IMG/VR virus record: IMGVR_UViG_3300038505_000007
Location: 1-64,000 of that record
From: a virus
DNA length: 64,000 nucleotides
Direction: 5' to 3' (one strand)
The notes under the pieces: model-generated
Databases searched by the model: none
What the model was told of the DNA's origin: nothing
The model's input: the letters and a program-made list of their open reading frames with translations, nothing else
Part shown: positions 1 through 64,000 of the stretch, piece after piece
Layout of the letters: the number at the start of each line of letters is the position of its first letter
Numbering within the stretch: the stretch's first letter is position 1
Made by a program: the position numbers and the translations under genes

Positions 1-645
1 TGCACCAGTAGTACCATTAAGTTTAACTAGATAGTTTCTACCAGAAGTACCGCCATAGTTAGTGAAACTTCCACCAACATACACATTGTTGGATGAGTCA
101 ACAGCAACTGAGTAAACAATACTATTAAACTTACTACCATCCACAGCTGTACTTACAAAAGCTGTGTCAATTGCACCAGTAGTACCATTAAGTTTAACTA
201 GATAGTTTCTACCAGAAGTACCACCATAGCTAGTAAACCAACCACCAACATACACATTGTTGGATGAGTCAACAGCAACTGAATAAACAATACTATTAAA
301 CTTACTACCATCTACGGCTGTACTTACAAAAGCTGTGTCAATTGCACCAGTAGTACCATTAAGTTTAACTAGATAGTTTCTACCAGAAGTACCGCCATAG
401 TTAGTGAAACTTCCACCAACATACACATTGTTGGATGAGTCAACAGCAATTGAGTAAACAATACTATTAAACTTACTACCATCTACGGCTGTACTTACAA
501 AAGCTGTGTCAATTGCACCAGTAGTACCATTAAGTTTAACTAAGCGATCTCTACCAGAGACACCACCATAGCTAGTAAACCGACCACCAACATACACATT
601 GTTGGATGAGTCAACAGCAATTGAGGTAACAATATCATTAAGCTT
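1..645 (-). repeat. 171-bp tandem coding repeats (57 codons)
   Basis: At least four units with a period of exactly 171 bp start near 1, 171, 342 and 513. Units 1 to 3 differ by a handful of bases; the fourth is more diverged. The period is a multiple of three and the reading frame is kept, so each unit adds one propeller-like repeat to the fibre. The array continues beyond the left edge. Confidence 0.9.
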
Positions 646-3600
646 TGCTGGGCCAACCGCATTTAAGTTAAATGGTGTCTCAGTTGAGTACTGATCATCG
701 ATGCCTGTATTATTACGCTTGATCAAGTATTCTGCTTTAGCGAATGAATGATTTGTAGAGTTAAATGTAAAATTGGTGATAGGAGCTGGAATAGTTTGGT
801 TGTTTGCGATTGGTTGGGTCGTAAAGTTCGACAGCATGCTGCCTAAGAATCCTTTAAGGCTTAAAGTAGTACTAGTTACAGCATCTCCTATGTACACCCC
901 AACACCATCATTGTGCGAGTACTGAGTACCATCCCAGTATATACCTTTACCAACAGAGAAAGAACCGCCAGAGATTAATGAGACCGGAATATCAACAACT
1001 CCAGCATACGCGAAATCTAGCACGCCCTCATTTGGAGTATCGTGGATCGCAATACCCCATAGCTTTTCTCTAAACTCGTTGTTGGGCTCTAAAATATACA
1101 ATCTATCTACTGTTCGCCCAGTATCTCCACCGCCAGCGCCGACAGATAGGTATACTGGTTGTCCTTTACTTATAGCCGTGCCTGCAAATTTACTTAGAGT
1201 ACTGAGTTTGTTCTTGAGCGACTGTGGTTTGTCTTCTGTAACAATATCTACATTATTTCTAAAATCCTTGATCTCAACTAAAGCAGCTTTAGAGGAGTTA
1301 GTGAATGCGCTAGAGGTTCTGTATATGAGTCGATACAGTGGCTTAATCTCTTCAACAGATAAGTCCTGAAGACCCAAAGACTCAAAAGTATTATTGGACC
1401 GTGCAGCATCTAACGTAGCATCCTCACGCTGTCCAAGTACTATCATGATAGGCATGTTTTGGTTAGTGGTAGCAACCACCCATGTAGCAATGAACATATC
1501 ATCGGCGCTAGCTTGAGTAAGTCCCCATGTAGGAGTAGAAGCATTGTAGTACATCCTATTAGTCCCTGTCAGGACAGGGATGTTCGTAGTGCTGCTTCGT
1601 GTCCATGTTCCAGCTGCACCTGACCTATACAGGACTTGTGTACTGATTGTAGGTGATAAGTTTTGCTCGTACGGGTTAGACGGTGAGACGCTGTGAACGA
1701 TGTTGTGTCGTATATCCTCATCAACTATCGAGCCAGATGAAAGCCCAAACTGAACATGAGTGTCGGTGCTGCCGTTACCATGCAGCGTAAAACCACTTAT
1801 ATCAAAGCCGTTACTGTATAGTGCGTTCTTATTTTGGTGCAGGTATAGATGTGTTTCGCCGCTTAAGACAGCGCCATGCCGCTCATCGTTCATCATAACA
1901 GCCGCATTCAAGCCGCTGTCCCAGTAGATAGTAGCTACTAGCACAAAATCTGTGAACAGCGAGCTACTGAATGTGGTTGTGGATTGCAGTAAGCCGTTGT
2001 TGAAGTAGATATAGTGCAGGCCGCTAGTATTAGGTATGGTGATAGACTGAGGAGAAATGAACCGATACGGTACACCTTGCTGGTAGATGTCGAACCGTCC
2101 TGAACCAGTAGGCTGAATAGTTAGCGTGCGAGTAGTATCGTTGAACAGGATGGAGCTATGGGTTCGATTTTCGAATCCGGTTGGATCTTTGCTTAATCCG
2201 CTGTGAGAGACCTGCTTCCATGTGTTCTGGCTGTAGATCCAAAGGTTTCTGAAGTTAGAGGAGCCATTCTGAGCTACAACCATGGCACCTTCATAAGGTG
2301 TATCACTGCCTGCAAATACATCTAGCTTAGTCCATGTAGCAGATACACCGATACCGCTTACCATGTAAACACCGTTAAGCGGCGACCTTGTGAAAAGCAC
2401 TTTTTGTCCGTTCACTAAGTTAACACCGTCGATACTAACAGTAGGTCCAGACGGCAGAACAGTAGATACAATATTTACAACATTGATCTTAACTACGTTA
2501 TCTTCGTAGTCGAGTGCTTTAGTTTCGTTGTGCTGCAGAAGTATGGTGCCAGTACCTACATCAACGCTATTTCCTAATCTTCTAGCTATAATAAATCTGT
2601 TGTTGTCAGTAGACAGCGAAGATATGTGAGATACCTGAACAAGCAGCGTAGCTGGACCACCACTGAACCTATTCACATCTACATAGGCTACATCTCCATC
2701 GTTAGCCAGCGCTATGGATCCCGCCAAGATCGTGTTCCTATTTTCAGGAAGCCCTGGGATCTGGATATAAGCGTCGTTGGACCATGATAGTGTACTAGTA
2801 AGCAGGTTCCAGTTCCACACACCGCCACGAACCATCTTGGCTGTGTTGTTCTGGTTGATGATGGTCTGCATGTGTACCGGCGAAATAGTGGTGATGTTAG
2901 GAAGCAGCTGAGTGCCATCCCACAGCCACACGTCTTGTGTGCCAAGACGTACAGCGAATATAAACATGTTCTCATGAACATGAGCGTCTTTTATATTAGC
3001 AACACCTAGTGCGTTTAAGCTCGATATCGTTATTGCAGTAGTTACGTTCCTGTCTACTAAGAAGTAAGCGACTTGGTTTGGTCCTAAAGTAAGAGTACCA
3101 TTTAGCAGTATGGTTACTAATATATTAGAGTCTCCGCCTGGTCCTACTATGTCTAGTCTAGCTGGAGGAGTTGTAGATAAAAATTGTATTTCTTGGTTAG
3201 AGCCGTTTGTTGTGTTGTTTATGCCGTAGTAATCAGCTGGACAGAACTTTATAGTCTTGTCTTGAGCCTTATCTGCCATCATCGCAGTCAGCTTAGCAAT
3301 TCTGGCAGTGAGGTTCTCACCGGGCGTAGAGTTGAAGTCGCCCATTCCGTCTAGAGTATTGTAGGTGCTTGATACAGTGTATTCTGGAGTTATAGCAGAC
3401 ATGCTCTGCATGCCTACGTATTGTTTTATGTTCTCAGCGTCAGTGCCTCCTATGTTGGCAGACTGCCCTTGTATAAGCTGAGTCACTGATCCTTGTTTTC
3501 TTACAATGATCTTCTTAAGAGTCGCGGTTCCAGTGCTCTCACTTGATAGCCCATAAGATACAGCGATAGTGAAAGAACTAGGGGACCTAACATTAATAAC

Positions 3601-5346
3601 ATGGTCGCCGTTATAAGCCGACGTTCCTGATATCTCTATCGTATCGTTGCTGTTAAAACCATGAGAAGCAGACTCTAGTTGAAGACCGTAAGGTGTGCTT
3701 CTTGTTGTGGTCGTCACTAGCGCGTAGCTGCAGTTTACTCCAGATTCATCAGGAAAAGGAGGAGATAGCTTGGTTATGTAGAATACAGTTGTGCTTTCTA
3801 CTTCTACTTCGTATGTGCCGTTGAAGTTAGAAGACCCGCTTATCGTGACTCTGTCTCCATCTACAAGGCCGTGCGGAGTCGAGCTGGTCACCTTAGCAGT
3901 TAGGCCGTCGTGGTTCGATATGTTTACTGTTAAGTCTGTAGGAGTAATACTGCTTACGTTTTGTATCGTGTCGGCTCTTATTGCTAGCCAATTGAAGTTT
4001 CCGCCTATAGTGGTCAGAGACGGGTTGTTCCTGTTAGAGACTAGCACATCAGCGGCGTCGTATACACCCTTATCGTATCGAGCTCTCTTTATCTCTGTTG
4101 TTCCTGCGTAGTTGCCGCTAAGAAGTATAGATTTGGCGTTTGCGGGTATCGTGGGTGAACCTGTTGCGTTTAAACCGTCGTAGAACTCTTCTACTCTCAA
4201 GAAGAGGTGCTTTCCGTCGTCGATCTTTTTTATCCAATCGCCCTTAGCTAGATTAGCAAATCTTCCTAATATTCCGCCTACGGTGTTTACGTATGGCTGA
4301 CCGTTAGTCCACTGGACAGGTTCGTCGGCAGAGTTTATCTTCTCTTTTCTCACTAGCGGAACGTAAGCTACTTGCTCGTCTGCTAGAGTCTTTGTTCCTG
4401 CTCTTATGATGTAAGTCCTTGGATCGCTGGTAACTTTAAGGTGTATATCTTCAGTCCAAGTTATGACACCAGGTACAGCATGATCCCATTTTCCCTTAGA
4501 CCTAAAAGCTATAGCGCTAGAATCTATAAAAGTAGATATCAGGCTGTAAGTAGATACGTCCTCGTACCAGTAAGACGACCCGCCTATCTCTTTAAGCTTG
4601 GTCATCACAGCATCCATCCACTCTTTTAGAGTGTAGATGTTCTTGTCTGCTCCTTGGAAAGGATTTGGAGAGCTAGGCGCCGCTATAGAAGTGGGAGGCT
4701 CTGTTCTCTTAAACGTGTTAGTTGGCAGCCCTTTCCACTTGTACTCATTAAATGGGTCTGGAGATAGACCGCCGCTGCCCAGCCTAAACATCATGTCTCT
4801 GGCGTCTTCTATAGACTCAATTACAGCTGGGCCTACTTTGATAATAGCTATAGGAATAGTGTTCTTAGGAAAAGAGCCTGTTGATACGTTTATCTCTGCT
4901 TTTAGTACTGACTCTGTGTTTACGTCTTGACTGAACTCTCCGCCGGCGCCTCCGTCTTTATCAGGGTCCCAGAATGCTCTTGTGTCGTTGGAGGTGTTAA
5001 AAGTACTGAGAGTCAAGTACACGTAGTTGATGGCGTTCTTTCTTAGCTCTGGTACTAGTGGCGCAGCCTGAGGATGACCTTCTTGAAGGCCATGAAAGAA
5101 AGGTCCGGCTTTAGATCCTGGATAGAAAACAACAGAGTCTGCTACGCGTATTGCACACCCAGCTGTACCTATCGCGTTCTGTGGATCTATTACGTCGAAA
5201 CCCTTCAGCACATAGGGTTTATCGTCTCCTACGATCGCTTTTAAAAAATACTTCCAGTCACCTGCGGCGTATGAATCTATACTTAGAATATCTGGTAAAT
5301 CTAATCTCTCGCCAGAGCTTATAAGTAATCTTCCGAGTACAGCCAT
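1..5346 (-). CDS. Tail fibre/adhesin-like protein, C-terminus outside window
   Basis: An uninterrupted minus-strand frame runs from an ATG at 5346, preceded by an AAGGGG ribosome-binding site, off the left edge, so at least 1782 residues. The N-terminus (starting MAVLGRLLISSGERLDLPD) resembles the attachment part of large myovirus tail proteins. The middle is Ser/Thr/Asn-rich beta-type sequence. The last visible 220 residues are near-identical 57-residue repeats carrying the motif VYVGGSFTNYGG followed by YLVKLNGTTGAIDTAF, which resembles the delta-60/DUF5122 beta-propeller repeat. It is the last gene of the tail cluster in transcription order, just after the baseplate wedge genes, the usual place of receptor-binding fibres. 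The role in host attachment is inferred. The coding frame was checked by direct translation in several places, including the repeats. Confidence 0.8.
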   Translation of the reverse strand, partial: MAVLGRLLISSGERLDLPDILSIDSYAAGDWKYFLKAIVGDDKPYVLKGFDVIDPQNAIGTAGCAIRVADSVVFYPGSKAGPFFHGLQEGHPQAAPLVPELRKNAINYVYLTLSTFNTSNDTRAFWDPDKDGGAGGEFSQDVNTESVLKAEINVSTGSFPKNTIPIAIIKVGPAVIESIEDARDMMFRLGSGGLSPDPFNEYKWKGLPTNTFKRTEPPTSIAAPSSPNPFQGADKNIYTLKEWMDAVMTKLKEIGGSSYWYEDVSTYSLISTFIDSSAIAFRSKGKWDHAVPGVITWTEDIHLKVTSDPRTYIIRAGTKTLADEQVAYVPLVRKEKINSADEPVQWTNGQPYVNTVGGILGRFANLAKGDWIKKIDDGKHLFLRVEEFYDGLNATGSPTIPANAKSILLSGNYAGTTEIKRARYDKGVYDAADVLVSNRNNPSLTTIGGNFNWLAIRADTIQNVSSITPTDLTVNISNHDGLTAKVTSSTPHGLVDGDRVTISGSSNFNGTYEVEVESTTVFYITKLSPPFPDESGVNCSYALVTTTTRSTPYGLQLESASHGFNSNDTIEISGTSAYNGDHVINVRSPSSFTIAVSYGLSSESTGTATLKKIIVRKQGSVTQLIQGQSANIGGTDAENIKQYVGMQSMSAITPEYTVSSTYNTLDGMGDFNSTPGENLTARIAKLTAMMADKAQDKTIKFCPADYYGINNTTNGSNQEIQFLSTTPPARLDIVGPGGDSNILVTILLNGTLTLGPNQVAYFLVDRNVTTAITISSLNALGVANIKDAHVHENMFIFAVRLGTQDVWLWDGTQLLPNITTISPVHMQTIINQNNTAKMVRGGVWNWNLLTSTLSWSNDAYIQIPGLPENRNTILAGSIALANDGDVAYVDVNRFSGGPATLLVQVSHISSLSTDNNRFIIARRLGNSVDVGTGTILLQHNETKALDYEDNVVKINVVNIVSTVLPSGPTVSIDGVNLVNGQKVLFTRSPLNGVYMVSGIGVSATWTKLDVFAGSDTPYEGAMVVAQNGSSNFRNLWIYSQNTWKQVSHSGLSKDPTGFENRTHSSILFNDTTRTLTIQPTGSGRFDIYQQGVPYRFISPQSITIPNTSGLHYIYFNNGLLQSTTTFSSSLFTDFVLVATIYWDSGLNAAVMMNDERHGAVLSGETHLYLHQNKNALYSNGFDISGFTLHGNGSTDTHVQFGLSSGSIVDEDIRHNIVHSVSPSNPYEQNLSPTISTQVLYRSGAAGTWTRSSTTNIPVLTGTNRMYYNASTPTWGLTQASADDMFIATWVVATTNQNMPIMIVLGQREDATLDAARSNNTFESLGLQDLSVEEIKPLYRLIYRTSSAFTNSSKAALVEIKDFRNNVDIVTEDKPQSLKNKLSTLSKFAGTAISKGQPVYLSVGAGGGDTGRTVDRLYILEPNNEFREKLWGIAIHDTPNEGVLDFAYAGVVDIPVSLISGGSFSVGKGIYWDGTQYSHNDGVGVYIGDAVTSTTLSLKGFLGSMLSNFTTQPIANNQTIPAPITNFTFNSTNHSFAKAEYLIKRNNTGIDDQYSTETPFNLNAVGPAKLNDIVTSIAVDSSNNVYVGGRFTSYGGVSGRDRLVKLNGTTGAIDTAFVSTAVDGSKFNSIVYSIAVDSSNNVYVGGSFTNYGGTSGRNYLVKLNGTTGAIDTAFVSTAVDGSKFNSIVYSVAVDSSNNVYVGGWFTSYGGTSGRNYLVKLNGTTGAIDTAFVSTAVDGSKFNSIVYSVAVDSSNNVYVGGSFTNYGGTSGRNYLVKLNGTTGA

Positions 5347-5407
5347 CTATTTCCCCTTAGGTGCACATGATAACGTATTTTATATAATTTTACCATGAAA
5401 ACTATAC

Positions 5408-7723
5408 TTAGCCCGGATCTACTCCAGAACTGTACACATCTAGTGTTGCATATAACTGCTCAGGATATCTTATCAAGAAATTAACAAATATACCTGCACT
5501 CTTTACAGATCTTATGAGATCTTGTAGGATCACTCTTGCTTCAGCCGGGTCTGTGACGTACGCCGGGTATTCTTTAGCAGACGTGCTTATCTTGTGAGGG
5601 CCTAAAGTCGATATCAAGGATATAGTAGAGCCCACACTGTGTGTTTTTTTGAAAGTGTAGCTAGGATCTATGGCTATCGTGTTTGCGGTGGGCTTGTACA
5701 TGTATCTTATCGGCCCCTCTTGATTGTTCTTACCGTAGTTGAATATTATTAAGCCTCCTTCTTCTGGGAGATCGTTTTGACCTACGTCTAGCAGTCTCAC
5801 TATCTTACCAGCCTGAACAAGCTGCTGAGATGTGCCTTTATTGGACGCAAGAACAAACGGTGCTCCTTTGTCCCATATGTATGGACCTGTTATCCTAGAG
5901 ACGCTGTTGCTCACAGATGTTAGACATATGACTTTTGATCCAGAGCTAGAGAGTCCAGATCTCTCTACTCTACAGTTAGCTAGAGTCGTAGCAGACCCGT
6001 TTGGCCCTGATTGATAATAAGTAAAGCTATTGCTGGTAGGAGTCGAGAGTATGACGTACGAGCCGTCCCATGGGCCTGGACCGCCAGAGAACCCATATAT
6101 TATCACAGTCTCTCCTACCTTGAACTGGTGAGGAGTTGATGTCGTGACTGTAACTATATTAGAGGCTCTCACCATAGAGGTTACAGCGTGCTCATTTAAC
6201 GACGCGAGCTCTGGCAGGTTTGGGGTTATGCCGTAAAGCTTGTTTCCCATGAACTTCACGGTCGATCCTATAGCTGTTTTGGTGGCTGGGACAGATATAT
6301 TAGCCGTAGTACCGAATATAGACACCACTCGAGCATAAGGGGGTACGCCGTCCATCTTTACTTGCTGTCCCACGGCTAGCCCCGTCACAGATGCTAAGTT
6401 CGTTATCTGCGCTACGCCTTCTTGTATGTCGCCTGTGGTCTGTAGCTCCACTCTAGAGGAGTAGCTGTACTTAACGTCGCTGAAGTGCGTTCTGTTTTTT
6501 CTCTTCTTTGAGACAATAGTGTTCTCTAGAGGTGTCTGCCACCTAGAGACTATCTCTTCCATGGGTTCTAGTATGAACTGACCAGACTCAGGAAACATGT
6601 ATGCATCTTCTACTGTAAGAGAGTTGTTAGAGTCCCTGTTTGTCATGTTCGAGAAAACACCGTTAAGGTGTATGGAGCCTTTAAGACTCCTCTTTACCAC
6701 CGGAGGAGAAGTAGGCATCTCTACTGTTATCTCTCCGCTCTTTGTTTCCCACGTTATTGCTCTTCTGTTGTTTAGATACGCCGAGTACTTTTTAGGTCTT
6801 ATGAACTTCACGTCGTCTGATGACGTCTGCGTGAACACGCCAGGAGTGCTGAATAAGTTAGTGAACTCAATTGATTGGTTTATTAGGTCTACTTTCTTGA
6901 TAACAAAAGACCCTACGTTTCCAGGTATGTCGATGGTGACTATATCTCCGTCTTGTAGGTTCTCTAAGTTAGGAGACGTACCACCTGTGTAAAAGAAAGT
7001 CGTAGTGTCTCCTACTTTAGTGACTGTCCACTGCGTGTTGTTCCCGTTTCCAGCGTTGTTTATGAAGCCGTTGAACCTAAAAGCAGCGTTTGCTCTTCCC
7101 CCTAGTATTCTTATAGAGCCCTTTGCGCCTATAGTCTTAGTGAACAACCTTATGTAAGTGTTTTTTGTTATGCTGTCGTAGAAAGCTGTAGCGTAGAAGT
7201 GCTTAGCTTGTCTGTTTATGGAGGCCACAACCTCTTTAGCTCTTGCTGCAGATATGTTTGTGAAGTCGCTGCTGTTAAATACTATGTAGTCCTCGTTCTG
7301 CTCATCGATCTTAAAGCTGAGCTCCCAGCCAGGTTTTATATTAAAAGGCTCTCCCAATTGAGACGTCACAAATGCTGTCGTAGACTCTTTGAAAAAAAAC
7401 ACATCAAGCAGCTTATCTATTATGAGCTTAACCTGCTTTGGCTGATAAGACAGCACTGGGATGTACTCTCTAAAAGACTGATCGTCCATTCCCACTAATC
7501 TAGGTCTAGCTATCTTGTGGTTCGCGGCGAGCCTGTCTATGTAGGGTCTAGACGACGTCTTGACGAAGAATTGTTTTCTTACTTCTGTTATCAATTCTGC
7601 TATATCTTGGTCAGCACCTGCTATCGCCTCTATGATAGCCTTCCAGTTTGGGTTTCGCCTAGTGTTGTACACACTAGGCATCATGTTGTGCATCTGGTCT
7701 ATCTTGTTATAATTCTTTGCCAT
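5408..7723 (-). CDS. Baseplate/tail protein after the J-like wedge protein
   Basis: This 771-residue protein starts 8 bp after the giant J-like gene and is co-oriented with it. The N-terminal 130 residues (starting MAKNYNKIDQMHNMMPSVY) are helical and look like the wedge/tail-fibre-attachment proteins (P2 gpI or Mu gp48 position) that follow gpJ homologues in contractile-tail clusters. The rest is beta-rich and contains segments such as VTTSTPHQFKVGETVIIYG, which also occur in the J-like neighbour, suggesting shared beta-sandwich modules. It probably links the baseplate wedge to fibres. The position argument is strong; the family assignment is tentative. No catalytic motif is visible. Confidence 0.6.
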   Translation of the reverse strand: MAKNYNKIDQMHNMMPSVYNTRRNPNWKAIIEAIAGADQDIAELITEVRKQFFVKTSSRPYIDRLAANHKIARPRLVGMDDQSFREYIPVLSYQPKQVKLIIDKLLDVFFFKESTTAFVTSQLGEPFNIKPGWELSFKIDEQNEDYIVFNSSDFTNISAARAKEVVASINRQAKHFYATAFYDSITKNTYIRLFTKTIGAKGSIRILGGRANAAFRFNGFINNAGNGNNTQWTVTKVGDTTTFFYTGGTSPNLENLQDGDIVTIDIPGNVGSFVIKKVDLINQSIEFTNLFSTPGVFTQTSSDDVKFIRPKKYSAYLNNRRAITWETKSGEITVEMPTSPPVVKRSLKGSIHLNGVFSNMTNRDSNNSLTVEDAYMFPESGQFILEPMEEIVSRWQTPLENTIVSKKRKNRTHFSDVKYSYSSRVELQTTGDIQEGVAQITNLASVTGLAVGQQVKMDGVPPYARVVSIFGTTANISVPATKTAIGSTVKFMGNKLYGITPNLPELASLNEHAVTSMVRASNIVTVTTSTPHQFKVGETVIIYGFSGGPGPWDGSYVILSTPTSNSFTYYQSGPNGSATTLANCRVERSGLSSSGSKVICLTSVSNSVSRITGPYIWDKGAPFVLASNKGTSQQLVQAGKIVRLLDVGQNDLPEEGGLIIFNYGKNNQEGPIRYMYKPTANTIAIDPSYTFKKTHSVGSTISLISTLGPHKISTSAKEYPAYVTDPAEARVILQDLIRSVKSAGIFVNFLIRYPEQLYATLDVYSSGVDPG

Positions 7724-7731
7724 ACTGGCTC

Positions 7732-10700
7732 CTAGGAGAGACCGATGTCATCTGGTGTTATGTAGGCTTTCTCGTCGTTGGCTATAGCTATCTTCTCTGT
7801 AGATGGGTCAGGCTTAGTAAAGGTAGCCGCGTACACTCCCTTGATCTGCATGACAGCAGCTATTATCTCAGAGAGAACCACGTCTTGACCAACACCGAGA
7901 GAGTTTACATAATTTATTATCACAGATTTTATGTTGTTAGATATCTCACCTAAGTTTACGCCCTCGTCGGTTGTGATGTTTATTGTCAGAGATACTCTCT
8001 TAATTATCGGCGGAATTATCTCTATCAAGCCACCTACAGCTCTTCTTCCTGGGAAATTCTGCGCATCAGGCTCGTATCCATCTATTATTCTCTGCACTCT
8101 TCTAAGAAGGCCAGTAAAGTACATGTAGCCGTCTGTTCCTCTAGTGATGTCGCTTATGTATCCTATCTTTCCAGCGTGCTCTATCATCGTCTCGTAAGCG
8201 TTAGAGAACTTGTAGTGCCTGTCGTGAGGATACAAGTACAGAGACCTTCTCTCTGGGTTGAGGTCGTCTAGAGCCGCGTGCGATATGACTCTCAGACTCT
8301 TAAACTTATTTTTATTGCTCTCTACTACGTAAAAACCGTTGACGTCTACGGAGAGCGACCTGTTAGACTCGGCTACGCCAGCAGAGTTGTTTACTTTAAA
8401 GTACGGCCTATAGTCTGCACCAACTCCAACTTCTGATATGACGAAGCTTCCTATGTTAGGTTGACTAAACCACCCTGTGGCTACTATGTTTTGTATGTAC
8501 AGCGTGTCGCCGTCCATAGTGGAGTCGCCTTCGTACACAGATATGTCGTCTAGGCCTTTTAACTCGACTCCACCATAATAAGCGCTTGCTTGATCGTAGG
8601 CGGCCCCCATGGAGTTAGAGGTTGCTCCTTGATAGTTTCCACCTATAACGATCTGAGTGGCAGTACTAGGCGAGCTTGGGCTCATTGATAATACTTGTCT
8701 GTAAAAAGAATCAGGATCTTCTGGTTTCTTGATCCAGTCGCCTACGTTTATGTTCTTAAACGTTCCAGCGACTCCAGTTATTATGTTGTTGTTCGCTGTC
8801 CACTGAGCTTGTAGCCCCTTGTTGTTAAACAACCTGATGTGGTTTAACTCCTCAGAACCAGTCTTGTTCTCTATGATTATGTAGTCGTTAGTTACACCTA
8901 GCACCCTAAAAACACCGTTGTTGCTGGCTTTAAATGTCTCGCCTTTAATTACTATGACATCATCTACGGCCACACCGGAGTCTACGAACATAGGAGACTC
9001 GCCGGCTACTCTCTTTATCTTTATGAGATTGTTGTGGCCCATCTTTTCTACTGTGTACCTAGTGGGCACTAATCCGCTCTTTATAACCGTAGCTCCGACG
9101 TTTGTCTCTGTAAAGTTAGGGCCAGCTAGCGTAAACGAGAACTGGCTATGCGATATAGTGGTCACGTTCAAGTAAGCGCCGTCTGGTATGTTGTTGCTGT
9201 CTCTTATGTCCACGTTGTCGCCACTGTTGAGTCTATGAGGCCCTTCACATGTGACAGTGACGATGTTGGATACCCTAGTTATAGAGAGTATCTTTACTCT
9301 TGCAGCGTGTCGCAGTGTCCACTTTATCAAGTTGCTAGGATGTATCGAGACAGTGTTCCCTGCGCCTACCGCTGTAGGTGTGGGCATCGCCTTGCCAAAC
9401 GGGTTTATAACGTCGACATAGTTAAGTGAGTCGTTTACGTTTATGATCGGAAAGCCAGCTATCTGACCGGCTCCGTTTTGTCCTACCTTGTTTCCTTGGG
9501 CATAAGAAAGAGTGGGTCCGTATGCCATCAATATATCGCCTGGTTTTACTTGAGCAAAAGAAGCAGATCCGCTGTGCGTCCATCTCCAGACGAAACCGGC
9601 TGGCCTCATGTAGACGCTAGATACGTCTGTGATAGTAAACTGAGTAGTAGCTGTTATATTTGTTGCTTTTGCATTTAGTTTGTACTCTATGATCCCAGGG
9701 GAGGGATTGACAACGTCCACGGTATCGCTTGCAGATAGTCTTGACTGTCTCCTCACACCCTTAGGGTTCTTTACCCACACGTAGTCTCCTGCGTTGAACG
9801 TGTCAGGGAAAGCCTGTATCTTGACGAGCATCTTGTTGCCGTTAATGTCTGACACGACCTCTGATTCATTTAGTATGTACATCTTAGCAGAGTTAGCGTT
9901 TCCTCCGACTACCTCTATCGCGCCCTCTGAGCCTAGTTTTTTAGAGACTATCTGGATATTTTTTCTGTCATTAGATACGCTGACATTTGCTACTATAGGT
10001 AACTGCGACAGTGCCTTCTGGGTGAGGTGGTGTCTTACGTTCTCTATGGTAGTAGGAACAAGCTTAAACACTTCGCCTATATCTGGTATATCGTGGTTAG
10101 GAGCGGTGTGAAGCTCGTACACCCAAGGCGCGACGCCGTTTAATGTCATCGTCTTCTTTAGTGTGAAGTTGGGGTTGCTGTTGTCAAAAGATTTGACCCA
10201 GTTGATTCCGTCAAACAGCGATATGTATCCTCTTGAAGGTATTATAGTCGGGTTGTGGTCGTAAGCTAGAGCAGTAGAGTTGCCAGAGTAGGAGTAGTCT
10301 TCCTCTCTTGTGGCTACATCTATAATACTGGTCACAGGAGACACTGGTGAGATCTCTATTATGCCGCTAGTATTAACGGTGTTCATTATGTCTTGAACTG
10401 TAGTTCCAGTTATCGGAAAAATAGATATACCTGAGTTGTTAGTGATAAGCTCACTTGTGGAGTTAGAGCCGTCAGTGTTGGCAACAGAGAACCCGCTTGT
10501 TCCAGCGTTTGCGTTTGGAAGATTCCCGTTCGTAGTGTGCGTTATGGTGATCACGTTTCCTAGAGCAGTCGCAGTGAACTTAGGATCTAAGTTTATTGCC
10601 GTAGCTGTGGCAGCTGCAATTGTTGCTGCACTGTCTCCAGGCATTACTCCAGATACTTTTATAGACCTGTCTGCTCCGTGGAACGGTTCAGGGCTTGAGT

Positions 10701-13700
10701 CGTTTCCGACGTCATACCACACAGCGACAGAGCCGTTGTCGTCATATATGATGAAATATCTACGATCCAGTGATATGTCGTTTGTTCCTACTGTCGTAGC
10801 GACACCGAAGCCGCTAGTACCAGATAGCGCAGCAGGTAGAGCTCCGTTTTGAGCGTTTGTTATAGTAATAATGTTTCCTAACACAGTCGCTGAGAAAGCG
10901 CTGTCTGTGTTTATCATGACAGCTATCTTGTTGGCGACAGTAGCTGCGGTATCGTTCGTGTTTATGGTGGCTACTTTAATAGCTCTAGAAGCTCCGTGCG
11001 TAGGAGAAGCGGCTCCGACGTTGTCTACGTCAAACCACACTGCGACAGATCCAGCTGTGTCGTGTATGATGAAGTAGGTCTGATGCAAAGATCCACCTAC
11101 ATCTGGTACTGTAGTTATAGTAAATGTCGTAGGCGAGCCAACGATATCAGGTATTGTAGTGACAGTAACTATCTCTGGTGAGCCAGGTGAAGTTAGAGAG
11201 GCATTTGGGTTTTTGACCCTAATAGTAAAGCCGCTCTTATTGAATATCTTGAACTGACCAGAGTTGGCAGAAGAAACACCAGACACTGTGTTGATAGATA
11301 CCACGTCACCTATCGTCACAGAAGATAAGTTTCCTGCGGAGAACGTGTAGTCGTAGTACTCTCCAGTAGACGGAGCACCGTTTGGAAAGTTAGTGCTCGC
11401 GTCTGGATAAGGCCCCATAACTGATATGGTGTCTCCGTTGTTTAGTCCTATAGCTCTAGCTGGACCAGAGCCAAAGAAGTAAGAGAGCTTGCTCCACGAA
11501 GGAGTGTTCAGGTACGTGTACATCGGAGACTGATCAGGAGAAGTTGGGTACTCTATGCTGAATCGTAGATTTTCACCGCTTGGGCCAAACTGTGAAGCCC
11601 TCACTATCATTCTTCCACCTGTTCCAGCAAAACCTCCAGTAGCGTACCAGTTTCTCGCGCGCATCCATACTGCGTAATCAGCGAACTCTGTCTTGTTTTG
11701 CGTCTTGCTCCACACTACTAAGTTGCTGAAGTCTATACCGGGCTCATTGTCTAGGTCTGTAGCAGAGAACTCAGTGGTTGTGGGAGTGAAGCTTGTCATC
11801 CCAGAGCCAGAGTTAACTATACCGGTCCTAGACATCTTTACGTCTATGGTTTTTGTAGCCGGGTCATTGTCTACGACAAAAATTACGCTATCATCAGAAG
11901 ATATAGACAAAGGACGAGATAGGTGTATCTCGTCTCCTGAGACATAATCTATGTTTGTTCTAGCTATCCCCTGTTGTGTACCGAAAGATACTGGGTTTAT
12001 TATGTCTCTTATTGACCTAAATTGACCCTTGTTGCTGCCCTTATCCATGAACACGTAGTCACTGTAATCCGCTGATTGAGGCGGCAGCGACGTAGTTAAT
12101 AATTCGCTGTATGTAGATGTAAAAGGAGGAGAACTAGGTACTACGTTGATCGGAAGAGAACCGTACAAGTCTGAGTAGATGACTCTGCTTAAAAAGACAT
12201 TTTGACCGTATATAGGATTGCTTATCTTAAAATAGCTTATCGCTGAGTCTTTGTTAGATATCTTAGTAGCGACATGTGGCAGGTTTCCGAACTGTGCTGT
12301 CTGCGTTTCCTGGAACAGTACAGACGCGTTGGCTATAGATACTGGTATTGCTATGCTGCCGTTCTTCTCTGAAGTAGATGTCAACTTTATCGAGTTAGAT
12401 TTGAATATGCTTGCTTTTACGTTATATACGTGCTTATGCAGTGAGTCTATTATGTCTATCAAAGAAGCAGCAGGAGGGTTTATCAAGTAAGAGCCTCGCC
12501 ATATCTGCGGGTAGCCGTCTGTCTCGAATGCCTTGATGTCTAACACGTCTTGTACTTGGATGCCAGACTCAGGAACAGTGCTGTCGTTGCTGACGTCGAT
12601 GTATGTGTCTACACCTAAGTTAGTGTGAGCGCCTTTTGCTTTTATTTTATATAAGCCAGTGTTTTGAATACTCAGCCAGCCTGGTGTGCTTCTGTACACG
12701 AGATAGATATAGTCTCCGGGTTTTAGAGCCGCAAAGCTCTCAGTAGAGTCTATCATTATCCTCATGGTTTGAGGATCTGGGCTAGATATAGTTATGTTGG
12801 TTCCTAGTACTAGAGGCACTGACTTTTTATTGCAGTACTTTGAGTCAGCTACTATGACCATCTCAGCGGCTCTACCGTTCGCGTCGATGGCTAGGTTAAA
12901 CAGGTTAGAGAGACTACTAGAGCTGATTATGAATCCCTTAGTGTCCTCTGAACCAGCAGATATCGAGTCTCCTGGTAGTATAGGTTTTAGTATTCTTAGG
13001 TTACCAGTCTGCCTGTTGAGCTCAAAATCAGCAGTCTGGCCCTCTGCTTCTATAGGGAGATCTGCGAAGAGCTTATTGAGTAGTGTTCCTCCCATTATCT
13101 TAAGTTTAGAGGCTTGTCCGCTCTTGTTCGATCTTATTATCATGGTCTGGCTAGGCGTAGCCTCTGCTATTATTCCAGCGAATTTTCTGTTAAAAGCTTC
13201 CACCCAGTCCTCTAGAGACAAAGCAGAGAAAGAAGACGCACCAGGGAAGTCAGATAGAGTAAAAAGCCTATCTTGCTCTGGTGTGTCGTCTACGGATATG
13301 ATCAAGTTGCTCGCAGAAGTTATGTTCCACTGAGCGTAGGGTGTGGTGGTTAGCTCTGCACTCTTTTGCTTTTCTTTTAGTCTTACGCTGTTCTGGTACA
13401 GCGTAATGTAGCTCATCTCATCAGTAGGAAACTTGAGCTGGCTGTTAGCGTAGTACGCCTCGTCGTCGGATGCTCTTAGAGGAAGTACTTGAATAGTCTC
13501 TGCGTCGTGCTTAGCGGCGTACAACATTATGTTCTTGCTACTGTTAGTAAAAAGAGCCTTAAAGTTCACTGATTGACTGTTGATCGCTGACACGACTTCC
13601 ACTAAAGTAGCAGCAGATATGTTTACAAAATGCTTGTTCTCAAAATATATGGTCTCTTCTTTTCCATCTACCGCTACTCTCAAGAATGAGCCATCTAGGA

Positions 13701-14829
13701 ACGTGAAAGGACCGCTTGCTGCGTTGATAACCATGGCTCTGGGTAGTGGAAAGTTAGAGAGTTGCAGAAACTCCTCGGTTCCCTCTGCGTTGTTCACCAG
13801 TATGTCTACCGACTGTCCCTTATATGAAGGCTGAAACCCTGTGCCGTCGTCGATGTACAGCAGAGATGGATCACCTATCTTTACTGGCTCGGATATCTTA
13901 GCTGAGGCTACTTGCTTGCTGTCTTCTTGGTCTGACACTCCTATGACTGCAGATATGATGCTCTGAGCTGTGCCTCTAGCTAGAGTCGATGCGTAGCTCT
14001 TGAGTCTGTTTCTTAGCTCTGAGTCAGTCTCTACGTCTTTTCCGTTAGAGAAGGCCGTAGTGTTCGTGACCTCTGCTCCTAGAAACGGCACAGTGTCAAA
14101 CTCAGATATAGCTCCAATCCCAGCGTTTCCAGCTGTACCAGGTGAGAGAGCTATCACTTCTACGTCCTCTACTTTATCTTCCCCAGATGGGATCACTGCG
14201 TCTCTTATAAGAGAGTACCTGATCTCTGGAGTTAAGTTGTTAGCCGGGATCTTAACGACAGTGCCAGCTGGGATTATCCTGTCTGGCTCACCTTGTGAGT
14301 CTATCACGGACTCAGATATGAGGTGGTCTTTCTGTAGAGCAGACGCTAGCACTATCTCTGAGTGCGTAGGAAACACGTTGATAGCCGTGTAGTTTATTGG
14401 CCCCTCAAAGTTCTCTGTTCCTCTTCCTATGTATATAGATCCCGTTGGAGCCCAACCAGACGTGTTGTTAACATATATAGTCGTCTGTCCTGCTATTGGA
14501 GCAGGCTTGACTACGTAAAAGCCAGTGCTTCTCTTTTGTATATTCTTGTTAAATATAGTTACTTTGCCAGACGCCCTAACAGCTGGTCTTCTTGAGAGAC
14601 CGTAGTCCGCAGCTTTAGCGTCTAAGTCGTTGTTTCTAAGCGCGTCTATGTTTAGAAGCTCTAATACGTTAAGTATTGCAGTGTTGTTTTCAAAGTCATT
14701 AGAAGCAGCGGCTTCTAAAAGAGTGAGTAAGACAGATCCATCGTTGATATCGTTTAGTGGCGTGTCGGCGACTATCTTTCTCACCATGTCGCCAAGTATC
14801 TGGTTAAAACTCTTGATCTCTATACTCAT
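7732..14829 (-). CDS. Giant baseplate wedge protein, gpJ/gp47-like
   Basis: This 2365-residue protein has a baseplate J-like N-terminus (LLTLLEAAASNDFENNTAILNVLELLNID, then DLDAKAADYGLSRRPAVRASG, about residues 30-90). The C-terminus (about 2240-2365) has the typical J ending around VVLSEIIAAVMQIKGVYAA. Normal J proteins have 300-500 residues, so roughly 1800 residues of beta-rich sequence are inserted between the conserved ends. Within the insert two adjacent repeats of about 100 residues (about 1250-1455) share YFII.D..GSVAVW.DV and GTSGF. Segments of the type VTVTCEGPHRLNSGDNVDI also occur. It would form the wedge that joins hub, sheath base and fibres, with decorating domains on the baseplate surface. 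The start ATG at 14829 lies after an AT-rich leader. Confidence 0.8.
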   Translation of the reverse strand: MSIEIKSFNQILGDMVRKIVADTPLNDINDGSVLLTLLEAAASNDFENNTAILNVLELLNIDALRNNDLDAKAADYGLSRRPAVRASGKVTIFNKNIQKRSTGFYVVKPAPIAGQTTIYVNNTSGWAPTGSIYIGRGTENFEGPINYTAINVFPTHSEIVLASALQKDHLISESVIDSQGEPDRIIPAGTVVKIPANNLTPEIRYSLIRDAVIPSGEDKVEDVEVIALSPGTAGNAGIGAISEFDTVPFLGAEVTNTTAFSNGKDVETDSELRNRLKSYASTLARGTAQSIISAVIGVSDQEDSKQVASAKISEPVKIGDPSLLYIDDGTGFQPSYKGQSVDILVNNAEGTEEFLQLSNFPLPRAMVINAASGPFTFLDGSFLRVAVDGKEETIYFENKHFVNISAATLVEVVSAINSQSVNFKALFTNSSKNIMLYAAKHDAETIQVLPLRASDDEAYYANSQLKFPTDEMSYITLYQNSVRLKEKQKSAELTTTPYAQWNITSASNLIISVDDTPEQDRLFTLSDFPGASSFSALSLEDWVEAFNRKFAGIIAEATPSQTMIIRSNKSGQASKLKIMGGTLLNKLFADLPIEAEGQTADFELNRQTGNLRILKPILPGDSISAGSEDTKGFIISSSSLSNLFNLAIDANGRAAEMVIVADSKYCNKKSVPLVLGTNITISSPDPQTMRIMIDSTESFAALKPGDYIYLVYRSTPGWLSIQNTGLYKIKAKGAHTNLGVDTYIDVSNDSTVPESGIQVQDVLDIKAFETDGYPQIWRGSYLINPPAASLIDIIDSLHKHVYNVKASIFKSNSIKLTSTSEKNGSIAIPVSIANASVLFQETQTAQFGNLPHVATKISNKDSAISYFKISNPIYGQNVFLSRVIYSDLYGSLPINVVPSSPPFTSTYSELLTTSLPPQSADYSDYVFMDKGSNKGQFRSIRDIINPVSFGTQQGIARTNIDYVSGDEIHLSRPLSISSDDSVIFVVDNDPATKTIDVKMSRTGIVNSGSGMTSFTPTTTEFSATDLDNEPGIDFSNLVVWSKTQNKTEFADYAVWMRARNWYATGGFAGTGGRMIVRASQFGPSGENLRFSIEYPTSPDQSPMYTYLNTPSWSKLSYFFGSGPARAIGLNNGDTISVMGPYPDASTNFPNGAPSTGEYYDYTFSAGNLSSVTIGDVVSINTVSGVSSANSGQFKIFNKSGFTIRVKNPNASLTSPGSPEIVTVTTIPDIVGSPTTFTITTVPDVGGSLHQTYFIIHDTAGSVAVWFDVDNVGAASPTHGASRAIKVATINTNDTAATVANKIAVMINTDSAFSATVLGNIITITNAQNGALPAALSGTSGFGVATTVGTNDISLDRRYFIIYDDNGSVAVWYDVGNDSSPEPFHGADRSIKVSGVMPGDSAATIAAATATAINLDPKFTATALGNVITITHTTNGNLPNANAGTSGFSVANTDGSNSTSELITNNSGISIFPITGTTVQDIMNTVNTSGIIEISPVSPVTSIIDVATREEDYSYSGNSTALAYDHNPTIIPSRGYISLFDGINWVKSFDNSNPNFTLKKTMTLNGVAPWVYELHTAPNHDIPDIGEVFKLVPTTIENVRHHLTQKALSQLPIVANVSVSNDRKNIQIVSKKLGSEGAIEVVGGNANSAKMYILNESEVVSDINGNKMLVKIQAFPDTFNAGDYVWVKNPKGVRRQSRLSASDTVDVVNPSPGIIEYKLNAKATNITATTQFTITDVSSVYMRPAGFVWRWTHSGSASFAQVKPGDILMAYGPTLSYAQGNKVGQNGAGQIAGFPIINVNDSLNYVDVINPFGKAMPTPTAVGAGNTVSIHPSNLIKWTLRHAARVKILSITRVSNIVTVTCEGPHRLNSGDNVDIRDSNNIPDGAYLNVTTISHSQFSFTLAGPNFTETNVGATVIKSGLVPTRYTVEKMGHNNLIKIKRVAGESPMFVDSGVAVDDVIVIKGETFKASNNGVFRVLGVTNDYIIIENKTGSEELNHIRLFNNKGLQAQWTANNNIITGVAGTFKNINVGDWIKKPEDPDSFYRQVLSMSPSSPSTATQIVIGGNYQGATSNSMGAAYDQASAYYGGVELKGLDDISVYEGDSTMDGDTLYIQNIVATGWFSQPNIGSFVISEVGVGADYRPYFKVNNSAGVAESNRSLSVDVNGFYVVESNKNKFKSLRVISHAALDDLNPERRSLYLYPHDRHYKFSNAYETMIEHAGKIGYISDITRGTDGYMYFTGLLRRVQRIIDGYEPDAQNFPGRRAVGGLIEIIPPIIKRVSLTINITTDEGVNLGEISNNIKSVIINYVNSLGVGQDVVLSEIIAAVMQIKGVYAATFTKPDPSTEKIAIANDEKAYITPDDIGLS

Positions 14830-14883
14830 TAGAGGCCTCTTTGAGATTGATTATTTTTTATATTTTACCGCGAGACTTGTTGT

Positions 14884-16482
14884 TTACCTATAATTTACTG
14901 AAAAGCTAATAGGTATTACAGTGTTTCCGCCGGCTAGCTTAACAGAGAGGCTTATACTTATAGCGTTGACTGACTTCTCTGGGTTGTTCTTGTCTCTCAT
15001 GAGCTCTATAGACATAGTCTCTATATAGTCAAACCTAGGGTCTTTTGATATCTGTCTCTCTAGCGTCTCTCTTATCTTTTCTCTTACAAGTAAGAAGCTA
15101 GAAGTCTTCTCGCCTAAAAAGTTAGGGAACCCAAAATCTGGGTGCTTGTGGAGGCTTTTTAGCTCTACTGTGAGCTTTAGCTTCATGGCTTGTATAGCGT
15201 TCTCTAGCCCATAGCTGAGCTTAACGTCTGAGTTAGGAGTAAATATGAGGTCCCCCTGGGGATCTATGGCTAAGTCTATGCCGGCTTTTTTCTCATCTTC
15301 ACTGCTCTTACTCAAGAACCACGGCACCTCGTTCTTCCTGTCCTCTGGTATCTCCTCAGTAGAGGGTATGAGGATGTAAAAAGAGCTGTTTATAGTATTA
15401 GGGGCGAACACTCTTATTGCCGCGTTGTCAGCTGTCTTGTATATGTCTAAGTTAGCTGGACCATCTAGCTCTATTATTATCTCGCCTGAGACAGGGACTT
15501 GAGTTATGTTCACTATGCTTCTTTGATCTGGCAGCATTTGAGTAGAAGAGGACAAGAACACAGGCTGGTTGATGTATAGCTTGTCTATGTTGAGGCTGCC
15601 GTTTATGTCAGTCTCAGCAAGGTTGATGAAGTTGCCGTTACCGTTAGAGAGTAGCGGTATGCTCTGTCCTACCTCGTCGATGTACGGAGGTTTAAGCCCG
15701 TTAGCTATAGCAATGTCGATCCACTTGTCTGGGTCTCCTAGGTACCTCTCTGCTAGAGATTGAAGGCTCTCACCGTAGTTTAGCCTAACAAGCCTACCAG
15801 AGCTGTACTGCCCTATGTTTATCTCAGGATTGTTGGCGTTGGCCCTAGCTATAGCAAAAGGGTCAACAGCTAGATCTACGCTGTATAAGTTGGCCAGCAG
15901 GAAATCTATTGTCTTTATCATCTTCTGCGCCTGCAGTAGATAGTTTAGGTCAACTACTGTGGCGTTCACCTGCTGTGATATAGAGCTCCTGTTGTATGCC
16001 TTGTTGTAGTCGTCGTCTTTTAACCCTATGTAGTCTGCGAGCCTGTCCCTGTACTCTCTTATCTTTTTTCGAGCCAAAACAAAATCATTCTTAGTGTACA
16101 GGTTTATCCTGTCTATCTCTCTTTGTATTAGATCCTCTTCCTCGTTTGTTAGCGCTATATCCTGCACAAACATGTTGTCGAATATGCCTATGAACCTAAA
16201 GAACGTGTTCGTGTCTTGAAGAGGGTTTAATTTTGACTCCCTCTGAGACTCCACGAATTCAGAAAAATCTTTTATCTGTTGTTTTAGAAAGTCTGGCTCA
16301 AAGTATAAGTCGGACCGGTTGAGTAGCTCAACTTTTATGAACTCCCAGTTGTTCTTTATGTATGTCCATCTAAGAGGTATGATTATGGGAAAATCAGATA
16401 GAGCGAATGAGTCACCGCTTTTGACTTTCATCCACAGGTTTACGTCTGCTATATACTGATAAACATCAGAAACGTTAATCAT
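14884..16482 (-). CDS. LysM-gp25 fusion, baseplate wedge
   Basis: A 532-residue protein. The N-terminal 200 residues are helical. A LysM-like unit follows at about 231-268 (NYGESLQSLAERYLGDPDKW, then IDIAIANGLKPP). The C-terminal 130 residues match the gp25/XkdS-like wedge fold: DLAIDPQGDLIFTPNSDVKL, YGLENAIQAMKLKLTVE, then HPDFGFPNF. gp25 homologues are usually about 130 residues and free-standing, so this is a fusion with a LysM unit that in tail proteins normally serves as an adaptor. It lies directly upstream of the J-like gene in transcription order, the normal gp25 to gpJ order. The LysM here is probably structural rather than a peptidoglycan binder. Confidence 0.75.
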   Translation of the reverse strand: MINVSDVYQYIADVNLWMKVKSGDSFALSDFPIIIPLRWTYIKNNWEFIKVELLNRSDLYFEPDFLKQQIKDFSEFVESQRESKLNPLQDTNTFFRFIGIFDNMFVQDIALTNEEEDLIQREIDRINLYTKNDFVLARKKIREYRDRLADYIGLKDDDYNKAYNRSSISQQVNATVVDLNYLLQAQKMIKTIDFLLANLYSVDLAVDPFAIARANANNPEINIGQYSSGRLVRLNYGESLQSLAERYLGDPDKWIDIAIANGLKPPYIDEVGQSIPLLSNGNGNFINLAETDINGSLNIDKLYINQPVFLSSSTQMLPDQRSIVNITQVPVSGEIIIELDGPANLDIYKTADNAAIRVFAPNTINSSFYILIPSTEEIPEDRKNEVPWFLSKSSEDEKKAGIDLAIDPQGDLIFTPNSDVKLSYGLENAIQAMKLKLTVELKSLHKHPDFGFPNFLGEKTSSFLLVREKIRETLERQISKDPRFDYIETMSIELMRDKNNPEKSVNAISISLSVKLAGGNTVIPISFSVNYR

Positions 16483-16484
16483 AT

Positions 16485-17330
16485 CTATCTACTGAAAATC
16501 TTTATTCCGCCGCCTACGGCTCCTATGATGCTCTTAATCTTGCTCGCTGTGTTTTTTACTTCACCTAGCTTTGTGCTGCTAGATATACCAGACAGACCAA
16601 GAGAAGCTAGCTTATCTGACATCGCAGCACCTTTTGTGTCTATTTTTGATGACCTAAGGTTATAACCTCGCATCTGTATGCTGTAGAAGTACAGCATGGG
16701 GTTCTCAGCTGAACGCCGCATGTTGAAGCTCTTAATTACCACGTCGTACTGGACGCCGTCTTTCATGTTGAAGAATATTATTGGATGATCCTCGCTGTTT
16801 GTCGGCTTAAAGCCCTTGTACTGTATAGCGTTCTTGTAAGACATCAGCGCCGTGTATAGATTATGGAAGGCTGCGTAGCCAGTAAGCGAGTTATTTGTTC
16901 CTATAGTGTCTACTTCTTTATTAGAAGTGAGCTCTCTATAAGAAGAAGCTATCTTATTTATAACGGATATTGTCTTAGAGAATAAGCCTGTGTTGTCTTC
17001 TATGAGGTTTTCTTGAACAGAAAAAGACGTCCTACCTTGTTGAGGCGTGACATTTGACATCAAATCTACAGTCGTAGGATAAGATTTGGGCATCATTCCA
17101 GTTGTGCCCTCTATTGCTATATCGTAATAGCGTAGCTCAGTGTGCTCCTCTACTGTTCCACCCATGGTAGGAATTAAATTTGTGTTAAACGGCGTTGATA
17201 CTTGAATATTCTGAGGCGATATGGGCAGATAATACACCTGCACTCCACTATTTGAGTGGATTATAAACCCGTACGGAGCATTCCTGTACCAATTATCTTT
17301 GCTTATGATGTATATATTCTTAAAGGCCAT
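16485..17330 (-). CDS. Baseplate hub/tail adaptor protein
   Basis: A 281-residue protein between the spike and LysM-gp25 genes. It starts MAFKNIYIISKDNWYRNAPY. The early segment YYLPISPQNIQVSTPFNT followed by ELRYYDIAIEGTTGMMP resembles LysM-containing tail adaptor proteins of other contractile tails, in which a short beta domain precedes a LysM; here no clear LysM is seen, which may explain why one is carried by the next gene. A Gly/Ser/Lys-rich tail follows. No ribosome-binding site is obvious before ATG 17330, but a TATAAATA box lies about 20 bp upstream. Function is inferred from position. Confidence 0.55.
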   Translation of the reverse strand: MAFKNIYIISKDNWYRNAPYGFIIHSNSGVQVYYLPISPQNIQVSTPFNTNLIPTMGGTVEEHTELRYYDIAIEGTTGMMPKSYPTTVDLMSNVTPQQGRTSFSVQENLIEDNTGLFSKTISVINKIASSYRELTSNKEVDTIGTNNSLTGYAAFHNLYTALMSYKNAIQYKGFKPTNSEDHPIIFFNMKDGVQYDVVIKSFNMRRSAENPMLYFYSIQMRGYNLRSSKIDTKGAAMSDKLASLGLSGISSSTKLGEVKNTASKIKSIIGAVGGGIKIFSR

Positions 17331-17348
17331 ATACTAATTATAAGTCAT

Positions 17349-17356
17349 TATTTATA
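17349..17356 (-). promoter_or_regulatory. T4-like late promoter box
   Basis: TATAAATA on the minus strand, 19 bp before the ATG of the 281-residue adaptor gene and overlapping the stop region of the spike gene. It matches the T4 late -10 box exactly. Confidence 0.45.
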
Positions 17357-18362
17357 GAGAGCCTGTTATCTCTTTTATTTTTTGCTGTACTTGCTTTACT
17401 TGAGACCACTGAGGAGCCGCCTGCATCGCAGTACATGGACCCATTGGGGATATGGGCGTCAACATGCCTATAGCCTCTACTAGTTGAAATATCTGATCAA
17501 GAAGCTCTACGCCATTTTTACCTATAGCTATCTTGGGTGAGTTTATCTTGACTGAAGACGATGACTTAATGTTAGTATCCTTAGTTGACACAGTAAAAAG
17601 ATCTTTTGCTTTTATGTCTACTGTCTTACAAGATACGTCTATTTTCTCTTGTTTCTTGGTTAGCGTTATATCTATACTGCCACTCTTTATTTTAATGGTC
17701 CCACCGGTTTTATCTATCCTGAGCATCTGGTTCCCGCCGTCTTTTGTGCTGATATCGTTTATCTCTATACTTCCGGTCTTGTCCATCAACACATAGGAAC
17801 CAGTTGTGTTCTTGTCTCTTTGCGGCTTATCTATTTGCTTGCTGGGTTTTTCGTTTAGTTTGCTTAGGTTTGTAGGCTGACCTAAAAAAGTGAGCCTATA
17901 TTCTCCATCTTTGTTTATAAAAGTCTCTATACCATTGAACTCTGATTTATACTGAGGCCCGTCCTCTGCTTTTAACTGGTGCTCTCTGGCACGATGTCTT
18001 ATGGCTCCTATTATCAATGCATCGGATGAGTTTCCGTTTATGAATACCACGACAACCAGGTCTCCTGGTTTTATACTGAGGTCTATTATCTCACTTATGT
18101 CTCTGTCGGACTTGTAGCCTCTTAGAGTGAACTCTTCGTAGTTGTATACGCCTCCGAAGCGCGTCATTAGTCTGGCGTTTACATCTACTATATCTAGCTT
18201 ATCTATGAGCTCAACTTGATACCTGAAATCGCCGACTCTCTTGTCGTAAAATATTCTCTTTATGGTGCCAACCCTTATAAAAGGGTCTCTGCGATACACA
18301 GCACCAGCGTATCGATCATCTTTCCATATAGAACTGTCTTTCACTATCCTAAAAGGATCCAT
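17352..18362 (-). CDS. Baseplate spike, gpV-like
   Basis: A 336-residue protein. The N-terminal 150 residues look like the OB-fold of gpV/gp5 spikes: FIRVGTIKRIFYDKRVGDFR, then LSIKPGDLVVVVFINGNSSD followed by ALIIGAIRHR. The C-terminal half has alternating hydrophobic beta-helix-like sequence (GTIKIKSGSIDITLTKKQEK, then VDIKAKDLFTVSTKD), as in trimeric membrane-piercing needles, and ends with a short helical tail. It sits between hub and adaptor genes. It should trimerise at the centre of the baseplate and pierce the outer membrane. No lysozyme domain is present. The assignment rests on fold pattern and position. Confidence 0.75.
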   Translation of the reverse strand: MDPFRIVKDSSIWKDDRYAGAVYRRDPFIRVGTIKRIFYDKRVGDFRYQVELIDKLDIVDVNARLMTRFGGVYNYEEFTLRGYKSDRDISEIIDLSIKPGDLVVVVFINGNSSDALIIGAIRHRAREHQLKAEDGPQYKSEFNGIETFINKDGEYRLTFLGQPTNLSKLNEKPSKQIDKPQRDKNTTGSYVLMDKTGSIEINDISTKDGGNQMLRIDKTGGTIKIKSGSIDITLTKKQEKIDVSCKTVDIKAKDLFTVSTKDTNIKSSSSVKINSPKIAIGKNGVELLDQIFQLVEAIGMLTPISPMGPCTAMQAAPQWSQVKQVQQKIKEITGSL

Positions 18363-18364
18363 AC

Positions 18365-20134
18365 TTATTTATCCTTAATGTTGTTTGTTTTAGATATAGT
18401 GCTAGGCAGGTTGCTGTATATTGAGTCTAGCTGCTGCGGTGAGTTAGAGCTTGTAACTTGCTTCTTGTTGTTTCCTTGCGCCTGAGGTCTATTTATATAA
18501 TCTATTCCTCCATCGCCCACGGGCATAAATGACTCGTTTACTACTATACCTCTTACAAAACTTATACTTGTCCTATACTGTCTCTTACCGTCTGAATCTA
18601 TAGAGAACATGTGCGATACCGACTCTATGTGGGCTAATATAAAATTACCAGATTTATTTTTAGCGCTGTCTGTGTTAAAGTTATGAGACGCAAACAAAGA
18701 CTCAAGAGGAAAATACACGTTTGCTCCTACAGGGATATATATGTCAGACCCAACCATCTCTATGGTGCCGTTGAGCATCCTGTGAGTGTTAAAGTACCAG
18801 TGCTTCATCGTGTTAGCCCAGGACTGAACTATGTGCCACAGTATTGGCTCTTTTGACTTAGGCTGATTTATGTTTATAGGCAGCTGAGTTACTCCTAAGA
18901 TCAAAGGTCTTAGGCCCTCCCTGTCAAACGCACTTGCGTCGTAGGCGTGAGTGTACCTACCAACGTAGTTTTGAACAATATCTAAGGGGAGCAGTGGTTT
19001 TAGCTCTATAAAATTAATCTTGTCTCTCCAGTTTGTCCCCGCGTTTATAGATATTATGTTGACTGGGTCTATGTAATAAGCAGGCAGTCTCTGAAAGAAC
19101 GATGTTATAGGGGTCTTGTTTTTGTCATCTAAGATTCCTTCTATGCAAAAAGGCTTAAACCTGTTGTATAGAGTGAACACAGGAGAGCTGTCGTCTGGCC
19201 ACTCTATCTCTGTGAACATCTCATTTATAGCTTGATTTGAGTTCGACAGCATTATCTCCCAAAGAGAGTGCACTCCTTGCAAGGAGAAAACATCAATTAT
19301 CCCATGCGAGCCGGCTACGTTGTCGTACTCTGATATAAGCCCGTTTCTCCTAACAAGGCTTCCTGTCTTTATCTTAACTAGCTCTGTAAAAACGTTTGTC
19401 TTGTATTGTGGTTTTTCTTGCTTATTTTTTGTGTTTTTATTATCCCTAAAACCAGTGTTTAGGAAAGATGACAAGTTTTCTGGTAAGTTAAAATTGTAGA
19501 CCGACTTAGCTATCCTGTTGATATTGTTCTCGTGGTCTCTGTACGACCCACCAGGATTTGCTCCTAATATATTTAGGAGATTTCTTAGGTTCTCTGTTGT
19601 CGAGAATATCCTAGGCGCGCCGCTGTTTCCGTATATCGCTGCCCTAAGCATCAGTACGATCTCGTTTAACGCGCTGTTGTTTCCTTTCTCTCTTATAGAG
19701 TTGTCTATATGAAGAACAGAGTTGAACACGTCTGACCACTCTGTACCAGAAACAAAATACATAGTCCTTCTAACACCGTCTTGGTCTACAGATGTCTGGA
19801 CTCTAACCGACTCTATTCTTCCTATGAACCTAAGACTCTTAATGTTAGCCCTAGTGATGTCTTCTTTTGTTATCTCGTCTTGAGACATAAGTATAGCACA
19901 CCAGCTTCCTGGTGTTATATACGAAACCCAGTTTTTGTTGGGAGCTAGAACTACTTTAAAACTTCCTGATGGCTCAGACTTAGACCTACTGGTCGCCATA
20001 GATACTATTGAGTAAGTGCTTATAAGCAAGTCGTAGCTTTTCTTGTCTTTAAAGCCGACGTGTCCGCCTCTCTCTACGTAGTTCCACACCACCATCGCGG
20101 CGTGAGGTTTTTTAATAGTCTTTTTTAGATTCAT
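18365..20134 (-). CDS. Baseplate hub protein, gp27/XkdQ-like
   Basis: A 589-residue protein encoded between the tape measure and the spike, the usual position of the gp27-type hub. The early region (SFKVVLAPNKNWVSYITPGS, LRFIGRIESVRVQ, then SGTEWSDVFNSVLHID) fits the hub family, in which a beta-barrel domain reports a frame conversion. A later stretch (IYIPVGANVYFPLESLF) fits the final barrel. It would form the trimeric hub ring between the tube and the spike. It ends 2 bp before the spike start, consistent with translational coupling. The start has no strong ribosome-binding site. Confidence 0.7.
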   Translation of the reverse strand: MNLKKTIKKPHAAMVVWNYVERGGHVGFKDKKSYDLLISTYSIVSMATSRSKSEPSGSFKVVLAPNKNWVSYITPGSWCAILMSQDEITKEDITRANIKSLRFIGRIESVRVQTSVDQDGVRRTMYFVSGTEWSDVFNSVLHIDNSIREKGNNSALNEIVLMLRAAIYGNSGAPRIFSTTENLRNLLNILGANPGGSYRDHENNINRIAKSVYNFNLPENLSSFLNTGFRDNKNTKNKQEKPQYKTNVFTELVKIKTGSLVRRNGLISEYDNVAGSHGIIDVFSLQGVHSLWEIMLSNSNQAINEMFTEIEWPDDSSPVFTLYNRFKPFCIEGILDDKNKTPITSFFQRLPAYYIDPVNIISINAGTNWRDKINFIELKPLLPLDIVQNYVGRYTHAYDASAFDREGLRPLILGVTQLPININQPKSKEPILWHIVQSWANTMKHWYFNTHRMLNGTIEMVGSDIYIPVGANVYFPLESLFASHNFNTDSAKNKSGNFILAHIESVSHMFSIDSDGKRQYRTSISFVRGIVVNESFMPVGDGGIDYINRPQAQGNNKKQVTSSNSPQQLDSIYSNLPSTISKTNNIKDK

Positions 20135-20140
20135 TTTTTA

Positions 20141-23107
20141 TTACCTATTACCAAGACCTGCTTTTTGTGTTAATTTGCTGTCTTCTGAGTTTACAAAAAA
20201 TATTTTATCGCTTTTTTTAAATATCTCAGCTACCTGATTTAAAGTAGAAGCTGCTCTGGACATGTCGTTTGCTGCTTGTTTTTGAGCAGCTATAGCTTCT
20301 TTAAAGTCTTTTATAGAATCTCCAAAGCTCTTCATTGACTCTATAGCGCTGCTTGTAAACTCTTTTTCTGCTTTTACTTGGTCAGCTCCTTCTGCTGACT
20401 TCTGCATCTGCACTAGCTTTCCGCTAGCATCAGGGCCCATCTTCTCTGCAGCAGCGCTAGCTGCAGCAGATTTTTGTGCCTCACTTCCAGTCGCTAGAGT
20501 ATCTGTATCTAATACAGCCTTGTCGATTATTTCTTTTGCGTCTAGTTTTTTGTTCTGCTTTCTACCTATTTCTTCTATGTTCTTAAGCCTATTAAATATA
20601 GTCTCAGCTCCGCCTTGTATTCTTAATATACTGCCTAGCTCTGCCAGCTTCGCGGTCACTTCTTTAGGAAGATCCTTGAATGAGTCAAAGCTCATGGCCT
20701 CTTCTGCTACTTTTAGCATATGAGGAGCAAGCACGATACCTTTACCCATCACTGTCTTCTCAAACATTGACTTTCTTAAGGTATCTAAGACGTTTCGTGA
20801 TTTAGATGAGTCAACGATAACACCGTGCTGCTCTAAGAAATACTTGGAAACATCTTCGTTGCTCTTTTGATACAGCCCCTCAAGTGTCTCTTTATCCATA
20901 ATGGATAAAGTAGATATAGATACGTCAGATACGTTTACGCCAATGTTTTTTAAGTTTCTCTGCAGCCTGTCTTGAACTACCATGTTTCCAAAATCAAAGT
21001 CATTGTTCTTTAGTAGTTCGTTGAACGTGACTGCGTCCTCGACTGCGGTCCTGAGCGACTGCTCCTTATTAGGAGTGTCAGCTCTCATTAAAGAAGTTAT
21101 TGAGTCTACAGCTGCAGCAGTAGTATCTATGCCTATTTTTGAGCCAGATGTTAAAGCAGCAAGCCCCGCTGTGTTCTCGATCAACATCGAGATGGCTTTA
21201 GAGTTGTTTAGCCCCTTAGCCATACCAGTCGCTATGATCGTCTCTAGGTTAGACTGCGGGTTGTTAGCCCCAGCGGACGAGAGAATAGCCATTCTCTGCA
21301 TGTTCTCTTCGGCGGTTCCTAGTTTTCTTGCCTCTAGTTTTCTAAGAGAAATTACATCTTTGTCTATATCAAAAGTGGAACCTATGTTCCTTAAGCCCAT
21401 TTCTGTGAGCTTAGCAAAGCGCTCTGGACTTATTCTGTATTCATTTAGCTGAGACAGGAACTCTGGCGTAGATACTCTGTTTATAAAATCGCCTGTCCCA
21501 AACGATGCTCCCATGCCTTGAACAGCGCTGCCCAGCTGTACGTAGTAGTCTCTTAGGACTTGCATCTGCTCAGCAGGAATGTAGTTGGCCTGTCTGTGTA
21601 TGTCTATGTTCTGTTGTCTGGCTTGTAGAGCTATCTGGTTTCTTGTTATGTCTCTAGCAAAATCACCGTAGTTAACGTAAGTGTCTGCCGCGTTCTGCGC
21701 TACGTTTGTCACGCCTAAATCTAACGAGCCGCTTGCTGCAGATTTCACTTTACCAATGAGTCCTGGTCCCATTAACCCGTCAACAGCTTGCGCGCCAGAC
21801 GCTACTGTTCTTGTCGCAGAGACGGCTGTTTTCCCTGCTGCATATATATTGGTCTCTTTAGCAAGCTCTCTCTCGTAGTCGCTTGTAGCGTATTGAGGCA
21901 ATAGCATTTGAGACGCTATGTCTCCTGCAGCTGCTTTTCTATAAGTGTCGTACTGCTGGTTGGCAAAAGAAGCAAAGCCTATAGCGTTTTGAACATAAGC
22001 CATTCTCTGGCTAACTTCTGTTTGAAAATAAGCGTTTAGCCCTATACTTGCTACATTTGCTATTCCGTTCAATGCACCAGCAGCAAGACCTAAAACATTA
22101 AAACCTCTTCCACCGCCAGATGCTGACTGCGCATCTTTTAGAATATCTATGTTTTGAGAAGTCTCTTCTGCGGACTTTTTAAGTCTGTTTAACTCGTCTT
22201 CTGTCTTGTCGGCTGCGTTGGTTAGCTGCTCAAATATCTTAAGCAGTTTTTCAGATTGCTTTACTAACTCTTCTTGTATCTGTGATTCTTTTATTTTTAC
22301 TTCTTCGCCGTCTCTCTTTATGGAGATAGCTCCACCTTTTAGTTGGTCATGTATGCTTTGTTCCTTTACTATCTCCCTAGCGTAGTTTACTGATTTTATC
22401 AATGAGTCAAACCTACTTGAGGGATCTTGGCCCTCTATCTTCTTCATTCTTTTTAGAGCCTCTAGTGCTCCAAGTGTCTCTATCTTGTTTTGACTAGAGG
22501 ATAGCACGACGTCTAGTGCTGCTGATTTTTCTGGGTTCACTTCGCCAGAAGGAGAGAACATGCCTTTTATCTCTTTTTGGGCCTCTCGTTCTAAGACCCT
22601 AATCTGAGACATTATCTGTTCTCTCTGTTTTTCTATCTGTTCATAGGGCATATTCGCCATAGATAATGCCCTATTTTGCACGCTCTCTCTCTGAGAGGCG
22701 TTGTAAGCCTGAGACCTTATGTGTCCTTCATTAAACTCTTTGTATAGTAGGTTGGAGGCCTCTATCTCTGCTCTCTCTACAGAAGCAGACTCTTGGGCTC
22801 TTATTTTTTGTCTAAGCTTTTTGATATTCTCTTGTAGAGCGGTCTTCTGTTGAATATAAAAATCACTCTCAGAGATCTCTTTAAACTGCTCACCTATCGA
22901 TAGTAGCCTGTTTAGTGTTTGTCCTTCTTTTTTGATTCGGTCTTCTAAAACACTCTTTGCTAGAGTGCTTCTTCCTATCTTTGCGCCTATTCTCTCTATA
23001 TCTGTTAAAACACGAGATTGGTCTATGTAGTCTGCAAATAAGTCAAAAGACGACTCATGCGACTTGTTCTGCGTTATGTTTTTGTTGTCTCTGTTTTGAT
23101 CGCTCAT
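20141..23107 (-). CDS. Tape measure protein
   Basis: A 988-residue protein, the longest helical protein of the cluster, located between the chaperone-like ORFs and the hub, which is the standard tape-measure position. Residues 1-330 are charged coiled coil, followed by a hydrophobic glycine-rich segment (FNVLGLAAGALNGIANVASI, about 331-360) of the kind that inserts in the host membrane. The rest is helical and rich in Ala, Lys and Glu. By the usual 1.5 angstrom per residue rule it would set a tail of roughly 150 nm; this figure is an estimate. It occupies the tube lumen and is ejected before DNA. Confidence 0.8.
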   Translation of the reverse strand: MSDQNRDNKNITQNKSHESSFDLFADYIDQSRVLTDIERIGAKIGRSTLAKSVLEDRIKKEGQTLNRLLSIGEQFKEISESDFYIQQKTALQENIKKLRQKIRAQESASVERAEIEASNLLYKEFNEGHIRSQAYNASQRESVQNRALSMANMPYEQIEKQREQIMSQIRVLEREAQKEIKGMFSPSGEVNPEKSAALDVVLSSSQNKIETLGALEALKRMKKIEGQDPSSRFDSLIKSVNYAREIVKEQSIHDQLKGGAISIKRDGEEVKIKESQIQEELVKQSEKLLKIFEQLTNAADKTEDELNRLKKSAEETSQNIDILKDAQSASGGGRGFNVLGLAAGALNGIANVASIGLNAYFQTEVSQRMAYVQNAIGFASFANQQYDTYRKAAAGDIASQMLLPQYATSDYERELAKETNIYAAGKTAVSATRTVASGAQAVDGLMGPGLIGKVKSAASGSLDLGVTNVAQNAADTYVNYGDFARDITRNQIALQARQQNIDIHRQANYIPAEQMQVLRDYYVQLGSAVQGMGASFGTGDFINRVSTPEFLSQLNEYRISPERFAKLTEMGLRNIGSTFDIDKDVISLRKLEARKLGTAEENMQRMAILSSAGANNPQSNLETIIATGMAKGLNNSKAISMLIENTAGLAALTSGSKIGIDTTAAAVDSITSLMRADTPNKEQSLRTAVEDAVTFNELLKNNDFDFGNMVVQDRLQRNLKNIGVNVSDVSISTLSIMDKETLEGLYQKSNEDVSKYFLEQHGVIVDSSKSRNVLDTLRKSMFEKTVMGKGIVLAPHMLKVAEEAMSFDSFKDLPKEVTAKLAELGSILRIQGGAETIFNRLKNIEEIGRKQNKKLDAKEIIDKAVLDTDTLATGSEAQKSAAASAAAEKMGPDASGKLVQMQKSAEGADQVKAEKEFTSSAIESMKSFGDSIKDFKEAIAAQKQAANDMSRAASTLNQVAEIFKKSDKIFFVNSEDSKLTQKAGLGNR

Positions 23108-23118
23108 CTTCTTGTCGC

Positions 23119-23709
23119 CTAAAATTCATCGTCTTCGTTGGAAAACTCAAAGTCTTCGCCAAAAGAATCGCCATATAGCTGCTTAGCTGCAGCTAGCTGC
23201 TCCTCCATCCATCTTATATTATCAGGGTTTAGGCGAGGATCTTCAGGAGAAAGTGTGTTTTGTTTGTCTTCTTGCTGGTTGTTTTCTTCTGATTGATCCG
23301 ATGTGCTTTGTTGAGCTTCACGCTCGAGCTCTTTCTTCTCTTCCTGCTCGATCCAGTCAAGGACTTCTTTCTCTTTCTGTTCTTCTTCTTGTTTATCTCT
23401 AGATTCTATGAGCTCTTTTATGGCTTGCTCCCTCTCTATCCTGTCAAAAAACTCATATAGGAGCTCTTCCAGAGAGTACTCTTGGAGTAAAGGATCTTTT
23501 AGTGGTCTATTATAAGTCTTAGACCACCAGCTCATCAAATACAATAATATGGCCTCCTCGTTATCTAATGGAAGCCGAGCGTTTCTTGCAGCAAGAGATC
23601 TAACTAGGTCTACTATAGAGGGTTCTTGTTGTTCTGTGCTTACTCTTTCTTCTCTGTCTCTTGGCTGCTCTTCTGAGGTTGAGCTTTGCTCTTTAGTTCT
23701 TCTTTCCAT
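23119..23709 (-). CDS. Tail assembly chaperone-like, second ORF
   Basis: A 196-residue, very acidic and Gln/Glu-rich protein overlapping the preceding ORF by 70 bp in the -1 frame. The N-terminal part contains a compact hydrophobic helical region (ILLYLMSWWSKTYNRPL), the rest is charged and probably disordered. Two overlapping ORFs directly before a tape measure gene are the hallmark of G/GT-type chaperones, where the second ORF is usually made by a -1 frameshift. Its own ATG at 23709 has only a poor ribosome-binding site, and the frame is closed by a stop just upstream, so fusion would have to occur in about 75 bp. No classical slippery heptamer was found there. Confidence 0.6.
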   Translation of the reverse strand: MERRTKEQSSTSEEQPRDREERVSTEQQEPSIVDLVRSLAARNARLPLDNEEAILLYLMSWWSKTYNRPLKDPLLQEYSLEELLYEFFDRIEREQAIKELIESRDKQEEEQKEKEVLDWIEQEEKKELEREAQQSTSDQSEENNQQEDKQNTLSPEDPRLNPDNIRWMEEQLAAAKQLYGDSFGEDFEFSNEDDEF

Positions 23710-24023
23710 TCTTGCTCAGCTTTTTGAATGCTCTTAAAAAGTTCCACAAGAACACCCTCTTCTTCTAAGAGGGAGCCGCCTTGACTCTCTTTCCACCAAT
23801 CAGGACCGTCAATGATTTTTGTTCTTAGTTCGGCTAAGATGAGTGAGTAGCCAACGAGATCGTCAGTAGGATTCTGTAGGTTTCCTAGGAGTCTGTTTTT
23901 TTCTAAGGCTAGCGCGTGTCTCTGACCAATGTTTAGGTTAGCAAGGACGGTAAAAGTGCCCTCATATTGCCTAAGATCTCCATTATAATTAAAATAAAAA
24001 GTCCTTACTTTACTAGGAAGCAT
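23640..24023 (-). CDS. Tail assembly chaperone-like, first ORF
   Basis: Start chosen at ATG 24023, which has a strong AAAGGAG site 6 bp upstream; a TTG at 24044 is also in frame but lies before that site. The product has 127 residues: an N-terminal beta-like part (VRTFYFNYNGDLRQYEGTF), a helical middle (LNIGQRHALALEKNRLLGN) and a Lys/Gln-rich tail. Its size and position before the second ORF and tape measure fit a G-type tail assembly chaperone that coats the tape measure during tube polymerisation. A TATAAT sequence lies about 25 bp upstream, so it may begin a transcript. Confidence 0.6.
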   Translation of the reverse strand: MLPSKVRTFYFNYNGDLRQYEGTFTVLANLNIGQRHALALEKNRLLGNLQNPTDDLVGYSLILAELRTKIIDGPDWWKESQGGSLLEEEGVLVELFKSIQKAEQEWKEELKSKAQPQKSSQETEKKE

Positions 24024-24077
24024 CTCTACTCCTTTCCCTGACAATAGAGATTATACATAAAATTAATGAAATTATTT

Positions 24078-24713
24078 TTACTTTTTAAAAGTTTTTGCTT
24101 TATTTATTGCGCGTGCGGCTGTATCTGCTATGTCTGCAAGACTAAGACCCTTTTTAGGCTCCTGAGGTTTATTGCCTAATCCACTTAGTTTAGACTCATC
24201 TAGTGCCGGCATTCTCTCGTCTCTGTAACCTATAGCCTTCCATGTTAGCTCAACAGAAGCAAGAGAGTCTACTCTTATATCTTCTGCTCTACTAGTTATT
24301 ACGGCCTTATTTGTATAAAATATCAGCTGATCCGTAGCAGAGTCTCTTACTTCTATTGTTATATACTTGTGAAATAAAAAGTTTAACACGTCTGGCTGCC
24401 ATAGCTCTGCTCCAGGACTTCTTCCTGGTATGTGCAGCATAGATATATTGCCATCTACGTGTATCCTTTGTGGTACCAACTCTACTGGCAGATAATCGTC
24501 TACTGTAAATATAGGGTAGTTCTCAGTAGTTATCCTCCAGGATATACCGAAAGCAAAACCAACTATCTTATGATTGATCTTCAGTATGGTTCTAGCTCCA
24601 GACATGAACTTCGCGTTCTGTCTTGTAGAAAATATGCCTGGCGCTTGAGAGCCAATCATGTCTGATATTCTGTTAGATAAGTTTGGCCTGTTGTTGAATC
24701 CGCCTATTGACAT
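24078..24713 (-). CDS. Tail tube-like virion protein, copy 3
   Basis: A 211-residue protein with a segment FMSGARTILKINHKIVGFAF that parallels the start of the two tube-like proteins encoded upstream (GANAKIVVNGKTLAF and GANAKIKVGGKTFAY). The middle has beta-rich alternation and the C-terminus is Lys-rich. It could be a second tube protein, a tube terminator or initiator that contacts the baseplate. It is encoded between the tube paralog and the chaperone-like ORFs. Homology to the other two is a by-eye proposal and weaker than the match between those two. Confidence 0.5.
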   Translation of the reverse strand: MSIGGFNNRPNLSNRISDMIGSQAPGIFSTRQNAKFMSGARTILKINHKIVGFAFGISWRITTENYPIFTVDDYLPVELVPQRIHVDGNISMLHIPGRSPGAELWQPDVLNFLFHKYITIEVRDSATDQLIFYTNKAVITSRAEDIRVDSLASVELTWKAIGYRDERMPALDESKLSGLGNKPQEPKKGLSLADIADTAARAINKAKTFKK

Positions 24714-24720
24714 AAATCAC

Positions 24721-25431
24721 CTAAAAATGCTGTCCTTTTCCGCTAAAATCCGCTACAAAGCTGTCTTCGTCTAAGTATAAAGCTACGAAGCTAAATCTTT
24801 GGGTCGCTATGCCTCTCTTCGTGATCTGGAAGTCTGACTGAGTTATCCTGCAGTTTCTTATGTTCGCTACGCCTATGTACTGCGTATTTGTTGTCTTAAA
24901 TCCTTTAAATCCAAACTTATCGCCAGACAATATATTTCCTATATTATTAAGAGCGTTGTTTGCTATGTCTAGTACGCCTTGTTCGCTGCTAGGGCTTGAC
25001 AGGACTTTTTGATAAACCTGTATATCAAAAGTAGTGCCCTCTGCGAACCTGCTAGGATCAAGAGCCTCATTGGGTCTTCCGTCATTTCCTAGCCCCAGTT
25101 GTCCAATAATACCGTTAAATAAGCCGTTACCCCAAACCGATCCCCAGTTTCCGACACCATTTCCTGCGTCGTTCGTGGCTAGACCATTAGGCTGTGTACC
25201 TTTTCCAGTAGCCTTCTGTACGTCTTTTACGTATCTCACTATAGTGAAACTTCCAGTCACGCTGTAGCCTAGTGGCTCTACGGACGTACCCTCATACATG
25301 CCTAGTATTTTAGGAGTCTGAGTTATGATTTGGACGCTGTAAGATAGGTCTGTGCAGAAAGCGAGGGTCTTGCCGTTTACTACGATCTTCGCGTTCGCGC
25401 CTGTGAGGAAGTGCGGTCTTATACCTGCCAT
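24721..25431 (-). CDS. Tail tube-like protein, copy 2
   Basis: A 236-residue protein that aligns by eye with the 187-residue protein encoded at 26570-27133: FLTGANAKIVVNGKTLAF matches FITGANAKIKVGGKTFAY, EPLGYSVTGSFTIVRY matches EPVNYTVAGELSVVRY, and the C-terminal KRGIATQRFSFVALYLDEDS matches KRGILVDRLSFVGILADDES. The core is beta-rich, as expected for a tube ring fold. It carries a Gly/Asn-rich insertion in the middle. An AGAGG site precedes ATG 25431. Duplication of tube genes is common in large myoviruses, one copy often being a specialised ring. Confidence 0.65.
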   Translation of the reverse strand: MAGIRPHFLTGANAKIVVNGKTLAFCTDLSYSVQIITQTPKILGMYEGTSVEPLGYSVTGSFTIVRYVKDVQKATGKGTQPNGLATNDAGNGVGNWGSVWGNGLFNGIIGQLGLGNDGRPNEALDPSRFAEGTTFDIQVYQKVLSSPSSEQGVLDIANNALNNIGNILSGDKFGFKGFKTTNTQYIGVANIRNCRITQSDFQITKRGIATQRFSFVALYLDEDSFVADFSGKGQHF

Positions 25432-25496
25432 CTATTTACCTCTAGCTTGATTTAATATTGTATCACGCTTTTAACGACTTTTCGTATAACATATAT

Positions 25497-26597
25497 ATGC
25501 TCCACAAAGACGACTTTATCATAATAGAAGATAAAAAAGGAACAAAAATCAAGAAATATTACGCCACATGTGATTCCTGTGGAGCATCAAGAGGCTACCT
25601 ATCTAAACAAAATGCCCAAAAACCGCTGTGCATTAAGTGCTCTAGAGTGTTTACTGAAGAGTCTAGAAAGAAGATGTCCGAGGCCAAGAAAGGAAAGGCC
25701 CCCTGGAACAAGGGAAAGAGAGAGACAAGAGAAGAGGTATTAAATAAGCTCTCTTCTGCAAAGAGAGGCAAAGCTCCGCACAACAAAGGAAAAAACCTGA
25801 GCATGGATCAGCGGATAAAGATAAGCTGCTCTCTTAGGGGGCTTGACATAGAGGAGTTCGACGACATACAGACTCCTGCTAGTAAGCTAGAAAGAAACAA
25901 GTTCGCGGACATGGGGCTGCACATAAAGGCTTTTGAGGCTAGCGGGTATAAGTGTGACTGCTGTGGAGTAGGAGGTGTCGAGCTTAACGCTCATCACTTG
26001 TATTCTTGGAAGTTCTTTCCAGAAAGAAGATTTGATGTGTCAAATCTTGTGGCCCTTTGCTCTTTCTGTCATCAAGAGTTCCACAAGATATACGGCAACG
26101 GGCGCTCCGAGCCTAACACTGAGGAGCAGTATGTTAGTTTTAAGAACGAGGTGAGGCTTAACTTATCTAAGGTAAAAGACAAGAGGGATCTTATAGTTAT
26201 AGCTGGGGTGTCTGGCTCTGGTAAGACTTGGGTGGCTAATAACTTACCAGAAAGTAGATTTTTTTATATACCCTACGACAGCACAGATAAACAGCTTGTC
26301 AGGAGTATGGCTTTTAACGCGCCTTATGATAAGGTTCCAGTGTACGATCCCACTGTGCATGTGTCTACTTTTATGAAGAGAAACTCAGATATATTCAACA
26401 TCCTCCTTGTGGTCATCCAAGAAGAGGAGAGCGTTATAGCCTCAAGGCTGGCCTCAAGAGGAGGAGAGATGACTGGCAATGTTTTGAGGCGAATGAAAAG
26501 AATAAGACGACTTGCAGAGCAAGCCGTCTTTTCTGGTACTTCAAATGAAGTTCTTGATTTTTTGTTAAATTACGATAAATCTGTGTCGCCAGAGTAG
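25497..26597 (+). CDS. HNH endonuclease fused to P-loop domain
   Basis: A plus-strand gene inside the minus-strand tail cluster. ATG 25497 gives 366 residues; an in-frame TTG at 25458 would add 13, and neither has a clear ribosome-binding site. The order is an N-terminal zinc-finger-like pair (CDSC, then CIKC), two NUMOD3-like repeats (SEAKKGKAPWNKGK, then SSAKRGKAPHNKGK), and an HNH domain with CDCC, the AHHL pair, SNLVALC and CHQEFH. The last 135 residues carry a Walker A-like GVSGSGKTW. The first part is a typical free-standing homing endonuclease of phages. A P-loop kinase-like tail is unusual. Its 3' end overlaps the convergent tube gene by 28 bp. It is probably a mobile gene placed between tube paralogs. 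Confidence 0.8.
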   Translation: MLHKDDFIIIEDKKGTKIKKYYATCDSCGASRGYLSKQNAQKPLCIKCSRVFTEESRKKMSEAKKGKAPWNKGKRETREEVLNKLSSAKRGKAPHNKGKNLSMDQRIKISCSLRGLDIEEFDDIQTPASKLERNKFADMGLHIKAFEASGYKCDCCGVGGVELNAHHLYSWKFFPERRFDVSNLVALCSFCHQEFHKIYGNGRSEPNTEEQYVSFKNEVRLNLSKVKDKRDLIVIAGVSGSGKTWVANNLPESRFFYIPYDSTDKQLVRSMAFNAPYDKVPVYDPTVHVSTFMKRNSDIFNILLVVIQEEESVIASRLASRGGEMTGNVLRRMKRIRRLAEQAVFSGTSNEVLDFLLNYDKSVSPE

Positions 26598-27133
26598 CTA
26601 GAGTCAAAGGACTCATCGTCAGCTAAGATGCCGACGAAAGACAATCTATCCACTAAGATACCTCTCTTGTTGAGACCAGAAGACTTTCTAGTGAATCGGC
26701 AGTCTTTGATAGTGATAAACGCTACAGAGTCAACTGTTGCAGCTGTTCCACCACCAGCTGTAGCTGCGTTTTGTTCTTTTTGATATACAGCTAAGTCCCA
26801 GGTCTGAGACATGAGAAGGTTCCCAGGGTTGATCTCGTCTGCCCCGTTTCCTCCAGTAGTGTAGTCTACTTTTCCTAGACCGTTTCCGCCTGTGTTAGTG
26901 CCAGGCATGTTGTTGGTTTTAGCGATCCCAGTATATCTAACAACAGATAGCTCTCCTGCTACTGTGTAGTTTACCGGCTCATGGGTAACTGCTTCATATC
27001 GTCCCATTGTCTCAACGGGAATCACGTCTACTACGACTTGATATGAAACGTCAGAGGCGTAGGCGAAAGTTTTTCCTCCTACTTTGATCTTCGCGTTCGC
27101 ACCTGTGATGAACGAGGGCTTTTTTGATGCCAT
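26570..27133 (-). CDS. Tail tube protein
   Basis: Start chosen at ATG 27133 because AAAGGAG lies 7 bp upstream; an upstream in-frame ATG at 27166 has none. The product has 187 residues, starts MASKKPSFITGANAKI and is beta-rich with a Gly/Asn-rich loop. It is the closest relative of the 236-residue protein encoded at 24721-25431. Together with the sheath gene upstream in transcription order it fits the sheath-tube pair of contractile tails, although about 1.3 kb lies between them. Its last 28 bp overlap the end of the convergent HNH gene. Confidence 0.7.
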   Translation of the reverse strand: MASKKPSFITGANAKIKVGGKTFAYASDVSYQVVVDVIPVETMGRYEAVTHEPVNYTVAGELSVVRYTGIAKTNNMPGTNTGGNGLGKVDYTTGGNGADEINPGNLLMSQTWDLAVYQKEQNAATAGGGTAATVDSVAFITIKDCRFTRKSSGLNKRGILVDRLSFVGILADDESFDSSYSGDTDLS

Positions 27134-27272
27134 ATATTCTCCTTTTTTGGTCTTGCGGTTGACCAATACCTATCATTTTTTTAAGTCAATTGATTTTGAC
27201 TCATAAATAGTATACCACACAATCGGTTAAATAATCACAAAACATATAGCTGCTTAAAACTATCACGATGTT
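27134..27272. other. Intergenic leader of the tube gene
   Basis: About 140 bp, AT-rich, with the inverted pair AAGTCAATTG and CAATTGACTT overlapping near 27180-27192 and no ORF of credible size. It holds the AAAGGAG ribosome-binding site of the tube gene and probably its promoter, although I cannot place a convincing -35 and -10 pair. Confidence 0.4.
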
Positions 27273-27619
27273 TTATTTAATACCTAGCTTCTTAAAATTT
27301 GATAACAGAGTCTTGCCTGCATATATCTTGTGAGATTTTATATCGTGAGGCTCTACTATTACCTCTTCTTCTTGATGCTTGTCGTGATCGGGATCTAATA
27401 TGCTCGGTATATAAGAGTGAATATGGTCTTCAGATATCCATGCCTCCATGACTTGATGAGGTACGAACCCTTTTAGTTCTTCTTCATCGACTACGTCTTT
27501 GGGAGGCGTCTGATTAAGATGTGCCCAGTAGTGAGCAAAGTGTGGATTAAGGGGTCATGAAGTCCTGTTCTTGCTGTGAAAGTCGCTCTTGTGGCCGTTT
27601 TCAGGTACAGCTCTAAACA
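27273..27619 (-). pseudogene. Broken C-terminal extension of the 76-residue gene
   Basis: A minus-strand frame continues beyond the stop of the 76-residue gene. Translating from 27620 gives MFRAVPENGHKSDFHSKNRT, then S, an in-frame TGA at 27557-27555, then 93 further sense codons (starting PLNPHFAHYWAHLN and ending KLGIK) to a TAA at 27273. The extension is well formed and coding-like but has no start after the TGA. It would join the upstream gene if one base were added in the A10 tract at 27631-27640 (or by a -1 slip there) and if the TGA were read or mutated. Most likely it is a decayed C-terminal half; assembly error or recoding are alternatives. Confidence 0.55.
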
Positions 27620-27850
27620 TCAGGTACTCTTTTTTTTTTCAGTATTAGGATTAATACGATGTTTTAGAGCGTTGCTTTGTATATCTGCTAGCATCTTTTT
27701 TCTAAGCTTTCCAGGTGCTCTTGGTAGTTTATTGATATGATCTCTAAGGCCAGAATCTGACCACTTTATAGCAGTCTTTTTGTCTTGTGGCTTCCAGTTC
27801 TTCTCTAGAGTCCACTGACCATTAGGTGCTATCTTGATCACGTAGTCCAT
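27620..27850 (-). CDS. Small Lys-rich protein, NGQW-motif, possibly truncated
   Basis: A 76-residue basic protein. Its start KIAPNGQWTLEKNWK echoes KFESNGQWKLEKAKD in the neighbouring 187-residue protein, so the two share a short motif. It ends in NPNTEKKKST, where a run of ten A bases is followed at once by a TGA that overlaps an ATG of the next frame (TGATG). The frame after the run contains a plausible continuation, so the full product may once have been about 190 residues. It is encoded between sheath and tube genes. Function unknown. Confidence 0.55.
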   Translation of the reverse strand: MDYVIKIAPNGQWTLEKNWKPQDKKTAIKWSDSGLRDHINKLPRAPGKLRKKMLADIQSNALKHRINPNTEKKKST

Positions 27851-27867
27851 TTTTACATAGACATGTA

Positions 27868-28431
27868 TTATTTTTTCTTTGACCCTAGAACGTTTAATCC
27901 CTGATGAGACAGGATATGGTTACTCATCATTGAGGCTAAATCTTTAACGTTCTTAGTGCTATCTATAGCGCCTTTGATCTTTTTCTTAGTCTCGTCTTTA
28001 GCGCTAGATGAGTCTACGATACTGTGCGCTCTCTTTTTTGCTTCAGCGTGATCTTTTAAACCAGCTATCTCGTTGACATGAGACATGTCGAAGACAGACT
28101 TATGACCTGTTTTAGTCCAGTCGCGGTTTATTTGTGGGTCTTTTGCTTTTTCTAGTTTCCATTGACCGTTTGACTCAAACTTAATGACTTCTTTTGAGTC
28201 TTGTTCTTCTTTTTCGCTATCTTTTTCTTCTTCGCAAGACTCTTCTTTAACCATTCTCATGGCTTCTTTTTGAGACATTTTCTTAGGATGTTCTGATGGT
28301 TCAAAAGAAGATTTAGGTTTTGGTCCAGGAGGTAGTTTCTTGACTTCTTTTGTATCTTCTGTCTTCAATGACTTACTGAGCTCTTCTATTTTATTCTTTA
28401 GCTCTTCTAGCTTCTTGCTGATATCGCTCAT
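27868..28431 (-). CDS. Charged protein with NGQW motif, function unknown
   Basis: A 187-residue, highly charged protein, 53 bp after the sheath gene. The first 100 residues are Lys/Glu-rich coiled coil and proline spacer (KKLPPGPKPKSSFEPSEHPK). The C-terminal half holds KFESNGQWKLEKAKD and a helical region with HVNEIAGLKDHAEAKKRAHS. The sharing of NGQW with the following gene suggests duplication. A CAGGAG site precedes the ATG. It may be a sheath- or tube-associated assembly factor, but nothing in the sequence proves that. Confidence 0.6.
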   Translation of the reverse strand: MSDISKKLEELKNKIEELSKSLKTEDTKEVKKLPPGPKPKSSFEPSEHPKKMSQKEAMRMVKEESCEEEKDSEKEEQDSKEVIKFESNGQWKLEKAKDPQINRDWTKTGHKSVFDMSHVNEIAGLKDHAEAKKRAHSIVDSSSAKDETKKKIKGAIDSTKNVKDLASMMSNHILSHQGLNVLGSKKK

Positions 28432-28451
28432 AACCGTCTCCTGTGTATATA

Positions 28452-28478
28452 AAAGGCCGGAATTACCGGCCTTATATT
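28452..28478 (-). terminator. Rho-independent terminator after the sheath gene
   Basis: An 8-bp perfect stem, AAGGCCGG with CCGGCCTT, and a 5-base loop, followed on the minus strand by TTATATA. It lies 5 bp after the sheath stop codon and before the ribosome-binding site of the next gene, so it would attenuate rather than isolate, leaving an excess of sheath message. Confidence 0.8.
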
Positions 28479-28483
28479 AAGTA

Positions 28484-30721
28484 TTAGGCTGTTTGAGTGT
28501 TGCGCTGCAGTGTGATGTCGCTTAAGATGAAGTCGATTCCTTCGACTAGTTTAACAGTTACAGAGATATTTACAGTGTTCCCGTTGATCTGAACAATTAA
28601 ATCCTTGTATCCGTTCTTAGCATCAGGAGTAGATACTGTGATGCCTTGTGCTAAGTATGTAGCAAGGATAGATTCACAAGTGGTCTTGATCTCTGCGGCA
28701 GAGACTGTGTTCTTGAGGCCAACATAGATGTTCTCAAGTTGATTTCTGAAATCAAAAGCAAGCACATCTGCTGCGTAAACAACGTGACCTCTGTTGAGCA
28801 CCCAATTGCCATCTTTGCCGTAAGTAGTATTATCAACTACTACTCTGTATCCACCGGTCTGTGGAGCCTCAACAAACGTGATTCCAGACTGGATAGCATC
28901 ATCGTACTGTACATCTGGATCAAAGTCGATCACGATGTTTTGTTCAGGAGTGCTCATAGGCTGAGGAGTATGGCGAACACCAGACATATTGAGGTATTTA
29001 AATGTCATGGGGTTTCCGATCGGAGAACCAGACCTTGCTCCTGCCAACAAGCAAGAGAGAGCCCAAGGCTGGAACCACTTGATATTGCCTTCAGAGTCTA
29101 CTTGCTTGATGTCCTGGATAGTGAGTTGTATCCTGTGGTATGCTAGATTCGCAGCAACGTCTTTGCAGTCTGTGTATGGAGCTTTAATAGACAAGTAGGC
29201 TTGTCTTTCTGATTTTCTCTTAGTAGTAGACATTACGCTGAGATGCGTCTTAACAGCTTGATGGATACCAGCTATAGTGTAAAAAGATGTTGGCTCTGTT
29301 AGCTGGTCCGCGATATCAGCAGACGCGTCTCTTGAGAAGAGAGGAACTATAGCGTTCACTCTGATTTTTTCAAACTTAGCTAGAGCGTTGACGATATCTG
29401 CAGAAGTTGTGGCTCCTTTTGTTCCGCCGCTCAAGTAGATAGCGTTTGGAACACCTTGTTGATCTACTAGACCTACTTTCTTAACAGTAGTAGCAGTAAT
29501 AAGTGGAATAAGCTCTACAAGAGTAGAGAGTGAGAAGAACTCTGCTACTTTAAAAGCATCTTGTTTAATTCTTGCAGGTTTTTGAACAGTCGAACCGAGA
29601 TATAAAGCACCAGCACTAGATACTTGGTCTAAGATATCTAGGCTCTTAGCTCCTAGAGTAGCGTTTGCAGGGGTAGCTGTCCAGCCAGGAAGAGTAGAGA
29701 TGTAGTCACATAATGACTGGATAGATGGGTAAGCGGCTTTACTGATTGTGTAAGAAGCAGGAGATGCACCAGTCTGTGTAAGTATAACATCTGTGCTAGT
29801 AATAGTTACGCTAGCAGCAGTACAGCCACCGCTGTTGTCGCGGCCAAGCATCATCACGACTTCTCCACCAACAGTGTCGCTCTCTTCTAAAGTAGTTACT
29901 GCGTGTTTAACTTTTAAAATAACTTTTGTCTCAGAAGAAGGAACAGCAAATGAGTAGTTGGTCAAACCAAGAGCAGCATTTGCAGAGCCATTTGTGACTT
30001 GAATAGAGCGTCCCCATCCGTTTCTGTGGTGAGTAGCGCTTGCTGTTTGAGTGATAACAAGTGTGTTAGGAGCAGTGCCTGCTAAGCAGGTTAAAGAAGA
30101 AGGTAGCGCAGCATTGATAGCTGTGATAAGAGCTGTCAAGTTGTTGTATGTACCAGAAGCGATAGTGTATGTAGCCTCTGCTCCACCGTTCTCTATTATT
30201 TTAAGCTCGTCATCTACACCCGTTGTGATAGTGACGGGAAAAGTAATCGGAGACGATACGACTCTTGCTGCGATCTCTGGAACCAAAGTCGCTTTAAAAG
30301 ATACTTGGTTTCCGCCGAGACCCCACTCTCTTGCGCGTAGCCTTCCAAAATCATTGACACCGCCGCCTGCAGCGACTGGGTCAAGCATCGCTTGAGTAGA
30401 GTTGTTTGTTTTATAGATATAAACAGCTTGAGCACCAGAAGGAACAGCGCCATCGGCTCCGGGAGCAAAAAGCATAGCACAGGCGTCTACGATAGGGCCT
30501 TTTTTATATTTAGCCTTAATTTGAGCAAACTGCTCTGGTGAAAAAACGTTGTCTGCGATATTTACTTCCTGTGCACCAGGGGTTCCAGCATCTGCTTCTC
30601 CAAGGATAGCTACTAAACCAGTAGCTCCAAGTGGAAAACCACCACCAACATCGATGGTTGTCTTAGAGTAAGCACCTGGCTTATATATCGTAGCGCCATT
30701 AAAGTTTACATTTATCGCCAT
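28484..30721 (-). CDS. Tail sheath protein
   Basis: A 745-residue protein whose start (YKPGAYSKTTIDVGGGFPLG, then VAILGEADAG) is characteristic of contractile sheath subunits. The C-terminal 150 residues also match the sheath core: FVEAPQTGGYRVVVDNTTYG, DFRNQLENIYVG, then a final beta strand LVEGIDFILSDITLQRN that donates to its neighbour in assembled sheath. The middle holds beta-rich inserted domains that would decorate the surface. An AGGAG site sits 6 bp before the ATG and a strong terminator follows the stop, both fitting high expression. This is the most certain structural call in the window. Confidence 0.92.
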   Translation of the reverse strand: MAINVNFNGATIYKPGAYSKTTIDVGGGFPLGATGLVAILGEADAGTPGAQEVNIADNVFSPEQFAQIKAKYKKGPIVDACAMLFAPGADGAVPSGAQAVYIYKTNNSTQAMLDPVAAGGGVNDFGRLRAREWGLGGNQVSFKATLVPEIAARVVSSPITFPVTITTGVDDELKIIENGGAEATYTIASGTYNNLTALITAINAALPSSLTCLAGTAPNTLVITQTASATHHRNGWGRSIQVTNGSANAALGLTNYSFAVPSSETKVILKVKHAVTTLEESDTVGGEVVMMLGRDNSGGCTAASVTITSTDVILTQTGASPASYTISKAAYPSIQSLCDYISTLPGWTATPANATLGAKSLDILDQVSSAGALYLGSTVQKPARIKQDAFKVAEFFSLSTLVELIPLITATTVKKVGLVDQQGVPNAIYLSGGTKGATTSADIVNALAKFEKIRVNAIVPLFSRDASADIADQLTEPTSFYTIAGIHQAVKTHLSVMSTTKRKSERQAYLSIKAPYTDCKDVAANLAYHRIQLTIQDIKQVDSEGNIKWFQPWALSCLLAGARSGSPIGNPMTFKYLNMSGVRHTPQPMSTPEQNIVIDFDPDVQYDDAIQSGITFVEAPQTGGYRVVVDNTTYGKDGNWVLNRGHVVYAADVLAFDFRNQLENIYVGLKNTVSAAEIKTTCESILATYLAQGITVSTPDAKNGYKDLIVQINGNTVNISVTVKLVEGIDFILSDITLQRNTQTA

Positions 30722-30744
30722 CTTTCTCTCCTATGTTGTTTTGT

Positions 30745-31014
30745 TTATATTTTGATTCCGTAGAGCCTTAACGCCTCGTCATAAGACGAAATGGTTTCAA
30801 GCATAGACAAACCTCTAGCCTTAAAATCAGCCATTATTATCTCTTTATGGTGATGACTTGGAATAGAGTCTTGTCTAAGACAAAACCAGGCGTCAAAATC
30901 AATAAGAGGCTCTTGTGGCTGCAGCTGTTCTAAAGTTAATTCATGCTGCTGCTGTTGCTGCTGCTGTTTTTGCTGTGTTTCTTGTTTTTGCTGCATATTA
31001 CTCTTTTTACCCAT
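30745..31014 (-). CDS. Poly-Gln small protein
   Basis: An 89-residue protein with a Gln run of seven preceded by further Gln-rich sequence (residues 8-30), encoded by repeated CAG/CAA triplets, then a helical C-terminal half (FDAWFCLRQDSIPSHHHKE, DYEALRLYG-like ending). It lies between sheath and tail-completion candidates and has a GAGAGG site before ATG 31014. The poly-Gln part is probably a flexible linker grown by triplet slippage. No family recognised. Confidence 0.55.
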   Translation of the reverse strand: MGKKSNMQQKQETQQKQQQQQQQHELTLEQLQPQEPLIDFDAWFCLRQDSIPSHHHKEIIMADFKARGLSMLETISSYDEALRLYGIKI

Positions 31015-31065
31015 AAAAAGCCTCTCTATATCATATTTTATCTCAATGCTCAGTAAAAAAATGAA

Positions 31066-31809
31066 TTAAAAATTCATCTCGTCGTCGGGGTCATCTATTC
31101 CAGCTCTGCCTATCTTGAGGCCCTCGTTAATAGTAGTGTCTACCAACTGTAGATCTACGTCCCCAGACGCTGCTATATCCCAAGCAGAGGGTAGGCCTAC
31201 TTTAGGATCAAAGTTTATGTCTTCGACCTCAAATAGCTCGTCTGCTCCCCAGAAGTTCTGAGTAGTACACCTAAATTTTATCCATCTAGTCCAGATATTC
31301 TCCGGCATCTTCCCTGGCTCTTTGTTGTAATCAGAGGCGCTAAAAGTGTGTAATTTTAAGCCAAGCCTGTGAGCCATGAGTTTGTGCTTAAACAGGATGT
31401 AAGAAACAATGTAGTACAGCCATAAGACATGGTCGCCCGATTTGTCCGCGTGTATTCCTATATCCACGTTGCAAGTAAATACGCCTGTTCCAGTCTCTTC
31501 CTCTGGATCGAATATTCCGGCGTGGTCTCCTATTGCAGCCTTGCTCTCGTCCTCTGCCTCAGAGGATAGGTGTATACTTATACATGGGATTCGCTCTACA
31601 TTGAAAGCCCAGGCTTTTACTACAGGTATCTCGACTTTATTAAACCATATCCATATGCTGTCTATGTACTTCTTTCCATAGTCCTGGCTCAGCTCGTCCT
31701 GCCTGTATTGCCAGAATATATCATAAAATGCTTTTCTGTTCTCTCTTAACTGAGAGATACCATATGATATGACTTTTTGAAGTACCACTTCTGGCATTAC
31801 GAAAGGCAT
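31066..31809 (-). CDS. Tail-completion/neck candidate
   Basis: A 247-residue protein whose start codon overlaps the stop of the upstream gene by one base (ATG at 31809), so the two are translationally coupled. It is a mixed alpha/beta protein (VWLYYIVSYILFKHKLMAHR in the middle; VEDINFDPKVGLPSAWDIAA near the end) with an acidic tail. Its position, directly before the sheath in a contractile-tail cluster, is where tail terminator and neck proteins are encoded. No specific family could be assigned. Confidence 0.5.
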   Translation of the reverse strand: MPFVMPEVVLQKVISYGISQLRENRKAFYDIFWQYRQDELSQDYGKKYIDSIWIWFNKVEIPVVKAWAFNVERIPCISIHLSSEAEDESKAAIGDHAGIFDPEEETGTGVFTCNVDIGIHADKSGDHVLWLYYIVSYILFKHKLMAHRLGLKLHTFSASDYNKEPGKMPENIWTRWIKFRCTTQNFWGADELFEVEDINFDPKVGLPSAWDIAASGDVDLQLVDTTINEGLKIGRAGIDDPDDEMNF

Positions 31810-32447
31810 TAGTACATATCCTCGTATTTTCTAATTATGGACATTACTATATTATCACGCTCTAGTTGTAGATTAGAGTTTATGTTTGACAAAATATCAG
31901 TAAAGTCTGCTTCCTTTGCAGGAAGAACCCACTGTGTAGACCTGTCCTGAGAGCTGCTTGCGGTCCTAAACACGACTGAGCCCTTAGGGGCTCTAGCTCT
32001 TGACGCGGCTATTGCTGCCTCTTTTCTCTTAACTATCTCGGCCTTCTGAGCGTCGAATATAGAGGCGTACATCGGCTGCCTAGGTGTTTTTGGCTCACCT
32101 CCTACAGGTATGACCTTATAAACACCAGTGCCGTCTTTTTTAGGCTTAGCGTTAGAGAGTAGAGCGTCTAGCATTGGTTTAGGAGGCCTACTGAAGTTTG
32201 TCGTATTAGATTCTGTTTCTAGTATAAACGCGTCAGGCCTTGGTCTTATCTCGTTTATAAACTCAATAGACCTCTTCTCTACTCCAGCTTCTACTGCTTG
32301 TTCTAGTGCATTATCGAGAACCCTAGATAATTCAAGAGATATCTCGTCTTGAGCTTCTCTCACTATGCTCTCGACTATCTCTTCGTGAAGTCCTTTAGAT
32401 AACAGGAAGGACTTAAGTCTTTGTAGCTCAAGAAACACGTTAACCAT
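31809..32447 (-). CDS. Virion assembly protein, helical
   Basis: A 212-residue protein overlapping the upstream gene by 8 bp and the downstream gene by 1 bp. The first 75 residues are helical (LQRLKSFLLSKGLHEEIVES followed by a charged helix); the middle is Pro/Lys-rich (PPKPMLDALLSNAKPKKDG) and the rest mixed. The tight overlaps indicate co-translation with its neighbours in the neck/completion group. Function unknown; structural role inferred from the cluster. Confidence 0.5.
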   Translation of the reverse strand: MVNVFLELQRLKSFLLSKGLHEEIVESIVREAQDEISLELSRVLDNALEQAVEAGVEKRSIEFINEIRPRPDAFILETESNTTNFSRPPKPMLDALLSNAKPKKDGTGVYKVIPVGGEPKTPRQPMYASIFDAQKAEIVKRKEAAIAASRARAPKGSVVFRTASSSQDRSTQWVLPAKEADFTDILSNINSNLQLERDNIVMSIIRKYEDMY

Positions 32448-34269
32448 CTATTTTGCTCCGCTTTATAACGCGAGCTTTTAGGTCATGTAGGAAGTTCTCT
32501 TTTTCTAAGTCAGTCCACTCGCTGTCAAATACTATCGTTATCTTCCCAGAAGGGGATATCTCTACTTTTGGTCTAGGTAGATACATGTATGACTCATCAT
32601 GGACCTTTATTGGGTTAACTCTAGCGAACGAGATAGCCTCAACTTTCTCTTGCTTTGGGTTGTCTTGGTCTTCAAGTTGAGACAGCTTATCCTTCAGCTC
32701 CTTTACTTGGTCTTTTAGCATAGAGATGGCCTCTTGTAGCTCTCTCTTGCTCTCTTCATTTTTTGCTCTCTCTTGAGCTGTCTGTGTGTCTTCTGACTGC
32801 TTTGCTGCTTTGACTCTTTCAACTTCTTCTTTTAGAGAGTCAAATACGTTCATCATCCTCTGCTCTATCTCTCTTAGGTCGACAGCTACGCCGTTTCTTA
32901 TCTCTTTTCGTATGTTCTCCATCTCTTGGTATATGTTAGAGATGTTGTTCTTGTGATACTCATCTACGAGTCTCTTCATCTCGCTCTCTATCTTCTCGTC
33001 TTCCACGCTGCTACTAGTTATCTCTTTTAGAATCTCTTCGTCTTCTGGTAGATACCACTCAAAAACACTCATGAGAGCTACTGTTAGCTCAGGAAGAGAC
33101 TTGTTTCTCCAGTAAAATATGTTCTTATTGCCTTCTTCTACTCTCCCAGAGTAGACGTCGTTCATGTGTTTTCTGATGTGTATAGTGTATACGTCTAGCT
33201 TAATTGTCGTGAAGTCTTCATCTTTTAAGTCTTTGACGGATTCTTTTAAGAACCTGAATAGACCAGTTCCCACTAATTTTAAAGAGTCACCGTGAGTGGC
33301 TTCCATCACTATGTCTTGCGACCTTATGATGTTCTTAGCAAGTGTCTCTTCTAGTAAGAGATAACCTAGATGGTGCTTCGGGTATCTCGACAACACGAAC
33401 GTCTTTATTAAGAGAGCGCTCATATCGTCTATATGTTTTTTTGTTTTAGAGAGCTTATTAGATAGGCTGAACACGTCTGTCTTGTTAGACATGCAAGCAT
33501 ACTTGTTGCTCTTTTTAACTACAAACATATTGCTTAACGAGCTCAACCAAGCTTCGATAGAGCCGCTGTTTATCGCTTGCAAGAAAGACTCGTAAGACTT
33601 CTGTTTTATGTCTTTTAACTCGTTGTTCTCTACTAGAAGAGAATTCTTTATATCTCCTAGTATTTCTTTCAGTCTCTTACTATGAGGAACTAGCTGCATG
33701 TCTGGAGATATGGCTCCCCAGTGGGTATCTTTTTCTTTTGTGCTCAAGCTGCTCTTGGGCTTTTCTTTTACGACGCACACTACTAACACGCTGTGAACTG
33801 GTTGGCCTATGTAATCCGGTAACATGCACTGCTGCTCAAACTTTGAGCCGTGAATGCCTATATAGGATAGGTCGCCTCTTGCGTCTTTTCCTACCATCTC
33901 TGAGACTTTCTCTATAATAACCGCGTCGCTCAGCTGCTCGCCTTTTCCTAAATCCAGCGTGGGGATACATATTGCGCCGTCTTCTCTGCTGCAGAGAAGT
34001 ACTTTACCATCTTTAGCAGAGAGCATCACGATGTTCACTAACTGAGTGACACTATCTGTCTTCTTTATTTTCTTGTTCTTCTTCTGAGACTTGTTATCCC
34101 AAGATCCGCCTTTATCGTTGTTGACGGACTCCGGTGCTCCTTCTGGAGGAGGCGTATACTTCTCTGCAACATACCTAGGAGGCCTACCACGAGAGCCTGG
34201 GTCGATCTTCTTTGCGTGAAGAATCGCCTGCATCATCCTGTATTGTCTCTTGCTAACAGACTGAGGCAC
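32440..34269 (-). CDS. Virion protein with degenerate Nudix-like domain
   Basis: A 609-residue protein. Residues 1-50 (VSKRQYRMMQAILHAKKIDP) carry the short Lys/Gln-rich motif that often begins phage head-associated proteins. Residues 75-175 resemble a Nudix fold (VNIVMLSAKDGKVLLCSRED, then a Gly-rich turn and helix), but the catalytic REXXEE is absent, so hydrolysis is unlikely. The middle is helical. Residues 430-540 form a long Glu/Lys/Gln-rich coiled coil, and the last 60 residues are beta-rich (VEISPSGKITIVFDSEWTDL). The next gene overlaps by 8 bp. It may be a long structural or scaffold-like protein; the Nudix likeness is tentative. Confidence 0.5.
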   Translation of the reverse strand: MPQSVSKRQYRMMQAILHAKKIDPGSRGRPPRYVAEKYTPPPEGAPESVNNDKGGSWDNKSQKKNKKIKKTDSVTQLVNIVMLSAKDGKVLLCSREDGAICIPTLDLGKGEQLSDAVIIEKVSEMVGKDARGDLSYIGIHGSKFEQQCMLPDYIGQPVHSVLVVCVVKEKPKSSLSTKEKDTHWGAISPDMQLVPHSKRLKEILGDIKNSLLVENNELKDIKQKSYESFLQAINSGSIEAWLSSLSNMFVVKKSNKYACMSNKTDVFSLSNKLSKTKKHIDDMSALLIKTFVLSRYPKHHLGYLLLEETLAKNIIRSQDIVMEATHGDSLKLVGTGLFRFLKESVKDLKDEDFTTIKLDVYTIHIRKHMNDVYSGRVEEGNKNIFYWRNKSLPELTVALMSVFEWYLPEDEEILKEITSSSVEDEKIESEMKRLVDEYHKNNISNIYQEMENIRKEIRNGVAVDLREIEQRMMNVFDSLKEEVERVKAAKQSEDTQTAQERAKNEESKRELQEAISMLKDQVKELKDKLSQLEDQDNPKQEKVEAISFARVNPIKVHDESYMYLPRPKVEISPSGKITIVFDSEWTDLEKENFLHDLKARVIKRSKIDG

Positions 34270-34329
34270 AAATCCTCCTAATCAATCTTGACATGTACAT
34301 TATATCATCTATGTTGGCTGTAAAACAAA

Positions 34330-35190
34330 CTACTCTTCATCCGGCTCTACTTCTACCTCTATTGGCTCGTTGAGTCCTTCTGATTTAGCCGGCTCAGATG
34401 GGTTCACCATGAAGTCTCTCTTCACTAAGACCTGCTGAGGCAGTCTTGTTGCTCTCTTTACTCCGTTCACCATCTCTTGTGTTATCCTTAGCTCCCTAAG
34501 AGTCTGCACGACCACGTAGACAGGATGAGCGAAGTATGCAAAACCTATGACCTCTCCCCTGTCGAGCGAGCTGTCGTATCTGGGCTCAGTGCTGCCTATC
34601 CAGCGTATATCTCCCTCTGTGGTTATCTCGAAGTCTACTCCTTCTTGGTAGATCTTCTGAACGCCGTCCACTATGGAGGATGCGAACTCTACGCTCTCAA
34701 CTGGGTACTTGAGTCTTATCTTGTTCTGGCTGTTAGGTCTCCACTGCTTGAGCTCCCACGTTCTCACGGTGAAGTCCGGCAGCAGCAGCCTGTCGTACGT
34801 GTTAAAGTCTGCCTGCGTGCCGTCTGCGTAGGTCGTAGGCATAGTGACGACAGCTGTTCCAGCCTCCCATACCCCGTGCGTCTGAAACACCTTCTCTAAA
34901 GAGTTAGAGTAGAAGGTTCCCCATATCTCCTTCTCATCGTAGAAGATCAAGCCAGAGCCGTCGCAGAACGTGCAGTCAGCTGGATGAGCCTGAAAGTCAA
35001 TCGAGGACACGTTCATGCACGTCATCGCTTTCTTGTGTATCATCCTCACTCCCCGCTGAGCCAGCAGCTGATCAAAGCTGACACCAAGAATACTTGGGTC
35101 ATGAATGTAGGAAGGCATAGGAGAGGGAGTGCTCCTAGGAGACGTGGCTGGTGGATTAGGATAAGGCTTGTTAGGTTTCTTTATAGACAT
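34330..35190 (-). CDS. Connector/neck candidate with Cys motif
   Basis: A 286-residue protein, the first gene of the minus-strand cluster in transcription order within this window. The N-terminus is Pro-rich (KPYPNPPATSPRSTPSPMPS). Residues 55-85 contain four Cys-type positions including CTFCDGSG, like a small metal site. The rest is beta-rich with a Glu-rich tail. ATG 35190 has GGAG 9 bp upstream and a TATAAT 14 bp further up, so this is a transcription start point. Base composition is GC-richer than the tail genes. Role inferred from position. Confidence 0.5.
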   Translation of the reverse strand: MSIKKPNKPYPNPPATSPRSTPSPMPSYIHDPSILGVSFDQLLAQRGVRMIHKKAMTCMNVSSIDFQAHPADCTFCDGSGLIFYDEKEIWGTFYSNSLEKVFQTHGVWEAGTAVVTMPTTYADGTQADFNTYDRLLLPDFTVRTWELKQWRPNSQNKIRLKYPVESVEFASSIVDGVQKIYQEGVDFEITTEGDIRWIGSTEPRYDSSLDRGEVIGFAYFAHPVYVVVQTLRELRITQEMVNGVKRATRLPQQVLVKRDFMVNPSEPAKSEGLNEPIEVEVEPDEE

Positions 35191-35248
35191 GCGCTGACAT
35201 CTCCATTATACCGCAGAAGAGAGTCATATCGCTGTATAATTGAGCTAT
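35191..35248. promoter_or_regulatory. Divergent promoter region
   Basis: A 58-bp gap between divergent genes holds TATAAT on each strand: minus strand at about 35203-35208 and plus strand at 35235-35240. Neither has a good -35 hexamer at 16-18 bp, so a phage-modified polymerase may be used. The plus-strand box lies only 8 bp before the ATG at 35249. Confidence 0.55.
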
Positions 35249-35599
35249 ATGGAAGCTCACGATCCATTTGACAGGAGCAGAGCTGAGATAGAGATCTCCG
35301 AGACTCTCACAGAGGAGGAAGAGGAAGTCCTTAAAGGGATATCACAGAGAGGAGGAGCGTGTAAGAGCGATCTCAGCGACTGCAGCAAGTGTCCGATAAA
35401 CAGGCTGGCGGCGACTCTGTCGCTGGATACTTGTCTAGACTTGTTCTTTGAAGTAGACGACACTGGTATGCGTAAGACTTCCTATGTAGACATAAATGAA
35501 GCTTATAAGCTACTAGCAGAAGACATACTAGCTAACAGTGCTATACTTAGAGCTACTAGTAGTGAAGATAGTCCTAACAGTGACAGCCAAGAGAGCTAA
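35249..35599 (+). CDS. Small Cys-containing acidic protein
   Basis: Start at ATG 35249 (116 residues); an upstream TTG overlaps the -10 box and is unlikely. No ribosome-binding site exists and the transcript would begin at about the ATG, so it looks leaderless. The protein has an acidic helix (ISETLTEEEEEVLKGIS), a four-Cys cluster (GACKSDLSDCSKCPINRLA then TC) and the segment LDLFFEVDDTGMRKTSYVDI, which resembles LDLFYDVDG in the 68-residue protein encoded at 55454. Possibly a small metal-binding regulator; function unknown. Confidence 0.55.
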   Translation: MEAHDPFDRSRAEIEISETLTEEEEEVLKGISQRGGACKSDLSDCSKCPINRLAATLSLDTCLDLFFEVDDTGMRKTSYVDINEAYKLLAEDILANSAILRATSSEDSPNSDSQES

Positions 35600-35722
35600 G
35601 ACAACCTATCGCGCCCCCGCCCCCCCCCCTTTTTTTTATTTTTGCCACCTAACGCTGCTGCGTCGTCTGTTCCCCAGGGGGTTTGTATAATAAGATCATC
35701 GCGACAACGAGGTGGTGACGAG
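35600..35722. promoter_or_regulatory. Intergenic C10-T8 tract and promoter
   Basis: Contains a run of ten C (35620-35629) directly followed by eight T (35630-35637), very unusual for this genome, then TATAAT at 35686-35691. The downstream gene has GAGGTG 7 bp before its ATG. The pyrimidine run could act in termination or slip during replication. Confidence 0.5.
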
Positions 35723-36367
35723 ATGAGAGCAGCAAACCCAGACATAAGAAGACACAACTTCGCTGCTGGCCTAGGCGACTTCACAGTAGGTGAGTTCTTG
35801 GACTTCTTGACCGAGATCAACCTATTCCTCATCCGCGGAGGCCTCCACTGCAAGGACGCCTCCACGAAGACACTGAGCGAGGCCATCAAGTCGCTGTCAG
35901 AAGAAGTGAAGAGAAGAAAGGTGTCGATCGTCACAGACGCGATCGTAGAGAAGATGCGCCGATTATCAGAAAAAGAGGCCTCGCACTACTCGTTCAAAGA
36001 AGACGTCAAAACTCCATACCCCACGCTCATGTGCAGCGTCTGCCCACTTGCCTTAGAGTGCAACAAGTCGTTCTTCGAGACCTACTACCGCTACGCCGTG
36101 CTCGCAGAAAAGAGCGAGCGCAGCGGCAAAAGAGGCAAAAACAGCAGAGGCAGAAACAGAAACAACCCCATAAATAGCAAAGCCTTCCTCTCTAACGTGA
36201 GAGATAAGTCGGCCACCAGGCTCGTGACCACCGTCGTAGATAGGCTCACCACTGCCGTAATGCTGGGTGAGGCCTCGCCTCACGACATCGTCGACAGAAA
36301 GCTCATAGATAAGATATGCAATGAAGTGACAGAGCTCATCCTAGAAGACATATCCCCCTCACCCTGA
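35723..36367 (+). CDS. Helical Cys-motif protein, function unknown
   Basis: Start at ATG 35723 with GAGGTG upstream (214 residues); the longer frame from 35642 crosses the promoter and is not used. The protein is helical and basic. A central motif CSVCPLALEC recalls CSKCPINRL of the upstream gene, so both may bind a metal or iron-sulphur site by a shared CxxCP pattern. A basic Arg/Asn/Lys segment (KRGKNSRGRNRNNPINSKAF) follows, fitting nucleic-acid contact. Codon use is GC-rich compared with the tail genes. Confidence 0.5.
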   Translation: MRAANPDIRRHNFAAGLGDFTVGEFLDFLTEINLFLIRGGLHCKDASTKTLSEAIKSLSEEVKRRKVSIVTDAIVEKMRRLSEKEASHYSFKEDVKTPYPTLMCSVCPLALECNKSFFETYYRYAVLAEKSERSGKRGKNSRGRNRNNPINSKAFLSNVRDKSATRLVTTVVDRLTTAVMLGEASPHDIVDRKLIDKICNEVTELILEDISPSP

Positions 36368-36427
36368 CGCGTCCAGGTCCAGCTCTCGCAGTGTTATAAT
36401 ATAAACATACAGAGCGAGGACCAGCTG

Positions 36428-36631
36428 ATGAAGAAGACGTACTCACGAACAGACCACATAGACATGGCCAAGAGAGTCGCAGAGGAGCTTGCCAACGCGA
36501 CAGGCCTCCAGTTCCTAGACGGATACTTCACGATGAACGGGTACGAGGCTAACCTGAGAGACAGGCTCTCCGGCGTCACGTACACAGTTGTCATCGACAT
36601 CCTCCCGACCATCAACCAGACCGGCTACTGA
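36428..36631 (+). CDS. Small protein, DRLSG family, member 1
   Basis: A 67-residue protein: a helix (DHIDMAKRVAEELANATGLQ) followed by a beta hairpin (FLDGYFTMNGYEANLRDRLS, GVTYTVVIDI). The C-terminal hairpin parallels those of the next gene (VMDRLSQMRFRVSMSV) and of the gene at 37995 (KDKVTGFEYSVEINV). TATAAT lies about 30 bp upstream at 36394. GAGGACCAGCTG precedes the ATG. Function unknown. Confidence 0.5.
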   Translation: MKKTYSRTDHIDMAKRVAEELANATGLQFLDGYFTMNGYEANLRDRLSGVTYTVVIDILPTINQTGY

Positions 36632-36649
36632 CACGCATGAGAGGCTAGC

Positions 36650-36853
36650 ATGAACAGAATGAGCAGACCCATGAACTCGATCCGAGGCTCCGCCAACTCG
36701 ATAGGCGGCAGCGAGATAAGACAAGCCCTTCAGCAGTTCAAGAACCGCTCGATCAACTTCCTCGTGCTGAGAGAAGACGGCGACAGCATCATCGTGATGG
36801 ATAGGCTCAGCCAGATGCGGTTCAGAGTCTCCATGAGCGTCTCAGAGAGATAG
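36650..36853 (+). CDS. Small protein, DRLSG family, member 2
   Basis: A 67-residue protein 18 bp after its paralog, with GAGAGGCTAGC before the ATG. A Ser/Arg/Asn-rich start is followed by EIRQALQQFKNRSINFLVLR and the hairpin GDSIIVMDRLSQMRFRVSMS. It shares layout and spacing of the C-terminal hairpin with the genes at 36428 and 37995. Function unknown. Confidence 0.5.
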   Translation: MNRMSRPMNSIRGSANSIGGSEIRQALQQFKNRSINFLVLREDGDSIIVMDRLSQMRFRVSMSVSER

Positions 36854-36861
36854 CCATACCC

Positions 36862-37107
36862 CTACTTGAACAGAACCGACTCCAAGTACTCCCTGCTGGG
36901 CACGAGCACGTTGAGCACGAGCGAGCCCAGCAGCAGAGCCAGGTCAAAGTAGGCCTGCTTCTTATCCACTTCCTTGTTGCTCAGGTTGCTCAATATCGTG
37001 CTCGCTATCCCCAGCATCAGTTTCATGAAAGAGATGACCACTAGTGCTGCAACTAGGACATGTATCTTGTTGTTCTGGTAGTACATGAACTCTAACACCT
37101 GACGCAT
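36862..37107 (-). CDS. Small two-helix membrane protein
   Basis: Start at ATG 37107, which has AAGGAGG 7 bp upstream; the longer frame from 37161 lies before that site. The 81-residue product has two hydrophobic segments (IHVLVAALVVISFMKLML and YFDLALLLGSLVLNVLV) separated by a charged loop. With a neighbour of one membrane segment in the same orientation it could be a holin pair or an inner-membrane effector. TATAAT at 37169-37174 on this strand is a likely promoter. No endolysin is adjacent, so lysis is only a guess. Confidence 0.6.
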   Translation of the reverse strand: MRQVLEFMYYQNNKIHVLVAALVVISFMKLMLGIASTILSNLSNKEVDKKQAYFDLALLLGSLVLNVLVPSREYLESVLFK

Positions 37108-37168
37108 GGGTTGCCTCCTTGTAAGGACGTGGGAGCCTGTGAGATCGCAGGCCGTGCTCATGTATTGT

Positions 37169-37174
37169 ATTATA
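37169..37174 (-). promoter_or_regulatory. TATAAT box for the membrane protein gene
   Basis: TATAAT on the minus strand, 62 bp before ATG 37107, in the short gap between the two minus-strand membrane protein genes. No clear -35 hexamer. Confidence 0.4.
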
Positions 37175-37176
37175 CT

Positions 37177-37362
37177 TCAGGAGTGGGGTCGCGTGGTTTG
37201 GCCTCTTGCTCCTCGCTTCTCAGCGATGGCGTGGAGGCTCGTGCTCACGCGAAGGGCTAGCACTGCGGCTGTGGAGCCCAGCGAGATCAGGATGGGGATG
37301 AGCATGGCTTGTGGCGCGAGGCTCAGGGCTTCGGCTAGCATGTGCGCGGCTGTGGGTGGCAT
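37177..37362 (-). CDS. Small single-helix membrane protein
   Basis: Start at ATG 37362 with AGGAG 7 bp upstream. The 61-residue product has one hydrophobic segment (APQAMLIPILISLGSTAAVL) and a basic tail (LHAIAEKRGARGQTTRPHS), so the C-terminus should stay in the cytoplasm. A TACAAT sequence lies about 25 bp upstream. It is encoded just ahead of the two-helix protein on the same strand. Function unknown. Confidence 0.5.
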   Translation of the reverse strand: MPPTAAHMLAEALSLAPQAMLIPILISLGSTAAVLALRVSTSLHAIAEKRGARGQTTRPHS

Positions 37363-37753
37363 GGTTCGTCTCCTCATGTCTTAGGGTTATTGTACTGCAG
37401 GATGGTCTGTGGTGTGTTTTTGGGACGCGGGGTCGTTGTTTCGGGAAGTAGGGGAGACTCTGCGGAGGTACCGGTACCTGTGTTGACCTGCGGGGACAAG
37501 GGCGGCGGGTCCCTGTGTGAGAGTGTCGGGAAGGTCGTGGGTATGTGTATTCGCGCGACGCGTACCCGTCCCGAAACTAGGGATCCCTTGTCTGGTGAGG
37601 CCACCGGGCCCCCTGACCCGAAACCAATATATAACCAATATAAATAAAAATAATAATAAGTCGGGCCATTGCTCGACTCCAGTCGCGCGTGTCGTCTTGT
37701 CCACTCGCGACACATGCACCCGACAAGACACAACACACAACAAGGGAGGCAAC
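37363..37753. other. GC-rich intergenic region with late promoter and hairpin
   Basis: About 390 bp without a credible gene. It is GC-rich at first, with GGTACCGGTACC near 37467, then turns AT-rich with TATAAATA at 37639-37646. A hairpin, GTCTTGTC with GACAAGAC, follows in the leader of the next gene. ORFs here on both strands are composition artefacts. Confidence 0.5.
37639..37646 (+). promoter_or_regulatory. T4-like late promoter box
   Basis: TATAAATA in an AT-rich patch, 108 bp before the ATG at 37754. A CCTGACCCGAAACC box lies about 20 bp upstream, as in other leaders of this region. Confidence 0.45.
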
Positions 37754-37984
37754 ATGAGAGACAACAACAGGATAAACATAAGGATACTCAAGCCCGGCAT
37801 ATACAAGACCCCGGTCGCGATAAGACTCAAGGGTCACAAGTCGGAGGTGTTCTGCATCAACATGACGTCTGCGGTCAATCTCCTCGTGGGGAGCGGACTC
37901 GACTACGACGAGGCGGTATTCATGCTCTCTAGGGCTTTCGAGCAGGCGAGACTGAGACTTCGAGACAAGAGCTTCTTGGCATAG
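37754..37984 (+). CDS. Small basic protein, function unknown
   Basis: Start at ATG 37754 with GGGAGG 5 bp upstream (76 residues). Longer frames from 37517 cross the promoter. The sequence is basic with a beta-type start (INIRILKPGIYKTPVAIRLK) and a C-terminal helix (DEAVFMLSRAFEQARLRLRD). Its leader contains an 8-bp inverted repeat that may stabilise the message. It is followed 10 bp later by the small DRLSG-family member 3, so the two share an operon. Confidence 0.55.
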   Translation: MRDNNRINIRILKPGIYKTPVAIRLKGHKSEVFCINMTSAVNLLVGSGLDYDEAVFMLSRAFEQARLRLRDKSFLA

Positions 37985-37994
37985 GAGGTGGGAC

Positions 37995-38204
37995 ATGAGC
38001 GCAGCAGAGAAGAAAGTAGAGTTAAGAGGCAGCAGGAGCATCAAGATCAATAACTGCAAGCACGTGAGCGAGGTCCTTGAGAGGTCGCCCTACTTCGACA
38101 TCAAGAGTAAGTTCTACACCTTCAAGGGACTGACCCTGCTCATCAAGGACAAGGTCACCGGCTTCGAGTACTCCGTGGAGATCAACGTAGTCGAGAGCGA
38201 GTGA
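37995..38204 (+). CDS. Small protein, DRLSG family, member 3
   Basis: A 69-residue protein with GGAGGTGGGAC before the ATG. It has a helix (CKHVSEVLERSPYFDIKSK) and a C-terminal hairpin (LTLLIKDKVTGFEYSVEINV) that resembles the 36428 and 36650 proteins. It is second in an operon after the 76-residue gene. Function unknown. Confidence 0.5.
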   Translation: MSAAEKKVELRGSRSIKINNCKHVSEVLERSPYFDIKSKFYTFKGLTLLIKDKVTGFEYSVEINVVESE

Positions 38205-38243
38205 CTGTTCCTGAACATAGGATACGACGGGGATAAAAAACAA

Positions 38244-38251
38244 TATAAATA
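38244..38251 (+). promoter_or_regulatory. T4-like late promoter box
   Basis: TATAAATA 43 bp before the ATG at 38295. CCTGAACATAGG lies about 35 bp upstream, repeating the box seen before other operons here. Confidence 0.5.
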
Positions 38252-38294
38252 AAAACAACAGCAACAATAACAATAAATAATAAGGGAGGTATTT

Positions 38295-38765
38295 ATGTTA
38301 AACCAAAAAGAAGCAGTATACGCAGCGATCTTGAGTGTTAAGGGCACCATCGATGGTCGAGTCACCTTGAGCGACGGCGAGCACCAGCGAGTCGTGTCGA
38401 TGCTGGTCGACGGGTTCAAGAGCGGCCAGATCAAGCTAGGACGGTCGTACACTGACGCGGAGTTGAGGAAGTACACAGTGGGGTTAGTGAACAACTGGTT
38501 GAGGAAGGATACTCGGCTGAACGGTGGTGAGAAGTATATGGCGAAGAATCCCGGGTCTCGAATGGGTGTGGGTGATGAGCAGCTGAAGGCTTTGAAAGCT
38601 CTGAGAGCGATCCTCTCTAATCCTCAAGAGATCGCTGAGATCGACAGCTACATCGAGAAGCGAATGCAGGAGCTCGCAGCAGAGCGAGCTAAGAAGTCGA
38701 TCAGCGAGATCAACTTTAACGTGCTGCCTGATGAGCTGAGAGCAAAGATCGCTAGCAAGTCGTAG
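38295..38765 (+). CDS. QKEA/NWLRKD phage family protein, copy 1
   Basis: A 156-residue protein with GGGAGG upstream. It starts MLNQKEAVYAAILSVKG and has YTDAELRKYTVGLVNNWLRK, then LNGGEKY and NPGSR, a helical middle (LKALKALRAILSNPQE) and a basic end. Two paralogs occur in this window (40805 and 48817); copy 2 matches over its full length. I recall the QKEA start and the NWLRKD..LNGG core as a conserved hypothetical family of large phages, without a known function. The core is helical with a basic surface and could bind DNA or a polymerase. Confidence 0.65.
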   Translation: MLNQKEAVYAAILSVKGTIDGRVTLSDGEHQRVVSMLVDGFKSGQIKLGRSYTDAELRKYTVGLVNNWLRKDTRLNGGEKYMAKNPGSRMGVGDEQLKALKALRAILSNPQEIAEIDSYIEKRMQELAAERAKKSISEINFNVLPDELRAKIASKS

Positions 38766-39142
38766 CGTTGAGTTAGATCTCCCAACTCGGCCGAGCGACA
38801 TGCTCGGCTCGAGCTGAGTTGTGTTGTTGAGGTGGGTGAGAGCGTCGCGCTCTCGCCTGCCGCTTTTTATGAGGCCGCTGCCTCTTGACACTGCTACGCT
38901 CCCGCTCCACCATCCTGAAACAACTTGTTAAATATAAAATAAAAATAAATTATTATTTATTATAAAAATAAATAATAAATATATATAAAAATAAATATAT
39001 AGACTTATAAATTATACTCACATGGGGATGAACTCCCCTGCAGTCTAAGAGCGTCCGCATGGACACAGAGAGACACCCGCAGACGCGAGCACAGACACGG
39101 GTACGAGACAACAACAACCACAACACACGTAGGGAGGTAAGT
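38766..39142. other. Intergenic region with terminator-like hairpin and AT-rich patch
   Basis: About 377 bp. A stem GAGAGCG with CGCTCTC (38838-38854) is followed ten bases later by TTTTT (38864-38868), a possible terminator. A TGACACTGCTACGCTCCC element is at 38886, then CCTGAAAC and a 90-bp stretch of almost pure A/T rich in ATAAAT words (38930-39015). The leader of the next gene follows. No gene seen. Confidence 0.5.
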
Positions 39143-39592
39143 ATGAACACAAACACAAATACAAACACAAACGTATACGCTAAGTACACTACTGCTCAAG
39201 AGAGAGACACGCACTTCAGGATCGTTCCCTCAAGGGATGCAAACTTGCTAGCCTACGAGCTCTTGAGCGAGCGAGCTGACATAATCGAGTCCCTGAGATC
39301 TACAGCGTCCACTAACTCCTGCATAGTCGTTAACAGTGTGAGCCTGTTCGAGCAAGAAGTCATATTCATCGCCCACAACAAGGACGACGTGCTGACAGCG
39401 GTTGAGTCGATATCTGGCTTCGCTGACCCCTCTAAGTTCTCACTGCGCTTCTCTACAGTGGGCATGACTGATCTTCCCGGCTCCAAGATATACCTCGTGG
39501 AGATGACTCACCCTGAGATGACAAAACCTGCGTACGTCGTGGCTCACTGCGACACGGACCTCAATACCCTCATCATGAAGATGCTGGGTTGA
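39143..39592 (+). CDS. Protein with Asn-Thr repeat start, function unknown
   Basis: Start at ATG 39143 with GGGAGGTAAGT upstream (149 residues). The first 12 residues are an Asn-Thr repeat, coded by ACAAAC units and apparently grown by slippage. The rest is a mixed alpha/beta fold (SCIVVNSVSLFEQEVIFIAH, then DVLTAVESISGF, and YLVEMTHPEMTKPAYVVAHC). A GC-rich hairpin follows the stop. No family recognised. Confidence 0.5.
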   Translation: MNTNTNTNTNVYAKYTTAQERDTHFRIVPSRDANLLAYELLSERADIIESLRSTASTNSCIVVNSVSLFEQEVIFIAHNKDDVLTAVESISGFADPSKFSLRFSTVGMTDLPGSKIYLVEMTHPEMTKPAYVVAHCDTDLNTLIMKMLG

Positions 39593-39613
39593 GTGTAGGG
39601 GCTAGACATCGCC

Positions 39614-39635
39614 GCCGCCCGCAGTCGCGGGCGGC
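39614..39635 (+). terminator. GC-rich hairpin after the Asn-Thr gene
   Basis: A 9-bp stem (GCCGCCCGC with GCGGGCGGC) and a 4-base loop, 22 bp after the stop. No T run follows, so it may block RNA decay rather than terminate. Confidence 0.45.
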
Positions 39636-39673
39636 TCTGCTCTGTGAAACTTGAGGCACACTGTCCTAGTGTT

Positions 39674-39690
39674 CTAGGTATAATACCTAG
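39674..39690 (+). promoter_or_regulatory. Promoter -10 inside a perfect palindrome
   Basis: CTAGGTATAATACCTAG is a perfect 17-bp inverted repeat around TATAAT (39679-39684). A repressor or activator dimer bound here would cover the -10. The next ATG lies at 39694, only 9 bp after the -10, so the transcript would be leaderless or nearly so. Confidence 0.6.
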
Positions 39691-39693
39691 TGG

Positions 39694-40008
39694 ATGATCT
39701 CTAAGATTAAGAAGTTGTTTCGCGGCAGGGGCTCTCAGGAAGAGCTGCATGCGAGTGTCGCAGTGACTGTAAGGAAGTCAAGCTCCCTGCCGCACCTATT
39801 CTACGTAGAGATGAGAGTCCCAGTCGACGCAGACCCGATCACTGTCCTAAACGTCCATCACGTACCTCACATAGTGAGTAGATCGACGACTGTGCCGCCA
39901 GATGTCGTGTACAGAGTCGCTTACAGCATGCTAGAGAGCCTCATAACAGACACGACCTTCATAGTGAGGAGGTCGAGTGAGAGAGTCCTGCTAGTCCGTC
40001 AGTCTTGA
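39694..40008 (+). CDS. Small basic protein, leaderless candidate
   Basis: A 104-residue protein starting MISKIKKLFRGRGSQEE. There is no ribosome-binding site; TATAAT is 9 bp before the ATG, so the message should have a leader of a few bases. The sequence is alpha/beta (PHLFYVEMRVPVDADPITVL, then VVYRVAYSMLESLITDTTFI). It is the only gene after the palindrome promoter. Function unknown. Confidence 0.5.
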   Translation: MISKIKKLFRGRGSQEELHASVAVTVRKSSSLPHLFYVEMRVPVDADPITVLNVHHVPHIVSRSTTVPPDVVYRVAYSMLESLITDTTFIVRRSSERVLLVRQS

Positions 40009-40204
40009 CTGACACCGCTACGCCCGCTGTATCCCGACACTATCACATACAACATGTCTCTGCGATACCCACCCATGTTTGGGTATGAGTCTAGGAGAGT
40101 CGGCTACGTGTAACGCAGTCAAGCGGCTAGTCGACCAATCGACTCACAAGTTCAGACACGCTCTTTCCTGAACACATAAACACACACATAGAAGGAGGTA
40201 TGAG
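40009..40204. other. Leader region with TGACACCG element and hairpins
   Basis: Holds TGACACCGCTACGCCCGC at 40007-40024, a hairpin ATACCCA with TGGGTAT (about 40058-40085), and CCTGAAC at 40168-40174 about 30 bp before the GGAGG site of the next gene. No gene seen. Confidence 0.4.
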
Positions 40205-40405
40205 ATGAGAGTATTCATGAGGCTCGTCAAGGGCAAGAGGTACTACGTCATGGAGCTCAAGGGAGAGACTCTATACTTCGTGAGCAGAGAGGCTCTGCTC
40301 GTGACCTTCAAGAAGAAAATGAGGCTCAACGAGGTCACGATCAACACGATAATGAGCCACCTAGACAGCAGAGGCTTGTTCGACGTGAAGAAGCTCGCAG
40401 GCTAA
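40205..40405 (+). CDS. Small basic protein, function unknown
   Basis: A 66-residue protein with GGAGG 6 bp before ATG 40205. It has a beta start (RLVKGKRYYVMELKGETLYF) and a basic helical end (FKKKMRLNEVTINTIMSHLD). It is the first gene of a two-gene operon with the 63-residue gene at 40433. Function unknown. Confidence 0.5.
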   Translation: MRVFMRLVKGKRYYVMELKGETLYFVSREALLVTFKKKMRLNEVTINTIMSHLDSRGLFDVKKLAG

Positions 40406-40432
40406 CCAACAACCACTAACAAGGGAGACAAC

Positions 40433-40624
40433 ATGAGAGTACTTAGCGTCGTTTACTGCATAGACGTCGTCGCAGACGAGTCAGACACGCTCGACTCGCT
40501 GCTATCTAGGGCCGACGAGATACTGTCGACATCTAGCGTAAAGCCATGCGTGTACACAGAAGAAGGCGAGGAGATAAGCTCGACTGAGGATCTGAGAGAG
40601 TACTTGCTAGACGAAAAGCGCTAG
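40433..40624 (+). CDS. Small acidic protein, copy 1
   Basis: A 63-residue protein with GGGAGACAAC before the ATG. Its sequence (VVYCIDVVADESDTLDSLLS, then YTEEGEEISSTEDLREYLLD) aligns by eye with the 69-residue protein encoded at 55242 (VYSVTVDVEEGDTLESLEKF, then TTSYGDEIFTDEELEQYIKE). The pattern is a short beta-alpha-beta unit ending in an acidic helix. Function unknown. Confidence 0.5.
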   Translation: MRVLSVVYCIDVVADESDTLDSLLSRADEILSTSSVKPCVYTEEGEEISSTEDLREYLLDEKR

Positions 40625-40744
40625 TATAACAGGTACAAGTGATCTCGCGCGGGGAGGCGAGTAGAGGCGTAGGGAGTTCTTGAATCTCAAGGCTCCCTAC
40701 TGACACCGTACGCCCGCCGACTTTTCCTGAAACTAGTTATAAAA

Positions 40745-40772
40745 TGTCACGACATAAAGGTGTGTCGTGACA
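40745..40772 (+). promoter_or_regulatory. 5' leader hairpin
   Basis: Perfect 10-bp inverted repeat, TGTCACGACA with TGTCGTGACA, 8-base loop, directly after TTATAAAAT and 32 bp before the ATG at 40805. It would sit at the very 5' end of the message and could protect it from decay. Confidence 0.55.
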
Positions 40773-40804
40773 GTAAACAACAACAACCAAACAAGGGAGG
40801 CAAT

Positions 40805-41272
40805 ATGTTAAACCAAAAAGAAGCAGTATACGCAGCGATCCTAAGCGTCAAGGGGAGCATCGACGGTCGAGTCACTCTCTCCAAAGAGGAGACAAATCAA
40901 GTGGTGTCGATGTTGGTCGACGGCTTTAAGTCAGGTAAGATATCCCTCAACAAGTCATACACGGATGCAGAGCTGCGTAAGTACACAGTGGGGTTAGTGA
41001 ACAACTGGTTGAGAAAGGATAATCGGTTGAACGGTGGCGAGAAGTATGTGGCGAAGAACCCAGGTTCAAGGACCGGAAGCGGCGATGAGCAGTTGAAGGC
41101 TCTCAAGGCTCTAAGGTCGATGCTCACAGACCCAGCGGAGATAGCAGAGGTAGACAGTTACATCGAGCGACGAACTCAAGAGATTGTAGCGGAGAGAGTC
41201 AAGAAGAGTATAGAGAAGATCAACCCACAAGCTCTGCCTGAGAGTCTGCACCACCTGCTATCTAATAAGTAG
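40805..41272 (+). CDS. QKEA/NWLRKD phage family protein, copy 2
   Basis: Start at ATG 40805 with GGGAGG upstream (155 residues). It is nearly identical to copy 1 over the first 17 residues and over YTDAELRKYTVGLVNNWLRK, and keeps DEQLKALKALRS and VDSYIERR. The C-terminal 25 residues differ. Third positions differ much more than residues, so the duplication is not fresh and both copies are under selection. Function unknown. Confidence 0.65.
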   Translation: MLNQKEAVYAAILSVKGSIDGRVTLSKEETNQVVSMLVDGFKSGKISLNKSYTDAELRKYTVGLVNNWLRKDNRLNGGEKYVAKNPGSRTGSGDEQLKALKALRSMLTDPAEIAEVDSYIERRTQEIVAERVKKSIEKINPQALPESLHHLLSNK

Positions 41273-41283
41273 AGTCTATCAAG

Positions 41284-41360
41284 CAGGCGACCGCGATAGC
41301 GTGGTCGCCTAGCGAGTGTGTTGTGGATGCGGGGACTGTCGAGAGATAGACCTCGCAGTT
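41284..41360 (+). terminator. Tandem hairpins after QKEA copy 2
   Basis: Stem AGGCGACC with GGTCGCCT (about 41284-41311), then a second imperfect stem near CTGTCGAG and CTCGCAG that is followed by TTTTTATG (about 41350-41357). The second looks like a rho-independent terminator. The same TTTTTATGAG ending follows QKEA copy 1. Confidence 0.55.
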
Positions 41361-41391
41361 TTTATGAGACCAATAGTTTATAGGAGGAAAC

Positions 41392-42165
41392 ATGTCCGGA
41401 GTACCCCCAAGACACTTATACGTAGACTCGGCTATCGTCGCGGTCGACGGGTCAAGAACTGCCATTACTCCGAGACTCTCAGGTCCCAGTGAGAGCTCGG
41501 ACAGACTCTACGTGGACATGTCTTTATCTAGTGAAGGCGAGCTGCAGATCGTCACAGACAGGAAGCAAGAGAGTAAGATACCGCCCAACAAGTTGATGAT
41601 AGAGGGTTTAATGAGTCAGAGAGTCGTCGTGCGGAACGTGGGCGACGTGCTAGCTATGTCTGATGAAATCCCCACCCCGCTCGTGGTGAGCAGGGTCAAC
41701 ATTCCCAACCAGCACACCATATGCGCTCTAAGTAGAGTAAGTAGAAAAGAGCTCAACTCCGCTGTAGTGGACTTCTTGACCTCTAGCCACTTCTTGAACG
41801 CTCTAAGCAAGGAGCTGTCACGCCTGAGGATGATAATGTACGGGAGATACTGCGGATCGTCGAGCAGCACAGAGACGAACGTCGGGATCAGCTTCGAGAT
41901 ACACGACCTACTCCTGGAGGGAGGAAAGCTCATCAGCTCCTATGACAGGGAGCTATCAGTACTAACCATGAAGGTCGAGCTAGAGATTAGCGTGCAGGTC
42001 GAGTCTAACTACATCGACCGCTACGTCGTCTCTCCTGGGAGCTTCTTGTCCGCGTCTCTAGAGCTAGAGCTGCTGCAGAACATGAGGTACTCTCCGATAG
42101 ATACGCAGGAGATGTACAGGGACTACGTGGACTACTCGACCATGAGGACTATAAGACAAGCCTGA
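41392..42165 (+). CDS. 250-residue repeat-family protein, member A
   Basis: A 257-residue protein with AGGAGGAAAC before the ATG. The first half is beta-rich (LYVDMSLSSEGELQIVTDRK). The middle has a helical segment (FLTSSHFLNALSKELSRLRM) and the end has alternating strands (LTMKVELEISVQVESNYIDR, SLELELLQNM) and a short helix. The layout (beta region, helix with SS or similar, beta pair, C-terminal helix) recurs in five other genes in this window (42593, 43511/43825, 46134, 52129, 52908). Function unknown. Family membership is by eye and the weakest of the set. Confidence 0.5.
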   Translation: MSGVPPRHLYVDSAIVAVDGSRTAITPRLSGPSESSDRLYVDMSLSSEGELQIVTDRKQESKIPPNKLMIEGLMSQRVVVRNVGDVLAMSDEIPTPLVVSRVNIPNQHTICALSRVSRKELNSAVVDFLTSSHFLNALSKELSRLRMIMYGRYCGSSSSTETNVGISFEIHDLLLEGGKLISSYDRELSVLTMKVELEISVQVESNYIDRYVVSPGSFLSASLELELLQNMRYSPIDTQEMYRDYVDYSTMRTIRQA

Positions 42166-42376
42166 GCCATCTACATAGACTGATGGACTTAAGCTTACAA
42201 CGGTTGGTATAAATAATAAAATTGCAGGTGCCTAAAATAAGCTCACAGCAGCTGTACAGTGACTACGTTGCCTCCTCCAAAAGAAGGGGCAAGTAGGCTG
42301 ACACCGTTACGCTCACCGACTTAGCCACTCCTCAGCTAGAGACTCCTCTAGGTATAACCTCTTATAGAGGATCACT
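42166..42376. promoter_or_regulatory. Leader with TATAAATA and TGACACCG elements
   Basis: TATAAATA at 42208-42215 is followed by no ORF of note. A stem TTGCC with GGGCAA (about 42268-42291) and TGACACCGTTACGCTCACCG at 42299 follow, then CTAGGTATAAC before the ATG at 42377. The TATAAATA may read through to the 42377 gene or be unused. Confidence 0.4.
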
Positions 42377-42583
42377 ATGTCAGTAATACAGTACGTATCT
42401 ATAACGACACCAGTCATCTTATACTCCACCATCGTAGCTCCTTTGTTCGTGGGCCATCTCCTGGCAAAGGCTATCTTACGCTCAGAAGAAGAAGTCGACG
42501 AAGCCGAGAAGCTAAGGATAGTGAGGGAGATGGAGGCAGTAGACAAGCTAGACGGTGTAGACTGCACGGAAGGTATCCCCTAG
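42377..42583 (+). CDS. Small membrane protein
   Basis: A 68-residue protein with an N-terminal hydrophobic segment (VSITTPVILYSTIVAPLFVG followed by HLLAKAIL) and an acidic tail (EEEVDEAEKLRIVREMEAVD). One membrane helix with the tail in the cytoplasm is likely. AGAGGATCACT precedes the ATG. It is followed 9 bp later by the 244-residue family member. Function unknown. Confidence 0.5.
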   Translation: MSVIQYVSITTPVILYSTIVAPLFVGHLLAKAILRSEEEVDEAEKLRIVREMEAVDKLDGVDCTEGIP

Positions 42584-42592
42584 GAAACCACG

Positions 42593-43327
42593 ATGAGAGT
42601 CGAGTTCAGCTTATCTTACCCCCAGCTGCACAGCTCCATACCCGCTGTCCCCGACCTCTCCACTATCAGCTCTCTTCTCCTAGTGAGGCGAGGCGAGACC
42701 GTAGAGGACACTGTGCTCGACCTTAGACACCTCCCAGCTGACTCTAAGCTCGATCTAGAGACCTACTATCTAGACATCGGCACACTCGACTTAACAGTCG
42801 ACGTCTCGACTACCTCTCACTCAAGACAGCTATCGCTTCCCGTCCGCATCCTAGTCTCCACTGCCAAGCTCCCCAGTAATGACACTGCTTCGGACTTTCT
42901 CGACTGTACGCCAGAGCTACTCAACGCCTCTATAATTCGACTCCTCCGCTCCGAGTCCTACCTACCTAAGACACTCAAGCGCATCCAGTCCCTACTCAAC
43001 CACTCTATCAACGATCTACCTACTGCCGGCTACCAGCGCACGCTAGCCATAAACTGCTCCTACCTACTACCTAGAGGTATAGAGGTCAGAGACGGCTTGA
43101 TGTACATTACCGGCTCAAACGACTTAGAGCTCACTCTCGACGTCGAGCTTCCCGCGCGATGCCACTTCATGAACCCTGAGGCCTACTCGGTCAACTTAGA
43201 CGGATACTTAGCCGTGAAGCCCACTCTGAGATTAGCCGGAAGCAGGGGACGAGTAGACGCAGCGAGCGTGGTGAGGGCTTACAGGGACAGCGAGGCTATG
43301 CGGGCGATGTGGGACGGGAGTGAGTGA
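42593..43327 (+). CDS. 250-residue repeat-family protein, member B
   Basis: A 244-residue protein 9 bp after the membrane protein gene, with a weak ribosome-binding site. Its second half fits the shared layout: helical LLNASIIRLLRSESYLPKTL, then GIEVRDGLMYITGSNDLELT, then YLAVKPTLRLAGSRGRVDAA with a final helix (VVRAYRDSEAMRAMW). It is GC-rich with many CTC codons. Function unknown. Confidence 0.5.
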   Translation: MRVEFSLSYPQLHSSIPAVPDLSTISSLLLVRRGETVEDTVLDLRHLPADSKLDLETYYLDIGTLDLTVDVSTTSHSRQLSLPVRILVSTAKLPSNDTASDFLDCTPELLNASIIRLLRSESYLPKTLKRIQSLLNHSINDLPTAGYQRTLAINCSYLLPRGIEVRDGLMYITGSNDLELTLDVELPARCHFMNPEAYSVNLDGYLAVKPTLRLAGSRGRVDAASVVRAYRDSEAMRAMWDGSE

Positions 43328-43510
43328 GAGTCAGCGTAGGCTAAACTCTCCCGTCTCCCCTGCTGCATCTACTTCTCCTAGCTAGCCTAGCTTCTCCACT
43401 CCTCTACTAAATACTCCACTTACATCTCTCCTGCTCCTACTGACAGGGACTATATATCTCATTTCGATACTAGAAATAAATACCCTTATTTAAAGGGTGG
43501 GGAGGCTAAT
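43328..43510. other. Polypyrimidine intergenic stretch
   Basis: About 180 bp with an unusually C/T-rich strand (43350-43440, many CTCCT and TCTAC words), then ATACCCTTATTTAAAGGGT hairpin near 43485-43500 just before the GGGGAGG site of the next gene. No gene seen. Confidence 0.45.
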
Positions 43511-43771
43511 ATGCCAAACAACAACAAAAGCAACTTTAAAATTGCTTTTAAACTAAAAGAGAGCGTCATTGCGCCTCTAGTGAGAGAGGGCGTCAGTAAC
43601 GACTCTGAACTTAAGCACTTTCACACTTTTAGATTCTTTAAAATCAACTCTAGACTAGTGCTCAGTTCTGTCTGTGAGGACAGTGATGCGCTTAAGATAG
43701 GTGAAATATACGACCACGTTCAAAGGTTCGCTGACGCCGGCTCTGGACTCGTGAACTTAGAGATAAATTAG
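43511..43771 (+). CDS. 250-residue repeat-family protein, member C, N-terminal part
   Basis: An 86-residue ORF with GGGGAGG before the ATG. It is basic and beta-rich (NFKIAFKLKESVIAPLVREG) and ends at TAG inside the second copy of an 11-bp tandem duplication (43757-43778). If one copy is removed, the frame continues through VNLEIKYKAP into the next ORF and gives one protein of about 299 residues. It is therefore best read as the front part of a split gene, unless the two parts are made separately. Confidence 0.6.
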   Translation: MPNNNKSNFKIAFKLKESVIAPLVREGVSNDSELKHFHTFRFFKINSRLVLSSVCEDSDALKIGEIYDHVQRFADAGSGLVNLEIN

Positions 43772-43778
43772 AGATAAA
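43757..43778 (+). repeat. 11-bp tandem duplication splitting a gene
   Basis: TTAGAGATAAA occurs twice without gap. The second copy introduces TAG at 43769 in the upstream frame. Loss of one copy would fuse the upstream frame to the downstream frame exactly. Confidence 0.85.
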
Positions 43779-43824
43779 GTATAAGGCGCCGACTGCTAAG
43801 AAGTCTAGTAAGTTAGAGAAAAAA

Positions 43825-44418
43825 GTGAGACTCACCTTTCGGTTCTACTCAGAGATAAAAGACAGCTTGTGCGATAGGTTGTTTGGTATGAACTCAGTCG
43901 ACGTGTCCGCAGAAGTGCTTAAGTCCCTCTTCTCTAAAGAGTTTGAGGACATCTTAGTTAAGACGCTCGCAGGTCTCTCTAGAAAGACCTTAAGAAAGAT
44001 CAACTTCATTCAACATAAGTTAGAGTATAAACATAATAAGTACAACTCCTACGATACCTACGGCACTACCATCCCCAGCAAGTCAAAGGTCTTAGTTACA
44101 GATTACTCCTACAATACCTACGGCACTACCATCTACTACAACCGCAAGTTCGGTGGTCTTGACTTAGAGAACGGTCGACTCGTTGCTAAGCCTCCCCCTT
44201 CTGAGAACCCTATGTTAGAGTTAAACGTGTACGCTACCACGCACGTGGGGTACAGCGTTGAAAATGCTACGCAGCCGGTAATCGGCGTAGCCGACCAAAT
44301 CAACCTACACGTAGTCCTACGTGTCCGCAAGAACGCTCAGGAGCGGGTAGACACTACCGCTCTTGTGTCTAAGTACAACAACACGACTCTCATAGAGACC
44401 ATAGAGAAAGTAGAGTAA
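43825..44418 (+). CDS. 250-residue repeat-family protein, member C, C-terminal part
   Basis: From GTG 43825 this ORF has 197 residues; the frame is open from about 43733 but holds no ATG, and GTG has no ribosome-binding site, so it lacks a proper start. The helical segment FEDILVKTLAGLSRKTLRKI aligns with MEDVVAKAFEKINQTLHRVV in member D, and the C-terminal VSKYNNTTLIETIEKVE with LKQHNDNVVLNELISYIG. Two 27-bp near-identical segments 60 bp apart (44047-44073 and 44107-44133) encode TYGTTI twice, another local duplication. It is likely the rear part of the gene that starts at 43511. Confidence 0.6.
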   Translation: MRLTFRFYSEIKDSLCDRLFGMNSVDVSAEVLKSLFSKEFEDILVKTLAGLSRKTLRKINFIQHKLEYKHNKYNSYDTYGTTIPSKSKVLVTDYSYNTYGTTIYYNRKFGGLDLENGRLVAKPPPSENPMLELNVYATTHVGYSVENATQPVIGVADQINLHVVLRVRKNAQERVDTTALVSKYNNTTLIETIEKVE

Positions 44419-45376
44419 AATAAGTATAGAGGTGAGTACCATGCAGGCATGGGTTCGTGGGTATACATAGGAACAGGGGGAAGACACGTGTGCTGGGGAT
44501 AGGAGAGCAGAGCAGACACATAGGCTTCGGTGAACTGTGGTGCGGAAGTTCGCGTAGGATGATGTTGGTCGATATGGGTGCGTGTGGGGCGTGTGGGCGC
44601 GTGGCCCCCACCCTCCCCACCTGCCCACAACGAACACGTAGATACAACCACATAGACAAACCTACCCTCACAAAGAGCACCTATGTCCACATAGGCCAAC
44701 ACATACCCAATATGCCCACCTATACCCACATAAGCAGACATAGGCCTATACAGACACATATGCCCACATAGACCCGCATAGGAACACAGAAATGCCTGTT
44801 CCTACCTGTGTCTGCCTATACCTACACAGGAACACAAGCATACCTATTCCTGTACTGCCTATTCCTGTACTGCCTATTCCTGTACTGCCTATTCCTGTAC
44901 TGCCTATTCCTGTACTGCCTATTCCTGTACTGCCTATTCCTACCTAGGTCTACTTAGGTCTACCCCATACCCATAAGGGTATACCTATACCTATCTAACT
45001 ACCTATGTCTACTTATCCCTATGTAGAGGATACAGATATTCCTGTGTCTACCTCTACCTAGGTTTAGGTCTATACCTACTTATATTTAAGTTTAAGTTTA
45101 GGTTTAAGTATATGTCTACCTATACCCGCACAAGAACATACATACAGACGCATAGATAGACATACTCATGTCCCCGGGTTATACCTACCTACCTATTAGT
45201 GTATACATCTATCTTCTGCCTATTCCTCCTATTGTTATTCTTGTTGTTATTTGTTTCGTTTCGTTTTGTTTTGTTTTGTTTTGTTTATTCCTACCTACCC
45301 CATACACATGGGAGGGTTTACTTATCCTGATTATAATTATTTTTAATAACAAATAACAAAAGGAGGGGAGGTTTTT
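44419..45376. repeat. Gene-free repeat-rich region
   Basis: About 950 bp with no credible gene. It contains scattered CACATAGG, CCTATACC and CCTACCTA words through most of its length, seven copies of a 15-bp tandem unit (CCTATTCCTGTACTG, 44843-44940), a run of TTTAAG-type hexamers (about 45085-45108), and TTTTG repeats (about 45262-45286). It ends in an AT-rich patch with CCTGATTATAATTA (45327) and AAAGGAGGGG, the ribosome-binding site of the next gene. Possible roles are an origin, a recombination hot spot, or a spacer; none is shown. Confidence 0.6.
44843..44940 (+). repeat. 15-bp direct repeat array, seven units
   Basis: CCTATTCCTGTACTG repeats with an exact 15-bp period at 44843, 44858, 44873, 44888, 44903, 44918 and 44933 (last unit partial). 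There are no spacers, so it is a tandem array and not CRISPR. Confidence 0.9.
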
Positions 45377-45746
45377 GTGATATGGGCTTATGTTCGAGTG
45401 AGGGACAATGATGATATGCGCGCTTTGACGGATTATAGATATGACTTTGAGGTAATAGGGGAGTGCTGGATAAAATTGAACGCTTGGGTTAAGTTTGACG
45501 CGCTGTGTGCCTATGCTACGAAAGGCAGCCGTTTTGCAAACGATCGAGAGACGACCAATTTTTTTAAAGCTATTGTTGTTATACTATGAGCCAATATCAC
45601 AAAATGAAATTTTTATCGATAACGCTGATTTGTACGGCCGCTTCGGGTTTTATGAAATTCTAGATGAAGAAAAAGCAGAAAAAGACGATCAAATGATTTT
45701 TAGTGCGCAGATAGGTAACGCTGAATATGCGCTAATCAAATTCTAA
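45377..45746 (+). pseudogene. Frameshifted gene, function unknown
   Basis: A GTG start at 45377 follows a strong AAAGGAGGGGAGG site and opens a 70-residue ORF (MIWAYVRVRDNDDMRALTDY) that ends in TGA at 45589. The next frame (+1) carries a good continuation, YYEPISQNEIFIDNADLYGR and on to EYALIKF at 45746. One base removed near 45575-45590 would join them as about 122 residues. Base use differs from the neighbours. It may be a decaying gene or an indel in the sequence. No family recognised. Confidence 0.5.
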
Positions 45747-45786
45747 AATCTAAGCATAGATAAAACAAACAACAAGGGAGGCAAAA

Positions 45787-46075
45787 ATGAGCGACAAGCA
45801 CAGCAACGACGGTGGCCCGGCGTTCTCGGTCTGGGAATTGAACGGCAAAGACCAGCCGGAGATGACTGGATTCGGAATGACACTACGCGACTACTTCGCG
45901 GCCAGGGCGATGCAGGGGGCTACTCGCTAACCCGGGCGGCGCGATTCAGCAGAACGGCATGAGTGGGTGGGGCTTGTGCAATTGCACCGTAGATGATGTG
46001 GCCGAATTTGCGTGGCGTATCGCCGACGCTATGCTCAAGGCGCGTGGTGGTTTCCACATCGACGCGACGAACTGA
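45787..46075 (+). pseudogene. Frameshifted DGGPAF/GMTLRDYFAA family protein
   Basis: ATG 45787 with GGGAGG upstream gives MSDKHSNDGGPAFSVWELNG, then GMTLRDYFAARAMQGATR and a TAA at 45930. The family of small phage and prophage proteins with DGGPAF and GMTLRDYFAA normally continues with QGLLAN and a helix ending in IADAML. Exactly that is present in the +1 frame (LLANPGGAIQQNGMSGWGL, then VAEFAWRIADAMLKARGG, stop at 46075). Deleting one base of the G5 tract at 45914-45918 would restore it. The region is much GC-richer than its surroundings and probably came from another genome. A sequencing indel is an alternative. Confidence 0.7.
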
Positions 46076-46133
46076 AAAAGGAGAACTAATATTACTTCAT
46101 AGATTAAAACGGTAACAACAAAAGGAGAGCGCT

Positions 46134-46961
46134 ATGTCTTCAAAGTCTTCAAAGTCGTTAAAGCTTGTGCTCACAAAGATTCCCTCTATCAAGAAGCAGA
46201 GTGGGGAGCCGCTTTTGGGGATAAGGTCAGACGTGTCAGGTTTAGGTAATGACTTCGTGTGCGTATCTAGGCCAGCGCTGGTGAAAAAACCTAGCAATGA
46301 GTTCACCTCCAGGTACAATGAGTTCACTTCCAGGTACCTAGGAAACACCCTACTTAACATCCTAGACTTTGAGTACAAGATCGTCACTACTAAGGAGTTG
46401 AACGGAAAAACAGAGGTGATTGAGGAGTTGATGCGTGGCTGTAATATATACATTACATACATTAGGTGGCGCAAGTACACCATGATGTCCAGTAGCGTAG
46501 ACTTAGCCATCTACTTATTTGGCTTGAGTAAGGAGAAGTTCTTGTTGGACTTTTTTGCACTCATGAGCTCTCCTGTCATGGAGGACGTGGTCGCTAAGGC
46601 TTTTGAGAAAATAAACCAGACCCTACACAGGGTGGTGAAATCCAAGACTCTCTTTAGATTTCAAGAAACCCACGCCCCTGTGATTACCCATCTCTACCTC
46701 TCTAGGGACGGTATCTCTGTAAAAGAGCCAGAGGGTGATTACGTGGATCTCACCTTACATATAAGCCTTATGCCAGAGATAGGAGCAAGTGGTTCCACTA
46801 TAATGATAGGCCCTTATATGACGATGAGCGTAGATTTCACTGTCTCCCTTAAGGACTCATTGGTCGAGCAGTACTCGGCAGATAACATAAACATCGACCA
46901 GCTGCTGAAGCAGCACAACGACAACGTGGTCTTAAACGAGTTAATATCCTACATAGGGTAG
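46134..46961 (+). CDS. 250-residue repeat-family protein, member D
   Basis: A 275-residue protein with AAAGGAGAGCGCT before the ATG. The basic start is followed by a 7-residue tandem repeat (NEFTSRYNEFTSRY) caused by a 21-bp duplication at 46296-46337. The helical segment MEDVVAKAFEKINQTLHRVV and the closing pattern (YMTMSVDFTVSLKDSLVEQY then LLKQHNDNVVLNELISYIG) match member C. GISVKEPEGDYVDLTLHISL parallels the hairpins of members B and E. Function unknown. Confidence 0.55.
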   Translation: MSSKSSKSLKLVLTKIPSIKKQSGEPLLGIRSDVSGLGNDFVCVSRPALVKKPSNEFTSRYNEFTSRYLGNTLLNILDFEYKIVTTKELNGKTEVIEELMRGCNIYITYIRWRKYTMMSSSVDLAIYLFGLSKEKFLLDFFALMSSPVMEDVVAKAFEKINQTLHRVVKSKTLFRFQETHAPVITHLYLSRDGISVKEPEGDYVDLTLHISLMPEIGASGSTIMIGPYMTMSVDFTVSLKDSLVEQYSADNINIDQLLKQHNDNVVLNELISYIG

Positions 46962-46970
46962 AAATAAAAC

Positions 46971-47060
46971 ATGGCGCAGGAGTGGTTCATACTAGGAGAT
47001 GTGCAACCTATGATAGAGCCTATCGACAAGGAGACATTCTTTGTCTTCTCAAAGTCCTAG
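46971..47060 (+). CDS. Possible 29-residue peptide
   Basis: ATG 46971 opens MAQEWFILGDVQPMIEPIDK and ends at TAG 47060, in the 110-bp gap before the next gene. No ribosome-binding site is seen, though it is 7 bp after the stop of member D and could be coupled to it. Low confidence. Confidence 0.25.
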   Translation: MAQEWFILGDVQPMIEPIDKETFFVFSKS

Positions 47061-47073
47061 CAAAGGAGGATCT

Positions 47074-47292
47074 ATGTCCATGCTAGATGGAGAGAACAGA
47101 ACAACCTTTGTTGTATCAGTAGGACTTATGTTGCTGCTGTACCTGATACTTTCTCTCATGCTAGATTCCATCCTTTCCATGAAGAGGAAACTAGATAAGA
47201 CTTCAGAACAGGTCAACTCTATGATGGAGAAGAGAAGTCCCCAGCACAGGATGTCTCTGCCTAAAGGAGGTGAGCATGCTGAAGCTCACTAA
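47074..47292 (+). CDS. Small membrane-anchored protein
   Basis: Start at ATG 47074 with AAAGGAGG 5 bp upstream; an upstream TTG is in frame but lies before that site. The 72-residue product has one strongly hydrophobic segment (TTFVVSVGLMLLLYLILSLM) after a short charged start, then a basic helical tail (MKRKLDKTSEQVNSMMEKRS). The N-out or N-in orientation cannot be decided. It overlaps the start of the next gene by 17 bp. It resembles spanin or holin-sized proteins, but there is no further support. Confidence 0.55.
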   Translation: MSMLDGENRTTFVVSVGLMLLLYLILSLMLDSILSMKRKLDKTSEQVNSMMEKRSPQHRMSLPKGGEHAEAH

Positions 47293-47686
47293 CAACATAT
47301 CTGCTATAGTAGATACTTTTAAGATGGGAGACATCCTGCTTGTATACGGGGATATGATAGAGGCCTTTGGTGAATCTGTAGAGTGGGACAACTACAAGAT
47401 CTTTGAAGATGATGAAACTGGAGCTGTATTCACTGTATACGACTGGAAACGTACAGCACTTTATGACCCAGCACTTCCCTCAGTGAAAGAGCTAAAATCA
47501 TACTCCCATTCCATCTCCTTTAGCATAGGAAGCAACAGAAAAGGATCTCTTGAGGAGTTCAAGACTCTGCTTACTAGACATATCCGCTATATAAAGTCCA
47601 AGGAAGATAAGGTGGATGAGATCTTGCTGGGTAAAGCAGTTCCTCCTATTCCTAAAACCACTAGTTTGTATACCTCAAGCTTCTGA
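47276..47686 (+). CDS. Hypothetical protein after the membrane gene
   Basis: Start at ATG 47276 with AAAGGAGG 8 bp upstream, inside the end of the previous gene (136 residues); GTG 47270 is less likely. The product has an alpha/beta pattern (ISAIVDTFKMGDILLVYGDM, then EDDETGAVFTVYDWKR) and a Pro-rich end. It is part of an operon of 47074, 47276 and 47712. No family recognised. Confidence 0.5.
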   Translation: MLKLTNNISAIVDTFKMGDILLVYGDMIEAFGESVEWDNYKIFEDDETGAVFTVYDWKRTALYDPALPSVKELKSYSHSISFSIGSNRKGSLEEFKTLLTRHIRYIKSKEDKVDEILLGKAVPPIPKTTSLYTSSF

Positions 47687-47711
47687 GAAGCTAGAAAGGA
47701 CACAATACACT

Positions 47712-48026
47712 ATGTACTATCTTATTGACAGATTCTTAGCAGAGAATATGTTTCCAGATACAGTTCTGGAAGATGATAATAGTCCAGAGTCTCTTGGACC
47801 TTCCTATGAGGAGTGTTCTTCTTTCTTAGAGAAGAAGCTTCCTTTTATGTTGGGCGCTAACATGGCAATGATAGGATTCTTCCTCTTTTTAGGGAGAGGA
47901 ACTTCTACCGATCCTGTTTCTTCCATTAACTTTGAATTAAGCCGAATTAGGCATGTTGTAGAAACAAATTCTATGAGAGGTAAAAGTCAACCACCCCAGG
48001 CTAAAGCCTGGGGCTTGAAAGAGTAG
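47712..48026 (+). CDS. Hypothetical protein with hydrophobic segment
   Basis: Start at ATG 47712, with AAAGGA about 13 bp upstream (104 residues). The sequence has an acidic start (MYYLIDRFLAENMFPD) and one hydrophobic stretch (LGANMAMIGFFLFLGRG) that may be a membrane segment. Its last codons lie over a perfect 20-bp palindrome at 47994-48013. Function unknown. Confidence 0.45.
   Translation: MYYLIDRFLAENMFPDTVLEDDNSPESLGPSYEECSSFLEKKLPFMLGANMAMIGFFLFLGRGTSTDPVSSINFELSRIRHVVETNSMRGKSQPPQAKAWGLKE
47994..48013. repeat. Perfect GC-rich 20-bp palindrome
   Basis: CCCCAGGCT, AA, AGCCTGGGG: a 9-bp perfect stem with a two-base loop at the end of the 47712 gene. No T run follows, so it is not a standard terminator. 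Hairpins of this kind occur at the ends of IS200/IS605-type elements, but no transposase is present. Confidence 0.6.
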
Positions 48027-48055
48027 CGCATGCCAAGCGTGAAACGGAGAGTTAA

Positions 48056-48766
48056 ATGGAGACTAGGGTGGCCGAGGTCCGAGAGGGCCGTTTAAAGGCA
48101 ACTGAACCGACGAACCGACTAGACGTGGCAGTCCAAAACATGGCGCAGAAAGAGGCTCACGTAGCTCCAGAGGAGCTCTTGGTGTTGAGGAGAGAGGCCC
48201 TCTCTGTCGCGGAGTCGATGCTTGGGAGGCTCTCTACAGCGCGCAAGAGTATGCTGTACCTCATGATGCACGAGGTGGGCAACATAGCGTCTTTTGACTC
48301 TTCTACTGACTACGTGAGACTGAAGCAGAGCGCAGACCACTACTCAAACATGCTGAAATACCTCTACGAGAAGGCTCCGCGCGTCTACGACGCTTTCTGC
48401 ACGCTTGACATGAGGCAAGATAGTGAGCTATCTAAGCAGATAAACAGCACAATGAAGAGGCTCCTCATCTCCAGAGGAATCACACACCTCCCAAAGATGC
48501 TCATGAGTCTCTCCTTAGAGAGAAAGAAGAGGTCCTCGAAGAGGAGAGACCTGCTCTACGACACGTCTGAGGTGGACGCCCTATATCACATCCTCTCAAA
48601 GCGAGACTTCGCTTTGAACGAGGTCGCGACTCTGCTTGTAGTGTACGACAGCATCGTAAGCAGTGAGATACCGGTGGCTAGCGGCCATCACAGCGACAAC
48701 GTAGCTATATTATTCTCTCTGTTTTCTTACTTGCTCACTAGAGCCGTGCTCGACACGATGGGTTGA
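48056..48766 (+). CDS. Hypothetical helical protein
   Basis: A 236-residue, mostly helical protein with CGGAGAGTTAA before the ATG. Charged helices (ELLVLRREALSVAESMLGRL, DYVRLKQSADHYSNMLKYLY) are followed by a basic stretch (LERKKRSSKRRDLLYDTSEV). Codon use is GC-rich like the 35-43 kb region and unlike the genes around it. It is followed by QKEA copy 3. Function unknown. Confidence 0.5.
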   Translation: METRVAEVREGRLKATEPTNRLDVAVQNMAQKEAHVAPEELLVLRREALSVAESMLGRLSTARKSMLYLMMHEVGNIASFDSSTDYVRLKQSADHYSNMLKYLYEKAPRVYDAFCTLDMRQDSELSKQINSTMKRLLISRGITHLPKMLMSLSLERKKRSSKRRDLLYDTSEVDALYHILSKRDFALNEVATLLVVYDSIVSSEIPVASGHHSDNVAILFSLFSYLLTRAVLDTMG

Positions 48767-48785
48767 GAGTCGCGTTTTCCGATAT

Positions 48786-48793
48786 TATAAATA
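48786..48793 (+). promoter_or_regulatory. T4-like late promoter box
   Basis: TATAAATA 24 bp before the ATG at 48817 and 11 bp before its AAGGAGG site. A very compact late-type leader. Confidence 0.55.
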
Positions 48794-48816
48794 AAACAAC
48801 AATAAGGAGGTATTAT

Positions 48817-49194
48817 ATGAAGAGTCAAAAAGAAGCAGTATTTCTGACAGTCTCAGAGGTTCTAGGTCGCGTCCCCTTAAAGGGCGAGCGAGTAGTCCTC
48901 ACTAAGGAGCAGACAGAGCAGGTCAAATCTATCCTGCTTGAGGAGTTCAAGCAGGGCAGGGTGCAGCTAGGTTGCACTTACTCGGAGCAAGACTTGAAGA
49001 AGTACGTGGCTGGGCTGGTAGCTAACTGGTTAAGAAAAGACGTAAGACTGAACGGCGGAGTTGAGTTAAAGGCCTCTGCCTCTAAAGCTAAGCAGCAGGA
49101 GCAGCGGAGTGAGGCAGCCGAGAGTACCTCTTTAGAGGACATGTCTTTGAGCGAGCTCGTATCTGTTGCTAGACAAGCTGTGAGGACGGCTTGA
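48817..49194 (+). CDS. QKEA/NWLRKD phage family protein, copy 3
   Basis: Start at ATG 48817 with AAGGAGG 6 bp upstream and TATAAATA before it (125 residues). MKSQKEAVFLTVSEVLG and the core YSEQDLKKYVAGLVANWLRK then LNGG place it with copies 1 and 2, but the NPGSR..LKALKALR part is missing and replaced by a Ser/Gln/Lys-rich linker and a short helix. It is the most diverged copy. Function unknown. Confidence 0.6.
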   Translation: MKSQKEAVFLTVSEVLGRVPLKGERVVLTKEQTEQVKSILLEEFKQGRVQLGCTYSEQDLKKYVAGLVANWLRKDVRLNGGVELKASASKAKQQEQRSEAAESTSLEDMSLSELVSVARQAVRTA

Positions 49195-49299
49195 TGCTGT
49201 CCTCCTTAATAGGTATGCGACACATACACATACTATAAACAAGACTTCGTACTTATTCTGAAAATAATTTATTAAAAACAAAAACAAGGGAGGGTAAAC

Positions 49300-50415
49300 A
49301 TGAGAGCGTCAGACATTCCTAACATCTTAAATCTAGCTCTTCGAGCTAGAGAGAACGGCTTAGTATTCAATCCTATGTTCAGGGGTGAGGCTGGTCTAGG
49401 TAAATCTCAAGTAGTCCAGCAGTGGGTAGAGGAGCAGCAAAAGAAAGACCCGACTTTTGGCTTTGTCGACCTGCGCATTGCTTACATGGAGGCACCAGAC
49501 TTAATCGGCTTCCCTCACAAAGAAAAAGACGAGAACAACCTAGTGAGAACCACAAACGCGCTCCCGTCTTTCTGGCCTACCTCAGGTAGAGGCCTGCTGT
49601 TCTTAGAGGAAATAAACCGCGGAAAAACATCTGTAATGAACGCTCTCATGCAGCTCCTCACAGATAGAAAGATTCATGAGTACACCCTACCTGAGGGCTG
49701 GATAATAGCCGCCGCTGTGAACCCTGATACTAGTAAGTACGACGTAAACGTTATGGACCAAGCTCTGATGGATAGGTTCGAGGTGTTCGACATCGAGTAC
49801 GACCACGAGTCTTTCTCTCGATACATGGCCAAGAGCAACTGGCATCAAAACATACAGTACTTTATCAACCAAGCTCTATGGGTGTATAAAAAACCAGAAG
49901 AGCTAGCAGAAGACGCAAAATACATCTCTCCAAGAACGTGGTCAAAGCTCAACGCTGCCGAGAAGTCTGGCTTGGCTAGTAGCCGCGCTATGCACTTCAC
50001 GGTATCCACGTCTATCCTAGGTAAGAGTATCGGAACGGCCTACCATAAGTTCTGTTTCGACGAGTCTCCTGTTACGGCCTTTGATCTACTAGAGAACACA
50101 GAGCGCTCGCTTGAGAGAATCAAGGAGCTAGTTAAAAACTCCTCGTACAGAGGCGACATGATCTCTGTATTAGTTCAATCTATCGTCCAAAACTTTGGTG
50201 GGCCAGACGAGACGTGTGAGCAGGGTAAAATACCAGAGTCCTTGATGATCAAGGTAGCAGACATCATCCCAGCAGATCAAGCTGTTCAGCTCATCAAGGA
50301 GTGCGCTTTCGCTACCAACAAAGGCATACAGTATATCAAAGAGTTGGCAGAGAGACACAAGAGTGTCCTCAAGAGGATCAAAGCAGACGTTGTGACAGAG
50401 GACGATAAGAACTAA
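49300..50415 (+). CDS. MoxR-type AAA+ ATPase
   Basis: A 371-residue ATPase with GGGAGG before ATG 49300. Walker A is GEAGLGKS (29-36), Walker B LLFLEE (99-104), a sensor-1 Asn in AAAVNPD (141), and an Arg in the MDRF motif (159). The order and the motif EINRGKTSVMNALMQLLTDR are typical of MoxR ATPases. The next gene is a VWA/metallopeptidase-like protein; MoxR and VWA proteins act together as a chaperone or metal-insertion machine in bacteria, so the pair probably works as one complex. The ATPase likely forms a hexamer. The substrate is unknown. Leader CTGAAAATAATTT precedes the gene. Confidence 0.85.
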   Translation: MRASDIPNILNLALRARENGLVFNPMFRGEAGLGKSQVVQQWVEEQQKKDPTFGFVDLRIAYMEAPDLIGFPHKEKDENNLVRTTNALPSFWPTSGRGLLFLEEINRGKTSVMNALMQLLTDRKIHEYTLPEGWIIAAAVNPDTSKYDVNVMDQALMDRFEVFDIEYDHESFSRYMAKSNWHQNIQYFINQALWVYKKPEELAEDAKYISPRTWSKLNAAEKSGLASSRAMHFTVSTSILGKSIGTAYHKFCFDESPVTAFDLLENTERSLERIKELVKNSSYRGDMISVLVQSIVQNFGGPDETCEQGKIPESLMIKVADIIPADQAVQLIKECAFATNKGIQYIKELAERHKSVLKRIKADVVTEDDKN

Positions 50416-50489
50416 TTTACATCTATAAAAGTCCAGCTAAGCGCCGGATGCCTCCCACCCTCCCCCCAATCTTAGTTGGACACATTAGG

Positions 50490-50526
50490 TACAGCGAGAT
50501 TCCGGCTCTCGCTGTATCGTCTTTTT
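50490..50526 (+). terminator. Rho-independent terminator after the MoxR gene
   Basis: Stem TACAGCGAGA with TCTCGCTGTA (10 bp), 7-base loop, followed by TCGTCTTTTT. The VWA gene downstream has its own TATAAT at 50539-50544 just after CTGAAAATAT, so the two genes may be transcribed from separate promoters despite being functionally paired. Confidence 0.85.
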
Positions 50527-50566
50527 CTGAAAATATATATAATACAACACACAAGAGAGGTTTAGT

Positions 50567-52105
50567 ATGCGTACAATAGCAAAACTCGATAGAGTAAATC
50601 AACTAACAGTAGATGACGTAAGAATGGCTGAGGCTAAGTATGACTCTTACTTAGAGTCCTCCATATTCAACATCACTATGTCTTACCCTTTTTGGGGACA
50701 CATGCTTCAAAACATCGACATTTTTCCGTCATATTCCCTACCCACATTAGGCGTAACCTACGATAAACACGGCTCAAAGTACGTCATGTATATCAACCCC
50801 GTATATTTTTCTATAATGCTCTCTCAAAAGCAGAGAGTGTCAGTTCTTTTACATGAGTTGCATCACTTAATACATGGCCACCTAAAAAGATTTAACTTCA
50901 AGAGCATGTCTTCGTCAGACGTTAAGCTCTACGGTATAGCCGCAGACTTAGCGGTCAACCAGCTTATCAAAGATCTACCTGACGGCTGCGACTTCTGTAA
51001 AGATCAACCTATTGATTTTGTGTGCCCTAACGATAAGTGTCCTGGTCACGTTCTCACTCTAAACATGTTCAAGCACAACGGTAAGCCTTTTCCAAAAGAT
51101 CAAACTGCTGAGTACTACTACAGTCTATTAAAGCAGTCTGATATACTAAACATGATTGGAGGCTCAGGCGACAACAATGACTCACAGAATAATCAAAATC
51201 AACAAAACAACAATAACAGTAACTCACAGAGCAACCAAAATCAACAACAAGCCAACAGTGGCTCAGGAAGCGGTGGTCAAGGCTCTGCGCAGAACAAGTC
51301 TGAAGAAGAAAAAATAAACTCTGTTCAAAAGCGAAAGAAAAATAAGCTGTCCCCTATAGACCAGCACGACCTATCTGAAGTCGCAAAAGAGATGGGTAAG
51401 GAGAGCGACAACAACGATCCTAACATGGACGACGTGCTATCAGACTTAATCAAGCGAACGATGATTAAGGCTAACATGGGGTACAACAACTTACCTCAAG
51501 CAGCAAGAGACATCTTCGATAAGATACAGGCACAAAAAAGCCAGATAAACTTTAAGAAAATCCTACTGGACGCTATCAAGCGCAGCGTGTCTGGTATAGA
51601 CGACACGCACGATTGGTCTCGCCTCTCTAGGCGATACGACGTTTTTGCTCCCGGGATAAAAGACGGCGAGCTACCTAAGCTCCACATATATATTGACACG
51701 TCTGGCTCTATCTCGGCTCAAGAGCTTTCTGAGTTCTTAGACATTATCGATGAGTTCATAAAGATAGGCCACAGAAAGTGCACAATATCGTTCTTTCACA
51801 CCTCCTTGTATAAGACCCTCACATACACACGAGGAAAAAGATTTGACTCAAAAGACCTTCAAATCGGCGGCACAGAGTTAGCACCCGTAATGCAAGACAT
51901 TATTAAAAAACAACCTGACCTCTCTATCATCCTCACAGATGGTCTCTACCCCTATGTCGATAGATCTCAGTTAAATATCAGGCATGGGCAGAAAATTCCT
52001 GAGATATTGTTCATCATATCAAGAGACAGCAACGTTGAGCCTAAAGATAACCCATTAGGAGCCTACGGTAAGACAATTAAAGTCCCTAAGACTAAGAATA
52101 AATAA
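50567..52105 (+). CDS. VWA-like protein with HExxH metallopeptidase-like domain
   Basis: A 512-residue protein with AGAGAGG before the ATG. The N-terminal domain has HELHH at 96-100 inside VLLHELHHLIHGHLKRF, a zinc-metallopeptidase-type motif (DUF2201-like), and later Cys residues (CDFCKDQPIDFVCPND). A Gln/Asn/Ser-rich linker (about 205-245) follows. The C-terminal VWA-like domain shows DTSGS (about 376-380), GGTEL (about 432) and LTDG (about 455), the residues of a metal-ion-dependent adhesion site. This two-domain protein is known as a partner of MoxR ATPases. It should bind the ATPase through the VWA domain. Whether the HExxH is catalytic here cannot be said. Confidence 0.8.
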   Translation: MRTIAKLDRVNQLTVDDVRMAEAKYDSYLESSIFNITMSYPFWGHMLQNIDIFPSYSLPTLGVTYDKHGSKYVMYINPVYFSIMLSQKQRVSVLLHELHHLIHGHLKRFNFKSMSSSDVKLYGIAADLAVNQLIKDLPDGCDFCKDQPIDFVCPNDKCPGHVLTLNMFKHNGKPFPKDQTAEYYYSLLKQSDILNMIGGSGDNNDSQNNQNQQNNNNSNSQSNQNQQQANSGSGSGGQGSAQNKSEEEKINSVQKRKKNKLSPIDQHDLSEVAKEMGKESDNNDPNMDDVLSDLIKRTMIKANMGYNNLPQAARDIFDKIQAQKSQINFKKILLDAIKRSVSGIDDTHDWSRLSRRYDVFAPGIKDGELPKLHIYIDTSGSISAQELSEFLDIIDEFIKIGHRKCTISFFHTSLYKTLTYTRGKRFDSKDLQIGGTELAPVMQDIIKKQPDLSIILTDGLYPYVDRSQLNIRHGQKIPEILFIISRDSNVEPKDNPLGAYGKTIKVPKTKNK

Positions 52106-52128
52106 CGTATCAGCATATGGAGGGGTGC

Positions 52129-52869
52129 ATGAGATTTTATCCTTCACGCCAAAATAACTTAAAAGTCATAAGTGTATCTTACAAGAAGATTCAAGACGTG
52201 CCAACGATACATCCTTTCAATGACTCTCTCTTTGCCAACGATAACGTCTTTGTTCTTGAGAAAGACGGAAAAATACACCAGCAGAAGTCGTCTTCTAGGA
52301 TAGGCCACTTCTTCGACGAGGATCGTATAGTGGTGGTACTGCAAGGCATAACATGCGAAGTGACCCTTGGAACACCTGAGTCTAAGACGACCGTAAGCAT
52401 CCCTGTAGTTTTTAATTTACCTTCTCTCTTAAGAGACGATCAAAAGAACATCCTATACTTAGCCGATTTGAGCTACACAGATTTATTTAGAAATACTTTA
52501 ACCGCAGTGTACACTGATGATTTCTTAAATAAGATGTTTGCTTTAGCTGATTTCTCTTATATAAAAAACCCCTTAGATATAAAAGGCAGGATTGTGTTAA
52601 AGCACTCTATTGAGATAGATCATCATCAAAAAGATAGAGGTATAGTTATACGAGGAGACTTCATAGGCTCTATGTATACAGAGAACCATACCCTAGAAAA
52701 CGGAGACCCTAGTATTCATATTAGCTCATTCTTGAGCTTAAGAATGTTTATCAGCGTACACGTGTCATCAGATCTCTTGATAAAGAAGATGACTCCCACT
52801 GTTGAGTCTCTATGTAAAGAGATAAACAATCAGGCTGCTGTAGACCTAATACTAAGCGTGTCTGCTTAA
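52129..52869 (+). CDS. 250-residue repeat-family protein, member E
   Basis: Start at ATG 52129, because GGAGGGG lies 5 bp upstream; the earlier ATG at 52117 contains that site and is not used. The 246-residue product has a beta-rich front half, then DRGIVIRGDFIGSMYTENHT, FLSLRMFISVHVSSDLLIKK and the helix VESLCKEINNQAAVDLILSV, the shared closing pattern of the family. It follows the VWA gene after only 23 bp, so it is in the same operon. Function unknown. Confidence 0.55.
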   Translation: MRFYPSRQNNLKVISVSYKKIQDVPTIHPFNDSLFANDNVFVLEKDGKIHQQKSSSRIGHFFDEDRIVVVLQGITCEVTLGTPESKTTVSIPVVFNLPSLLRDDQKNILYLADLSYTDLFRNTLTAVYTDDFLNKMFALADFSYIKNPLDIKGRIVLKHSIEIDHHQKDRGIVIRGDFIGSMYTENHTLENGDPSIHISSFLSLRMFISVHVSSDLLIKKMTPTVESLCKEINNQAAVDLILSVSA

Positions 52870-52907
52870 TAATATCCCCTTAACAGGGTAAGACGAACGA
52901 GGTCTTT

Positions 52908-53678
52908 ATGTTTATAAAAGATATATCTATTAGCGTAAGAAAAGTCGCTGACAACGACTTGCCTAACGTGTCTTCTAAGTTGTCTGATAACAATAACTAC
53001 ATGACTATATATGCTTCTAATAACAACAGCAGAGTTTTCCATGTAAAAAAAGATAAGCTAAAGTCTTACCAAGAGATATTCCTGTTAGACTACGAGTACC
53101 AAAAAGACTTCTATATTGTAGATGATGATGGCAAGGAGCATCACATAAACGACATAGGGACTGTCTGTATAGATAGTTTTTACATACCGAGAGCTAACAG
53201 GTCTATAATAAATAACTTCTTAGAGAAGTCAGACAAAGATATACTGATAGACGCCATAAATATGCTAAACAAAAATCCCAAAATTATAAGCAAGATAGTG
53301 AGCAGCCATAACAAGAAGATAAAGTCATTTATCTCTTCTGCGTATGATAAGTATAACCAGATATCGACCAAAAAACCGATAAATATAACTATCGCTAATA
53401 ATTTTTCCTCTTTCGTGTCAGCTGACTCAAGTATACAAAAGTCCTCTGTAAGATTAGGATACAGCTTTCACACGATATCTAGGCTCTCACTTCTAAAGAA
53501 CTCCTCTAAGAATATCAGTGAGCTGTATTTTTATTACACGAACTTAGCTTTACATATTAAAGTAAATCTAAAAATAGATGACCAAAAAAAATCTAATAGC
53601 ACAGAAAATCTATTTAATGAGGTAGTAAACTACTTTACACTTAACGCCATGGACTGTAGCAGTGTCAGTAAGGAGTAA
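52908..53678 (+). CDS. 250-residue repeat-family protein, member F
   Basis: A 256-residue, Asn/Lys/Ser-rich protein with GAGGTCTTT before the ATG. It has a beta front half (YQKDFYIVDDDGKEHHINDI), a helical segment (IDAINMLNKNPKIISKIVSS) and a closing strand pair (LALHIKVNLKIDDQKKSNST) and helix (NLFNEVVNYFTLNAMD), matching the family layout. It is AT-rich compared with members A and B. Function unknown. Confidence 0.5.
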   Translation: MFIKDISISVRKVADNDLPNVSSKLSDNNNYMTIYASNNNSRVFHVKKDKLKSYQEIFLLDYEYQKDFYIVDDDGKEHHINDIGTVCIDSFYIPRANRSIINNFLEKSDKDILIDAINMLNKNPKIISKIVSSHNKKIKSFISSAYDKYNQISTKKPINITIANNFSSFVSADSSIQKSSVRLGYSFHTISRLSLLKNSSKNISELYFYYTNLALHIKVNLKIDDQKKSNSTENLFNEVVNYFTLNAMDCSSVSKE

Positions 53679-53680
53679 AG

Positions 53681-54490
53681 ATGGGCAACTTGTCATGTGT
53701 TGAAGGCGTAACTAAAGAAGAAATCATTGACTTGTTTAGTAATCTATTCTATTTTAGAAAATTAGAGAGCATATCTAATAACAGCTTAGACGAGTACTTA
53801 CTGGCAAAATTATCGCCAGATATAGTGGAAAAGATAAAACTAAAGAAATCTAAAATAAAGATAGTACCTGCAATAAACAGCATAAACATACAACATGCCG
53901 ACAAATTCATTGTGTTGCTAAACAAGAACAACGAAGACTGGGGCGAAGTGTTTATTACTTCCATCTTGTTATCATACAGATCAATAATGAAAAAGGTAGA
54001 TGAAATAATTAAATTCTTGGATCAACTAAATATATCAAGAATAGAGAATCTTAACGCATATAGTATTTTTGATTTAGCTATAAACATAGCTCATGGATAT
54101 AAAGTTTTTAAGTTTCACACCGACGTAGAGAGGTCTTATGTAAAGTCAATGACTCAAGCGATTGAGCTTATTATCGACGTAAATAGCTTCAACATCCTAA
54201 GAGATCCATCTACTAATGAGCTTTTACTATGTCCGCTAATCTATATATCTACTTACTACGCAAACCTGTTTCCCTATGAGCTTGAAATAAAAGCAAATGA
54301 CATACTCGCCATAATGAAACAAAAAATACTTACTGGCATGTTAGACGACGAAACCAGTGAAAAAGTAATGATTAACTCAATATTAAACGGCGAGCGCTAC
54401 TTATCTAAAGAATTATTAAGATCTGGCCGTAAAGCTATGGCAGCACAGGATGAAATAAAGACCCTTATGAGGATTTCCAAAAACATATAG
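53681..54490 (+). CDS. Hypothetical helical protein of the MoxR operon
   Basis: A 269-residue protein, ATG 53681, starting 2 bp after the stop of member F with AAGGAGTAAAG as ribosome-binding site in the overlap. It is almost all helix (VDEIIKFLDQLNISRIENLN, SYVKSMTQAIELIIDVNSFN). It has no recognisable motif. Its place at the end of the MoxR-VWA-E-F string suggests a linked role. AT-rich codon use. Confidence 0.5.
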   Translation: MGNLSCVEGVTKEEIIDLFSNLFYFRKLESISNNSLDEYLLAKLSPDIVEKIKLKKSKIKIVPAINSINIQHADKFIVLLNKNNEDWGEVFITSILLSYRSIMKKVDEIIKFLDQLNISRIENLNAYSIFDLAINIAHGYKVFKFHTDVERSYVKSMTQAIELIIDVNSFNILRDPSTNELLLCPLIYISTYYANLFPYELEIKANDILAIMKQKILTGMLDDETSEKVMINSILNGERYLSKELLRSGRKAMAAQDEIKTLMRISKNI

Positions 54491-54636
54491 ACTACTATGT
54501 CTAGAACACAATAGATGCATCTCATATTCTACATGACATATGTCCATGTACTGTAAGTACAGGACTTTATCCTGATTTAATTTGATATAAAAATGATACG
54601 CGAGTAAGTTGATTAACTTTACTGTACAAAAAACAT
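54491..54636. promoter_or_regulatory. Leader of the 54637 operon
   Basis: About 145 bp, AT-rich, with the inverted repeat GTACTGTAAGTAC (about 54546-54558) and CCTGATTTAATTTGATATAAAAAT (here listed by its parts CCTGATTTAATT and GATATAAAAAT). A promoter is likely. No ribosome-binding site is found before ATG 54637. Confidence 0.35.
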
Positions 54637-54873
54637 ATGTCAACTAGTGGTAAAAATATAACTTTTGAAATAGAAGACAGTGTTGATGCCTCGTTTGAGG
54701 ATATACTCAGCCGCGCATCGCAGACAGCAGAAGAGTACGCTAGTTTTTATGAGATAAAAAACTATAAAGTAGAGCTAGTGGCTTTTAGGCTGCTAGAGAA
54801 TAAAAAAATCTATGTCTTCTCTATCAAGAAGACTAGAAAGTCTAGTGTAAATAAACGAAGGAGGCTAAGATGA
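54637..54873 (+). CDS. Small hypothetical protein
   Basis: A 78-residue protein, ATG 54637, without a clear ribosome-binding site. It has a helical acidic front half (FEIEDSVDASFEDILSRASQ) and a basic C-terminus (KKTRKSSVNKRRRLR). It overlaps the next gene by 4 bp (ATGA), so the two are coupled. Function unknown. Confidence 0.45.
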   Translation: MSTSGKNITFEIEDSVDASFEDILSRASQTAEEYASFYEIKNYKVELVAFRLLENKKIYVFSIKKTRKSSVNKRRRLR

Positions 54874-55172
54874 CTGAAAAGAAACTAAAAACAGAGTCTT
54901 TAGAGCAGTTCTTAGCAAGAGGAGGAAAGATAAAGGTTGTGCGGTCTAAAGTGCCAGAAACAACCCAGACAGTCTTCTCTTCCTCTAAGAAGAACATCTC
55001 AGCAGACACCATGACATTATGGGACGCCCAGATTTACTTTGGCGAGAAAGAGGGCAGGCCTAGCTCTGCTAAACAGCCTAAAAACAACAAGGAAACCTCA
55101 CTTAATCTCGACGCTCTACCAGAAGAGCTAAAAAAACGACTCTTAGAAAAGATTAAGTCCGCTAATGAGTAG
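54870..55172 (+). CDS. Small LEQFLARGGKI family protein
   Basis: A 100-residue protein with GGAGGCTAAG before the ATG. Its N-terminal TESLEQFLARGGKIKVVRSK recalls a small protein of other large phages with the pattern (V/L)xxFLARGGK; that recollection is unverified. The rest is basic and Ser/Lys-rich with a helix at the end (LDALPEELKKRLLEKIKSAN), an ending also seen in QKEA copies 1 and 2 (LPDELRAKI, LPESLHHLL). Function unknown. Confidence 0.5.
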   Translation: MTEKKLKTESLEQFLARGGKIKVVRSKVPETTQTVFSSSKKNISADTMTLWDAQIYFGEKEGRPSSAKQPKNNKETSLNLDALPEELKKRLLEKIKSANE

Positions 55173-55241
55173 AGCGGGTTATATCACCTGCATCTTGCTG
55201 CTTTTTCTGATCTTATTATTTTATAAACAAAGGGAGGTATC

Positions 55242-55451
55242 ATGAAGCTTCAATCAAGAAAGCCAGTTAAGCAGGCGATCGCTGTCTACTCAGTCACCGT
55301 AGACGTCGAAGAAGGAGACACTCTAGAGTCCCTGGAAAAGTTCGTGGTTCCTTGCTTTAGAAACTTAAAGCCTAAAGAGATCGTGTTTACTACCTCCTAT
55401 GGAGACGAGATCTTCACAGACGAAGAGCTTGAACAGTATATCAAGGAGTAG
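55242..55451 (+). CDS. Small acidic protein, copy 2
   Basis: A 69-residue protein with GGGAGG 5 bp before the ATG. It aligns by eye with the 63-residue protein encoded at 40433: VYSVTVDVEEGDTLESLEKF matches VYCIDVVADESDTLDSLLSR, and GDEIFTDEELEQYIKE matches GEEISSTEDLREYLLD. TTTCTGATCTTATTATT upstream is the usual leader box. Function unknown. Confidence 0.5.
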   Translation: MKLQSRKPVKQAIAVYSVTVDVEEGDTLESLEKFVVPCFRNLKPKEIVFTTSYGDEIFTDEELEQYIKE

Positions 55452-55453
55452 TC

Positions 55454-55660
55454 ATGTATAAGTCGTTCTTTGATGACGTATATTCTGTTGATATAAAAAA
55501 CCTGCGATCCAATCTTATGTCTAGAGCAAGGAAGTTCATCGCCTCTCTGGATAAAGAGGCGTATTTAGATTTGTTCTACGACGTCGACGGTCTTTGTGTG
55601 GTGTACATAGACGAGAGTGGAACAAGAAGAACGAGAAAGTTCAGTATAAGAGACTGCTAA
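55454..55660 (+). CDS. Small protein, LDLFYDVD type
   Basis: A 68-residue protein starting 2 bp after the previous stop, so translationally coupled. The segment LDLFYDVDGLCVVYIDESGT resembles LDLFFEVDDTGMRKTSYVDI of the 116-residue protein at 35249, apart from an insertion. A basic helix precedes it (NLRSNLMSRARKFIASLDKE). Function unknown. Confidence 0.45.
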   Translation: MYKSFFDDVYSVDIKNLRSNLMSRARKFIASLDKEAYLDLFYDVDGLCVVYIDESGTRRTRKFSIRDC

Positions 55661-55675
55661 CAAGATGAGGGGAAG

Positions 55676-55885
55676 ATGGGAGAATTGTTTTTACTACTGA
55701 GTGCTACGGTTAAGGGCAAGACTAAGAGTGTAGTGTTGTCTACATCAATCATCCGCTCCATGATTGAGCACACTGATCCTGATAAGACCATCATATTCTT
55801 AGATGATAAAAAAAAAGTCGTTGTCAATCACAGCGTTGAGGACATTTTTAGCATCATACGAGATGCTAGGTCAAAAAAGAGGTAA
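55676..55885 (+). CDS. Small hypothetical protein
   Basis: A 69-residue protein with GAGGGG before ATG 55676. It has two beta strands and a short helix (LLLSATVKGKTKSVVLSTSI, IIFLDDKKKVVVNHSVEDIF). Part of the 55242-57656 operon. No family recognised. Confidence 0.45.
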   Translation: MGELFLLLSATVKGKTKSVVLSTSIIRSMIEHTDPDKTIIFLDDKKKVVVNHSVEDIFSIIRDARSKKR

Positions 55886-55887
55886 GC

Positions 55888-56421
55888 ATGGGGTACAGCG
55901 GGATAATGCAACGCATAAACTTACTCAGTGAGTCTAGTATAGAAAACATACTACTCTCCAGTGGTGTATCTGATAACACTAAAAAGATATTATCTTTGCT
56001 ATACAAGAAACACGTAAATCAGAAAAACCTATTTCTAGCGGTCTCCCCTGTCCCTCTGATAATGAGAAAGTTCAATCTACCCATAGATAAAGCACTTAAA
56101 GTTAAGCTTTCGTCTATCAAAAAAGTATCCAGCTCTCTCTCAAGAAAGATCAAATCGCAGCTCAGCGTTCCCTTTTCAGATATAAAACAAGAAATGAACA
56201 TCAGTGACAACATATGGATGAGTTTTGTTCTTAACGAGGCAAATGTAGACAAATTCTGTGACACTCTTATTCAATCGCTCTCTAGATCTATAAATAACCA
56301 CTATGAGAAAAATAACAACCTCTTCTTTGATAAGAAAGAGTTCATGCTTATGAACAGTAAGCTTATTAAGGCTATTAGCTTTATATATAAACACTTATAC
56401 CAGGAGAACCAACATGAATAA
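55888..56421 (+). CDS. Hypothetical helical protein
   Basis: A 177-residue, Lys/Ser/Asn-rich helical protein, ATG 55888, with AGAGGTAAGC upstream and starting 2 bp after the previous stop. Helices such as IENILLSSGVSDNTKKILSL and FCDTLIQSLSRSINNHYEKN follow each other. It overlaps the next gene by 8 bp. Function unknown. Confidence 0.45.
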   Translation: MGYSGIMQRINLLSESSIENILLSSGVSDNTKKILSLLYKKHVNQKNLFLAVSPVPLIMRKFNLPIDKALKVKLSSIKKVSSSLSRKIKSQLSVPFSDIKQEMNISDNIWMSFVLNEANVDKFCDTLIQSLSRSINNHYEKNNNLFFDKKEFMLMNSKLIKAISFIYKHLYQENQHE

Positions 56422-56626
56422 ACTTCCTGGCTATGATGAGTTCCTAGAAGAGCTAGACAAGACACTCTCTTCCGAAAATATGATAATGTGTCCAGTGTTT
56501 TTTAATCTTAAGAAAGGAGTACACGATGCAGGTGGTAAGAACAAAAGACAAGAGCACCAAAACAAAAAAGGTACATCTCAGAAAGAACCGTCCCAACAAG
56601 GACGGCAGATTGTGTGCGTATTATGA
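56414..56626 (+). CDS. Small hypothetical protein overlapping the next ORF
   Basis: A 70-residue ORF with AGGAGAACCAAC before the ATG. The first 35 residues (MNKLPGYDEFLEELDKTLSS) look coding. The last 35 overlap another ORF in the +1 frame that has its own strong ribosome-binding site and the better protein, so this C-terminus may be non-functional or the two genes truly overlap by about 100 bp. Confidence 0.4.
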   Translation: MNKLPGYDEFLEELDKTLSSENMIMCPVFFNLKKGVHDAGGKNKRQEHQNKKGTSQKEPSQQGRQIVCVL

Positions 56627-56678
56627 CAGTGAGTCCTCTAAGATGAGAACGTGTACTGGGTGGTACGGTAAGCATTAA
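56526..56678 (+). CDS. 50-residue basic protein
   Basis: ATG 56526 has AAAGGAG 7 bp upstream and encodes MQVVRTKDKSTKTKKVHLRK, NRPNKDGRLCAYYDSESSKM, RTCTGWYGKH. It is basic with two Cys residues and aromatic residues near the end, resembling small nucleic-acid-binding or ribosome-associated peptides, but no family is known to me. It was found by reading the +1 frame over the end of the 56414 ORF. Confidence 0.45.
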   Translation: MQVVRTKDKSTKTKKVHLRKNRPNKDGRLCAYYDSESSKMRTCTGWYGKH

Positions 56679-56694
56679 ACACTAGGAGATATAT

Positions 56695-57189
56695 ATGGGA
56701 TTATTAAGAAAGCTATATAACTCATTATTAGCTATCATGATTAAACGAGACATATTAAAAATGTGCGACAAGTATAAGGGATACCTAGCCATCTTCTCCT
56801 TAGATAAGCCAGAAAAAAACATCAACTACAGACACATGTTGTATGACATTATTAGCTCATGCTGCGGACACGACTCGTGCGAGTGTCGTGTGTTCGAGAC
56901 AAAAGGCTCTTTTGAGCAACAAAAAGAAAAATCATACTTAATGTTCTTCGATGCAGCGTCTTATCTTAATGACTTAAGAAGTATCTTACAAAAAGCAGAG
57001 CAAAAAAGTTTTATCCTCTTCTCTAGTAAAAAGAAGACTTTCTTCTTCTACAGAATAGAAGAAGATGATATTAAGCTTCAGTTTAAGACACACCTAGATT
57101 CTCTCAAAGTAGATAGCTCAGCAGAAGACAACTACACTCTATATGTATCTGAAAATAAGCTTCTAAACAACGTCAAGTTTTCCTTATAA
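56695..57189 (+). CDS. Hypothetical protein with Cys cluster
   Basis: A 164-residue protein with TAGGAGATATAT before the ATG. It starts with a helix (MGLLRKLYNSLLAIMIKRDI) and has SSCCGHDSCECRVFE in the middle, four Cys and a His in 12 residues, a possible small metal site, then SFILFSSKKKTFFFYRIEED. It precedes the RNase H-like gene by 11 bp. Function unknown. Confidence 0.5.
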   Translation: MGLLRKLYNSLLAIMIKRDILKMCDKYKGYLAIFSLDKPEKNINYRHMLYDIISSCCGHDSCECRVFETKGSFEQQKEKSYLMFFDAASYLNDLRSILQKAEQKSFILFSSKKKTFFFYRIEEDDIKLQFKTHLDSLKVDSSAEDNYTLYVSENKLLNNVKFSL

Positions 57190-57200
57190 AGGAGCTTGAT

Positions 57201-57656
57201 ATGGAAGACAAGGTTATATACGTATACACGGATGGCGGATATAGACCTTATCACAAGCTAGGCGCTTACTCGTTCTGCGTAAGCAAGGGTAAGCGCTGTA
57301 TACCTCAAAAAGGCTTAATATATAACTGCGACTCAGTAGATACAGCAGAGTTCACAGCTATGATAAAAGGCTTCTCTTTCATAAAGAAAGACATACCACT
57401 ACTAAGAAAGCGTGGGTATAAGATAGTCTTTGTAACAGACTCTATGCGCCTCACTCACGTGTTCAATGACCTACTAAAAGTAAACAATAAGCTATTTAGA
57501 GAGATTAGAAAAATAAGTCAGAAGTACTCAGACATAGTGAGGGTTGTGTGGGTAAAAAGAAACTCTCTAGTGGAACAAAAGATGTGCCACGATATGTGCG
57601 ACATGGTATTAGATAACAAGACAAAAACAGTTAAACAAAAACTTAATTCTTTATAA
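57201..57656 (+). CDS. RNase H-like protein
   Basis: A 151-residue protein with AAAGGAG before ATG 57201. The fold and catalytic positions fit ribonuclease HI: YTDGG with D11, then TAEF with E50 in a helix, VFVTDS with D80, and D134 in the C-terminal helix (KMCHDMCDMVLDN). The strand order (VIYVYTDGGYRPYHKLGAYS, then KIVFVTDS) agrees. A length of 150 residues is normal. It would degrade RNA in RNA/DNA hybrids during replication, or act on DNA ends; the substrate is not shown. The assignment is by motif. Confidence 0.7.
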   Translation: MEDKVIYVYTDGGYRPYHKLGAYSFCVSKGKRCIPQKGLIYNCDSVDTAEFTAMIKGFSFIKKDIPLLRKRGYKIVFVTDSMRLTHVFNDLLKVNNKLFREIRKISQKYSDIVRVVWVKRNSLVEQKMCHDMCDMVLDNKTKTVKQKLNSL

Positions 57657-57660
57657 GGAG

Positions 57661-57668
57661 TATAAATA
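57661..57668 (+). promoter_or_regulatory. T4-like late promoter box
   Basis: TATAAATA 22 bp before ATG 57690 and 5 bp after the stop of the RNase H-like gene. It suggests that the lipoprotein is expressed late, separately from the upstream operon. Confidence 0.5.
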
Positions 57669-57689
57669 CAAATGACGCAAGGAGGTTTT

Positions 57690-58799
57690 ATGAATAAAGC
57701 GCTGTCACTTGTGACATTAGTGCTTGCTGTGTATTCGCTCTCGTGCGAACGAAAGCAAGTAGTAGAGTTAAAAACAAAACCAGCAAGCGTTCGTCCGGCT
57801 TTGCCGCATGAGTGTCCAAACGGCGGAGTCGTTGTTGAGTCAGTACCTGTGTGCAACGGAACAAACGGAGTCGATGGGGCATCTATCGGAGTTCAGGTTA
57901 ATAATGCTACATGTTCTCATCCTACAAGACCAGGAAAGACCATAGAGTTCTATAGGGACACTAATAACAACGGCACTAAAGACAGCTCTGAGAGTATTGT
58001 ATCTACTACGCTGCTTTGTGACGGAGCAAATGGTGCATCTCCAACAGTCGTTGCTTTATCGCCTGGAGACCCTGATTGCCCAAATGGTGGAGTAAAGATA
58101 AACGGAAACCCGGTATGTAACGGTTTGAACGGTATAGATGGAGCTTCTTTTGGTTCAAACGTTATCGCTGCTAAATTATGTCCATCAGATACAGACCCAA
58201 TGGCTGAGTATGGTATATTCATAGGCACAGAATTGTATGCTGTGCTGTATTCACCACCTTATGCTGGTTTAGTTAGACTACCTCCTGGTACATACACAAC
58301 TACTGCAACAAGCAGCCCAAAGACGTTCACATACGCAAAAACTGGAACAACTGCGACTCTTACATGTGGGTCTTCTAGTGTAACATATGACCTAACAACA
58401 GGTACTTCTAGTTCAGGCTCTGGCCCATATACTTTAACAGGTGTCACTTGCTTAGTGAAATTACAGCACAATTATGGCTCAGAAAAACACTACAAAACAA
58501 CTGTAACAGGCGCAGGAATAGCTGGGGACTACTACATAGAGTACTTACACAATAACAGTAGTTATCACAGTACAAGTGGGTGTTTCTCGTCCTATGGGTT
58601 CTGGACAGACAACAACTGCCTATCATCACAATATCAATGGCTTCCTCTAAACACAGTGAGATTTACTCCAATTTCTAGCTCTATGAATTACACCCTCTAT
58701 ATTAGAGGAAACAGTTCATTGCAAATTCAGTCAGCAGTCTTAACAAAGATTAGTACTAACCAAAAATTAAACTGCACAGTGGATAATACTGCTCCATAA
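57690..58799 (+). CDS. Lipoprotein with DUF7151-like repeats
   Basis: Start at ATG 57690 with AAGGAGG 6 bp upstream; a longer frame from 57672 lies before it. The 369-residue product has a hydrophobic signal and a lipobox-like YSLSC (Cys19), so it is probably a lipoprotein of the host envelope. Two copies of a Cys-bounded repeat follow: CPNGGVVVESVPVCNGTNGV and CPNGGVKINGNPVCNGLNGI, separated by FYRDTNNNGTKDSSES. This resembles DUF7151-type repeats of Gram-negative lipoproteins. The rest is beta-rich and Thr/Ser/Gly-rich. Two terminators follow. It may change the cell surface, for example to prevent superinfection; that is inference. Confidence 0.7.
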   Translation: MNKALSLVTLVLAVYSLSCERKQVVELKTKPASVRPALPHECPNGGVVVESVPVCNGTNGVDGASIGVQVNNATCSHPTRPGKTIEFYRDTNNNGTKDSSESIVSTTLLCDGANGASPTVVALSPGDPDCPNGGVKINGNPVCNGLNGIDGASFGSNVIAAKLCPSDTDPMAEYGIFIGTELYAVLYSPPYAGLVRLPPGTYTTTATSSPKTFTYAKTGTTATLTCGSSSVTYDLTTGTSSSGSGPYTLTGVTCLVKLQHNYGSEKHYKTTVTGAGIAGDYYIEYLHNNSSYHSTSGCFSSYGFWTDNNCLSSQYQWLPLNTVRFTPISSSMNYTLYIRGNSSLQIQSAVLTKISTNQKLNCTVDNTAP

Positions 58800-58834
58800 A
58801 CTATGTACAATATATTATGTCTTGTCTTGTCTTG

Positions 58835-58861
58835 AAGACCCCTCCTTTTGGGGGTCTTTCT
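58835..58861 (+). terminator. Rho-independent terminator after the lipoprotein gene
   Basis: Stem AAGACCCC with GGGGTCTT and a short loop, followed by TCTTG. It lies 36 bp after the stop. Confidence 0.75.
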
Positions 58862-58870
58862 TGATGGAAC

Positions 58871-58915
58871 AAAAAACCCCAGGATCACTGCTTCTGCACA
58901 TCCCGGGGTTTTTTT
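58871..58915 (+). terminator. Second terminator, strong U tract
   Basis: AAAAAACCCC at 58871-58880 pairs with GGGGTTTTTT at 58905-58914, followed by more T. Placed 10 bp after the first terminator; tandem terminators suggest a need for firm isolation from the downstream truncated gene. Confidence 0.7.
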
Positions 58916-59022
58916 ATTTTATCAACTCTACTAAGTTGGCACTTAATAATCCGTTTTTGCAGTTATTTCTTCCCTGGGCTTTTTCGTTTCGCCCCGGGGC
59001 ACGCTCTCCATGACTCTGCTGC
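58916..59022. other. Junction region before the truncated lipoprotein copy
   Basis: About 105 bp with GCCCCGGGGC near 58991-59000. No promoter, ribosome-binding site or start codon was found that would serve the downstream copy. Confidence 0.4.
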
Positions 59023-59854
59023 AAAGGGCTTCACTATATGTAACAATCATGGTCCTAGTTATGGCAAAGAAGTAATTAAAAGCTATGCTACCCCGCATAT
59101 ACTTTGTCCTTCTTATGGTGTCAACGCCGGTTTTTATAGAGAAACAATCGGATATAAAGTTATTCCTGAAAACGCGCTTATGTTGACTGTTGCGTCTATA
59201 TGTACTAAACCTATTAGTCTTAGTGTTTTTAAGCCTAACGATGAGTGTCCTAAAGGGGGACTGTTAATTAATGGTAAAGCATTTTGTAATGGCTTGAGAG
59301 GTCTCAACGGTAAGTACGACTTTTTAGTATTTAGAAGCGCCCATCAAGATGGCGGAGGAACTTGTAGAGGCCTTGATATCAATGGTAAACCATTGTGTTT
59401 GGGTTATTCTTCGTATACAAACTTTTCAGTCGAAGAACCTTCAAAGAAAAATAAGTGCAAAAACAATGCTCTTCTAACAAATGAACAAAAATTATTATGC
59501 GACGAAGAGATTGATCGTACAAATATAATACCTTACGACTCTATTATAGCTGTTAAACTGTGCCCAGCCGACAACACCCCAGAAACAGAGTATGGTTTTT
59601 TAATAGGCGGAGAGTTATATGGTGTTCTATACAACGATGATCAAAGACAAGTGTGGAATCCAATTGGGTTTATACAGTATAAACAAGGTTTTAATTACAC
59701 CATGGGCAATATGCCTTGGTCTTATAGTGAACCTACTATTAAATATCGAAGACGTTTTGAGTATACTAAAAAAGACGACACTATAGAGCTGTCCTGCTCA
59801 GGAGTTACAACAAGATATAAAATTGGCAAAAAATACTCAAATACAGATAAATAG
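59023..59854 (+). pseudogene. 5'-truncated paralog of the lipoprotein
   Basis: An open frame with coding-like sequence (for example GFTICNNHGPSYGKEVIKSY and PHILCPSYGVNAGFY) runs from about 59023, but its first ATG is 59180 and has no ribosome-binding site. From 59180 it encodes 224 residues matching the lipoprotein: CPKGGLLINGKAFCNGLRGL, then IIAVKLCPADNTPETEYGF against VIAAKLCPSDTDPMAEYGI, and GGELYGVLY against GTELYAVLY. The signal peptide and lipobox are missing and two terminators lie just upstream, so it is probably not expressed. It may be the relic of a duplicate or an allele store for recombination. Confidence 0.6.
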
Positions 59855-59920
59855 ATACAAGATTATTCACAATAGACTATACAGCTTATGTTAAATATAT
59901 ACAAAAGCTATGCGTCAAAA

Positions 59921-59950
59921 ATAAGCTCCCATAAAGCGGGAGCTTTCATA
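59921..59950 (+). terminator. Rho-independent terminator
   Basis: Stem AAGCTCCC with GGGAGCTT (8 bp), 7-base loop, then TCATA. It closes the truncated copy before the OmpA-like gene. Confidence 0.7.
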
Positions 59951-60081
59951 AACCCAATGAATAATAAAAACACAAAACATGGCTTTGATTTAATATGTTA
60001 TCAAAAACATATCACACATTAAAACTAACGCCGCGCTGCAAAATTAAAACAGTATAATTAAATAAAAATAAGGAGGTAATT

Positions 60082-60780
60082 ATGTTGCGCAGTATGTCTA
60101 AAATAGTGGCCATCCATGTATTTTCTTATTCTATAGCATACGCCGCTCATTTTAACACAGGCAGCGCAACACCTACCCAGGCTCTTATCGATGAGCTCAA
60201 CAAAGCATGTGAACAGATAGACAATGGCTCCTCTATAATCGTAGAGGGGCACACTGATATAAGAGGAGGGAACGAGTACAACCTGTGGCTATCAAAAGAT
60301 AGAGCTGAATCTGTGAAGATGTTTCTGCTAGAGAAGTGCCAAAATAAACCAAAAGAGATCCGAACTGTTGGATTTGGCAAGATGTACCCTGTATCAGATA
60401 AACATGAAGATAATAGAAGAGTCGTTCTCCATATTTATGGAGAAAAGATAAAGACTATCTACATCGCTGAATCTGGCACTAAGCAGGAAGAGGCTAAAGC
60501 CGTAGCAGTGTCAGTGCCTAAGGAAGAACCCAAGCCTCGTGAAGAGCATGTCAAAGTGAACAAAGAGAGACACTACTTGTCGCTTATTGGAACAGTCGGA
60601 AGTGCTGCTCATATAAGCGCACAATCTAACAACGATAGTGCCCGTGTGGTCCTCACTAGGGGAATGGATATGGGTGTGCTATATCAATACAAACCAGAAG
60701 ATTCTTCTTTGTTCCTAGGAGTAGGAGGGACATTCTTCTATCCAATGCTCATGTTTAGCATGGGCTTGGAGCTAGAATAA
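60082..60780 (+). CDS. OmpA-like protein with peptidoglycan-binding domain
   Basis: A 232-residue protein with AAGGAGGTAATT before ATG 60082. It starts with a signal peptide (VAIHVFSYSIAYA) and residues 25-130 match the OmpA C-terminal domain: VEGHTDIRGGNEYNLWLSKD, RAESVKMFL, then VGFGKMYPVSDKHEDNRRVV. This domain binds peptidoglycan. The last 70 residues are a barrel-like remnant (GVLYQYKPEDSSLFLGVGGT). OmpA-type domains are normal for Gram-negative hosts but unusual in phage genomes, where a secreted periplasmic binder could protect or restructure the cell wall. The domain call is strong; the purpose is not known. Confidence 0.8.
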   Translation: MLRSMSKIVAIHVFSYSIAYAAHFNTGSATPTQALIDELNKACEQIDNGSSIIVEGHTDIRGGNEYNLWLSKDRAESVKMFLLEKCQNKPKEIRTVGFGKMYPVSDKHEDNRRVVLHIYGEKIKTIYIAESGTKQEEAKAVAVSVPKEEPKPREEHVKVNKERHYLSLIGTVGSAAHISAQSNNDSARVVLTRGMDMGVLYQYKPEDSSLFLGVGGTFFYPMLMFSMGLELE

Positions 60781-60824
60781 TGTTCCTGATTTTATCTATT
60801 CTTGTTTGAAATAGGAGGCTCAAC

Positions 60825-61202
60825 ATGCAAGAACAAGATAAAAACAACAGTCTACATATATCTGATTATGCGATAATCAGCATCGTGTTGTTAGGTTTCC
60901 TATCTATGCTTAACATATTCTTATCAATGTTCGGCGTGTCAGATATAAGGATATCTTTAGTGCTAATAGCACTCACGCTTCCGTTCTTGCTGTTGACGTT
61001 GTTCACTTTTAATCCCAGCAAGAGCCAGCTTGCTAAAATACAAGTAGACACAAAGTACGCCAAAAGAGACCTCATGTTGCATAAAAACGACCGCTTTGAG
61101 GAGTACTTTTATAGACAAGAAATGTTAAACCATCTAAGAGAAATACGACGACAGACCAACCCCTACACTAGGTTTGGAAAGTGGGGAGGCAACGATGAAT
61201 AA
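60825..61202 (+). CDS. Two-helix membrane protein
   Basis: A 125-residue protein with AATAGGAGG before ATG 60825. Two hydrophobic segments (YAIISIVLLGFLSMLNIFLS and ISLVLIALTLPFLLLTLFTF) with a short loop are followed by a 50-residue basic cytoplasmic tail (KRDLMLHKNDRFEEYFYRQE). It overlaps the next gene by 8 bp. Size and topology fit a holin or antiholin but also an exclusion protein; no endolysin is next to it. Confidence 0.55.
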   Translation: MQEQDKNNSLHISDYAIISIVLLGFLSMLNIFLSMFGVSDIRISLVLIALTLPFLLLTLFTFNPSKSQLAKIQVDTKYAKRDLMLHKNDRFEEYFYRQEMLNHLREIRRQTNPYTRFGKWGGNDE

Positions 61203-61467
61203 GCTTTGTGCTTACTCTTTAAGCGCTCTACTAGCTCTTTCTCCAGCAATATCGCTCGCAGACACAGAGAAACCTCAACAAATAGTAGACTCTATCTCTA
61301 TTAAGACAGACTCAAAAGATAAGACTAAGAAGGTTCTCATTGTTGAGTTCTACAACGGAAAAACAATAGAGATTCTCCTCTCTAAGGAGCAACTTGAAGA
61401 GCTTATGTCCTCTGAGAAGGAAATAAAGAGGCTCTCAAAAGAGATATTTAACATGTTTTTAGAATAA
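61195..61467 (+). CDS. Small exported protein
   Basis: Start at ATG 61195 with GGGAGG upstream, overlapping the previous stop. The 90-residue product has a signal peptide (MNKLCAYSLSALLALSPAIS followed by LADT), so it is exported, and then an acidic coiled region (EILLSKEQLEELMSSEKEIK). It may work with the OmpA-like protein in the periplasm; a spanin role is possible since it follows a membrane protein, but no lipobox is present. Confidence 0.55.
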   Translation: MNKLCAYSLSALLALSPAISLADTEKPQQIVDSISIKTDSKDKTKKVLIVEFYNGKTIEILLSKEQLEELMSSEKEIKRLSKEIFNMFLE

Positions 61468-61468
61468 C

Positions 61469-61759
61469 ATGGTGCCAGAGTTTCTGCTTGCGTATTCTTG
61501 CTATATAAACAACATACCAAACGCATGCGCAGGAGTCTTGGCTTCTTACTTGTCCTACAACAAGGACCTAAAGTCTGTTATAGAGTTCAACGAGAGAAGA
61601 ATAAACACCTATACCTCTAGGTATCCTGTTCTCATATACGTAGCGACACCTATATATCAAAGCGTATCTGGGCAGCCGATAAGCTTCTCTATAAGCTCTT
61701 CTTCTTCTATCTCTATAGATACAAGGAGAAACTTAATAAGTATTAATTTTGCTTTTTAA
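61469..61759 (+). CDS. Hypothetical protein with Ser-rich end
   Basis: A 96-residue ORF starting 1 bp after the previous stop, with ATG 61469 and no own ribosome-binding site, so it depends on coupling. It has FLLAYSCYINNIPNACAGVL at the start and a beta-type end (ISFSISSSSSISIDTRRNLI). It converges with the zinc-ribbon gene and overlaps it by 17 bp. Low support. Confidence 0.4.
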   Translation: MVPEFLLAYSCYINNIPNACAGVLASYLSYNKDLKSVIEFNERRINTYTSRYPVLIYVATPIYQSVSGQPISFSISSSSSISIDTRRNLISINFAF

Positions 61760-61937
61760 CGTCATCTTCTGTATCAAGAACAATTATGTTCTCTCTTGGA
61801 TGGTTTATATCTGAATTGGGGTGCTTGTTCTTTAGGTCCGTGTTGACCTCTGAGTATCCACAACATGGGCATTTTTTCCAAAAGTATAACTCCGGGTGGT
61901 CTTTCATGAATACTGTTTTGCATATTTTACAAAGCAT
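61743..61937 (-). CDS. Small zinc-ribbon protein, leaderless candidate
   Basis: Start at ATG 61937 (MLCKICKTVFMKDHPELYFW, 64 residues). CKIC and CPCC form a two-knuckle zinc ribbon. TATAAT ends 7 bp before the ATG, so the message would be leaderless; an in-frame ATG at 61946 overlaps the -10. It is the only minus-strand gene in this part apart from the virion-like gene at 62362. It may be a small regulator. Confidence 0.6.
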   Translation of the reverse strand: MLCKICKTVFMKDHPELYFWKKCPCCGYSEVNTDLKNKHPNSDINHPRENIIVLDTEDDVKKQN

Positions 61938-61978
61938 CGTATACATTATACATCGTGTTTTGTTTGACTTTTTCCGAA

Positions 61979-61986
61979 TATAAATA
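61979..61986 (+). promoter_or_regulatory. T4-like late promoter box
   Basis: TATAAATA 23 bp before ATG 62009, opposite the divergent zinc-ribbon gene whose TATAAT lies about 35 bp away. Confidence 0.5.
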
Positions 61987-62008
61987 CAATGTATTAAAGG
62001 AGGACGCA

Positions 62009-62365
62009 ATGAACACTGAGATCTTAGAGAGAGAAGAGCAAAGAGAGATTCAAGCCGTGTTGATGCTTATCACTTCTTATCAGAAGTTCTTAAAAGACAG
62101 CTTCAACCCAGATCTAATATCTCATAAGGTGCATCAGCTTGAAAAAGCAAAAGACGCATTAAGATACTGCACTACTATTAGTTGTGCAACTCGCGTGGTC
62201 TTAGAGAAGAAACAATCTCTTCTAAAAGAGATCTTTTCCCTTGGTTTGTTCGAGAGACTCTCTAAAAAGAAGTTTCATTTAGAATCATCTCTAAAGACAC
62301 TATTAGAAGTAGAAGACATGATAATGTCTGCTGCTAAAAGATTGGCTAAAACAGAGTATCCCTAA
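62009..62365 (+). CDS. Hypothetical coiled protein
   Basis: Start at ATG 62009 with AAAGGAGG 6 bp upstream (118 residues). It is helical and charged (MNTEILEREEQREIQAVLML, LEKAKDALRYCTTISCATRV). Late promoter box upstream. It converges with the virion-like gene at 62362, overlapping by 4 bp. No family recognised. Confidence 0.5.
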   Translation: MNTEILEREEQREIQAVLMLITSYQKFLKDSFNPDLISHKVHQLEKAKDALRYCTTISCATRVVLEKKQSLLKEIFSLGLFERLSKKKFHLESSLKTLLEVEDMIMSAAKRLAKTEYP

Positions 62366-62628
62366 GATATCTTCCCAGGGCCAACGCTCGTTTGAGCACT
62401 CTGGCTCCCCGCTGTAGGAATACCAGGCATAACCTGCGCATTCTGAACTATCTCCATAACTATATCCATAGCAATACCGGATATTGCTTCTGCTAGTTTT
62501 TGCCAGTGGTCGTCTGCTATACCGTTGTAGTTCTTTCCCTGTGACGCGGCGCTCCCAAACTGAGCCTTTAAGCCGTTATATATGGTTTGTTTCATCTTGC
62601 TTTTTAGGTTTGCTGGGTTCATCGCCAT
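62362..62628 (-). CDS. Small virion-like protein
   Basis: An 88-residue protein with AAGGAG 7 bp before ATG 62628. Its start (MAMNPANLKSKMKQTIYNGL, KAQFGSAASQGKN) and its end (VGPGKIS) look like the small virion proteins of many tailed phages that begin with NPA(N/A)LK and end in a Gly-rich PGKI tail; this is from memory and unverified. It lies on the minus strand like the tail cluster but far from it. Probably a minor structural or tail-associated protein. Confidence 0.55.
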   Translation of the reverse strand: MAMNPANLKSKMKQTIYNGLKAQFGSAASQGKNYNGIADDHWQKLAEAISGIAMDIVMEIVQNAQVMPGIPTAGSQSAQTSVGPGKIS

Positions 62629-62740
62629 AAGCGTCTCCTTGTATACTTACATTGTAACACGCTGCGTCCCTAACGTCGCGGTTTCCCGAAACTATGAAAT
62701 AATCGAATAAATAAAAATAGACCTGAGAAAATGCACAAAG

Positions 62741-62748
62741 TATAAATA
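62741..62748 (+). promoter_or_regulatory. T4-like late promoter box before the tRNA
   Basis: TATAAATA 22 bp before the tRNA. TTCCCGAAACTATGAAATAA and ATAAATAAAAAT elements also occur upstream (62670-62718). Confidence 0.4.
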
Positions 62749-62770
62749 AAACAGATCTATAGTAATAGAC

Positions 62771-62847
62771 GGGGGCTTAGCTTAGTTGGTTAAAGCAGCC
62801 GGCTCATAACCGGCGGATCGGGGGTTCGAGTCCCTCAGCCCCTACCA
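62771..62847 (+). tRNA. tRNA with CAT anticodon (elongator Met or Ile2)
   Basis: A complete 77-nt cloverleaf: acceptor GGGGGCT with AGCCCCT (first pair G-U), D arm GCTT with AAGC, anticodon stem GCCGG with CCGGC and loop CTCATAA (anticodon CAT), T arm GGGGG and TTCGAGT, and an encoded CCA. The initiator features are absent: no C1-A72 mismatch and no GGG/CCC anticodon stem. The genes here use ATA often, so Ile2, which reads ATA after lysidine modification, is possible; elongator Met is the alternative. The sequence alone does not decide. Confidence 0.92.
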
Positions 62848-62858
62848 CTTATAAAATT

Positions 62859-63485
62859 ATGGTAAACAAAAGAGACTTCCTATTCTTGCAGGACACCATA
62901 AATGTAGAGTTCATGTCCCTTAAAAGGGACGTAGGAGAAAGATATATACTGTTCATCGTGTCTCATGCCTTCAGCAGCATGTTAGAGCACAAAGCTGCAA
63001 CGATGATAAGTGATATAGTCTATAAGAAAGACCCAAATCTATCTAAATACACAAGCTTTGTGGCTTTATCTCCAATGAAGTGGTCTGAGAGACTGAGACG
63101 TCTAGAGGACATAAGCGAACCATTTCTTCTTAGAGATAAAGCTATAGCGCTTTATGCTCTCTCTTCTCTTAGTGAAGATGAAGATGGCCCTATATCGACG
63201 ACATACTTAAGTCGCGTCATGTTCCTGATCGACAGAGATTATTTTATAGACTATAGGCTAAACCTTCTCAAGGGTGAGTTTATCAAGAGCGATAAAAACA
63301 AAATACTTCTTCCCTCTATACAAGACACAGTAGAGGCATACAACTCTGGCTCTGTCTCTATTAGAGATGAGCTGATGAATTACAACGACGCGCTTACTGA
63401 TAATCTTAAAAATGTCATAGAAGAGGGTCTGTTATCTTATAAGATGTTTTCTAGCTACGGCTTAAAAGAGAACTTCGGCGTATAA
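62859..63485 (+). CDS. Hypothetical protein after the tRNA
   Basis: A 208-residue protein, ATG 62859, only 11 bp after the tRNA end and without a ribosome-binding site, so its message may be formed by processing of a joint transcript. It is helical and mixed (MVNKRDFLFLQDTINVEFMS, MIEEGLLSYKMFSSYG-like end), with many charged residues. It ends at an inverted repeat shared with the convergent NrdA gene. No family recognised. Confidence 0.5.
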   Translation: MVNKRDFLFLQDTINVEFMSLKRDVGERYILFIVSHAFSSMLEHKAATMISDIVYKKDPNLSKYTSFVALSPMKWSERLRRLEDISEPFLLRDKAIALYALSSLSEDEDGPISTTYLSRVMFLIDRDYFIDYRLNLLKGEFIKSDKNKILLPSIQDTVEAYNSGSVSIRDELMNYNDALTDNLKNVIEEGLLSYKMFSSYGLKENFGV

Positions 63486-63512
63486 GCCACGGGCTAATTG
63501 ATCACCCGTGGC
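63486..63512. terminator. Convergent-gene hairpin
   Basis: GCCACGGG with CCCGTGGC, an 8-bp stem with an 11-base loop, between the stop of the 62859 gene and the stop of NrdA. No T run on either strand; it may be a bidirectional barrier. It overlaps the NrdA stop codon. Confidence 0.5.
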
Positions 63513-64000
63513 ATGTCAAGCACTCATCTTTTGTAGCTGCCTGAGATTCTTTTGCTTCCCTAGAGGCAGCGTCTGCTTTTAATACGCTGCTGCCCCTGCA
63601 GTAGTACAAGGTCTTAACGCCTAACTTCCAGGCCTCAAAGTGAATCTCATGAAATAGTTTAGGATCGACGTTGGCATAGAAGAACAAGTTTAAGCTCTGA
63701 GACTGATCTATGAACTTCTGCCTTTGAGCAGCCTGCTGTATGATGGCTTTTTGATTTATCTCCCTTGCGGTTTTAAATACCATCTTCTCTTCTTGTGTCA
63801 AGAAATCGAGATGCTGAACGCTTCCACCGTTTACCACTATACTCTTCCACACCTCGTCGTTGTCTTTACCTTTCTGCTTAAGCAGAGCCTCTAGTGTTGG
63901 GTTCTTCACTAAGAAGACACCTTTTGACGTCTTGTCTGCATAAGCGTTCGCCACTACTGGTTCTATACCGTAGCTGACGCCGCCGCTGATTATAGAGTTA
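63502..64000 (-). CDS. nrdA: Ribonucleotide reductase class I alpha subunit, C-terminal part
   Basis: The frame enters from the right edge and ends at TGA 63502; 165 residues are visible. They show NSIISGGVSYGIEPVVANAY, then ADKTSKGVFLVKN and the barrel end QSLNLFFYANVDPKLFHEIH, FEAWKLGVKTLYYCRGSSVL, which are diagnostic of class I NrdA. The last residues (CLTCHG) keep a C-terminal CxxC pair that receives electrons from glutaredoxin or thioredoxin. It makes dNTPs for phage replication. The beta subunit and the rest of the gene lie beyond the window. Confidence 0.93.
   Translation of the reverse strand, partial: NSIISGGVSYGIEPVVANAYADKTSKGVFLVKNPTLEALLKQKGKDNDEVWKSIVVNGGSVQHLDFLTQEEKMVFKTAREINQKAIIQQAAQRQKFIDQSQSLNLFFYANVDPKLFHEIHFEAWKLGVKTLYYCRGSSVLKADAASREAKESQAATKDECLTCHG

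Follow-up and report, generated by a model that had tools for sequence, protein, structure and literature searches.

Two adjacent open reading frames (ORFs) in an uncultivated phage genome, separated by a short tandem duplication, raise the question of whether they are two genes or one gene that has been broken and, in the latter case, whether the break is a chance mutation or a reversible switch. The window analysed here comprises 64,000 nucleotides, the first 64 kb of the 126,068-bp virus record IMGVR_UViG_3300038505_000007. The genome is that of a contractile-tailed phage, with a tail sheath 38-71% identical to those of many IMG/VR phages, 100% identical to that of one sister record and ~30% identical to that of Myxococcus phage Mx1. 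The locus lies in accessory DNA flanked by the tail genes on one side and the ATPase/vWA genes on the other, and this location suggests that the encoded protein is dispensable and serves a host-specific function.

Both ORFs lie on the plus strand. The upstream one (43511..43771, 86 codons) ends at TAG 43769, and the downstream one, as called by the ORF finder, starts at a GTG and runs over 197 codons (43825..44418), in a frame that is open from 43735 and meets no stop until 44416. As the initial annotation had stated, an exact 11-bp tandem, TTAGAGATAAA present twice, occupies 43757..43778 on the plus strand, and its second copy shifts the frame and places in-frame stops at 43769 and 43775, with the upstream ORF reading TTA GAG ATA AAT TAG at the break. 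Exact tandems with a period of at least 10 arose in 0.17% of dinucleotide shuffles of the split gene, and those with a period of at least 11 in none of 60 shuffles of the 64-kb window. By itself the 11-bp repeat is nevertheless weak evidence, since a second exact 11-bp tandem in the phage genome (94605-94626) lies inside an intact 521-aa ORF (93216-94781, minus strand).

The telling point is where the repeat is placed. According to the per-frame stop lists, the two open frames (the downstream one being open over 227 aa) overlap only at 43735..43771 on the plus strand, a stretch that contains the frame break, and these 37 bp are the sole place in the 64 kb where a simple shift could join both frames. 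The duplication falls within this overlap and has the right phase for joining them, which is strong evidence that the two belong together. The same gene carries an older, in-frame duplication of 29 bp (44045..44133, plus strand), with copies that are 97% identical and 60 bp apart, and imperfect versions of the TTAGAGATAAA motif are present at 43811 and 43847.

The coding signal follows the frames across the break. With codon scores trained on long ORFs of the same phage, 43511-43771 obtained +0.38 bits per codon in frame, the other two frames giving -0.6 and -1.13, and the first frame was preferred ahead of the repeat and the second immediately behind it. Between the repeat and GTG 43825, which is the first ATG, GTG or TTG of the downstream frame after the overlap in which that frame opens, lie 16 codons, KYKAPTAKKSSKLEKK (43777..43824, plus strand), that are coding-like: their score of 9.1 bits was reached by 1% of intergenic stretches, by at most 0.4% of out-of-frame stretches and by 9.6% of in-frame stretches. 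A coding signal that goes on in another frame beyond an early stop is the pattern of a pseudogene made by frameshift. The start sites differ as well. The upstream ATG 43511 is preceded by a strong Shine-Dalgarno region, GGGGAGG (43496..43510, plus strand), whose duplex energy with the 16S tail is -11.4 kcal/mol, the median of the best starts in the genome being -6.6, while GTG 43825 and ATG 43888 reach only -2.9 and -3.1 kcal/mol, largely in line with the earlier claim that the downstream ORF has no start with a ribosome-binding site. The weak site at GTG 43825 is not decisive, since 10% of the genes of this phage are at -2.4 kcal/mol or weaker; taken together, however, the weak start and the coding signal upstream of it favour a single 298-codon gene.

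Two genuine genes, one for an 86-residue protein and the other for a separate 197-residue protein translated from GTG 43825, would fit the in-frame coding signal of both ORFs and the weak Shine-Dalgarno sites found in some genes of this phage. We nevertheless consider this very unlikely: the open frame and the coding signal reach upstream of GTG 43825 as far as the repeat, the downstream ORF has no ATG at its first start and a poor ribosome-binding site, and it would be left unexplained why the duplication falls exactly on the frame overlap. Less probable by far is production of the full protein from the two-copy gene by ribosomes that change frame at, or jump across, the 11-nt repeat. Programmed translational bypassing is known from phage T4 gene 60, in which, as in the gene studied here, matching codons flank a short out-of-frame interruption; the identical codons flanking the repeat would permit re-pairing, and the stop comes two codons after ATA. 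Unlike gene 60, however, the split gene has no stable RNA structure and no sign of stimulating elements. No slippery heptamer was seen by eye in the sequence of 43735-43771, and the surrounding RNA forms a less stable fold than its shuffled versions (z +1.1); on these grounds a programmed frameshift or bypass was rejected. The best reading is thus a single 298-codon gene (plus stop) split by a slippage duplication; that one gene was split by the tandem is well supported.

The initial annotation had given this fusion about 299 residues and described it as having the size of its paralogs. Its length stands, at 298 aa plus the stop, but the paralogs do not, since the neighbouring ORFs (at 41392, 42593, 46134, 52117 and 52908) measure 244-275 aa and their homology is not established. 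The best phmmer pairs among these neighbours were marginal (E 0.02-0.12), none of them involving the split gene, and hhalign gave probabilities of at most 1.4%. A profile built from the five neighbours placed the downstream half at the top of the phage ORFs (7.6 bits), yet leave-one-out failed for four of its five members. Common ancestry of the split gene and these ORFs is possible from such sequence comparisons, and we left it out of the evidence for the fusion. In the next intact ORF, 46295-46337 holds an in-frame 21-bp tandem duplication (NEFTSRY twice). Three related small proteins of the MLNQKEAVYAAIL type are encoded at 38295-38765, 40805-41272 and 48817-49194, and up to four copies of this type occur around the same region in related phages.

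Searches for relatives of either half or of the read-through protein found none in IMG/VR, GTDB genomes, INPHARED phages, plasmids, Pfam or PHROGs, and full-length searches of 55 related phage records gave no relative of either half. The neighbouring ORFs, used as queries, found no relatives either. The syntenic regions of related phages that share the ATPase and vWA/metallopeptidase genes (ATPases 41-53% identical) hold no counterpart of the split gene, and a DNA pattern scan, which may omit near-identical records, found no second copy of the locus. An intact allele turned up in none of the relatives, and the ancestral form with one frame is therefore inferred from a single sequence, the present one. 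AlphaFold, run without an alignment on the C-terminal part and on one neighbour, gave no confident fold (mean pLDDT 33 and 38). The only sister record found (sample 3300006068) is 99.96% identical over ~36 kb and ends near 35.6 kb, short of the repeat site; a T-run at 27630-27641 is 2 bases longer in the window than in that record. Elsewhere, a related phage has an RNA-ligase-like ORF (L010:10528-12534) that seemingly carries an intein-like insertion, and at 67682-68155 of the present genome (L002:3682-4155) lies the downstream member of two closely spaced reading frames, whose start has no usable ribosome-binding site, possibly a further frame break.

Downstream of the split gene, other genes are broken too. 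The gene at 45787-46078 is split at a G5 run (45915-45919), the ORF that begins at 45787 stopping at 45928 and the next frame running to 46075. Its halves align to successive segments of PHROG 2201 (138-179 and 191-215), with E-values of 2e-9 and 2.6e-5 apart and 9.7e-21 when read through, and this gene is in one piece in phages of Providencia, Proteus, Pseudomonas and others; it is the only one of the broken genes for which an intact homolog was seen to span the break. With a GC content of 60%, compared with 42% for the genome, it looks imported. The ORF at 45377-45589 (stop 45587) is overlapped by a frame that extends through a T7 run (~45560-45566) as far as 45746; no homolog was found to confirm a break in 45377-45746, which is probably another broken gene. 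Between the split gene and the next intact gene, 0.6 kb without clear genes (44678-45286) contain minisatellites, among them 6.6 perfect copies of a 15-bp unit, CCTATTCCTGTACTG, at 44843-44941, and the 171-bp array at the start of the contig aside, repeats are most densely packed at 44-48 kb. The region around the split gene looks like decaying accessory DNA.

The explanation that we regard as probable is that an accessory gene was broken by an ordinary chance slippage duplication under weak selection, a state that is revertible without being an evolved switch. The ancestral phage would have carried one 298-codon accessory gene starting at 43511. Duplications of this kind are usually caused by slippage between short near-repeats, and replication slippage would here have doubled 11 bp and shifted the frame, cutting the translated product to 86 residues. 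The sequenced genome would then most likely carry the gene in an off state, yielding only a truncated N-terminal fragment. Loss of one copy by the same slippage could restore the frame, which is mechanically possible, and selection would be weak in this region, in which adjacent genes are broken as well. Speaking against this explanation, codon usage is still normal in both halves of the split gene, so that any decay would have to be very recent unless the gene remains in use.

This last point touches on the proposal that the gene is a contingency locus turned on and off as the 11-bp unit is lost and gained, which would give mixed populations of on and off phages in nature. The unit is an exact tandem whose length is not divisible by three and lies inside a coding region, as in phase-variable genes, and the flanking codons seem intact, as expected of a gene that is sometimes used. 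Reversible, gene-switching sequence duplications are known from pneumococcal capsule loci, where, as cited in PMC4243769, spontaneous tandem sequence duplications were described in the serotype 3 locus, cap8E and tts (Waite et al. 2001, 2003). As far as that account goes, those genes resemble the present one in that the tandem duplication is within the coding region and slippage that removes it can bring back the reading frame; they differ in that reversion was observed there and tied to a phenotype, whereas here there is one phage sequence and no revertant. In the literature we found no earlier case of a phage gene switched by one short tandem duplication. Slipped-strand contingency loci, built from short repeats or homopolymer tracts, share with the phage gene a unit that is not divisible by three and lies inside the coding region, but they usually have many copies, whereas the phage gene has only two and its neighbours are broken by other means. 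The nearby breaks having come about by different routes, an equal tandem sitting within the intact ORF at 94605, and no receptor or surface role being indicated for the protein, we find such a switch highly doubtful. Several breaks of different kinds in one stretch argue for relaxed selection (or poor sequence) over one dedicated switch, and of the two options offered by the initial annotation, on/off switching or a recent mutation, the mutation is therefore the better, the switch having no positive evidence, with two copies only, no second allele seen, and one confirmed and one probable further break in the following 2.3 kb, a pattern pointing to decay.

Poor sequence, in turn, would mean that the duplication and the homopolymer miscalls are artefacts of the assembly or of a minority variant, missing from most phage genomes in the sample. 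The locus is known from a single metagenome contig, three apparent breaks fall within 2.6 kb, two of the three at base runs, the contig starts inside a 171-bp tandem array as if the assembly had broken at a repeat, and one T-run differs in length between the sister record and the window. Against this, the ~36 kb shared with the sister record show, apart from that T-run, only 11 mismatches (4 of them at the edge of the repeat array), long structural genes show no breaks (2365 aa), and an 11-bp tandem is not typical of short-read error; we therefore regard an artefact as unlikely.

If the duplication is an ordinary one, as the chance-slippage explanation holds, the locus clearly illustrates how slippage can set an accessory gene of an uncultivated phage on the way to decay, and it carries a warning for annotation, since both ORFs should then be recorded as one disrupted gene. 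If reads were to reveal one-copy and two-copy genomes side by side, the locus would be a phage example of phase variation driven by a tandem of two copies.
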